Shown one piece after another: positions 1 through 35,173 of a stretch of DNA of 35,173 nt. Source of the stretch: Bacteroidia bacterium (GTDB lineage: Bacteria > Bacteroidota > Bacteroidia > Flavobacteriales > Flavobacteriaceae); the NCBI GenBank assembly GCA_030429455.1, contig JAUIFC010000019.1:1-35173 (forward strand), written 5' to 3'. The notes under the pieces are model-generated. The model did no database searches. It worked only from the letters and a program-made list of their open reading frames with translations, and was not told the DNA's origin. The position numbers were made by a program, and so were the translations under genes. Within the stretch, counting starts at the first letter, position 1. Every line of letters begins with the position of its first letter.

Positions 1-1
1 G

Positions 2-445
2 AGATACCGATGGGGAAAATTAAATGATGCTGAACCAAGCAGATTTATTGAAGAAATAGATGAAAACCTTCTAGAATACAATATTTCTAAAGATTCTTAC
101 CGTTATAAACCACAAATCGATGTTGATATTTTCGGCGAAGTGGACAAATCAAGGCTTAGGCAAACAAAACCGAAACAAGGTACTCCGCCACCGAGTCATA
201 AACCTACTGAACAGCAACTAAGGAAGTTAAGAAAAATAAAGCCATCGCTTGGAAATTCAAAAATGGCAGAACCCATTAAAATAGAGCCTGGTCAAATTAT
301 TAAGCATGGACGTTTTGGAAAAGGAAAAGTACTTCACATAACAGGGAATGGACAAGACAAAAAAGCCGAAATACTGTTTGATGAAGCTGGAATAAAGAAT
401 TTATTACTCAAATTTGCTAAGCTAGAAGTCATGAAAGAGCAGTAA
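2..445 (+). CDS. uvrD: UvrD/PcrA-type DNA helicase, C-terminal end (partial)
   Basis: The frame is open from the first bases of the window, so the gene is cut at its 5' end; 147 residues remain. It begins with RYRWGKLNDAEPSRFIEEI, the characteristic end of the motor region of superfamily 1A helicases (UvrD, PcrA, Rep). A basic, Pro/Gln-rich linker follows. The last 50 or so residues contain GQIIKHGRFGKGKV, typical of the PcrA/UvrD C-terminal Tudor-like domain that contacts RNA polymerase. The family unwinds DNA in a 3'-5' direction in nucleotide-excision and mismatch repair. The helicase motifs lie outside the window. A GTG at 140 could look like a start but is internal, because the frame upstream already encodes conserved helicase sequence. 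Confidence 0.88.
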   Translation, partial: RYRWGKLNDAEPSRFIEEIDENLLEYNISKDSYRYKPQIDVDIFGEVDKSRLRQTKPKQGTPPPSHKPTEQQLRKLRKIKPSLGNSKMAEPIKIEPGQIIKHGRFGKGKVLHITGNGQDKKAEILFDEAGIKNLLLKFAKLEVMKEQ

Positions 446-532
446 ACTCTTTTAACATAATTTTTTTTATTAAGGATTATTTCATTTCTTTGTAAATAAA
501 TTGAAAACCTAAATACTACTTAAACAATCATA

Positions 533-1768
533 ATGAAAAAACTTATACTTTTTTTTCTGATAGGTATTATAGTAACCACCAATCAGGCTATTGCGCAAGA
601 AAATCCAGCCTCAGGAAATTCATATGAGGGATATAGCAAATGGAATTTAGAACTAGGCGCAGGTCTTTCAGGATCTGCTAGAGCACATGATTTAGACTCA
701 CAAACTGGCTTATTTTCAAATACATCGAATCCTTTTTCAGGATTATCTTTTAGAGCTGGTGTAAGATATAACTTTAATGAAGCTTTTGGTCTAAGATTTA
801 GAGGGTTTTATAGTACAATTAATGCAGACACTGACCGCTCTAATTTTGATTACAGTTCTTCTTATATACAAACCAATTTAGAAGCTGTATTGAATATTGG
901 TAATCTTGGCGCTTTTGGTAATAGAGACAAAAAATTCAACTTTCAAACCTATTTCGGATTAGGCGCTGGTTTTTTGTCGCCAGAATTTAATGACGCTACG
1001 GACTACACTTACAATTTAACCTTTGGTATTACGCCAATGTTTAAACTAAATGATAATCTGTCACTGGTTTTTGATGCCAATTTGGTAGCTGTAACGGATA
1101 TGGACACGAATTGGAGTGGAAGAACGCGCATCGACCCAAATGTCTCGAGAGATTTTGATGGTATATTGACGAACTATACCTTAGGTTTAAATATTTCTTT
1201 AGGAAAAGCAAGCAAAAATATCGACTGGTTCTACAATAATGAAAATGAAGTCATTCGAAATAAAATTGCTGAACTGGAAAAAAGAGTTAAAAAATTAGAA
1301 GATGACAAATGTGAAGATGAAAATGAAAATGGCATTTGCGATAATATTGAAGAATACTTAGGAAAGAATTACATCACTAAAAACGAAGGAGACAAAATAA
1401 TAAATAATATTTATAACAGTTTCTACAACAAACTTTTAGAAGGCGAAAAACTCAATATATTCTTTGGATATGACCAAGCTGAACCAGAGAAAGGTTCTAT
1501 CGCAGACATTAATGCTCTTATCGATTTCATGAAAGAAAACTCTGACAAAAACATAATTTTGACAGGGTATGCAGACATGAAAGGCTCAGACAAGTACAAT
1601 GAGAAACTATCCTTGAAAAGAGCTGAATTCATCAAAACGCTACTGACACAAGCAGGAATAAATGAGTCTAGAGTTGATGTTGTTGCCGGAGGCAAAAACC
1701 AAACCTATAATACAGAAAGTACTTATGTCAGAATGCTAGCAAGAAGAGTTAGTGTGAAATTAAAATAA
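533..1768 (+). CDS. OmpA-family outer-membrane protein
   Basis: This 411-residue protein has a signal peptide (residues 1-21, ending AIAQ). Residues about 35-225 are rich in alternating aromatic/hydrophobic and Gly residues, as in an outer-membrane beta-barrel. A short coiled stretch (238-258) leads into an acidic Asp/Asn-rich linker, DDKCEDENENGICD (257-270), resembling a thrombospondin type-3 calcium-binding repeat. Residues 305-410 form an OmpA/MotB peptidoglycan-binding domain: TGYAD (344-348) and LSLKRAEF (359-366) carry the Asp and Arg that bind meso-diaminopimelate. The likely role is tethering the outer membrane to the cell wall. It appears to be a single transcription unit, with a strong terminator directly behind it. 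The particular OmpA paralogue cannot be named. Confidence 0.85.
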   Translation: MKKLILFFLIGIIVTTNQAIAQENPASGNSYEGYSKWNLELGAGLSGSARAHDLDSQTGLFSNTSNPFSGLSFRAGVRYNFNEAFGLRFRGFYSTINADTDRSNFDYSSSYIQTNLEAVLNIGNLGAFGNRDKKFNFQTYFGLGAGFLSPEFNDATDYTYNLTFGITPMFKLNDNLSLVFDANLVAVTDMDTNWSGRTRIDPNVSRDFDGILTNYTLGLNISLGKASKNIDWFYNNENEVIRNKIAELEKRVKKLEDDKCEDENENGICDNIEEYLGKNYITKNEGDKIINNIYNSFYNKLLEGEKLNIFFGYDQAEPEKGSIADINALIDFMKENSDKNIILTGYADMKGSDKYNEKLSLKRAEFIKTLLTQAGINESRVDVVAGGKNQTYNTESTYVRMLARRVSVKLK

Positions 1769-1793
1769 CACAGAACTATTTAAAACTTAAAAG

Positions 1794-1820
1794 GCGATTC
1801 GGACTTCGAATCGCTTTTTT
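1794..1820 (+). terminator. Rho-independent terminator of the OmpA-family gene
   Basis: A perfect 8-bp stem, GCGATTCG (1794-1801) with CGAATCGC (1807-1814), encloses a 5-nt loop and is followed by six T residues (1815-1820). It starts 25 nt after the stop codon of the OmpA-family gene. Confidence 0.88.
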
Positions 1821-2010
1821 ATTTTATTATATCTTTTACTAATCAATTTTCTTCTATTCTCCTTAGCCCGTAATAGTTTGATTAAACAAAGACCAAAGTA
1901 GGTCTCGTTGATTAATTTAAATACTCTATATTCCTAACATCAACAGGTGTTTTAGTTTTTAATATTTCTTATCAGATTAAAGGACATAAAGAAAGAATAC
2001 GCTAGAACAT

Positions 2011-3603
2011 TTATTCTTTATAAGCATTTTTTAAATCAAGCATGTTAATAGAGTTGGTCTTAAAATTCCTTAAGGACTTACTCTTAAATCTTATAATTTG
2101 ATCATACAATAGTGGAATTACCGCTGCCTTATCTATAATTAACGAATCTAGACGCTTATAGCTTAATGCTCTCTCTTTAGAGGAGTTACTACTTAAAGCT
2201 ATACGATACAAACTATCATATTCTGAATAATCAAAAAATGTATAGTTTGGTCCTTTTGGTGTTTTGTTTTTGGAATAAAAAAGACTCAAATAATTTTCTG
2301 CATCAGGATAATCTGCAATCCAGCTTGCTCTAAAAGCTTCCAACTCACCGACAGATCGTTTTTGACGTAATGTCGATGGCGGCATAACATCGATAATTAC
2401 ATTTATTCCAATCTTTTTCAAATCGCTTTGAATGAGCTCAATTAAATCGACATAAGACGGATTAGTCGAAATGACCAAACTTGGATTGTCATTCCCACTC
2501 TTCTCTAGATAGGCTTTTAAATGTTGTCTGGCCAAATCCAAATCATATCCAAAACCTTGAACGATCTGGCCATTCAACAAAGATGGTGGCACAAAACCTT
2601 GATTGGCAGGCATTCCAATTCCATTTCGGAGATATTTTAGCATTCTGGGTTTATCAATACCATAGTTGATCGCTTTTCTTAAATCCGGATCACTAATATC
2701 ATAATTTGTATTGTTTAAATTAAAACCTATATACTCCGTATTGAGCTGCAGGATTTTATCAATATTAACGGTTGATTGGTATTTCTTTTTCAGTTCGCCA
2801 TCAGAATTTAGAAGTTCGTCTTTGTAAGAAATGTCAAGGCCATTTAAAAAGTCCAAATTTCCTTGTACAAATTGCAAAAACTCACTTTGCTTATCCGGCA
2901 AAAATGTAATCGAAATTGCTTCAAAATAGGGCAATCGAACACCTGAGCTGTCTTTTTCAAAATAAGTATTGTTTTTTCTAAAAACCATCTTCTCTTTCGG
3001 TATCCATTTTTTAAAATAAAATGGCCCTGTTCCGATTGGATTTTCTCTAAAATCAATTTTTCCTGAACCAAGTTCTTTCGGCAACACAGAGCAATATTTC
3101 ATTGTTAACACCCCTAAAAAAGCAGGGAAATTCGACTTCAACTTAATTTGAACCGTTAATTCATTTAATGCTGTAATATGCTCAACAGAATTCATCGTCC
3201 AACTTCCTGGAGAGGCCAATTCTGGATCAATGAGACGGTTTAAACTAAAAACAACATCTTCAGCTTTTAATTTGCGATTTTTCAAAAACGAATAATCATG
3301 AAAATAAACCTCATCTTTTAGGACAAAAGTATAAACCAAACCATCATCACTTATCGTCCAGGATTCAGCCAATTCTGGCACGATTTCCATGTTATTATCC
3401 AATCCTACCAATGTGTTATAAAGCTGATTGACCGCCCAAATATTACGCTGGTCTTTGGCAAATGCAGGATCTAAAGAGGTGATATCAGAGTGTTCATTAT
3501 ATCTAAAAACGTTTAGATTATCTTTATTTTTATCCTCTATTCCACATGAAATAAAAAAAAATAGAACTAATAAATTCAGTTTTAGGATGTCGTGTCTTTT
3601 CAA
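2011..3603 (-). CDS. ABC transporter substrate-binding lipoprotein (peptide/SBP family 5)
   Basis: A solute-binding protein of the OppA/DppA type (SBP_bac_5). Recognisable segments are TSLDPAFAKDQRN near the N-terminus, LAESWTISDDGLVYTFVLK, and AEDVVFSLNRL, the usual family-5 order. A hydrophobic signal ends in the lipobox FISC, so it is a lipoprotein, presumably capturing peptides for an importer; no permease or ATPase gene is nearby. The start is uncertain: there is no ATG. A TTG at 3645 gives 544 residues, but a TTG at 3603 gives 530 residues beginning MKRHDILKLNLLVLFFFISC, a normal 20-residue lipoprotein signal, and is preferred. The longer start would also place the mtaB promoter inside this gene. 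The family also includes non-peptide binders. Confidence 0.83.
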   Translation of the reverse strand: MKRHDILKLNLLVLFFFISCGIEDKNKDNLNVFRYNEHSDITSLDPAFAKDQRNIWAVNQLYNTLVGLDNNMEIVPELAESWTISDDGLVYTFVLKDEVYFHDYSFLKNRKLKAEDVVFSLNRLIDPELASPGSWTMNSVEHITALNELTVQIKLKSNFPAFLGVLTMKYCSVLPKELGSGKIDFRENPIGTGPFYFKKWIPKEKMVFRKNNTYFEKDSSGVRLPYFEAISITFLPDKQSEFLQFVQGNLDFLNGLDISYKDELLNSDGELKKKYQSTVNIDKILQLNTEYIGFNLNNTNYDISDPDLRKAINYGIDKPRMLKYLRNGIGMPANQGFVPPSLLNGQIVQGFGYDLDLARQHLKAYLEKSGNDNPSLVISTNPSYVDLIELIQSDLKKIGINVIIDVMPPSTLRQKRSVGELEAFRASWIADYPDAENYLSLFYSKNKTPKGPNYTFFDYSEYDSLYRIALSSNSSKERALSYKRLDSLIIDKAAVIPLLYDQIIRFKSKSLRNFKTNSINMLDLKNAYKE

Positions 3604-3604
3604 T

Positions 3605-3633
3605 TTGAAAAATAGATTTTGTTGATATATTTG
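3605..3633 (+). promoter_or_regulatory. Bacteroidetes-type promoter for mtaB
   Basis: A -33 TTG (3605-3607) and a perfect -7 box TATATTTG (3626-3633) are separated by 18 bp, matching the Bacteroidetes consensus TTG-N17-23-TAnnTTTG. The predicted transcript would start near 3640 and have a leader of about 50 nt before the mtaB ATG. Confidence 0.6.
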
Positions 3634-3691
3634 CAAAAAATACAAAATTGATAAATGCTATTGAAATTTATCAATCAATTTTAAACTTAAT

Positions 3692-5029
3692 ATGTCTAAA
3701 CAAGTAGCATTTTACACTTTAGGTTGTAAACTTAATTTTTCTGAAACTTCGACCATTGCAAGAAAATTCGAAAATGAAGGGTTTGAACGCGTTGATTTTG
3801 AGGACAAAGCAGATATCTACGTGATTAACACCTGTAGTGTAACAGAAAATGCAGACAAAAGGTTTAAGACTATTGTAAGAAATGCACTGAAAGTTAATGA
3901 AGATGCATTTATTATTGGCATCGGCTGTTATGCACAGCTCAAACCAGAGGAATTGGCCTCTGTGGATGGCGTAGATTTGGTGCTTGGCGCTAAAGAAAAA
4001 TTCAATGTAACAGATTATATAAACAATCTTTCTAAAAATGATTTTGGCGAAGTACATTCTTGCGAAATTGAAGAAACAGATTTTTATGTAGGCTCTTATT
4101 CCATTGGAGACAGAACTAGAGCGTTTCTTAAAGTTCAAGATGGTTGTGACTACAAGTGCACGTATTGTACAATCCCTTTGGCAAGAGGAATTTCAAGATC
4201 CGATGCCCTTGTAAATGTACTGGAAAATGTGAGACAGATTTCTTCACAAAACATAAAAGAAATTGTTCTGACAGGTGTAAATATTGGCGATTACGGCAAA
4301 GGTGAGTTTGGAAATAAAAAACACCAACATACGTTTTTAGAGCTCATAAAAGCTCTTGATAAGGTTGAAGGCATAGAACGACTAAGAATTTCGTCGATAG
4401 AACCGAATTTATTAAAGGACGAGTCTATAAAATTTGTAGCCGAAAGCAAATGCTTTGTTCCTCATTTTCATATCCCGCTTCAAAGTGGATCCAATGACAT
4501 TTTGAAAAAAATGAAGCGTCGATACTTAAGAGAACTTTATGTCGACAGAGTAAATGCTATAAAAGCTCAAATGCCTGACGCTTGCATTGGAGTAGATATC
4601 ATAGTAGGTTTCCCTGGAGAAACAGACCAACATTTTTTAGAGACTTATAATTTTTTAAATAATCTTGACATCTCCTACCTTCATGTATTTACCTATTCTG
4701 AACGCGACAATACAGAAGCAACAACCATGGATGGAGTTGTCCCACAAGCAGTAAGAAAAAAAAGAAGCAAAATGCTGAGAGGTCTTTCTGTAAAAAAAAG
4801 AAGGGCCTTTTACGAAAGTCAATTGGGAAAAACCAAAACAGTGCTCTTTGAGCATGAAAACAAAAAAGGCTACATATTTGGATTTACTGAAAACTACGTC
4901 AAAGTAAAATTACCTTGGAATCCAGAATTGGCAAATCAATTAGTAGCTGTTCAACTTGAAAAAATTGACGAGGATGGACATTTACGAGGAAAAGTTTTAA
5001 ACCACAAAGTCGAAACTATTGAGCTATAA
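3692..5029 (+). CDS. mtaB: tRNA (t6A37)-C2 methylthiotransferase MtaB
   Basis: A 445-residue radical-SAM methylthiotransferase that converts t6A37 to ms2t6A37 in tRNAs reading ANN codons. The N-terminal UPF0004 domain supplies three cluster cysteines, C12 (TLGCKLN), C48 (INTCSVTE) and C79 (GIGCYAQ). The radical-SAM CxxxCxxC motif is C152/C156/C159 (DGCDYKCTYC). A C-terminal TRAM-like tRNA-binding segment covers about residues 375-440. LGCKLN rather than the MiaB (YGCQMN) or RimO (LGCPKN) variant points to MtaB. Its length is normal for the family. A consensus promoter lies upstream, and its last 6 bp overlap the convergent gene at 5024-5317. Confidence 0.93.
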   Translation: MSKQVAFYTLGCKLNFSETSTIARKFENEGFERVDFEDKADIYVINTCSVTENADKRFKTIVRNALKVNEDAFIIGIGCYAQLKPEELASVDGVDLVLGAKEKFNVTDYINNLSKNDFGEVHSCEIEETDFYVGSYSIGDRTRAFLKVQDGCDYKCTYCTIPLARGISRSDALVNVLENVRQISSQNIKEIVLTGVNIGDYGKGEFGNKKHQHTFLELIKALDKVEGIERLRISSIEPNLLKDESIKFVAESKCFVPHFHIPLQSGSNDILKKMKRRYLRELYVDRVNAIKAQMPDACIGVDIIVGFPGETDQHFLETYNFLNNLDISYLHVFTYSERDNTEATTMDGVVPQAVRKKRSKMLRGLSVKKRRAFYESQLGKTKTVLFEHENKKGYIFGFTENYVKVKLPWNPELANQLVAVQLEKIDEDGHLRGKVLNHKVETIEL

Positions 5030-5317
5030 AGAAATTCCTACAGGCAATAGATGTTTGTACTTTTCTCTATGCTTTTTAAACACTTTTGCAATGACAGGAG
5101 ATGTTGGAAACACGCTAAGGCTTTCATTAGACAGATGATCAAATAATGCCAAAATGAAATTTTCTTGAAATTTTTCTTTTTCTAAACTATTGTCCATAGA
5201 AAAACCGGTAAGAAATATTTTCTTCGGTTGCTCGGAGTATTCAATTTTAATCAGCTTGCCTTCTATTCTAGTTTCAAACTGTCTTAGTAACTCATTTTTT
5301 TTGATTTCAAATTCCAT
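5024..5317 (-). CDS. Small GNAT-like protein, function unknown
   Basis: A 97-residue cytoplasmic protein with no signal or membrane segment. Its layout resembles the small YidJ/COG2388 N-acetyltransferase-like family: an N-terminal beta hairpin (FETRIEGKLIKIEY), a central helix, and a C-terminal segment VFPTSPVIAKVFKKHREKY that parallels the family's Pro-rich strand followed by a helix. The usual acetyl-CoA loop (Gly-Lys-Gly) is not visible; LEKEKFQEN stands in its place, so catalysis is doubtful. The gene converges on mtaB and overlaps its last 6 bp. The similarity is judged by eye only. Confidence 0.6.
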   Translation of the reverse strand: MEFEIKKNELLRQFETRIEGKLIKIEYSEQPKKIFLTGFSMDNSLEKEKFQENFILALFDHLSNESLSVFPTSPVIAKVFKKHREKYKHLLPVGISL

Positions 5318-5402
5318 TTTTTATTATTCTTTAAACATTTCTTTTACAAAAATCTAATTAACTTCGATTCTAGAAGTTTTAAACACATAAGCATCATATT
5401 TT

Positions 5403-6068
5403 ATGCCAAATACTGAAAAAATTCAAGTCTATATGATGCCTGGAATGGCTGCAAATCCTTCAATCTTCGAATATATAGAATTAAATGAAAACCAATTTGA
5501 AACGCATTGGATGCATTGGATCATTCCTTTAGAAAAAGAAAGCTTAACCGAATATGCAAAAAGAATAAGCGCACAAATTAAACATAAAAACCCAGTGCTC
5601 ATAGGTGTATCTTTTGGAGGTGTTTTGGTTCAAGAGCTATCAAAACTTATAGAAGTAAAAAAACTAATCATAATCTCCAGCGTCAAGCAAACATCTGAAA
5701 TCCCTAAACATATGCAAATCGCCAAAGACACTGGGATTTACAAATACATTCCATTTGGGTTGCTAAATTATATGGATCAAATTGAAAAACTTCCTGTTGG
5801 AGATTTAATTAGAAAAAGAATCAAACTTTATAAACAATTTTTGTCTGTAAATGACAAAGATTACTTAGATTGGGCGGTTAAACAGATGGTATGTTGGGAA
5901 CAACAAGAACCATTAAAAAATTTAATTCACATCCATGGTGATGAAGATAGAGTTTTTCCTATCAAATATATAGGTAATTGTATTACTGTATCTGGAGGAA
6001 CGCACATTATGATAATTAACAGGTTTAGGTGGTTTAATGAAAATTTGCCTAAATTGATTTTAAAATAA
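5403..6068 (+). CDS. Alpha/beta hydrolase
   Basis: A 221-residue alpha/beta-hydrolase-fold protein without a signal peptide. The nucleophile elbow is GVSFGG with Ser70. The acid is Asp180 or Asp182 in HIHGDEDRVFP, and the catalytic His is His201 in GGTHIMI. An MPGMAANPSIF loop near the N-terminus would form the oxyanion-hole region. The substrate cannot be told from sequence. The stop codon lies 6 nt before the lytic transglycosylase start, so the two genes are probably cotranscribed. A 6-bp inverted repeat (AACTTC/GAAGTT, 5360-5378) lies just upstream; its meaning is unknown. Confidence 0.85.
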   Translation: MPNTEKIQVYMMPGMAANPSIFEYIELNENQFETHWMHWIIPLEKESLTEYAKRISAQIKHKNPVLIGVSFGGVLVQELSKLIEVKKLIIISSVKQTSEIPKHMQIAKDTGIYKYIPFGLLNYMDQIEKLPVGDLIRKRIKLYKQFLSVNDKDYLDWAVKQMVCWEQQEPLKNLIHIHGDEDRVFPIKYIGNCITVSGGTHIMIINRFRWFNENLPKLILK

Positions 6069-6074
6069 AATAGG

Positions 6075-7004
6075 ATGATTAAATCAAAATTAATTTACAA
6101 TGCACTTTTTTTTATTGGTGTAGTATTCGTACTAGGCTTAGGCTATTCGTTTGTCATTCAAGATGAAGCTGTTTTATCCGACAAAATGGATAACACTAAC
6201 GAAAAAGTATATTCCATAAAATCTCTTGAGGTTCCAGAACAATTGAGTTTTGCTGGTGAAGACATGCCGTTAAATGATCCTGACATTTATGAAAGAATGG
6301 ACAGAGAACTGCTTGTAAATACCTATTGGCAATCCAATGGAATTTTATTAATAAAACGCTCAAAAAAATATTTCCCCATCATTGAGCCTATTTTGAAAGA
6401 AAATAATGTGCCTGACGATTTTAAATATTTGGCTGTAGCCGAAAGTGGTTTACAACAAGTTACATCGCCAGCAGGAGCGAAAGGATTCTGGCAAATCATG
6501 AAAACAACCGGCAAAGAATATGGCTTAGAAATCAATTCGAATGTCGATGAAAGGTATCATATCGAAAAAGCTACCAGAGTAGCTTGTGAATACCTGAAGA
6601 AAGCTAAAGAAAAATTCGGGAACTGGACACTTGCTGCAGCCTCATACAACGCTGGAATGAGTGGGATAACGAAGCAAATAAATAGACAAAAAGAATCCGA
6701 ATACTACAACCTGCTTTTGAATGATGAAACAGAACGTTATGTGTTCAGAATAGTTGCTATCAAAGAAATTTTAAGTCATCCAGAGAAGTATGCTTTCAAC
6801 GTAAATGATGACCATTTATACAAAAACATACCCACAAAAACCATTAATGTCGATTCGGCCATTACAGATATACCTTCTTTCGCTAAATCCTTTGGGTTAA
6901 ACTACAAACAATTTAAAATTTACAATCCTTGGTTAAGAGACAATTATTTGACCAATAAATCGGGCAAACTTTATGAAATAAAACTGCCTGAAGCTATAAA
7001 TTAG
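6075..7004 (+). CDS. Lytic murein transglycosylase (SLT domain, MltD-like)
   Basis: A 309-residue envelope protein that should cleave peptidoglycan glycan strands with formation of 1,6-anhydromuramic ends. Residues 1-28 form a signal or anchor segment. The SLT domain covers about 105-225: the catalytic Glu is Glu123 in AVAESGLQ, followed by SPAGAKGFWQIM and later AAASYNAG, all family signatures. The C-terminal 55 residues (TINVDSAITDIPSFAKSFG and onward) look like one degenerate LysM module. MltD of enterobacteria is longer and carries two LysM modules, so no gene symbol is assigned. It follows the hydrolase gene after 6 nt. Confidence 0.88.
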   Translation: MIKSKLIYNALFFIGVVFVLGLGYSFVIQDEAVLSDKMDNTNEKVYSIKSLEVPEQLSFAGEDMPLNDPDIYERMDRELLVNTYWQSNGILLIKRSKKYFPIIEPILKENNVPDDFKYLAVAESGLQQVTSPAGAKGFWQIMKTTGKEYGLEINSNVDERYHIEKATRVACEYLKKAKEKFGNWTLAAASYNAGMSGITKQINRQKESEYYNLLLNDETERYVFRIVAIKEILSHPEKYAFNVNDDHLYKNIPTKTINVDSAITDIPSFAKSFGLNYKQFKIYNPWLRDNYLTNKSGKLYEIKLPEAIN

Positions 7005-7051
7005 AAGATTAGTTTTTTTCAAAGTCTTGAAGATTAAGGCAATAAGCCTCA

Positions 7052-7114
7052 TTATTCGGTAGAGTCATCGTAAAATTCGATAAACAAAAACGGAACACTA
7101 AGGCTTATTATCAT
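7052..7114 (-). CDS. Possible 20-residue ORF downstream of bcp
   Basis: A very short frame, MIISLSVPFLFIEFYDDSTE, begins 5 nt after the bcp stop codon, a spacing compatible with reinitiation. It has a hydrophobic start and an acidic end. It is too short to support from sequence alone and may be chance or the remnant of a lost gene in this 115-nt gap. Confidence 0.15.
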   Translation of the reverse strand: MIISLSVPFLFIEFYDDSTE

Positions 7115-7119
7115 GTAGA

Positions 7120-7569
7120 TTAAAGAATCTGCTCGGCGTGAGCTTTAGTTTTTACTTTAGTAATCACATCAGATAGAATGCTGTTTTCATCTATTACAAA
7201 AGTTGTTCTATGAATCCCATCGTATTCTTTTCCCATAAACTTTTTTGGACCCCAAACGCCAAAGGCGTTAATCACGGCTTTGTCCTCATCTGCTAGAAGT
7301 GGAAAAGGTAATTCGTATTTAGTTTTAAAATTCTGTTGGCGTTTAGCAGAATCTGCACTAACACCAAGTATTTCGAATCCTTCTTTTTGAAATGTAGACC
7401 AATGGTCTCTCAAGTTACAAGCTTCTGCCGTACAACCTGGAGTGCTGGCTTTTGGATAAAAGAACACAACAAGTTTCTTACCTTTATAATCTTCTAATTG
7501 GTGTAGATTTCCGTCTTGGTCTTTAGCTGAAAAATTTGGAGCATTATCTCCTGCCTTTAATGTTGTCAT
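7120..7569 (-). CDS. bcp: Thioredoxin-dependent thiol peroxidase (BCP/PrxQ)
   Basis: A 149-residue cytosolic peroxiredoxin that reduces hydrogen peroxide and organic hydroperoxides with thioredoxin as reductant. The motif YPKASTPGCTAEACNLRD contains the peroxidatic Cys46 and, five residues later, the resolving Cys51 typical of atypical two-cysteine BCP enzymes. Its length matches E. coli BCP. It is divergent from nth across a 29-bp gap, so both genes must share a compact regulatory region. Confidence 0.95.
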   Translation of the reverse strand: MTTLKAGDNAPNFSAKDQDGNLHQLEDYKGKKLVVFFYPKASTPGCTAEACNLRDHWSTFQKEGFEILGVSADSAKRQQNFKTKYELPFPLLADEDKAVINAFGVWGPKKFMGKEYDGIHRTTFVIDENSILSDVITKVKTKAHAEQIL

Positions 7570-7573
7570 AATG

Positions 7574-7581
7574 TATTTTTG
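7574..7581 (+). promoter_or_regulatory. -7 element for nth
   Basis: TATTTTTG matches the Bacteroidetes -7 consensus TAnnTTTG and lies 17 nt upstream of the nth ATG. No properly spaced -33 TTG is visible; that position falls within the start of bcp. Confidence 0.4.
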
Positions 7582-7598
7582 TTATAAAATTAAAGATA

Positions 7599-8255
7599 AT
7601 GCTCAAATCAGATAAAGTAACCTTCGTTATAAATACGTTAAATGAACTCTATCCTGAAATACCGATTCCTCTTGACCATAAAGATCCATATACGCTACTC
7701 ATCGCAGTGTTGCTATCGGCTCAAAGCACTGACGTTAGGGTAAATAAAACGACTCCTTTTCTTTTTGAAAAAGCTGATAACCCTTATGATATGGTAAAAC
7801 TTAGTGTGGAGGAAATCAGAGAGATTATCAAACCTGTTGGACTTTCTCCTATGAAGAGTAAAGGCATCCACGGATTATCTCAAATTTTAATAGAAAAGCA
7901 CAATGGACAAGTCCCACAAAGTTTTGAAGCCTTAGAGGAATTACCTGCCGTTGGTCACAAAACGGCTAGTGTGGTCATGTCTCAGGCCTTTGGCATTCCT
8001 GCTTTTCCAGTAGATACACATATTCATAGATTAATGTACCGTTGGGGATTGACAAACGGCAAAAATGTTGTGCAAACCGAAAAAGATGCCAAACGCCTTT
8101 TTCCTAAAGAATTATGGAACGATTTACACCTTCAAATCATATGGTATGGACGAGAATATTCGCCAGCGCGTGGCTGGGATTTAGAGAAGGACATTATCAC
8201 GAAAACTATTGGACGACGATCGACTATAAATGAGTACTACAAAAAGAAAAAATGA
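7599..8255 (+). CDS. nth: Endonuclease III (DNA glycosylase/AP lyase) lacking the Fe-S cluster ligands
   Basis: A 218-residue base-excision-repair enzyme that removes oxidised pyrimidines and cleaves the abasic site. The helix-hairpin-helix LPAVGHKTA contains the catalytic Lys121, and FPVDTHIHRL carries the catalytic Asp139; LLSAQSTDVRVN (38-49) is a family signature. The C-terminal region, where E. coli Nth has four cysteines holding a [4Fe-4S] cluster, reads WYGREYSPARGWDLEKDI and has no cysteine at all. The protein is still full length, so this is replacement rather than truncation. MutY is excluded by the catalytic Lys. Confidence 0.93.
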   Translation: MLKSDKVTFVINTLNELYPEIPIPLDHKDPYTLLIAVLLSAQSTDVRVNKTTPFLFEKADNPYDMVKLSVEEIREIIKPVGLSPMKSKGIHGLSQILIEKHNGQVPQSFEALEELPAVGHKTASVVMSQAFGIPAFPVDTHIHRLMYRWGLTNGKNVVQTEKDAKRLFPKELWNDLHLQIIWYGREYSPARGWDLEKDIITKTIGRRSTINEYYKKKK

Positions 8256-8258
8256 GGT

Positions 8259-10649
8259 TTAGTTCAAAGAGTTTACAGGAACTTGAAAGCAGATACGTGT
8301 TCCTTTTCCAACTTCCGAATAATCTACCCAAATTGTTCCACCATTTTCTTCAATAAAATTTTTACTTAATAAGGCTCCAATTCCTGTGCCTACTTCTTTA
8401 CCTGTTCCAATGGCTGAAATCAAATCACTATTAAATAATTTTTCAGCGGTTTCTTGATTCATTCCTATACCTGTATCTTCGATGCAGACCTTATGAAAAT
8501 CCTTGTGCTTTTCATAGGAAAAGGCTATACTATCTTCGAGATTACAATACTTTATAGCGTTGGACATGACGTTTCTAATTGCTAAATCTAAAGTATTTTT
8601 GTCTATGTAGATTTGGGCATCTTCGGGGATGTTATTTTCAATTTTAATTTGTTTATCTTTTATCGCCTTATCATAGAGTTCTATCAGGTTGGAGGTCGAT
8701 TTAAAAAGGTTGATCTCCTCTTTATTTATTTGAAATTCATTCAAGGATTGTTTTGCCCAGCTCACCAAATTTTCAATTAGTTTTTGAGTAGAGTCTATAC
8801 TCTGTTTTATTTCTGGTAACCATAAGTCAAATTCTTCGGTCGTTAGATCTTTATTGAGATATAAATCCAGAAAATCAGACAAATTATTTAATGGCCCCCT
8901 AAAATCGTGAGAAATGATAGAAATCAATCTATTTTTTTGAACATGCAGTTGCTTCAATTTTTCATTCTTTGAGTGCAATTCATCCGAATAAGCATGCAAC
9001 CGCCGATTTGTTTTTGCCTTTTGACGTTTGATCGCAAAAAGAAGAATCACAATAATGGTCAAGCCTAACACAACGCCAGCTAATGCGAGAATCAAATTTT
9101 TTCGAAAACGAAGTTCCATTGCACTTTCTCGCTTTTCAGTTTCTCTTTCTAAACTTAGTTTTTCGTTTTGATTTTTAAAGTCCAATTCTGCTTCAAGTTT
9201 CCCTAAAGCCTTGGATTTGTCTTCATTAAATAATGAATCGTTTAGCTTTTGATGAATTTCTAAATATTCCAATGCCGTTTTGGAATCATTTTTGGCCTTT
9301 GCAATTTGGTACAATAGAAATGTAGCTCTTTTTTCATTTTTTAATGCTTTGATATCTTTTGAAAGCCTTAAAGCTTCATCTCCATAAATCTGAGCGGAAT
9401 CAATTTCTTTTAAAACTAGATTGAGTTTACCTAAGCCTATCCATGTTGAGGATTTTTGAAAATCGGCAATTACACTCTTTAGAATAAACTTAGACTTTAG
9501 GTATAAATCTTTGGCCACTTGATACTCTTTCTTATCGTAATAATAATCTGCCTGTTGATTAAGGTTAGTGATCAAATTAGGTTTACTATCCATTTTTACA
9601 TACAAATCATAAGCTTCCTGTAAGTACTTAAGACCTTCTTCCTGGTTTTGTTCTTTGATTATCAAAGCTATATTCGAAAGTGTAGCCGCATAAGTGTAAT
9701 CATCCACGCCTTTTATAGCTTGAGCAGATTCTTTGTATAATTCAAGTGCCTTGGAATTATAATTTAGGTCTAAATAATTATTAGCCAGATTATTAAGAAA
9801 AATAGCTTCCAATCGGGGATTATTAATTTCTTTTGCAGACTCTATAGCTAAGTCAAAATATTCTATAGATTTTAAATAATCACCTTTCTTTCGAGCAATA
9901 TTTCCAATATTATTGGCCATCGCTGCGACATTTCTAGTATTCTGTAGCTCTTTAAAAATTTTTATGCTTTCATCATATAACACAATTGCAGAATCAAATT
10001 TACCTTGTTGCTCGTAAAGTAGCCCAACCCCACTCTTTATACTCGCAGACAAATAATCGTCTTTTACTTTTTTATTTAATTCATCAGCGGTATTGTATGC
10101 TTTTAAAGCCTCTCTAAGGTTACCTTGTTTAACTTTTATTCCCGCAATGTTGGTATAATTGGATATCAGTTCAGCATTATCATTGATAAGTTTATTAAAA
10201 TAAATAGCCGTATCGTATGCATTTAAGGACTCATTATATTGGCCGATGGCTTTATGAATCTTTGCCAAATTACCATATGCTCTAGATAATCCCAAAGTAT
10301 CTTTTTCTTCTTTAAAAATAGAGATAGAACTGTACATGTTGTCAAAGCTCTTCTCCCTTTGCCCAACGAAAAAATAATAAATCGCTAAATTTTTCTTTGC
10401 AACTGCAATTCCTTTGGAATAGTCTATGGTTTTCGACAGGGCAATAGCTCTTTCCGAAATAGGTTTTATACTATCAAACTTTACATTGATATAGGCAAAT
10501 GCCATCTCATTGTAAATATCCACTTTTTCCAAAGTAGTATTTGTCGTCTGTAAAACCTTTGTCAGGCTGTCAATTTGTTTAGTTTGAGCAAATGTTAGTG
10601 TTGTAATAAACAAAAACACATAAAGCAAAAATCTTTGTTTAGTAATCAT
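8259..10649 (-). CDS. TPR-repeat sensor histidine kinase (orphan)
   Basis: A 796-residue hybrid sensor. Residues 1-21 are a signal peptide (TFAQ cleavage). Residues about 45-470 hold a run of tetratricopeptide repeats in the periplasm. After a coiled coil (478-515) comes one membrane helix (519-540), then a dimerisation domain with the phospho-acceptor His581 in SIISHDFRGPLNNL and an ATPase domain with the N box (Asn697 in NVMSNAIKY), G1 box DTGIG (725-729) and G2 box GTGIG (754-758). No receiver domain or response-regulator gene adjoins it. TPR sensors of this architecture are common in Bacteroidetes; the ligand is unknown. Its stop lies 3 nt from the end of the convergent nth gene. Confidence 0.9.
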   Translation of the reverse strand: MITKQRFLLYVFLFITTLTFAQTKQIDSLTKVLQTTNTTLEKVDIYNEMAFAYINVKFDSIKPISERAIALSKTIDYSKGIAVAKKNLAIYYFFVGQREKSFDNMYSSISIFKEEKDTLGLSRAYGNLAKIHKAIGQYNESLNAYDTAIYFNKLINDNAELISNYTNIAGIKVKQGNLREALKAYNTADELNKKVKDDYLSASIKSGVGLLYEQQGKFDSAIVLYDESIKIFKELQNTRNVAAMANNIGNIARKKGDYLKSIEYFDLAIESAKEINNPRLEAIFLNNLANNYLDLNYNSKALELYKESAQAIKGVDDYTYAATLSNIALIIKEQNQEEGLKYLQEAYDLYVKMDSKPNLITNLNQQADYYYDKKEYQVAKDLYLKSKFILKSVIADFQKSSTWIGLGKLNLVLKEIDSAQIYGDEALRLSKDIKALKNEKRATFLLYQIAKAKNDSKTALEYLEIHQKLNDSLFNEDKSKALGKLEAELDFKNQNEKLSLERETEKRESAMELRFRKNLILALAGVVLGLTIIVILLFAIKRQKAKTNRRLHAYSDELHSKNEKLKQLHVQKNRLISIISHDFRGPLNNLSDFLDLYLNKDLTTEEFDLWLPEIKQSIDSTQKLIENLVSWAKQSLNEFQINKEEINLFKSTSNLIELYDKAIKDKQIKIENNIPEDAQIYIDKNTLDLAIRNVMSNAIKYCNLEDSIAFSYEKHKDFHKVCIEDTGIGMNQETAEKLFNSDLISAIGTGKEVGTGIGALLSKNFIEENGGTIWVDYSEVGKGTRICFQVPVNSLN

Positions 10650-10671
10650 AAGGGTGTGGTAAAGTATGTTG

Positions 10672-10679
10672 CAAATTTA
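10672..10679 (-). promoter_or_regulatory. -7 element for the TPR histidine kinase
   Basis: On the minus strand TAAATTTG matches TAnnTTTG and lies 22 nt upstream of the kinase ATG. It sits between the arms of a 7-bp inverted repeat, TAAGGGT (10649-10655) and ACCCTTA (10680-10686). No spaced -33 TTG is visible. The rest of the 10687-10816 stretch shows nothing recognisable. Confidence 0.4.
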
Positions 10680-10816
10680 ACCCTTAAATACTGATATCAT
10701 CATTGGTTAGTATGATAAAAGAAAAAACTTGTCTTTCAATATGTATTCGCCAAAAACTTCTAATTGATATTGGTGAATAATTTTAATTTTTATCAATATT
10801 TAACGTCCAATTCTGC

Positions 10817-10846
10817 ATAAAAAAACACCCATAAAAGCGGGTGTTT
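10817..10846 (-). terminator. Rho-independent terminator behind the sigma factor operon
   Basis: AAACACCC (10823-10830) and GGGTGTTT (10839-10846) form a perfect 8-bp stem around an 8-nt loop. Read on the minus strand it is followed by a T run, so it ends transcription from the sigma factor and the 49-residue gene. The other direction lacks a T run. Confidence 0.82.
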
Positions 10847-10870
10847 AAAAAAATGAAACTAAGAAAAAGA

Positions 10871-11020
10871 CTAATTCTGTATATTTTCAAACTCTAGATT
10901 CTTATACTTTATGATTCTTAAAGACTTTGAAAAGTTAAGCAAGAAATCTATGCATTCCTTACTTGGCTCTGAAATTTCCACCTCTTTACGTGGTGATGGG
11001 TTTAAGTAAATGTTTGTCAT
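10871..11020 (-). CDS. 49-residue protein downstream of the ECF sigma factor
   Basis: A complete small frame (ATG to TAG) on the minus strand: it begins MTNIYLNPSPRKEVEISEPS and ends NLEFENIQN. It has no signal, cysteine pair or membrane segment; the middle (CIDFLLNFSKSLRIIKYK) would make one amphipathic helix. It starts 57 nt after the sigma-factor stop and ends 25 nt before a strong terminator, so it is evidently the second gene of that operon. The coding-like composition and terminator placement support a real gene. The function is unknown; a regulator of the sigma factor is only a guess. Confidence 0.7.
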   Translation of the reverse strand: MTNIYLNPSPRKEVEISEPSKECIDFLLNFSKSLRIIKYKNLEFENIQN

Positions 11021-11077
11021 ATAGTTAATTTGAATATATAACGAACACCTTACTATTAATATTGTTTCTAGATAAGA

Positions 11078-11665
11078 CTATTTTTCTGTTAAAATTATGT
11101 TCCTCTCATCGATAATTTTTCGCATATTAATCAATGCGTACCTCATCCTTCCTAAAGCGGTATTAATACTCACGTTTGTTTTGTAAGCAATCTCTTTAAA
11201 ACTGTATTCCCTATAAATTCTCATCTCTAATACCTCGCGCTGATCGTCAGGCAATTCATAGATTAGAGACTTAACATCTGTTTCTATCTGTTCTTTGATA
11301 ATACTGGATTCTATATTTAAGTCTTCATCGCGAACAACCGAAAAAATATCAAAATCGGATTTTGTATCAAATTTTGGCATACGGTTATTTTTTCTAAAAT
11401 GATCAATGATCAGATTATGAGCAATACGCATAACCCAGGGCAAAAACTTTCCTTCTTCATTGTATTTTCCTTTTTTCAAAGTACGAATCACTTTTATAAA
11501 GGTATCTTGAAAAACATCTTCGGCTAGATTTCTGTCTTGTATTTTGGATAAAATAAATCCAAATATTTTGTGTTTATGTCTTTCAATAAGATTTGCTAAG
11601 GCGTTTTCATTACCGTTAATGTAACTTTTTATAAGTTCTGCCTCTGTAAGGGTGGATCTGTTCAT
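11078..11665 (-). CDS. ECF-type RNA polymerase sigma factor
   Basis: A 195-residue sigma-70 family protein with only regions 2 and 4. Region 2 (about 25-95) contains AEDVFQDTFIKVIR and FLPWVMRIAHNLIIDHFRK, which bind core polymerase and the -10 element. Region 4 (about 135-190) contains LPDDQREVLEMRIYREYSFKEIA and an HTH ending in ALGRMRYALINMRKII, which recognises the -35 region. No classical membrane anti-sigma gene adjoins it; instead a 49-residue gene follows. The start codon abuts one arm of a 13-bp inverted repeat. The subgroup cannot be fixed from sequence alone. Confidence 0.9.
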   Translation of the reverse strand: MNRSTLTEAELIKSYINGNENALANLIERHKHKIFGFILSKIQDRNLAEDVFQDTFIKVIRTLKKGKYNEEGKFLPWVMRIAHNLIIDHFRKNNRMPKFDTKSDFDIFSVVRDEDLNIESSIIKEQIETDVKSLIYELPDDQREVLEMRIYREYSFKEIAYKTNVSINTALGRMRYALINMRKIIDERNIILTEK

Positions 11666-11729
11666 AACATTACTTTTTAACCTAAAATAAGGAATTATAG
11701 ACTAGTTTTTATTTAAAAAAAGTAATGTT
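11666..11729. repeat. 13-bp inverted repeat flanking the sigma-factor promoter region
   Basis: AACATTACTTTTT (11666-11678) is perfectly complementary to AAAAAGTAATGTT (11717-11729), with 38 bp between. The near arm touches the sigma-factor ATG. A near-consensus minus-strand -7 box, TATTTTAG (11682-11689), lies between the arms. Confidence 0.7.
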
Positions 11730-11849
11730 TGTTATAGGCTTTTTATTTAATCAATGACCAAATATATATTTTTATTTAAAATATTAAAACCTTAAATTTA
11801 TTATTTAACATTTAACATATGCAAATATGCCAAAAAAGCTGCCTAAAAT

Positions 11850-11857
11850 TATATTTG
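11850..11857 (+). promoter_or_regulatory. -7 element for uvrA
   Basis: TATATTTG matches TAnnTTTG exactly and ends only 7 nt before the uvrA ATG, implying an almost leaderless transcript. No -33 TTG is visible at the expected distance. Confidence 0.45.
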
Positions 11858-11864
11858 TAGCGTT

Positions 11865-14654
11865 ATGGTAGAAAATATTTCAGAAGTAAACCCTTTAGAG
11901 CATATCATTATCAAAGGGGCCAAAATGCACAACTTGAAGAATATAGATGTTGTTATTCCTAGAAATAAATTAGTGGTAATCACTGGACTTTCTGGTTCTG
12001 GCAAATCAAGTTTGGCATTTGACACCTTGTATGCCGAAGGTCAAAGAAGATATGTTGAAAGCTTGTCGGCTTATGCGCGTCAATTCATGGGCAAATTAAA
12101 TAAACCAAAAGTAGATGATATCAAAGGCATTGCGCCAGCAATCGCTATAGAACAGAAAGTAAACAGTACAAATCCAAGATCTACAGTAGGCACGACCACA
12201 GAAATATACGATTACTTAAAATTACTTTATGCTAGAATTGGCAAAACCTACTCTCCTATTTCAGGCGAATTGGTAAAAAAAGATACCGTTTCGGATGTTC
12301 TGGATACCATAAAGTCCTTTGAAGAAAGAACAAAACTTTTGCTTTTAGCGCCAATAAAAATTGAAAAAAACAGAAGTTTAAAAGATAAATTAACCATACT
12401 CCTTAAACAAGGTTTCAGTCGAATCATGTCCAAGAGTAAAATCATTCGACTGGACGAAGCCCTAGAAAAAAGAATTCCTAAAAAGGATTTATACCTTGTA
12501 GTAGATCGAGTTATTGTCAAACATGAAGAAGATTTTTACAACAGGTTAGGCGACGCCATAGAAAATGCATTTTATGAAGGCCATGGAGAAATTCAACTTT
12601 ACGATTTAACTTCAGAACAATCATATCCTTTCAGTAATGCCTTTGAACGCGACGGAATTAAATTTTTGGAACCAAATGTTCATTTATTTAGTTTTAATAA
12701 TCCATATGGCGCTTGTCCTGTTTGCGAAGGTTATGGTGATGTCATCGGTTTGGACGAAGATTTGATAATTCCGAACACTGGACTAAGCGTTTATGATTAC
12801 GCGGTGTTGCCATGGAAAGGGAACACCATGGGATGGTATAGAGATCAATTTATTACACATGCTCATAAATTTAAATTTCCAGTTCATAAACCCTATTTCC
12901 AACTTACGGAAACACAAAAACAAGATCTTTGGGAAGGCAATACATATGTCAAAGGAATCTATGACTTTTTTGAAGCCCTAGAAGCTAAATCCTACAAAAT
13001 TCAAAATAGGGTGATGTTGTCGCGCTACCGAGGCAAAACCAAATGCAAAGCCTGCAAAGGAAAACGCCTAAGAAAAGAAGCTGAATATGTGAAAATTGGA
13101 GGCAAAAGCATTACGGAGTTGGTCGACTTACCCATAATTAAACTACTGGCTTTCTTTAACGACCTTGAATTGTCAGAATACGACCAAAAAGTGTCTAAAA
13201 GGCTTTTAAAAGAAATCAATTCAAGGCTTAAATTTTTAACCGATGTTGGTTTAAGTTATCTCACGTTAAACAGAAAATCAAATACTTTATCTGGAGGAGA
13301 ATCACAGCGTATTAACCTAGCAACTTCTCTAGGAAGTAGTCTAGTTGGGTCCATGTACATTTTGGACGAACCTTCTATTGGATTGCACTCCAGAGATGGA
13401 GACCGATTGATTAAAGTTCTGAAAAGCCTAAAAGACTTAGGCAACACCGTTATTGTTGTCGAGCATGATGAAGACATGATGAAAGAAGCCGATCTCATTA
13501 TAGATATTGGTCCAGAAGCTGGAATTTATGGCGGTGAAGTTGTCGCTTATGGTACTATGGAAGAAGTTTGTTTAACAGAATCTTTAACGGCTCAATACTT
13601 AAGCAAGCAACTCAATATTGAGATCCCAAAAAAGAGGAGAACACCCAAAAGCACTTTAGTGGTAAAAGGGGCAAGGGCCAATAATCTTAAAAATATAGAT
13701 GTCGAATTTCCTTTAAATATGCTCACCGTCATTACAGGAGTTTCAGGAAGTGGAAAAAGTACATTGGTTAAAAATATTTTATTCCCTGCCTTAACCAAAG
13801 CTTTAGGAATTCATGGCAAAAAAATAGGCCAATTTGACGAATTAGCTGGTGATATTGAAAAGATTGACAATGTCGAATACATCGATCAAAATCCGATTGG
13901 ACGTTCATCGCGATCCAATCCAATTTCATACATCAAAGCTTACGATGACATCCGTAATCTATTTGCTTCTCAGAAATTATCAAAACTAAGAAAATATAAA
14001 CCGAGTCATTTCAGTTTTAATGTCGATGGAGGACGATGTGAAAAATGTAAAGGCGAAGGCGAAATTACCATCGAAATGCAATTCATGGCAGATGTACATA
14101 TTTTGTGCGATGCCTGCCATGGCAAACGATTTAAACCGGAAATCATAGAAGTAAAATTCGAAGGAAAATCTATTCATGATGTGTTGAGCATGAGTGTAGA
14201 TGAAGCTATTTCATTTTTCAAAACACACAAACAAGACAAAATTGTAAACAAGTTGATGCCTTTGCATGATGTCGGCCTTGATTATGTTGCCTTGGGACAA
14301 AGCTCTTCAACACTTTCAGGTGGCGAAGCTCAACGGATTAAACTTGCTACATTTTTAGGTAAAGGTGGAAATGCAAAAAAAACATTATTCATTTTTGACG
14401 AACCTACAACTGGACTGCACTTTCATGACATTAAAAAATTATTGAAGTCTTTTGAAGCCCTTATACAAAAAGGGCATTCCGTCATCGTGATCGAACACCA
14501 TTTGGATTTGATAAAATGTGCCGATTATATCATCGATTTGGGTCCTGAAGGTGGCGAAAATGGTGGAAAACTTGTTGCTACTGGAACACCGGAAGAAATT
14601 GTTAGGGCAAAAGCATCGCTAACTGGAAAATATCTTAAACACAAATTAACCTAA
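11865..14654 (+). CDS. uvrA: Excinuclease ABC subunit A
   Basis: A 929-residue damage-recognition ATPase of nucleotide-excision repair that loads UvrB onto lesions. It has two ABC ATPase modules: Walker A GLSGSGKS (41-48) and GVSGSGKS (625-632), with ABC signatures LSGGE at 475-479 and 817-821. Two zinc modules are intact: Cys284/287 with Cys394/397, and Cys725/728 with Cys748/751. GQRRYVESLSAYARQF follows the first Walker A, as usual. The ATG at 11865 adds about ten residues before the conserved IIIKGAKMHNLKNI and is accepted. A perfect -7 box lies 7 nt upstream. Flavobacteria often carry two uvrA genes; which copy this is cannot be decided here. Confidence 0.97.
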   Translation: MVENISEVNPLEHIIIKGAKMHNLKNIDVVIPRNKLVVITGLSGSGKSSLAFDTLYAEGQRRYVESLSAYARQFMGKLNKPKVDDIKGIAPAIAIEQKVNSTNPRSTVGTTTEIYDYLKLLYARIGKTYSPISGELVKKDTVSDVLDTIKSFEERTKLLLLAPIKIEKNRSLKDKLTILLKQGFSRIMSKSKIIRLDEALEKRIPKKDLYLVVDRVIVKHEEDFYNRLGDAIENAFYEGHGEIQLYDLTSEQSYPFSNAFERDGIKFLEPNVHLFSFNNPYGACPVCEGYGDVIGLDEDLIIPNTGLSVYDYAVLPWKGNTMGWYRDQFITHAHKFKFPVHKPYFQLTETQKQDLWEGNTYVKGIYDFFEALEAKSYKIQNRVMLSRYRGKTKCKACKGKRLRKEAEYVKIGGKSITELVDLPIIKLLAFFNDLELSEYDQKVSKRLLKEINSRLKFLTDVGLSYLTLNRKSNTLSGGESQRINLATSLGSSLVGSMYILDEPSIGLHSRDGDRLIKVLKSLKDLGNTVIVVEHDEDMMKEADLIIDIGPEAGIYGGEVVAYGTMEEVCLTESLTAQYLSKQLNIEIPKKRRTPKSTLVVKGARANNLKNIDVEFPLNMLTVITGVSGSGKSTLVKNILFPALTKALGIHGKKIGQFDELAGDIEKIDNVEYIDQNPIGRSSRSNPISYIKAYDDIRNLFASQKLSKLRKYKPSHFSFNVDGGRCEKCKGEGEITIEMQFMADVHILCDACHGKRFKPEIIEVKFEGKSIHDVLSMSVDEAISFFKTHKQDKIVNKLMPLHDVGLDYVALGQSSSTLSGGEAQRIKLATFLGKGGNAKKTLFIFDEPTTGLHFHDIKKLLKSFEALIQKGHSVIVIEHHLDLIKCADYIIDLGPEGGENGGKLVATGTPEEIVRAKASLTGKYLKHKLT

Positions 14655-14672
14655 GTCTATATACCTTATAAA

Positions 14673-15269
14673 ATGAATAAACTACTATACATCATATTTA
14701 TCTTCTGCTGTTTATCCTGTTCAAATGATGAAGATTACATCAGTTGCATTGAAAATACCAATGTCGAAAATGGCTTTATATACAAATGTAATACCTACAA
14801 GACAGAAGTGGGAAGAATGAACATGAACTATACGACGGAATTTGCAACAACCAGCTGTATGTTAGAATTTATAAATATGGAGTATTCCGATTTCAATTTC
14901 GAAGCTGGAGACACCAATATAAATATCGTAAACATCTGGATTTCTGTCCCTTCTGAGTATTATCAACTACAAGAAATTCCTGAAGGCGTCTACAACTTAG
15001 GCAGTAATGATGATAACCCATTTACGTTAGATATTGTGACCTTATTTCGTTTTGGACCGTCGGTTAAAGTTGTTGAAAACCCTAATTATGATGGTTTAAT
15101 TATTAACGGCTTAGTCTTAGGACAACCAGATTCTTACGACCAAGCAGAACTGACTGTCATCAAGCTTGATAATGGAGAATATGAAATAGAATATATTTTT
15201 GAAGCCGAAGGAAAAATATTTAAAGGCCACTACAAAGGAAATCTGTCATTTGTAGATAATTGGTCTTAA
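14673..15269 (+). CDS. Putative lipoprotein, function unknown
   Basis: A 198-residue protein with a short signal ending in the lipobox CLSCS (Cys16), so it should be lipid-anchored. The mature part is acidic and predicted mostly beta, with three further cysteines (Cys25, Cys39, Cys62) that might form disulphides. I do not recognise a family. It starts 18 nt after uvrA and probably shares its transcript, although a functional link is not apparent. Confidence 0.72.
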   Translation: MNKLLYIIFIFCCLSCSNDEDYISCIENTNVENGFIYKCNTYKTEVGRMNMNYTTEFATTSCMLEFINMEYSDFNFEAGDTNINIVNIWISVPSEYYQLQEIPEGVYNLGSNDDNPFTLDIVTLFRFGPSVKVVENPNYDGLIINGLVLGQPDSYDQAELTVIKLDNGEYEIEYIFEAEGKIFKGHYKGNLSFVDNWS

Positions 15270-15372
15270 TATTTAACAGTCGCTATTTTACTAATCAATA
15301 AATTTGCAATGCTGAAACAGAATACCATTATTGAACAATAAACGCGGTTATAAAATCTTTCAATACGAGGAC

Positions 15373-15402
15373 TTGCCAATAAAAATAAAAAGACTACTTT
15401 TG
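15373..15402 (+). promoter_or_regulatory. Consensus promoter of the rpsF operon
   Basis: A -33 TTG (15373-15375) and -7 TACTTTTG (15395-15402) are separated by 19 bp, an excellent Bacteroidetes promoter. The predicted leader is about 24 nt and lacks a Shine-Dalgarno sequence. A second TAAATTTG box at 15299-15306 may be an additional, weaker start. Confidence 0.7.
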
Positions 15403-15431
15403 CAAACATTTTAATTTTAAAACAATAATTT

Positions 15432-15770
15432 ATGAACCAGTACGAAGCTGTTTTCATTTTGAATCCCGTTTTATCTGAAGAACAGATAAAGGAAACAGTA
15501 AAAAAGTTTGAAGACTACTTGACTTCAGAAGGTGCCGAAATGGTGCACAAAGAAGATTGGGGGCTTAAAAAATTAGCTTACCCGATTGAGAACAAAAAAA
15601 GTGGATTTTACCACTTGATGGAATTTAGAGTAAATCCTACAGCCATCGACACTATGGAATTAATGATGAGACAAGACGAGCGCGTGATGCGTTTCCTAAC
15701 TGTCAAGTTAGACAAATACGCCATAGAGTGGGCAAGAGAAAGAGTAAAAAGAAGCAATCAAAAAGCATAA
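15432..15770 (+). CDS. rpsF: 30S ribosomal protein bS6
   Basis: A 112-residue protein with the ferredoxin-like S6 fold: it begins MNQYEAVFILNPVLSEEQI and contains DWGLKKLAYPIENKKSGFYH and the R-V-M-R-F-L strand of the family. It binds 16S rRNA together with bS18 on the platform of the small subunit. It is the first gene of the rpsF-rpsR-rplI operon and ends 3 nt before rpsR. In Bacteroidetes bS6, bS18 and bS21 are reported to sequester the anti-Shine-Dalgarno end of 16S rRNA, consistent with the absence of Shine-Dalgarno sequences here. Confidence 0.96.
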   Translation: MNQYEAVFILNPVLSEEQIKETVKKFEDYLTSEGAEMVHKEDWGLKKLAYPIENKKSGFYHLMEFRVNPTAIDTMELMMRQDERVMRFLTVKLDKYAIEWARERVKRSNQKA

Positions 15771-15773
15771 ATT

Positions 15774-16070
15774 ATGTCTAAAATAGAAGAACAATCCAAA
15801 GAGAAAAACGAAGGGGAAATCAGGTATTTGACCCCTCTTGATATAGAAACTAAAAGTAAAAAACGCTATTGCAGATTTAAAAGAGCTGGCATAAAATATG
15901 TTGACTACAAAAACTCTGATTTTTTGCTAGAATTTGTAAACGAGCAAGGCAAAATTTTGCCAAGACGATTAACTGGTACATCTTTAAAATACCAGAGAAA
16001 AGTTGCTCAGGCTGTAAAAAGAGCAAGACACTTAGCATTAATGCCATATGTTGGCGATTTACTTAAATAA
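15774..16070 (+). CDS. rpsR: 30S ribosomal protein bS18
   Basis: A 98-residue basic protein. The family core is clear: [19 protein letters not shown], then [20 protein letters not shown] and [20 protein letters not shown]. It partners bS6 on the 30S platform. The N-terminal 18 residues are a charged extension relative to many bacterial S18 proteins. It lies 3 nt after rpsF and 12 nt before rplI. Confidence 0.96.
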
Positions 16071-16082
16071 AAAACTACTCAC

Positions 16083-16532
16083 ATGGAATTGATATTAAAA
16101 AAAGATGTTGATAATTTAGGTTTTGCTGACGATGTAGTAACTGTAAAAAATGGATATGGCCGTAACTTCCTTATTCCACAAGGTTATGCCATTCTTGCCA
16201 CAGATTCAGCAAAAAAAGTATTGGCTGAAAACCTTAGACAACGAGCACATAAAGAAGCTCAAGCCGTAAACGATGCAAAAGAAGAAGCTTCAAAATTGGA
16301 TGCTTTAGAATTAAAAATTCCTGCAAAAGCTGGTGCTGCAGACAAACTATTTGGAAGTATCTCCAATGCAGATTTAGCAGATGCCCTAGCTGGAAAAGGA
16401 GTTGAAATAGACAAAAAATTCATTTCGATACTTGGTGGAAATATTAAAAGATTAGGTCAATACCAAGCTAAAATAAGATTTCACAGAGAAGTGATATCTA
16501 ATTTCAGTTTTGACGTTATCGCCGAAGCTTAA
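16083..16532 (+). CDS. rplI: 50S ribosomal protein bL9
   Basis: A 149-residue protein with the N-terminal L9 signature LGFADDVVTVKNGYGRNFLIP, a long connecting helix rich in Ala/Lys/Glu (about 45-80), and a C-terminal 23S rRNA-binding domain beginning near DKLFGSIS. It stabilises the L1 stalk base and spacing of ribosomes on mRNA. It is the last gene of the operon and is followed after 22 nt by a terminator. Confidence 0.96.
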   Translation: MELILKKDVDNLGFADDVVTVKNGYGRNFLIPQGYAILATDSAKKVLAENLRQRAHKEAQAVNDAKEEASKLDALELKIPAKAGAADKLFGSISNADLADALAGKGVEIDKKFISILGGNIKRLGQYQAKIRFHREVISNFSFDVIAEA

Positions 16533-16554
16533 ATTACACATCATATAACATATT

Positions 16555-16580
16555 AAAACCCGCCAATAGCGGGTTTTTTT
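16555..16580 (+). terminator. Rho-independent terminator of the rpsF-rpsR-rplI operon
   Basis: AAAACCCGC (16555-16563) pairs perfectly with GCGGGTTTT (16569-16577) around a 5-nt loop, and the T run continues to 16580. Confidence 0.9.
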
Positions 16581-16702
16581 GATTTTAAAAAATAACAAAG
16601 GCCATAGGCAATTATATTCTTATTTTATTGTTAACATAAAATAACTAAATAACTTAAATTATATTATTAAGTTTACCAAATTCTAAAAACACGAAACTAG
16701 CA

Positions 16703-17893
16703 ATCAAAAATACGACAGAAATAGATCGGCTAAAAGCGCTCAGAGCCCTTGACATTCTTGACACTCAACCAGAGAAAGAGTACGATGAGCTTACATCGCT
16801 TGCGGCCTATATTTGCAATACGCCAGTATCTCTCATAAGCCTTGTTGACGAAGACAGACAGTGGTTTAAATCCAAAATAGGTATACAGTCCTCCCAAACA
16901 AATCGAAATCATTCCTTTTGTTCTCACGCCATTGAAAGCTCTTCCAGTATTTATGAAATTGAAGATGCTTCGAAGCACCCGATATTCAAAGACAATCCAC
17001 ATGTCGTTGACAAAGGCCTTAGATTTTATGCTGGAGCGCCTTTAGCACTAGAAAGCGGTCATGTTCTCGGTACTATTTGCGTAATTGACTTTATACCAAA
17101 AAAACTTACTGAAGAACAGAAAAAAGCCTTAAAAAACCTTGCCAATCAAGTGGTTAAATTGTTAGAACTAAGATTTAAGCATAAAAATTTGATTGAAACT
17201 CAAAAACATCTTAAAGAAAAAAATGTGCAACTGCGCAATTTCGCAGGTGTCGTTTCTCATGATATGAAAATGCCTTTGGCCAATATCATAGTAACGATAG
17301 ACCTATTAAAAAATAAGTATAAAGACAATCTTGATGATGCTGGTTTTCAATACTTAAACAACTTGAAGCAATCTGCTTTTAAAATGAGCGATTACATCAG
17401 CAACATCTTGATGCACTACGAAAGTGACAATCTTACTCAAACCGAATTGAAAGAGTATGTAGATGTTCATGAGTTACTCGAAAACATTATCGAATTAATT
17501 GATGTACATGACAATTGTGACATCAATCTTCCTGAAACAAATAAAATTATCCATTGTAACAAAGTAGCGCTTGAACAAATCTTCCTTAATCTAATAGGTA
17601 ATAGCCTAAAATACAACGACAAGGAAAGCATCATCGTCGATTTGGATTTTTTCGAAAGCGATACGCACTACTTCTTTAGCGTAAAAGACAATGGGATTGG
17701 GATAGAAAAAGATAAGCAAAAAGAAATTTTCAAATTATTCACCACCGTTGCAGAACAAGACAGAAAAGGTCAAAAAGGTAATGGAATCGGGTTATCTACG
17801 GTAAAAAAACTCATAAACAACTTGGGAGGCAAAATCAAGGTCGACTCGGAGAAAGGAATATTTACAAAGTTTACATTTAGCATCGAAAAATAA
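16703..17893 (+). CDS. GAF-domain sensor histidine kinase with no canonical start codon
   Basis: From 16658 to 17893 one frame encodes an intact soluble kinase. The GAF part (about 16721-17150) has the family pattern: LKALRALDILDTQPE, then ISLVDEDRQWFKSKIG, HSFCSHAI, LRFYAGAPL and LGTICVIDF. The kinase part has the phospho-acceptor His (codon 17258) in GVVSHDMKMPLANI, N box LNLIGNSLKYND, G1 DNGIG and G2 GNGIGLS. An in-frame TAA is at 16655-16657, and between it and the GTG at 17150 the frame holds no ATG, GTG or TTG. The coordinate given uses the ATC at 16703, which would yield a normal N-terminus (KNTTEIDRLKAL); ATT at 16658 is another option. Starting at 17150 would discard the whole GAF domain. 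No response regulator adjoins it. It could be an allele with a lost start. Confidence 0.75.
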   Translation: MKNTTEIDRLKALRALDILDTQPEKEYDELTSLAAYICNTPVSLISLVDEDRQWFKSKIGIQSSQTNRNHSFCSHAIESSSSIYEIEDASKHPIFKDNPHVVDKGLRFYAGAPLALESGHVLGTICVIDFIPKKLTEEQKKALKNLANQVVKLLELRFKHKNLIETQKHLKEKNVQLRNFAGVVSHDMKMPLANIIVTIDLLKNKYKDNLDDAGFQYLNNLKQSAFKMSDYISNILMHYESDNLTQTELKEYVDVHELLENIIELIDVHDNCDINLPETNKIIHCNKVALEQIFLNLIGNSLKYNDKESIIVDLDFFESDTHYFFSVKDNGIGIEKDKQKEIFKLFTTVAEQDRKGQKGNGIGLSTVKKLINNLGGKIKVDSEKGIFTKFTFSIEK

Positions 17894-17926
17894 GCTAAAG
17901 TATTCCCTAAACGATAAGCACTGTAT

Positions 17927-17934
17927 TATATTTG
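17927..17934 (+). promoter_or_regulatory. -7 element for the BatA-like gene cluster
   Basis: TATATTTG matches TAnnTTTG and lies 19 nt before the ATG at 17954; no correctly spaced -33 TTG is visible. It would drive the closely packed genes from 17954 to 22103. Confidence 0.45.
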
Positions 17935-17953
17935 TTTTGTTTTAAAAAATAAT

Positions 17954-19876
17954 ATGAGGTTTATTCATCCTGAAATTCTTTATGCCTTATTTGCCTTAAT
18001 CATTCCCATTGTTGTTCATCTATTTCAACTAAGGCGATTCAAAACGGAGGATTTCACCAATGTTGCTTTACTTCAAAAACTCGTAATTTCATCAAGAAAA
18101 AGTTCTCAACTTAAAAAATGGCTTACGCTATTGACAAGATTACTCTTATTATCTTGCGTCATACTTGCTTTTGCACAGCCGTATTTCCCAAACGAAGTAG
18201 AGCGTGAAGACGAAAAAGAGCTCAGTATTTTTTTAGACAACTCCTACAGCATGTCTTTAAAGGGCGAAAAAGGAGAACTGTTTCTTAGAGCAAAAGAAGA
18301 CCTTTTGGAATATTTGCCAGAAAACGAAAAATTCCATTTATCAACGCACTCTGACAACTATCGAGATTTGACCAAAAAAGAACTAAAATCAATTATATTC
18401 GATTTAGGATATACTTCAAACTCATTAGATTTCAATAGTTTGCAAACAAAAAGCATCAGTAGTTTTCAGACAAATGTTTCGACTAAAAAAAATGTTGTAG
18501 TGCTTTCTGATTTTCAGAATTCGCAAATTCAAAATAAAGTAGATAGTCTTCAGAATGTTGATTTTCATTACATTAAATACAATCCCGTAAATACTTTTAA
18601 TTTTAGCATTGATACACTTTTTGTAAAAAACTCAAACAATGGAAAGCAATTGGTTTTTAATGTAAAATCTTCAAATCCAACAAATTCTTCCTTGCCAATT
18701 TCAATTTTTGACGATAACAAATTACTAGGTAAACTGACGTTAAAGTTTGAAAATGAAAAAGAGAAGACCTATGAATTTAATATTGCTGACGGCGAAATTA
18801 AAAATGGAAAAATCGTAATTGAAGATTCGGGATTACACTATGACAATACCTTTTACTTTAGCATTTCTAATCCCGAACCTGTAAATATTCTCATCATTTC
18901 CAAAAGCTATTCCGAGTATTTTGATCGGATTTACAAAAGCGACAAGTTTAATTACAAACAAGTCTTGGTGAAAAATCTGGAATACACCGACATATCGAGC
19001 AATGCTGTGATTCTATTAAATGAACTTGACGAAATACCTGATGCGCTAAGTGTTAGCATCGAAAATGCATATAAAGCCGATAAAGTTATCGGTATTATTC
19101 CGAGTGAAAATTCAAATATTATGGGTTACAATAGGATTTTCAAGACACTTGATTTAAACAGATATAACTCAAAAATCGATCAAGAAATCAAACTTACAAA
19201 TATTAATTTTAGTCATCCATTATTCGAGAATGTGTTTACCGACAAAGTCGAAAATTTTGATTACCCAACATTTGACAGCTATTTTGAAAGCACATCGAAC
19301 AATAAGGCATTGTCCTTTAGCAATGGGTTCTCTTTTTTAGAATTAAATGGAAAATCATTCAGATTTAATGCGCCCATTGAAAATAATTCTAATTTTAAAC
19401 AATCGCCTTTAATTGTTGTAAGCTTTTATAATTTAGCCTTGCAAGCGCAAACGAGTCGGAATCTGTTTTTCACCACTGGACAGAACCAAACAATTTCTAT
19501 AAAAACCACATTGAAAAATGATGAAGTTTTAAAAATTGAAAAAAACAACGACGTTTACATTCCAAGGCAACAGCCATCAGGAGAGAATGTGAATTTAACA
19601 CTGATCGATTTTCCAAGTCTTGCCGGACATTATGTTGTGAAAAATTCTGAAAATGATACTTTGCAACATTTGGCTTACAATTATGACAGAACAGAAAGTC
19701 TGTTGGAGTATCAAAATATGGATAATAAGACTTATGCTAAGGTCTATAATAATTTCAATGATTTTTCTGAATACTTCAATAGCAACTATAAAATAAATTC
19801 CAAATGGCAATGGTTTATTGCCTTTGCCTTGATGTTTATGATTATTGAGTTACTTTTGCTAAGATTTATAAAATAA
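17954..19876 (+). CDS. BatA-domain/vWA membrane protein
   Basis: A 640-residue protein beginning with the BatA N-terminal double-membrane domain (TIGR02226 type): MRFIHPEILYALFALIIPIV, a basic QLRRFKTEDFTN segment, and a second helix (about 57-75). A von Willebrand A-like region follows, with the metal-site motif DNSYS (Asp95, Ser97, Ser99). Residues about 200-610 are a long extracytoplasmic beta-rich part. A final helix (about 618-637) anchors the C-terminus. It resembles Bacteroidetes proteins often annotated as aerotolerance-related, although no MoxR or BatB-E genes are here. It is followed 6 nt later by the dihydroorotase-like gene. The physiological role is unknown. Confidence 0.82.
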   Translation: MRFIHPEILYALFALIIPIVVHLFQLRRFKTEDFTNVALLQKLVISSRKSSQLKKWLTLLTRLLLLSCVILAFAQPYFPNEVEREDEKELSIFLDNSYSMSLKGEKGELFLRAKEDLLEYLPENEKFHLSTHSDNYRDLTKKELKSIIFDLGYTSNSLDFNSLQTKSISSFQTNVSTKKNVVVLSDFQNSQIQNKVDSLQNVDFHYIKYNPVNTFNFSIDTLFVKNSNNGKQLVFNVKSSNPTNSSLPISIFDDNKLLGKLTLKFENEKEKTYEFNIADGEIKNGKIVIEDSGLHYDNTFYFSISNPEPVNILIISKSYSEYFDRIYKSDKFNYKQVLVKNLEYTDISSNAVILLNELDEIPDALSVSIENAYKADKVIGIIPSENSNIMGYNRIFKTLDLNRYNSKIDQEIKLTNINFSHPLFENVFTDKVENFDYPTFDSYFESTSNNKALSFSNGFSFLELNGKSFRFNAPIENNSNFKQSPLIVVSFYNLALQAQTSRNLFFTTGQNQTISIKTTLKNDEVLKIEKNNDVYIPRQQPSGENVNLTLIDFPSLAGHYVVKNSENDTLQHLAYNYDRTESLLEYQNMDNKTYAKVYNNFNDFSEYFNSNYKINSKWQWFIAFALMFMIIELLLLRFIK

Positions 19877-19882
19877 CCTTCT

Positions 19883-21136
19883 ATGAATTTGCTTATAAAA
19901 TCTGCCACAATAGTAGATAAAAACAGCGCCTTACATTTTCAAAAAAAAGATATTTTAGTCGAAAATGGAGTTATAACATCCATAAGCAACCATATTGAAA
20001 ACAATGATTATCAAGTTATAGATTTGCCCAACCTTCATCTATCGCGAGGATGGTTTGACTCTTGTGTGAGTTTTGGCGAACCTGGATTTGAAGAAAGAGA
20101 AACACTTAAAAACGGCTTAGACACTTGTAAAAAAAGCGGTTTTACAAGTGTGATTTCTACGCCAAATACAAATCCTGTAGCCGATCAGTCGACTATAATA
20201 GAGTACATTAAAAATTATTCTAATCTTCACATTGTCGATGTACATCCAATGGGAGCCTTGACTGAAAACTCAGATTCTCAACATATTGCAGAATTATACG
20301 ACATGCAATCCAAAGGCGCAGTAGTCTTTGGAGATTACAAAAAGTGTGTTGCAGATGCCAACCTTTTTAAAATTGCATTGCAATATGCCAAAACCATAGA
20401 TGCAATTATACAAGTTTATCCGAATGATAAAAATTTAAGCCAAGATGCTCAAATGCATGAAGGCATCATAAGCACAAGTCTTGGACTAAAAGGCTTGCCA
20501 AAAATGGCCGAAATCATTCAATTGCAAAAAGATATTGAACTTCTAAAATACACAAAATCTAAGTTGCACATTTGTCATATCTCTACAGCCGAATCTGTTG
20601 ACATTATTAAAACTGCCAAACAAGAAGGATTAGACATTTCTTGTAGCGTACCATTAGCGAATTTAGTTTACACTGACGAAAAATTAACTGGATTCGACAG
20701 CAAGTTTAAAGTCTTGCCTCCATTACGCGAACAGCAAGATATTGATGCCCTTCGAATAGGATTGTCTGATGGAACAATAGATATGGTAACAACAGACCAT
20801 AATCCACTTAACATAGAGCTTAAGAAAACCGAATTCGAAAATGCAGAATTTGGCAGTATTGGTCTAGAGTCTGCTTTTGGTATTCTCAATTCCATATTCA
20901 GTTTAGAAGACAGTATTGAATTTTTGACAAAAGGAAAGAGCAGATTCAATATAAAAGACCATAAAATTGAAGAAAATGAAAGGGCAAATTTCACACTTTT
21001 TAACCCTGATGTGGAATGGATTTTTGAAGAAAATGACATCCAATCGAAATCTAAAAATGCCATATTTTTAGGCGAAAAACATGTTGGCAAAGTATATGGT
21101 ATTGTAAATAACACTAATTTTTATGTCTCAGAATAA
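19883..21136 (+). CDS. Dihydroorotase-like amidohydrolase lacking metal ligands
   Basis: A 417-residue amidohydrolase-superfamily protein of dihydroorotase type: ISTPNTNP (91-98), LHICHISTAESVD (228-240), FKVLPPLRE (275-283) and TTDHNPLN (303-310) align with PyrC. Active dihydroorotases read D-x-H-x-H-x-R-E-P-G after the first strand; here the segment is DSCVSFGEPG (59-68), so both zinc histidines and the substrate-binding Arg are replaced. The second His motif (normally H-A-E-D) reads YPND (179-182). The protein is full length and otherwise well kept. It is thus likely non-catalytic, comparable to the pseudo-dihydroorotases that support aspartate transcarbamoylase assembly. Its last 14 bp overlap the next gene. 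Confidence 0.88.
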   Translation: MNLLIKSATIVDKNSALHFQKKDILVENGVITSISNHIENNDYQVIDLPNLHLSRGWFDSCVSFGEPGFEERETLKNGLDTCKKSGFTSVISTPNTNPVADQSTIIEYIKNYSNLHIVDVHPMGALTENSDSQHIAELYDMQSKGAVVFGDYKKCVADANLFKIALQYAKTIDAIIQVYPNDKNLSQDAQMHEGIISTSLGLKGLPKMAEIIQLQKDIELLKYTKSKLHICHISTAESVDIIKTAKQEGLDISCSVPLANLVYTDEKLTGFDSKFKVLPPLREQQDIDALRIGLSDGTIDMVTTDHNPLNIELKKTEFENAEFGSIGLESAFGILNSIFSLEDSIEFLTKGKSRFNIKDHKIEENERANFTLFNPDVEWIFEENDIQSKSKNAIFLGEKHVGKVYGIVNNTNFYVSE

Positions 21137-21452
21137 TTCTATACCGGGAAAGTCTTCAGCTATAATCAGCTATCTGCTTTTTTTTCTAGGATCGATTATC
21201 GCTATTTTTATGAATATGGAAGATCGCCACGATTTTGCTAGATTTCATATCAGACAATCGTTTGGGTTACATTTCATTTTTATAGCACTTGCACCGCTAT
21301 CGACAGGGTTTGATAACTGGATGATTAGTTTTAGCCTCTATGTTTTTTATTCTATTTTATGGCTTTATGGATTTATTGGCGCTATTTCAGGCAAAAAACA
21401 GATGATTCCGATATTGGGTTCTTTATTTCAAAAATTATTTAAAGTATTATAA
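21123..21452 (+). CDS. DUF4870-like small membrane protein
   Basis: A 109-residue protein with three predicted membrane helices (about 12-30, 47-62, 66-87) and the segment DRHDFARFHIRQSFGLHF, reminiscent of the F-H-x-x-Q-A/S motif in DUF4870/Tic20-like proteins. The start overlaps the end of the dihydroorotase-like gene by 14 bp and its stop directly precedes the esterase ATG, indicating translational coupling. The function is unknown. Confidence 0.72.
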   Translation: MSQNNSIPGKSSAIISYLLFFLGSIIAIFMNMEDRHDFARFHIRQSFGLHFIFIALAPLSTGFDNWMISFSLYVFYSILWLYGFIGAISGKKQMIPILGSLFQKLFKVL

Positions 21453-22103
21453 ATGACAACCGCCTCATTAAGTCTTGAACACAACTTAAGACCGTCTTCT
21501 CTTTCCGAAAAAGCACCTTTGATTTTAATGCTTCATGGCTATGGAAGTGACGAAAATGATTTGTTTTCTTTTGCAAGTTATTTACCTGAAAAATATACCA
21601 TAGTTTCGGCAAAAGCACCTTATAAACTTCAACCGTATGGAAATGCTTGGTATGCGATAAATTTTGATGCCAATCAAAACAAATTCAGTGATGTTGAGCA
21701 GGCCATTTCCTCAAGAGACAAAATAAAAGGTTTTATTGTAGAAGTTATATCCGCCTACAATATAAACGAACAGGAAGTTACTTTGCTTGGATTTAGCCAA
21801 GGCACAATTTTGAGTTTTGCCACAGCATTAACTTATCCACATTTAATCAAAAATGTCGTAGGTCTGAGCGGATATATAGATAAAAACATGATTGAATTTC
21901 AATCTAAAAAAGACTATAGCAACCTGAATATTTACACTTCGCACGGTACAATGGATCAGGTTATACCTGTAAGTTGGGCACAAAAAACACCCAATGTTTT
22001 CAACGATTTAGAAATTCCATGCGATTATCATGAATTCCCTTCGGCACATGGCGTAAGTCAAGAAAACTTTATATCGTTCTTAGAGTGGTTAAAGCAGCAC
22101 TAA
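21453..22103 (+). CDS. Carboxylesterase/phospholipase-family hydrolase
   Basis: A 216-residue cytosolic alpha/beta hydrolase of the phospholipase/carboxylesterase family (COG0400). LMLHGYGSDENDL forms the oxyanion region; the triad is Ser115 in GFSQG, Asp168 in GTMDQVIP and His199 in SAHGV. Length and motif order fit YpfH/EstB-like enzymes that hydrolyse short acyl esters; the physiological substrate is unknown. It starts immediately after the preceding stop codon and ends one base before the convergent blh gene. Confidence 0.86.
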   Translation: MTTASLSLEHNLRPSSLSEKAPLILMLHGYGSDENDLFSFASYLPEKYTIVSAKAPYKLQPYGNAWYAINFDANQNKFSDVEQAISSRDKIKGFIVEVISAYNINEQEVTLLGFSQGTILSFATALTYPHLIKNVVGLSGYIDKNMIEFQSKKDYSNLNIYTSHGTMDQVIPVSWAQKTPNVFNDLEIPCDYHEFPSAHGVSQENFISFLEWLKQH

Positions 22104-22104
22104 G

Positions 22105-22989
22105 TCAATCCTTGACATTAAACATTTTGTAAATAACTATGACGTGCGGAAAAGTAATAGCCGCAATGAAAGAAAATAAAAGCGCTTCGAATACTTTATA
22201 ATCTTTAAACAGAAATAATAAAGCCATCAACCCAATAATTGAAGCCAACCAATAAACAAAAGCTTTCTTAATATACTCGGTAATAGTATCTCGATTAACC
22301 TTTCCATATAAATATGTAATTTGATCGTTTAAAGATGGTATGCTGTGCCACAATACAAAGTAAACGGCAAAAGACCAAATAAGACCTGAGACTTTGAAAA
22401 CAATTGCCAAAACCAAGATATATAACATTTGTTCACTTAGTTGAATTTTAAACAATTTGTTATTAGTTAATAGATAAAGACTTAAGATCACCATCAAAAC
22501 TCCAGATATAGTAAGCAATAGCCACATCCTTGATAGGTCTATATAATAATTGCATATGCTCTCAATTATTCTTTCCACTTCCTCCAAGTGAAAGTAAAAG
22601 ATTAAACAAAAAATAAAACAGCCATATATAAGTTCGAACAGCACTTTAATATATCTATTTGAATACACCAAAATGCTATTCCAATGTTGTTCACCAAAAT
22701 GATAAGCACTTATAATTACAAAAAGTAAAAGCGCTAAAACAGGAACAAAAACAAATAAGGTGGCAGACACCAACACAATCGTTAAATAAAAACTAATCAC
22801 AAATACTAACTTCTTATTTTTCAGTTGTTTAAAAGATTTATTTATAATTACGATATCGTTTGCGCCATGCAAAACTCCAAACGTTAATATTATCAAAAAG
22901 CCTAGCAAATACATGCTTTCAGAGGGCAAATAGTGATTTATCAATAAACTCAACAAGCTTAAGACAACAGAATAATTGTATAATTTCAT
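22105..22989 (-). CDS. blh: Beta-carotene 15,15'-dioxygenase, Brp/Blh family
   Basis: A 294-residue integral membrane protein with about eight hydrophobic segments. The family motifs are GVLHGANDIVII (His41, Asp45), AYHFGEQHW (His97, His102), VLWHSIPSL (His215) and FPHVIVIYKM (His282). The enzyme cleaves beta-carotene symmetrically into two retinals, using iron held by histidines. It is divergent from proteorhodopsin across 106 bp, the classic neighbour pairing, so it should supply the chromophore. From memory, characterised Blh proteins have two His spaced by three residues at the third site; here the fourth position is Ser219 (HSIPS). Confidence 0.9.
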   Translation of the reverse strand: MKLYNYSVVLSLLSLLINHYLPSESMYLLGFLIILTFGVLHGANDIVIINKSFKQLKNKKLVFVISFYLTIVLVSATLFVFVPVLALLLFVIISAYHFGEQHWNSILVYSNRYIKVLFELIYGCFIFCLIFYFHLEEVERIIESICNYYIDLSRMWLLLTISGVLMVILSLYLLTNNKLFKIQLSEQMLYILVLAIVFKVSGLIWSFAVYFVLWHSIPSLNDQITYLYGKVNRDTITEYIKKAFVYWLASIIGLMALLFLFKDYKVFEALLFSFIAAITFPHVIVIYKMFNVKD

Positions 22990-22991
22990 AT

Positions 22992-23035
22992 AATAATTGA
23001 ATAGAATTTAAAATTAATCAAAAATAATTGAATAG
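22992..23035. repeat. 13-bp direct repeat in the blh-proteorhodopsin intergenic region
   Basis: AATAATTGAATAG occurs at 22992-23004 and again at 23023-23035, a 31-bp period, close to three helical turns. The second copy overlaps the proposed -7 box of blh. It may be a regulator binding site; the region is very AT-rich, which weakens the case. Confidence 0.6.
23019..23026 (-). promoter_or_regulatory. -7 element for blh
   Basis: TATTTTTG on the minus strand matches TAnnTTTG and lies 29 nt upstream of the blh ATG. No spaced -33 TTG is visible. Confidence 0.4.
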
Positions 23036-23060
23036 TACATAATTCTGTTTAACTAATTAT

Positions 23061-23068
23061 TACTTTTA
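23061..23068 (+). promoter_or_regulatory. Possible -7 element for proteorhodopsin
   Basis: TACTTTTA matches TAnnTTTG in all but the last base and lies 27 nt before the rhodopsin ATG. There is no TTG at the correct spacing, so the promoter may need an activator. Confidence 0.3.
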
Positions 23069-23095
23069 CTTCAACAAATATTAAACACTAAATTT

Positions 23096-23827
23096 ATGAG
23101 AACATTATTTTTTCTTGGTGACGTTGTTTCCAAAATGGCAAATGACGATTACGTTGGCTTCACTTTCTTTGTAGGAAGTATGGCTATGATGGCTGCTTCA
23201 GCCTTTTTCTTTTTATCGTTAAGTCAATTCGATAAGAAATGGAGAACTTCAGTCTTAGTTTCTGGTTTAATTACTTTTATCGCAGCAGTGCATTATTTTT
23301 ACATGAGAGACTACTGGGATGCTGTAAAGGAATCTCCAACATTCTTTCGATATGTAGACTGGGTACTTACAGTGCCATTAATGTGTGTTGAATTCTTCTT
23401 AATACTTAGAGTTGCTGGTGCAAAAGCAAGTTTAATGTGGAAATTAATCTTCTGGTCTGTAGTTATGCTAGTGACAGGATATTTTGGAGAAGCTGTAACA
23501 CCAGACGCTTCTTGGCAATGGGGTCTTGCTTCAGGTATTGCTTACTTTGTTATTGTTTACATGATATGGTTCGGAGAAGCAAAACAATTGGCGGTATCCG
23601 CTGGCGGAGATGTACTAAAAGCACACAACATTTTATGTTGGTTTGTACTTGTTGGATGGGCTATCTATCCTGTAGGTTATATTCTTGGAACACCAGGAGG
23701 ATTATTCGGTTATAACTTTGGAGTAGACGCTTCTTTCATGGACGTTGTCTACAACATCGGTGATGCCGTCAACAAAATTGGATTTGGTTTAGTAGTATAT
23801 AGCTTAGCGGTTAAGTCTACCAACTAA
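23096..23827 (+). CDS. Proteorhodopsin, green-tuned light-driven proton pump
   Basis: A 243-residue seven-helix microbial rhodopsin. Helix C carries the proton-pump triad Asp88 (Schiff-base acceptor), Thr92 and Glu99 (donor) in RYVDWVLTVPLMCVEF. His66 in helix B pairs with the acceptor, as in proteorhodopsins. The retinal lysine is Lys227 in DAVNKIGFG. The spectral-tuning residue, eight after the acceptor, is Met96, associated with green absorption in flavobacterial pumps. The DTE set excludes the sodium pump (NDQ) and chloride pump (NTQ) types. A fairly short N-terminus precedes helix A and no clear cleaved signal is seen. It exports protons across the inner membrane in light; the divergent blh supplies retinal. 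Confidence 0.96.
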   Translation: MRTLFFLGDVVSKMANDDYVGFTFFVGSMAMMAASAFFFLSLSQFDKKWRTSVLVSGLITFIAAVHYFYMRDYWDAVKESPTFFRYVDWVLTVPLMCVEFFLILRVAGAKASLMWKLIFWSVVMLVTGYFGEAVTPDASWQWGLASGIAYFVIVYMIWFGEAKQLAVSAGGDVLKAHNILCWFVLVGWAIYPVGYILGTPGGLFGYNFGVDASFMDVVYNIGDAVNKIGFGLVVYSLAVKSTN

Positions 23828-23835
23828 TATTACGA

Positions 23836-23985
23836 TTATTGATTTTTTTGGAAAGCTTCAAGTTTAACTTGAAGCTTTTCTATTTCTCTATCTTTTTCTA
23901 TAAGTTTCTTTTCGGCATTAACATAGATAAAAATGCTAAGCAAAAGCGTAAAAAAGAACAAGTACATAAATATTTTCTCTCTCAT
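23836..23985 (-). CDS. 49-residue single-pass membrane protein with coiled coil
   Basis: A complete small frame on the minus strand, MREKIFMYLFFFTLLLSIFI and onward. Residues about 5-23 form one membrane helix. Residues 24-49 are highly charged with a heptad-like pattern (EKKLIEKDREIEKLQVKLEA), predicted as a short cytoplasmic coiled coil. It resembles small flavobacterial proteins with a membrane helix plus leucine-zipper tail; the function is unknown. It converges on proteorhodopsin with 8 nt between the stops, and its codons 36-44 contain the strong hairpin that could terminate the rhodopsin transcript. Upstream it diverges from ffh. Confidence 0.62.
   Translation of the reverse strand: MREKIFMYLFFFTLLLSIFIYVNAEKKLIEKDREIEKLQVKLEAFQKNQ
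23852..23878 (+). terminator. Hairpin downstream of proteorhodopsin
   Basis: A 27-bp near-palindrome: 13-bp perfect arms (23852-23864 and 23866-23878) around a single central base, giving in RNA an 11-bp stem with a 5-nt loop. It lies 24 nt after the rhodopsin stop. The tail is T-rich but interrupted. It is also inside the small convergent gene, so it may have a protein-coding origin. Confidence 0.5.
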
Positions 23986-24051
23986 GTTTGATATTTGATT
24001 CAAAAATATAAAGTAAAACCATTTTAAGTATTCACAAATAAAGCAAATCCT

Positions 24052-24059
24052 TAAATTTG
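24052..24059 (+). promoter_or_regulatory. -7 element for ffh
   Basis: TAAATTTG matches TAnnTTTG and lies 20 nt before the ATG at 24080. Its position excludes the GTG at 24059 as the true ffh start, because that codon lies at the end of the box. Confidence 0.5.
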
Positions 24060-24079
24060 TGATTTTTAATTTAGAACAA

Positions 24080-25408
24080 ATGTTTGATAATTTAAGCGAT
24101 AAACTAGACAGTGCCTTACATTTATTAAAAGGTCATGGACAAATTACGGAGATTAATGTTGCGGAAACTCTTAAAGAAGTAAGGAGAGCACTTGTTGATG
24201 CCGATGTAAATTACAAAATTGCAAAGAGCTTTACAGATACTGTTAAGACAAAAGCCCTAGGACAAAATGTACTTAAAACTCTAAAGCCAGGAGAGTTGAT
24301 GGTCAAAATCGTTAAAGACGAATTGACCGAACTTATGGGTGGCGATGCCGCTGGAGTAGATCTTTCTGGAAACCCTAGTATCATATTGATGTCTGGTTTG
24401 CAAGGTAGTGGTAAAACTACGTTTTCTGGTAAACTAGCAAATTATCTAAAAAAGAAAAAATCTAAGAAACCATTATTGGTTGCTGGAGACGTATACAGAC
24501 CTGCGGCGATCGACCAACTTCATGTAGTTGGGGAGCAAATCGAAGTAGATGTTTTTTCCGACAAAGAAGAAAAAAATCCTGTTCTCATTGCAGAACGTGC
24601 TATTGCTCATGCTAAAGAAAACGGTCACAATGTCGTCATTATAGATACTGCGGGTCGATTGGCCATAGATGAAGTATTGATGAAAGAGATTTCTAGCATA
24701 AGAAGTGCTGTAAAACCTCAAGAAATCCTTTTTGTTGTCGATGCCATGACTGGACAAGATGCGGTGAATACAGCAAAAGCATTTAACGATGTTCTTGATT
24801 TTGACGGTGTTGTACTTACAAAATTAGACGGTGACACCAGAGGTGGTGCTGCCATTTCCATAAAATCTGTCGTAGACAAACCTCTCAAATTTATCGGTAC
24901 TGGCGAGAAAATGGATGCCATAGACATGTTCTATCCATCGCGTATGGCGGACAGAATTCTCGGCATGGGTGACGTTGTTTCTCTTGTAGAACGAGCTCAG
25001 GAACAATACGACGAGGAAGAAGCACGCAAAATGCAGAAGAAAATTGCCAAAGACAAATTTGGTTTTGACGACTTTCTAAAGCAAATTCAGCAGGTCAAAA
25101 AAATGGGAAATATTAAAGACCTTATGGGTATGATTCCTGGTGCTGGAAAAATGCTAAAAAATGTTGATATCGATGATGATGCCTTTAAAGGAATTGAAGC
25201 CATCATTAATTCTATGACACCTAAAGAAAGAGAAAATCCCAAACTTTTTAATGCAAGTAGAAAACGCCGTGTTGCAAAAGGCTCGGGCACAAGCGTCCAA
25301 GAGGTCAACCAGCTATTAAAACAATTTGCACAAATGAGTAAAATGATGAAAATGATGCAAGGTGGCGGAAGAGGAAAACTAATGCAGATGATGAATAACA
25401 TGAGATAA
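24080..25408 (+). CDS. ffh: Signal recognition particle GTPase Ffh
   Basis: A 442-residue SRP54-type GTPase that binds 4.5S RNA and signal sequences and delivers nascent membrane proteins to FtsY. The N domain begins MFDNLSDKLDSALHLLKGHG. The G domain has the P-loop GLQGSGKT (106-113), DTAGR (189-193) and TKLDGDTRGGAA. The C-terminal methionine-rich M domain runs from about residue 300 and ends in MMKMMQGGGRGKLMQMM. The ATG at 24080 is chosen over an in-frame GTG at 24059 because it gives the normal family N-terminus and leaves the -7 box outside the gene. Proteorhodopsin, an SRP client, lies upstream, but no regulatory link is evident. Confidence 0.96.
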   Translation: MFDNLSDKLDSALHLLKGHGQITEINVAETLKEVRRALVDADVNYKIAKSFTDTVKTKALGQNVLKTLKPGELMVKIVKDELTELMGGDAAGVDLSGNPSIILMSGLQGSGKTTFSGKLANYLKKKKSKKPLLVAGDVYRPAAIDQLHVVGEQIEVDVFSDKEEKNPVLIAERAIAHAKENGHNVVIIDTAGRLAIDEVLMKEISSIRSAVKPQEILFVVDAMTGQDAVNTAKAFNDVLDFDGVVLTKLDGDTRGGAAISIKSVVDKPLKFIGTGEKMDAIDMFYPSRMADRILGMGDVVSLVERAQEQYDEEEARKMQKKIAKDKFGFDDFLKQIQQVKKMGNIKDLMGMIPGAGKMLKNVDIDDDAFKGIEAIINSMTPKERENPKLFNASRKRRVAKGSGTSVQEVNQLLKQFAQMSKMMKMMQGGGRGKLMQMMNNMR

Positions 25409-25425
25409 TTCAGTCGCTGGCTTTT

Positions 25426-25463
25426 AGTCTTTAGCCATTAGTTTAATGTATGGCCTAAAGACT
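25426..25463. repeat. Imperfect inverted repeat between ffh and folD
   Basis: AGTCTTTAG-CCA (25426-25437) pairs with TGG-C-CTAAAGACT (25451-25463), 12 bp with one bulged base and a 13-nt loop, 18 nt after the ffh stop. It lacks a T run, so it is not a standard terminator. Nothing else is recognised in this 117-nt gap. Confidence 0.5.
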
Positions 25464-25525
25464 TAATTCTGATGACTATTTGTTCCACACTAATTACTAC
25501 CGAATAAAGACTAATAACAGAAAAA

Positions 25526-26413
25526 ATGATACTACTCGATGGCAAAAAGACAAGTCAGGATATAAAAAACGAAATAAAGGCTAAAGTTGATGTGATGAAA
25601 GCCAAAGGTGAAAAAGTCCCACATCTCGCAGCTATCTTGGTTGGAAATGATGGCGCGAGCCTCACTTATGTTGGTAGTAAAGTAAAAGCTTGTCAACAAG
25701 TCGGGTTCGAATCTACACTGATTAAAATGCCTAGCACGACAAGCGAGTTAGAGCTTCTTTCAAAAATCACAGAACTTAACGAAAATAATGACATTGATGG
25801 TTATATTGTTCAGTTGCCCTTACCTAAACAAATTAACACCAGAAGGGTACTGATGCAAGTAAATCCAGACAAAGATGTAGATGGGTTTCATCCTACTAAC
25901 TTTGGAAAAATGGCGCTTGACATGTCTAGTTTTATTCCAGCAACACCTTTCGGTATATTGGAACTCATAGAACGTTATGGCGTTGAGACAGATGGAAAAC
26001 ATACCGTCATAATTGGTCGCAGCCATATTGTAGGAAGACCGATGAGTATTCTTATGGGCAGGAAAGGGTTTCCAGGAAACTCCACTGTTACACTTACCCA
26101 TAGCCACACAAAAAACATTACTCAAATTACTTCGCAAGCAGATATCATCATTTCTGCATTAGGCGTTCCAAATTACCTCAAAGCTGAAATGGTCAAAGAC
26201 GATGCTGTGGTTATAGATGTAGGTATTACACGAGTACCAGATGAGACTAGACCAAGAGGTTATCGTATTACAGGAGATGTGGATTTCGAAAATGTATCCA
26301 AAAAGTGCTCTTTTATCACCCCAGTTCCAGGAGGTGTTGGACCAATGACCATTGCTATGTTACTTAAAAACACGCTTTTGGCTAGGGAACAGCATAAAAA
26401 CAAAACATACTAA
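25526..26413 (+). CDS. folD: Bifunctional methylene-THF dehydrogenase/methenyl-THF cyclohydrolase
   Basis: A 295-residue cytosolic enzyme that interconverts 5,10-methylene-, 5,10-methenyl- and 10-formyl-tetrahydrofolate with NADP. Catalytic and substrate motifs are present: LTYVGSKVKAC (Tyr48, Lys52), GYIVQLPLPKQI, DKDVDGFHPTN, and the nucleotide-binding loop GRSHIVGRPM. The C-terminal signature TPVPGGVGPMTIAML is intact. Its length is normal for FolD. It is separated from ffh by 117 nt and converges on the YkvA-like gene. Confidence 0.96.
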   Translation: MILLDGKKTSQDIKNEIKAKVDVMKAKGEKVPHLAAILVGNDGASLTYVGSKVKACQQVGFESTLIKMPSTTSELELLSKITELNENNDIDGYIVQLPLPKQINTRRVLMQVNPDKDVDGFHPTNFGKMALDMSSFIPATPFGILELIERYGVETDGKHTVIIGRSHIVGRPMSILMGRKGFPGNSTVTLTHSHTKNITQITSQADIIISALGVPNYLKAEMVKDDAVVIDVGITRVPDETRPRGYRITGDVDFENVSKKCSFITPVPGGVGPMTIAMLLKNTLLAREQHKNKTY

Positions 26414-26479
26414 ATTTTTAAACATAACCTTTATCACGAAGAGAAGAAGGAAAAGAATAGCTGCTGTTACAACTAAATA

Positions 26480-26875
26480 TCAATCTACAGATGCAACATC
26501 TTGAAATTGAGACGATTTCCACATTTTATAATCTTCAACATCTTTTTCTACTAAATTAGACAAGGCCATAAACACACTTAAATCGTCCACAAATCCAATA
26601 AATGGAAGAACATCAGGGACAATATCAAATGGATTAATAATGTATAAAAGCGCAAATGTTATTGCAGCAATCGATCGCCAAGGAATCGTGTTGTAACTGC
26701 CATTTTTATAGTTTTGAACAATTTCTAGAAGTAATTTAGCCTTATCTTTTTGTTTGGCAAAAACACTAAGACTTAATAATTTACGGAGTTTAGTTTTCTT
26801 TTTATTAAGTCGATTAATGTCGTCTTCATCTATTCCTTTCGACTGGTCTTCAATATAGTCTTTGTCAATTTTCAT
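26480..26875 (-). CDS. YkvA-family DUF1232 protein
   Basis: A 131-residue protein containing DUF1232: WRSIAAITFALLYIINPFDIVPDVLPFIGFVDD, a membrane hairpin with the conserved P-x-D-x-x-P-D motif and trailing Asp residues. The N-terminal half is basic and helical. A longer frame would start at 26911, inside the upstream gene; the ATG at 26875, seven bases after that gene's stop, is preferred. It is the last of a three-gene minus-strand run (VOC protein, AI-2E permease, DUF1232). The function is unknown. Confidence 0.85.
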   Translation of the reverse strand: MKIDKDYIEDQSKGIDEDDINRLNKKKTKLRKLLSLSVFAKQKDKAKLLLEIVQNYKNGSYNTIPWRSIAAITFALLYIINPFDIVPDVLPFIGFVDDLSVFMALSNLVEKDVEDYKMWKSSQFQDVASVD

Positions 26876-26882
26876 TATAGAG

Positions 26883-28010
26883 TTATTTACCATCAGATTT
26901 AGAAACATCATTTTCTAAAGGAATACTTTCATCGTCTTTAGCTTCATCTGATATATCTTTAGTATCTTGCTCTATACTATTTGTTACAAGATCTTCAACA
27001 TTATCATCTCCAAACTCTTTGTTATAAAGACTGACAATCAACAAAAACAAAGAAACGAGCAATGGACCAAAAATTAGACCAATAAAACCAAATACTGGAA
27101 TACCTACAATAACACCAACCAACGTTATTAATGGGTGTTCATCTGCCATTCGTTTGAGTACCAAAAGACGAATCAAATTGTCACTAGAACCAACCACCAC
27201 TACACCATATATTAAAATACCAATAGCTTCAAAAGTCATACCTTGTGAAAGGAGTATGATGACCACAGGCAGAATCCCTATGGCGGTTCCAACAAAAGGT
27301 ATTACGGAACCAACTGCCGTTATGACAAACCAAAAGAATGGATCTGGCACATTAAAAATCCAAAAACCAATTAATGCTATAATCCCTTGAAATAAAGCCA
27401 CTAATGGAATTCCGACAGCATTGGCTGTCACTTTCTTCTTAGCTTCGACACTTATTATTTTCAAATTACTTTTACCAATAGGAATAAAGTCTTTTAAAGA
27501 AGCCATCATCTGCTTCTCGCCAGTAAGCATAAAGTATAAAAGAAAATACATGATACTTAAAGAAATAAATGCATCGAAAGTTCCTAACGCTAAATTCTGG
27601 GCATTTTTGGATATAAAAACTGCAATGCTTGAAGTGTCAATTTCATCGGCAATATTGAAATCGATGTACTGCTCCAAATCTGCTATTTGAACTTTAGCTG
27701 CAGCTAAAAATGCTTCTGAATTCTTTACAGCCTCTCCTATTTTTGAGGTTAACATGATGATAACACCTGCTAATGGGATGACTATAATAAAGAAAGAAAG
27801 CACTAATATTAATGTTGCTGATAGTCCTTTTGGAAAACCCCAAGACGAAAATCTCTTCATTGTTCCACGGAAAATGACAAATAACGTAATGGCACCTAAA
27901 ATTCCTGAAAGGTAAGTTTTCAAGTTATCATATATTACCAATCCAATAATAACAATAACTGCAAGAAGAAAAACTTGCCTTATAACTTTTTGAGAAATAG
28001 CACCTTTCAT
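26883..28010 (-). CDS. AI-2E family transporter (PerM/TqsA-like)
   Basis: A 375-residue membrane protein with about eight predicted helices, in the order typical of UPF0118: two near the N-terminus (IRQVFLLAVIVIIGLVIYD; ILGAITLFVIFRG), one near 70-90, and the rest after the soluble segment at about 95-150. Conserved segments include VGSVIPFVGTAIGILPVVI and LVGVIVGIPVFGFIGLIFGPLL. The last 50 residues are an acidic tail. The family includes autoinducer-2 exporters and sodium/proton antiporters; the substrate is unknown here. It starts 2 nt after the VOC gene. Confidence 0.86.
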   Translation of the reverse strand: MKGAISQKVIRQVFLLAVIVIIGLVIYDNLKTYLSGILGAITLFVIFRGTMKRFSSWGFPKGLSATLILVLSFFIIVIPLAGVIIMLTSKIGEAVKNSEAFLAAAKVQIADLEQYIDFNIADEIDTSSIAVFISKNAQNLALGTFDAFISLSIMYFLLYFMLTGEKQMMASLKDFIPIGKSNLKIISVEAKKKVTANAVGIPLVALFQGIIALIGFWIFNVPDPFFWFVITAVGSVIPFVGTAIGILPVVIILLSQGMTFEAIGILIYGVVVVGSSDNLIRLLVLKRMADEHPLITLVGVIVGIPVFGFIGLIFGPLLVSLFLLIVSLYNKEFGDDNVEDLVTNSIEQDTKDISDEAKDDESIPLENDVSKSDGK

Positions 28011-28012
28011 GT

Positions 28013-28432
28013 TTAACTCTTAAATATTTGCTCTGTGTCTTTGAAAGCTTTGAACTCTAAGGCATTTCCTGAAGGATCGTAAAAGAACATTGTCGCTTGT
28101 TCTCCTACTTTACCTTCAAATCGAATGTAAGGCTCTATCTCGAATTGAATGCCATAGGACTTCATTCGTTCAGAAAACCTCCAAAATTGTTCCCATTCTA
28201 ATACCGCTCCAAAATGAGGCACGGGCACATCTTGCTTATCCACCGAATTAAAATGATTTTGAGGCAAATAATCATCCACTTGATGTATGACAAATTGATG
28301 TCCAAAAAAATTAAAATCTACCCATTTCTGGCTACTTCTCCCCACTTCCAAACCCAAAATCTCATGGTAAAAATGCCTAGATTCCGCTAAATCTTTTACC
28401 GGAACTGCTAAGTGGAAAATTGGTTTAAACAT
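28013..28432 (-). CDS. VOC-superfamily (glyoxalase-fold) protein
   Basis: A 139-residue cytosolic protein with two beta-alpha-beta-beta-beta modules. It begins with the usual [27 protein letters not shown] (given here in outline) and ends with [18 protein letters not shown]. His7, the HFGAVLE segment and the Glu of ALEF are plausible metal ligands. The superfamily includes glyoxalase I, extradiol dioxygenases and fosfomycin-resistance proteins; this member cannot be placed. It is the first gene of the run with the AI-2E family permease. Confidence 0.82.
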
Positions 28433-28550
28433 TTGAATGATTTTATGATAAAAGTAACCCTATTGCATTTTAAGTGATTGAATACACCTTATAGTTCAAA
28501 ATGGTATTAATTTTAAGTTATACGATTTCAAAAAGAATTGAAAATCAATT

Positions 28551-29408
28551 TTAAACTCTAACTTCTTGGTTTAGAATCAAATCGACATAAAGATTTATCT
28601 TGTCTTTTAATTCTCTTCTTGGAACGATAAAATCTAAGAAACCATGTTCTTGTACAAATTCTGCAGTTTGAAATCCTTCAGGCAAATCTTTTCCTGTAGT
28701 ATCTTTAACAACTCTTGGACCAGCAAAACCAATTAAAGCTCCAGGCTCAGCAATGTTTATATCGCCCAACATGGCGAAAGATGCTGTTGTTCCGCCTGTT
28801 GTTGGATCTGTACATAACGAAATGTATGGGATTTTTGCCTTAGACAACAGACTTAACTTTCCTGAAGTTTTAGCCAGTTGCATTAGAGATAAACCTGCTT
28901 CCATCATTCTTGCTCCACCTGATTTTGAAATAATAACTAGTGGTATTTTATTTCTAATCGCATAATCTATGGACCTTGCAATTTTCTCTCCCATCACAGA
29001 TCCCATAGAACCTCCAATAAATTTAAAGTCCATTGCACAAACAATTATTTTTTTTCCTTTAGATTCTCCAACCGCTGTTCTTATGGCATCTTTTAATCCT
29101 GTTTTGGTTTGTGCTTGCTTTAATCGATCAACATATTTTTTGGAGTCCTCAAATTTAAGTGGATCTTTAGACGAGAGATTTTTGTACAACTCTTTATAAT
29201 TGTCATCATCGAAAATAATTTCAAAATACTCTTTGCTTCCAATCCTTACATGGTAACCATCTTCTGGACTAACATAAAAATTTTTCGTCAATTGATCAGA
29301 ATCGACTATTTTACCAGTAGGCGATTTATACCACAAGCCTTTTGGAACGTCTTTTTTTTCCTCCGTTGGTGTCTGTATTCCTTTCTTTTTTCTTCTAAAC
29401 CAAGCCAT
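28551..29408 (-). CDS. accD: Acetyl-CoA carboxylase carboxyltransferase beta subunit without zinc ribbon cysteines
   Basis: A 285-residue subunit that with AccA transfers carboxyl from biotin to acetyl-CoA, the committed step of fatty-acid synthesis. The crotonase-like core is intact: [27 protein letters not shown], and [16 protein letters not shown]. In E. coli AccD the N-terminus has a four-cysteine zinc ribbon (C-x2-C ... C-x2-C); here the matching positions are Ser29, Gly32, Ser47 and Asp50 in [10 protein letters not shown] and [12 protein letters not shown]. Sequence around these sites is otherwise kept, so the fold may persist without metal. It lies downstream of fbaA with a 107-nt gap. 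Confidence 0.95.
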
Positions 29409-29438
29409 TATTTAATTTTAAGCATTAATTATCCTACA

Positions 29439-29462
29439 CTTAGCAATTAGCAATAAGCTAAG
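29439..29462. repeat. Small inverted and direct repeats between fbaA and accD
   Basis: CTTAGC (29439-29444) and GCTAAG (29457-29462) are complementary around 12 bases, and TTAGCAA occurs twice in tandem within (29440-29453). No T run follows on either strand, so a terminator is unlikely; a weak attenuator or chance in AT-rich DNA are both possible. Confidence 0.35.
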
Positions 29463-29515
29463 ATATAAAATATTTAAAACCGTGTTTGAGATTTTAAAAA
29501 TTTAACTTTTAAAAA

Positions 29516-30583
29516 CTACAAAACATTTACATTGTTAAGGTCTTCAAAAGCTTGTTTAAGTCGTTCTACAAAAGTAACTTCTGCTTCTCTTAACCATTTT
29601 CTAGGGTCGTAGTGCTTTTTGTTAGGAACGTCATCACCTTCTGGATTGCCAATTTGAGTTTTTAGGTAATCTGCCTTAGAGGTCATATAGTCTCTGATTC
29701 CTGCCATAAATGCAAATTGAAGATCGGTATCGATATTCATTTTTACAACGCCATATCCAATAGCTTCTCTGATTTCTTCGACTGTAGAACCGCTACCGCC
29801 ATGGAATACAAAATCGATATGATTATGCTCTACACCATATTTTTCAGTCACATACTCTTGAGAATTTTTTAATATTTTTGGAGTAAGCTTTACATTACCT
29901 GGCTTATAAACACCATGTACATTTCCAAAAGCTGCAGCAATGGTAAATTGATCACTCACTTTGCTTAATTCCTCATAAGCATAAGCAACTTCCTCCGGTT
30001 GAGTATAAAGTTTAGATGCATCGACATCTGTGTTGTCAACACCGTCTTCTTCACCACCTGTAACACCTAATTCGATTTCTAGAGTCATGTCCATTTTGCT
30101 CATTCGGGCAAGGTATTGCTTACAGATTTCAATATTTTCTTCAATTGGCTCTTCTGATAAATCTATCATATGAGAACTGAATAAAGGTTTCCCATGAATT
30201 TTGTAAAACTTTTCGCCTTCATCCAAAAGTCCATCTATCCATGGTAAAAGTTTTTTTGCGCAGTGGTCTGTATGCAAAATAACTGTTGCTCCGTAAGCCT
30301 CAGCAATATCGTGAACATGTTTTGCTCCGGTTGCAGCACCAAGAACTGCTGCTCTTTGGTTTTCGTTGGATAAGCCTTTACCTGCATTAAATTGTGCTCC
30401 TCCATTAGAGAACTGAACAATTACTGGCGAGTTTAAGGCTGCTGCAGTTTCTAAAACTCCATTTATAGTATTACTTCCAACAACATTTACGCCTGGCAAA
30501 GCGTAACCGTTTGCTTTGGCGTGGTTGAATATTTCTTGAACTTGTCTTCCTGTGGCAACTCCTGGTTTGATGTTATGACTCAT
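29516..30583 (-). CDS. fbaA: Class II fructose-1,6-bisphosphate aldolase
   Basis: A 355-residue zinc-dependent aldolase that cleaves fructose-1,6-bisphosphate to glyceraldehyde-3-phosphate and dihydroxyacetone phosphate. The signature VILHTDHCAKKLLPWIDGLL contains catalytic Asp106 and zinc ligand His107; LEIELGVTGGEEDGVDN and FHGGSGST (phosphate binding) are also present. Similarity to the E. coli class IIA enzyme is strong along its length. The upstream gap (30584-30763) contains no clear promoter or hairpin. Confidence 0.96.
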   Translation of the reverse strand: MSHNIKPGVATGRQVQEIFNHAKANGYALPGVNVVGSNTINGVLETAAALNSPVIVQFSNGGAQFNAGKGLSNENQRAAVLGAATGAKHVHDIAEAYGATVILHTDHCAKKLLPWIDGLLDEGEKFYKIHGKPLFSSHMIDLSEEPIEENIEICKQYLARMSKMDMTLEIELGVTGGEEDGVDNTDVDASKLYTQPEEVAYAYEELSKVSDQFTIAAAFGNVHGVYKPGNVKLTPKILKNSQEYVTEKYGVEHNHIDFVFHGGSGSTVEEIREAIGYGVVKMNIDTDLQFAFMAGIRDYMTSKADYLKTQIGNPEGDDVPNKKHYDPRKWLREAEVTFVERLKQAFEDLNNVNVL

Positions 30584-30763
30584 AGCTGAATTATTTTAAA
30601 TTTTGAATGTGTAAAATTAAGAATATTTTAAAGATTTGAATAACACTATTTAGATTAAAATCAAATTGATAATTGAGCATAATCATATTAAAGCATATTC
30701 CGTCATTAAAATTTTATAACGATTTATAATTGGTGGAAAAAAGCTATACTTTAACTAAAAAAA

Positions 30764-31834
30764 TTAATCAAAATAGCTGAAACTTTGTCCATGTTTAATC
30801 TCCAATAATGTATTGTAAATTAAATCTATTACTCCATTGACATCATCTTGATGCACCATTTCGACTGTCGTATGCATATAACGTAAGGGCAGCGAAATCA
30901 AGGCAGAAGCTACACCTCCATTGCTGTATGCAAATGCATCTGTGTCCGTTCCTGTTATTCTGCTGGACGCTAGACGCTGAAATGCAATATCATGCTTCTC
31001 TGCCGTTGCAATCAACAATTCACGCAAGTTGTTTTGAACCGCTGGCGCATAACTTATTACCGGTCCAGCCCCAATTTTAGTATGCCCTTCTTTCTTTTTA
31101 TTTATCATTGGAGTCGTTGTGTCATGGCACACATCTGTTACAATAGCCACATTTGGCTTAATGGTTTGTGTGATCATTTCAGCGCCACGTAAGCCTATTT
31201 CTTCTTGTACAGAATTGGTAATGTAAAGCCCGAATGGCAATTCAATATTGTTTTCTTTCAGCTTTTTTGCCACTTCTGCAATCATAAACCCACCTATTCG
31301 ATTATCTAAAGCTCTACAAACAAATTTATTTTCGTTTAAGACAAAAAATTCATCAGGATATGTAATCACGCAACCCACATGAACGCCGAGCTTCTCTACG
31401 TCTTCCTTTGTAGAACAACCTACATCGATGCAAATGTTATCCAACTGTGGTGATTGTTCTTTGGCTCTGTCTCTTGTATGAATTGCTGGCCAGCCGAAAA
31501 CGCCTTGTACAATTCCATTTTTGGTATGAATATTCACGCGCTTGGAAGCCGCAATTTGATGGTCGCTACCACCATTTCTAATGACATATATTAAGCCGTC
31601 ATCTGTAATATAATTCACATACCATGAGATTTCATCTGCATGACCTTCTATAACTACTTTATAATCAGATTCTGGGTTGATGACTCCTACTGCAGTGCCG
31701 TAAATATCTGTAATAAAATCGTCGACATAAGGCTTTAAATACTCCATCCATATTTTCTGTCCTTTAGATTCATAACCTGTCGGTGAGGCATTGTTCAGAT
31801 AGTTTTCTAAAAATGCCATTGAATTTTTGTCCAT
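30764..31834 (-). CDS. M42-family metallo-aminopeptidase
   Basis: A 356-residue cytosolic peptidase of the M42 (glutamyl/tetrahedral aminopeptidase) family with a two-metal site: His65 and Asp67 in VIEGHADEIS, Asp177 in CRALDNRIGG, Glu211/Glu212 in SVQEEIGLRGA, Asp234 in VTDVCHD, and His321 in RYMHTTVEMVHQ. All expected catalytic and metal residues are present. Such enzymes remove N-terminal residues from short peptides, usually as dodecamers. It diverges from the DUF4294 gene across 97 bp. Confidence 0.93.
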   Translation of the reverse strand: MDKNSMAFLENYLNNASPTGYESKGQKIWMEYLKPYVDDFITDIYGTAVGVINPESDYKVVIEGHADEISWYVNYITDDGLIYVIRNGGSDHQIAASKRVNIHTKNGIVQGVFGWPAIHTRDRAKEQSPQLDNICIDVGCSTKEDVEKLGVHVGCVITYPDEFFVLNENKFVCRALDNRIGGFMIAEVAKKLKENNIELPFGLYITNSVQEEIGLRGAEMITQTIKPNVAIVTDVCHDTTTPMINKKKEGHTKIGAGPVISYAPAVQNNLRELLIATAEKHDIAFQRLASSRITGTDTDAFAYSNGGVASALISLPLRYMHTTVEMVHQDDVNGVIDLIYNTLLEIKHGQSFSYFD

Positions 31835-31897
31835 AGTATTATTGTTTTAGAAAAGCTAAATTAGCACAAAAAAACATCAAAAGATTAGCTTCATACG

Positions 31898-31905
31898 TAT
31901 TTTTG
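31898..31905 (+). promoter_or_regulatory. -7 element for the DUF4294 gene
   Basis: TATTTTTG matches TAnnTTTG and lies 26 nt before the ATG at 31932. No spaced -33 TTG is visible. Confidence 0.4.
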
Positions 31906-31931
31906 GAATAATTTTTGGTAGTAGAAGAGTC

Positions 31932-32648
31932 ATGAAAAAAGAATTTCTCTTGTCGGCTTTTGTACTCCTTTTAAGTGTGAAAGGTATTGGTCAAAATCAG
32001 CAGAATAAGCCTATACAGAAAATCAAAAAAGAAACGCCTAAAAAAATGATGCTTATTGAACACGACAGTGTTATAGTGAGCGAAATAGAACTTGACGAAG
32101 TCATTGTATTACAAAAACTTAGATTCAAAAACAAAAAGGATTTAAGAAAATACCTTATTTTAAAGAGAAAAACCAAAAAGGTCTGGCCTTATGCTGTCTT
32201 AGCTGCTGAACGTTTAGAAAAACTAAACGAAAGACTTGAGCAGTTAGACTCCCAAAGAAAGAAAAAAAAATATACCAAAAAGATTCAAAAATATATTGAA
32301 GGCGAGTTCACAGACAAACTTAAAAAAATGACTAGAACCGAAGGTCAAATTCTGGTCAAACTAATGTATAGGCAAACAGGCATGACCACTTTCGATTTGG
32401 TAAAAGATTTAAGAAGTGGCTGGAAAGCGTTTTGGTATAATGCTACTGCAAATATGTTTGACATTTCGCTTAAAGAAAAGTACGATCCTTATAATGTGGA
32501 AGAAGACTATCTTATCGAAGATATTTTGCTAAGAGCTTTTAAAGACAATGCGCTGAAAAAACAAAAATCGGCCATTGAGATAGATTATTTGGACCTCGTA
32601 GAGCACTGGCTAAACCATAAACCTAAAGAAATAGCAACTAAGTCTTAG
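31932..32648 (+). CDS. DUF4294-family exported protein
   Basis: A 238-residue protein with a signal peptide (residues 1-20, ending GIGQ). The DUF4294 core is recognised by LDEVIVLQKLRFKNKKDLRKY followed by KKVWPYAVLAAERLEKLNERL, a helical, very basic segment, and EGQILVKLMYRQTGMTTFDLV. The family is restricted largely to Bacteroidetes and lacks a known function. It is divergent from the M42 peptidase. Its last 11 bp overlap the convergent DUF4442 gene. Confidence 0.84.
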   Translation: MKKEFLLSAFVLLLSVKGIGQNQQNKPIQKIKKETPKKMMLIEHDSVIVSEIELDEVIVLQKLRFKNKKDLRKYLILKRKTKKVWPYAVLAAERLEKLNERLEQLDSQRKKKKYTKKIQKYIEGEFTDKLKKMTRTEGQILVKLMYRQTGMTTFDLVKDLRSGWKAFWYNATANMFDISLKEKYDPYNVEEDYLIEDILLRAFKDNALKKQKSAIEIDYLDLVEHWLNHKPKEIATKS

Positions 32649-33093
32649 GCTTGACGCTCCATGTAAACACAAACTTGGATACAACAACGCCGTCTTGATT
32701 TTTAGCTATGACATGCATGTCCAGAGTTTTACCTGTATTTTCGGAAATACTGGATTTTATGACATCCGAAATCAACTTGCCATCTTCACAAAAGAAATGT
32801 ATTCTTCCTGTAGCTTTTTTGTAATATTCCGAACTGGTCTTTACCACCAACATCGATACTTTTGTATTACTTTCTTTAATGCTCTTCATCACTAGAGCGC
32901 CTGTGCTTAATTCCGCTGCCATGTTCTGTACGGCAAAATACATGCTATTAAATGGATTTTGATTTATCCACCTGTGCTTAACGGATACGTTACATTCTGT
33001 ATGGGAAATAGACTTCAACCGAACACCGCAAAACCATGCTGAAGGAAGTTTTAACAGTAAAAAAGTATTGATACTCGACGGAGATATTTTCAT
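32638..33093 (-). CDS. DUF4442 hotdog-fold (thioesterase-like) protein
   Basis: A 151-residue cytosolic protein. The pattern LKLPSAWFCGVRLKSI, then HRWINQNPFNSMYFAVQNMAAELSTG, is typical of DUF4442, a hotdog-fold family related to acyl-CoA thioesterases. The Asn/Gln and Glu residues in this helix are the likely active-site positions. The substrate is unknown. It converges on the DUF4294 gene with an 11-bp overlap. Confidence 0.8.
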   Translation of the reverse strand: MKISPSSINTFLLLKLPSAWFCGVRLKSISHTECNVSVKHRWINQNPFNSMYFAVQNMAAELSTGALVMKSIKESNTKVSMLVVKTSSEYYKKATGRIHFFCEDGKLISDVIKSSISENTGKTLDMHVIAKNQDGVVVSKFVFTWSVKPKT

Positions 33094-33229
33094 TTTAAAT
33101 TTTTTACAAAACTAGCATTATTACGATGATAATCAAACTTTTAACTTCATATTAAAGCTGAAATAATTGGACAATCACAAAACCTTGAAGTGTTAATTAT
33201 TTGTTAATTTATACTACTATGCATAACAA

Positions 33230-33259
33230 AGTACATTTTAATAGACATATCTTTGTACT
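33230..33259. repeat. Inverted repeat over the padR promoter
   Basis: AGTACA (33230-33235) and TGTACT (33254-33259) are complementary, 18 bp apart, and the right arm overlaps the -7 box. This position suits an autoregulatory PadR operator, but the arms are short and the known PadR operator pattern (ATGT/ACAT) is not matched. Confidence 0.35.
33248..33255 (+). promoter_or_regulatory. -7 element for the padR-pspC operon
   Basis: TATCTTTG matches TAnnTTTG exactly, 45 nt before the padR ATG. No spaced -33 TTG is visible. A 13-codon frame (33279-33320, MKTKKLNNEFRKY) begins downstream and overlaps the padR start. Confidence 0.45.
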
Positions 33260-33300
33260 AGATATTACTATATCAACTATGAAAACGAAAAAATTGAACA

Positions 33301-33630
33301 ATGAATTTAGAAAATACTAAAGCACAAATGCGAAAAGGCATCTTGGAATATTGCATTCTTTCTATATTAGAAAAAAGAGATGCTTATGTTGCTGAGATTC
33401 TAGAAGAGTTGAAAAACGCTAAGCTGATTGTTGTCGAAGGCACCATTTATCCTTTACTTACTAGGCTTAAAAATTCAAATCTACTAGAGTATCGCTGGGA
33501 AGAATCAACTGGTGGGCCACCAAGAAAATACTATAAACTAACGCCAGCTGGAAACGACTTTTTAATTGAACTTACAAAATCTTGGAGCGAATTAAAATTA
33601 GCTGTAAAAACCATATCTACCAAAAATTAG
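33301..33630 (+). CDS. PadR-family transcriptional regulator
   Basis: A 109-residue winged-helix repressor: LEYCILSILEKRDAYVAEILEEL, VEGTIYPLLTRLKNSNLLEYRW and the wing GGPPRKYYKLTPAG are family signatures, followed by a short C-terminal dimerisation helix. It lies 4 nt before a PspC-domain gene, a pairing frequently seen in Bacteroidetes, and probably controls this operon in response to membrane stress. The effector is unknown. Confidence 0.92.
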   Translation: MNLENTKAQMRKGILEYCILSILEKRDAYVAEILEELKNAKLIVVEGTIYPLLTRLKNSNLLEYRWEESTGGPPRKYYKLTPAGNDFLIELTKSWSELKLAVKTISTKN

Positions 33631-33634
33631 TAAA

Positions 33635-35173
33635 ATGAACAAGACACTAGACATAAATATTGCTAATCAGATATTTCATATCGACGAAAACGCATACATG
33701 ATACTTAAAAACTATCTAGATGCCATTAAAAGATCCCTCGCCAACGAGCTTAGCCGAGAGGAAATTATTCAAGATATTGAAGCAAGAATAGCAGAATTGT
33801 TTATCGAACGAATGATCTCTGACAAACAAGTTATATCGGTTGAAGATGTAAATGCTGTCATAAACGTGATGGGACAACCTGAAGATTATCATTTGTCCGA
33901 TGAGGACGAACCTCAAGAAAAATATCAATACAAAAACGAAAGAAAGCTTTACAGAGACAAAGATGCCTCCTATATAAGTGGTGTAAGTGCTGGATTGGCA
34001 CACTACGTAAACCTTGACCCGATTTGGGTTAGACTATTGTGGATAATTTTTACCATTTTTTCAACTGGTTGGTTTATAGTTATCTATTTAATTTTATGGA
34101 TTGTGATACCTGAGGCAAAAACCACTGCAGAAAAGTTAGCCATGAAAGGAGAACCGATAAACCTATCTAACATCGAAAAAAAAATCAAAGAAGGTTACGA
34201 AAATGTATCTGAAAAATTTAAAGATGTCGACGTAGAAAAGCATTCTAAAAATGCACAAGACGCTATCTCTAGTTTCTTTGACAGCATTGAAAAAGTGCTC
34301 CGAACATTCGGAAAAGTCGTTGTGAAATTCTTTGGAATCATTATCGTTATCTCTTCGGGAATAGGCATCATAGGTCTATTGATTGCGACATTGAGCATAA
34401 GCGGATTAGGCTTTTTTACCGATATAAATTATGTTGGATTTGAGTTTGCTCAAATTTTTAGATTCATTAATCCTGTTTTTCCAACTTGGGCAATTGTAAC
34501 AACAATATTTATTTTTTCTATTGTACCGCTTATTTTATTTTTCATATTAGGGATCAAAATCTTATTCCCCAATACAAGAAATACGTCTGGAGCCTTACTC
34601 ATTCCACTAATTACATTATGGATACTAAGTATTGTGATGATGATCGTTATAAGTGCAAGTTCTTCTTTTAACGATAGAACTTCTGGAGAAATTGTTGTAA
34701 CAAAAGAGGTTAATGTTTCGTCTAATGATACACTATACGTTAAAATGAATGGTAATTTGAATTATACGAGTAGTCCATTTGTTCAAAATTTGGAACGAAT
34801 CACTTACAGCAATGATGACACAAGAGTGCTTTATGATTCTAATGTGGACGTAAAGTTTAACCATACGAGCGAAAACAGAGCATACGTCAGAATATCAAGA
34901 TTTGCTTACGATTTTGGCGAAGACAATGCCAGAAGTAAGGCAAATGAATTGATCTACGAATATGACATTTCTGATAACCAATTAAGCTTTGATAGTTTCA
35001 TGCTCACAGAGCCAGAACTTAAAAATAATTCGATTGGAGTCGATATAGACATCTATTTGCCAGAAACAATGACCATCTCGATTGACGAAAATGTTGAAGA
35101 CTTTTTAGAAAACAGATTTGAAGACTATTCTATAGATAACAAATTTGAAAAACTCTATATTTTTTCTGAAAAC
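33635..35173 (+). CDS. PspC-domain membrane protein (partial, 3' end missing)
   Basis: The frame is open to the last base: 513 residues without a stop. Residues 1-90 form a helical cytoplasmic domain beginning MNKTLDINIANQIFHIDENA. The PspC domain is at about 103-162: KLYRDKDASYISGVSAGLAH, then LDPIWVRLLWIIF and YLILWIVIPEAK. Three further hydrophobic regions follow (about 225-255, 285-312, 320-345). The remainder (from about 350) is predicted extracytoplasmic and beta-rich, suggestive of the toastrack/DUF2807-like part seen in such fusions. It acts with the adjacent PadR regulator, presumably in envelope stress sensing. Confidence 0.88.
   Translation, partial: MNKTLDINIANQIFHIDENAYMILKNYLDAIKRSLANELSREEIIQDIEARIAELFIERMISDKQVISVEDVNAVINVMGQPEDYHLSDEDEPQEKYQYKNERKLYRDKDASYISGVSAGLAHYVNLDPIWVRLLWIIFTIFSTGWFIVIYLILWIVIPEAKTTAEKLAMKGEPINLSNIEKKIKEGYENVSEKFKDVDVEKHSKNAQDAISSFFDSIEKVLRTFGKVVVKFFGIIIVISSGIGIIGLLIATLSISGLGFFTDINYVGFEFAQIFRFINPVFPTWAIVTTIFIFSIVPLILFFILGIKILFPNTRNTSGALLIPLITLWILSIVMMIVISASSSFNDRTSGEIVVTKEVNVSSNDTLYVKMNGNLNYTSSPFVQNLERITYSNDDTRVLYDSNVDVKFNHTSENRAYVRISRFAYDFGEDNARSKANELIYEYDISDNQLSFDSFMLTEPELKNNSIGVDIDIYLPETMTISIDENVEDFLENRFEDYSIDNKFEKLYIFSEN

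Follow-up and report, generated by a model that had tools for sequence, protein, structure and literature searches.

The kinase gene next to rplI

The window, by which we mean the whole stretch of 35,173 nucleotides analysed here, comes from a draft genome (310 contigs, 4.13 Mb, 86% complete) and carries on its forward strand an open frame for a GAF-histidine kinase (16658 to 17893, stop included), which follows an in-frame TAA at 16655 and extends over 411 sense codons (16658 to 17890) to the stop at 17891 to 17893. Three Pfam domains are encoded in this single frame and phase: GAF (PF01590, 16775 to 17152, E 1.9e-9, 38.6 bits versus a cut-off of 22.4), HisKA (PF00512, 17231 to 17410, E 5.8e-9, 36.3 bits) and HATPase_c (PF02518, 17561 to 17884, E 7.2e-23, 81.6 bits), the latter two likewise above their Pfam cut-offs and with their motifs visible in the alignment, VSHDMKMPL, which we take to be the H box of HisKA, and NSLKYND, DNGIGI and GNGIGLS, presumably those of HATPase_c. 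The preliminary description of this locus as an intact GAF-histidine kinase is thus confirmed. Upstream, on the same strand, lies a gene (16083 to 16532) that from its sequence we take to be rplI (bL9), followed by an intrinsic terminator (16555 to 16577, forward strand) with a 9 bp stem and a T tail, and downstream lies a gene whose 640-aa product carries a double-transmembrane domain (TIGR02226) at its N-terminus.

This gene order is shared with the relatives. The rplI gene is the upstream neighbour of the kinase in the window and in all four nearest relatives (L064 to L067), and the 640-aa protein is encoded directly downstream in three of these (L065 to L067), synteny that identifies the window gene as an orthologue of the rplI-locus kinase. 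In the fourth (L064/L003, genome G017), a 434-aa gene separates the kinase from the 640-aa protein, the two being neighbours in the other three. One example of close likeness is the rplI-locus kinase of Mesohalobacter halotolerans (L032, L004), with the same domain order, rplI upstream and the 640-aa protein downstream, and with 72% identity to the window kinase over 391 residues; however, it possesses an ATG and an upstream TAnnTTGC box, and the window gene possesses neither. No second copy of the kinase gene was found in its own genome. By domain content and gene order, the window gene is an ordinary GAF-HisKA-HATPase_c kinase of the rplI locus with an altered initiation region.

The alteration concerns, in the first place, the start codon. 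As had been noted, the frame lacks a canonical start: the first in-frame ATG, GTG or TTG after the TAA at 16655 is the GTG at 17150 to 17152 (forward strand), 164 codons further on and at the very end of the GAF domain, where it is read as an internal valine codon. The absence of a frameshift stands as well, no ATG being present in any frame between the rplI stop at 16532 and 16703 (by eye). An upstream start joined to the frame by a frameshift was considered and rejected, as the sole TTG (16628) runs into a stop after three codons and no ATG occurs from 16533 to 16703.

Start codons and upstream regions of the orthologues

The genus search covered 27 genomes, the own genome and 26 others, and an orthologue was found in 25 of the 26, at 56 to 73% identity; the remaining genome (G018, 52% complete) gave matches to the kinase domains only. 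In each of the 25 genus orthologues an ATG precedes a conserved leucine (the one following a conserved arginine, RLxAL), at a distance, by alignment, of 11 codons in 11 of the 25, 13 codons in another 11 and 12 codons in one, the leucine anchor being mis-set for L020 and L023 (19 and 9 codons). In other genera the start lies exactly 13 codons before the leucine in 46 of 58 rows, these rows being undeduplicated (the pair L105/L147, with two rows each, is the same DNA) and free of hits that scored below 330 bits or began after query residue 60. For the family's other genera, represented by 56 distinct rows, the start picked was ATG in 35, TTG in 14 and GTG in 7, so that weaker codons account for 21 of 56, with the GTG picks of L106 and L137 doubtful, an ATG being in range too; for prokaryotes at large, proportions of about 80% AUG, 12% GUG and 8% UUG are given (PMC9845219). 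The pick was the canonical codon nearest to 13, any within 8 to 25 codons before the leucine being accepted, which makes the figure of 56 of 56 weaker than that of 46 of 58, and the same rule takes a neighbouring TTG in two of the 25 genus sequences, each with an ATG as well. With these limits, no relative without a canonical codon in the start region was found among the 25 genus orthologues or the 56 outside rows. Loci L112 to L119 (at most 45% identity) were examined for the upstream box only, and L116 could not be judged there.

Counting 13, 12 and 11 codons back from the corresponding leucine (16730), the window has ACG 16691, AAA 16694 and CTA 16697. The ACG (16691 to 16693, forward strand), at the commonest start position of the family and one of the two tied commonest in the genus, is one transition away from ATG, and in global alignment it falls at the position of the ATG, counted back from the leucine, in L004 and L005. 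Other alignments put the old ATG near 16675 or 16698, in our reading out of frame, the leader being poorly conserved. A change of ATG to ACG at 16691 would be the simplest reading of these alignments, and no proof of it. The ATC at 16703 to 16705 (forward strand), which had been proposed as a start giving a family-typical N-terminus, is only 9 codons before the leucine, at odds with the 11 or 13 codons that prevail in the orthologues, whose ATGs mostly match the positions of CTA 16697 and ACG 16691 rather than 16703. As to the other genes of the window, for 10 of the 12 compared the first residue of the relative aligns with the window's own ATG, and for the remaining two (7599 and 11665) the listed relative frame begins slightly elsewhere.

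Candidate codons were also ranked by their upstream context, with 100 clear ATG starts from their own genome as the reference, a sample with a weak signal that serves only to order the candidates. The near-cognate ATA at 16721 to 16723 (forward strand), a start at which would still yield the whole GAF domain, has the best context (92nd percentile), followed by ACG 16712 (62nd) and ACG 16691 (52nd). Contexts are poor for ATA 16661 (5th percentile), ATC 16703 (2nd, below 98 of the 100 starts) and ATT 16658 (1st), the last being another start suggested in the preliminary description and, on this measure, as badly placed as the ATC. The ACG at 16691 has an A at -3, -6, -12 and -13, the positions named for Flavobacterium johnsoniae in PMC6847099; none of the 25 genus orthologues has this four-A context, and 14 of them have one A.

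The same ranking bears on a possible GAF-less kinase started at GTG 17150, a codon that does recommend itself as the first canonical start-type codon in the frame, with HisKA and HATPase_c both retained downstream. However, its context lies below those of 98 of the 100 ATG starts (2nd percentile), GTG is just one of the valine codons used at this column (9 of 26 sequences), and the GAF half, which would drift if it were no longer made, does not. We consider this proposal, also made earlier, highly improbable.

The alteration is not limited to the start codon. All 25 genus relatives (L003 to L027) possess a TAnnTTGC box at -21 to -51 from the ATG, resembling the -7 element of the phylum, TANNTTTG (PMC6847099), and we call it only promoter-like because it is one T shorter. 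The window has neither this box nor an upstream ATG. Within the window's spacer no site scores above 0.9 bits, a value reached by 368 of 1000 simulated spacers, versus 9.6 to 21.1 bits in the relatives (leave-one-out scores for 22 of the 25, three having been dropped because the cut-out was too short). The commoner TAnnTTTG form, which occurs within 80 nt upstream of 9 of the 21 other window genes, is found neither in the 70 nt before 16658 nor, by eye, in 16658 to 16690. Outside the genus, 20 of 29 loci have no TAnnTTG or TAnnTTTG within 60 nt of the start, so a missing box alone does not mean silence. The wider motif reaches at least 10 bits at only two places in the window, and TAnnTTGC may be a gene-specific site.

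The spacer between rplI and the kinase is 158 nt in the window, 41 nt longer than the 116 to 117 nt of L003 to L005. Its first part, at 16598 to 16634 (forward strand), is still similar by local alignment to that of the relatives, the score being equalled by 1 of 500 shuffles for L003 and 15 of 500 for L005, and by 296 of 500, not significantly, for L004. The likeness to L003 and L005 runs up to a GTTAA at 16630 to 16634, where the relatives continue into ATTGC, the leader and the ATG. The AT-rich segment that follows in the window (16635 to 16690, forward strand) has no clear counterpart in alignments, and in its place the three nearest relatives have the remaining half of the TAnnTTGC box, then 13 nt of leader and the ATG. 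Besides itself, its best match among those listed from the 27 genus genomes has an E of 5e-4 and covers 36 AT-rich bases, and the absence of a good match there led us to discard a mobile or repeated upstream segment. A structured leader was discarded too, three stretches folding no better than shuffles, and no Rfam family matched at the gathering score within 16000 to 18000. Inverted repeats of 12 nt (11 of 12 matching) flank the spacer at 16573 to 16584 and 16702 to 16713, and inversion would set a TTG 14 codons before the leucine, as if an invertible segment with promoter and start had been caught in its OFF orientation. However, 33 of 200 simulated spacers contain a repeat of this kind, and L003 and L005 align with the spacer as assembled and not with its inverted form. 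Phase variation through an invertible start cassette is on these grounds scarcely credible and was rejected.

Coding constraint and the rarity of start-free frames

The coding part of the gene, in contrast to its initiation region, appears untouched. The other 25 orthologues have 120 invariant columns, of which the window kinase keeps 119 (36 of 37 in the GAF half and 83 of 83 in the kinase half), and the ratio of branch lengths between the window and its sister L067, on a fixed tree, is 1.10 for the GAF part and 0.95 for the kinase part, versus 0.85 to 7.25 for seven other genes of the locus; dN/dS was not used, fourfold sites being near saturation. No stops, frameshifts or relaxed constraint were seen in the coding part, and thus the decay typical of a pseudogene is not found; relaxed selection was sought in both the invariant columns and the branch ratios and rejected. 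To the limit of these tests, the frame is under selection, and from the one change in 120 columns we would estimate, roughly, that any neutral period amounts to at most about 0.02 substitutions per site. Constraint as intact as this implies that the start was lost very recently, or that the gene is still made, or that the sequence is wrong, and the three options originally put forward, a non-AUG start, a lost ATG and an error, were in our judgement the right ones.

How unusual the frame is within its own genome was assessed by a codon-usage scan of the window and 40 further stretches (423 kb), comprising 235 coding frames of at least 120 codons closed on both sides. Only four of them begin with at least 30 start-free codons: the kinase (164 codons, the longest), a frame on contig C286 (78), infC (41) and one more (30). 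The 78-codon case lies below an in-frame stop and the 30-codon case has an upstream part that scores as non-coding, so that the kinase and infC are the only ones of the 235 whose long start-free 5' end has no other evident cause. Being the longest such end among these frames, the missing start of the kinase is beyond chance. A similar picture is presented by 300 kb of genome G006, in which two of 171 frames have at least 30 start-free codons, one of them being infC. As to the frame on C286 (L150, G000:C286, 6451 to 6927, minus strand), there and upstream a protein frame with hydrophobic stretches near its N-terminus is interrupted by an in-frame TAA, past which an open frame without a start continues, and it looks like a broken gene.

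These results also bear on the possibility that the draft is at fault and the start only seems to be missing, through an incorrect base, a consensus of mixed strains or a misassembly local to 16635 to 16693. The assembly is indeed fragmented and incomplete, one wrong base would be enough to hide a start, and if the gene works and the sequence is in error, conservation of the whole frame is exactly what one would expect. However, a single wrong base does not account for both the missing box and the 41 additional nucleotides of spacer, the other window genes compared are undamaged, and the 423 kb showed just one other broken-looking frame, the one with the in-frame stop. We regard an artefact as unlikely, if far from negligible; should it be one, the locus would illustrate what can become of a single altered 5' end in automatic annotation.

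Possible weak initiation or recent loss of the start

The infC gene, which encodes the translation factor IF3 and is known for its AUU or AUA start, serves as an inner control. No ATG, GTG or TTG precedes the conserved block in any of the 25 genus loci read by motif search, out of 27 (L037 to L063, with L052 and L063 not read), and in the window's own genome the likely start, judging from alignment and the known infC case, is ATT AGA AGA AGA. Over the genus as a whole, members of the Mesohalobacter subgroup seem to start infC with ATT, and most of the others with ATA. Neither this feature of infC nor the loss of the promoter-like box kept throughout the genus had been part of the preliminary description. 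The kinase resembles infC in the absence of a usual start at its 5' end; however, in infC this absence recurs across the genus, and for the kinase it is confined to one genome.

It is possible, if somewhat doubtful, that the kinase is likewise a working gene, read from a non-canonical codon, of which ACG 16691 and ATA 16721 are the best placed, and transcribed from a promoter that we did not recognise. Consistent with this are the GAF half, as conserved as the kinase half, the A residues at the four positions before ACG 16691 and the favourable context of ATA 16721, the presence in the same genome of an infC read by alignment from ATT, and the TTG or GTG starts in other genera (21 of 56 rows, two of them doubtful), which suggest that weak starts are tolerated for this kinase. 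A precedent is presented by sigR of Streptomyces, also a signalling gene, whose GTC start is repressed by IF3 (PMC5472188). By analogy, initiation on the kinase message would be weak and restrained by IF3, so that the kinase might rise when IF3 falls, as with infC and sigR. The sigR start, however, was demonstrated by experiment (N-terminus, stop-codon and start-codon mutants; PMC5472188), and for the kinase the sign of such a start is the absence of a usual codon from the sequence.

Several observations weigh against such a start. A canonical codon is indeed absent from the possible N-terminus, but the trait is not kept in relatives, as all 25 genus orthologues have an ATG and in every relative judged the start region includes an ATG, GTG or TTG. 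At its central base ACG does not pair with the initiator, and in Escherichia coli it is a very weak start; its context at 16691 scores at the median, and the four-A pattern has no parallel among the orthologues. Among the literature matches listed, as judged from titles and the openings of abstracts, no natural bacterial ACG start stood out, most of these matches concerning organelles, viruses or engineering, and no report joined a noncanonical start codon with a bacterial histidine kinase, which leaves absence from print unproven. The more specific proposal, that the kinase start has moved outside ATG, GTG and TTG, to ACG 16691 or AUA 16721, with the amount of product set by IF3 and the stringency of initiation, seems to us rather doubtful. 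If such a start were used, the kinase would add to the bacterial signalling genes that begin at a non-canonical codon, this time in a phylum naturally without Shine-Dalgarno sites (PMC6847099), and would test how far initiation in this phylum depends on the codon.

The best reading, in our opinion, and still a tentative one, is an allele that has recently lost its start or become strongly attenuated. An open frame kept without a start is what the gene shares with start-loss alleles and young pseudogenes, although the kinase shows no other decay yet. The start and the box are absent, as found by genus alignment and box scoring, and the frame is intact and constrained; we favour loss of the start because all 25 genus orthologues have both ATG and box, no second copy was found in the genome, the starts of 10 of the 12 other window genes compared align with a relative's and the coding part is intact. 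The upstream region would have been remodelled and the ATG lost, in the simplest form by an ATG-to-ACG change at 16691, with the kinase then silent or made only at trace level via near-cognate initiation. We think that the change is real, that the loss is recent on this lineage and that output is low, each of these being an inference. If so, the kinase would have been caught at the moment of silencing. Several points speak against start loss. With coding constraint untouched, silencing must, on this reading, be very recent. The unmatched upstream segment looks like the product of slow divergence and not of a newly inserted piece, and this would suit a working gene that has been rewired better than silencing. 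The box is also lacking at most of the loci examined outside the genus. Finally, it is uncertain from the alignments which codon matches the old ATG.

A further observation concerns the weak starts in other genera. Eight of the 14 TTG-start copies outside the genus (L093, L094, L096, L101, L122, L124, L127 and L130) have an AGGAG within 20 nt upstream, and none of the 35 ATG or the 7 GTG copies outside the genus, nor any of the 25 within it, has one. The copies with both AGGAG and TTG are related to one another, hence not independent, and a Shine-Dalgarno-like site accompanying a weak start is odd in a phylum naturally without such sites.
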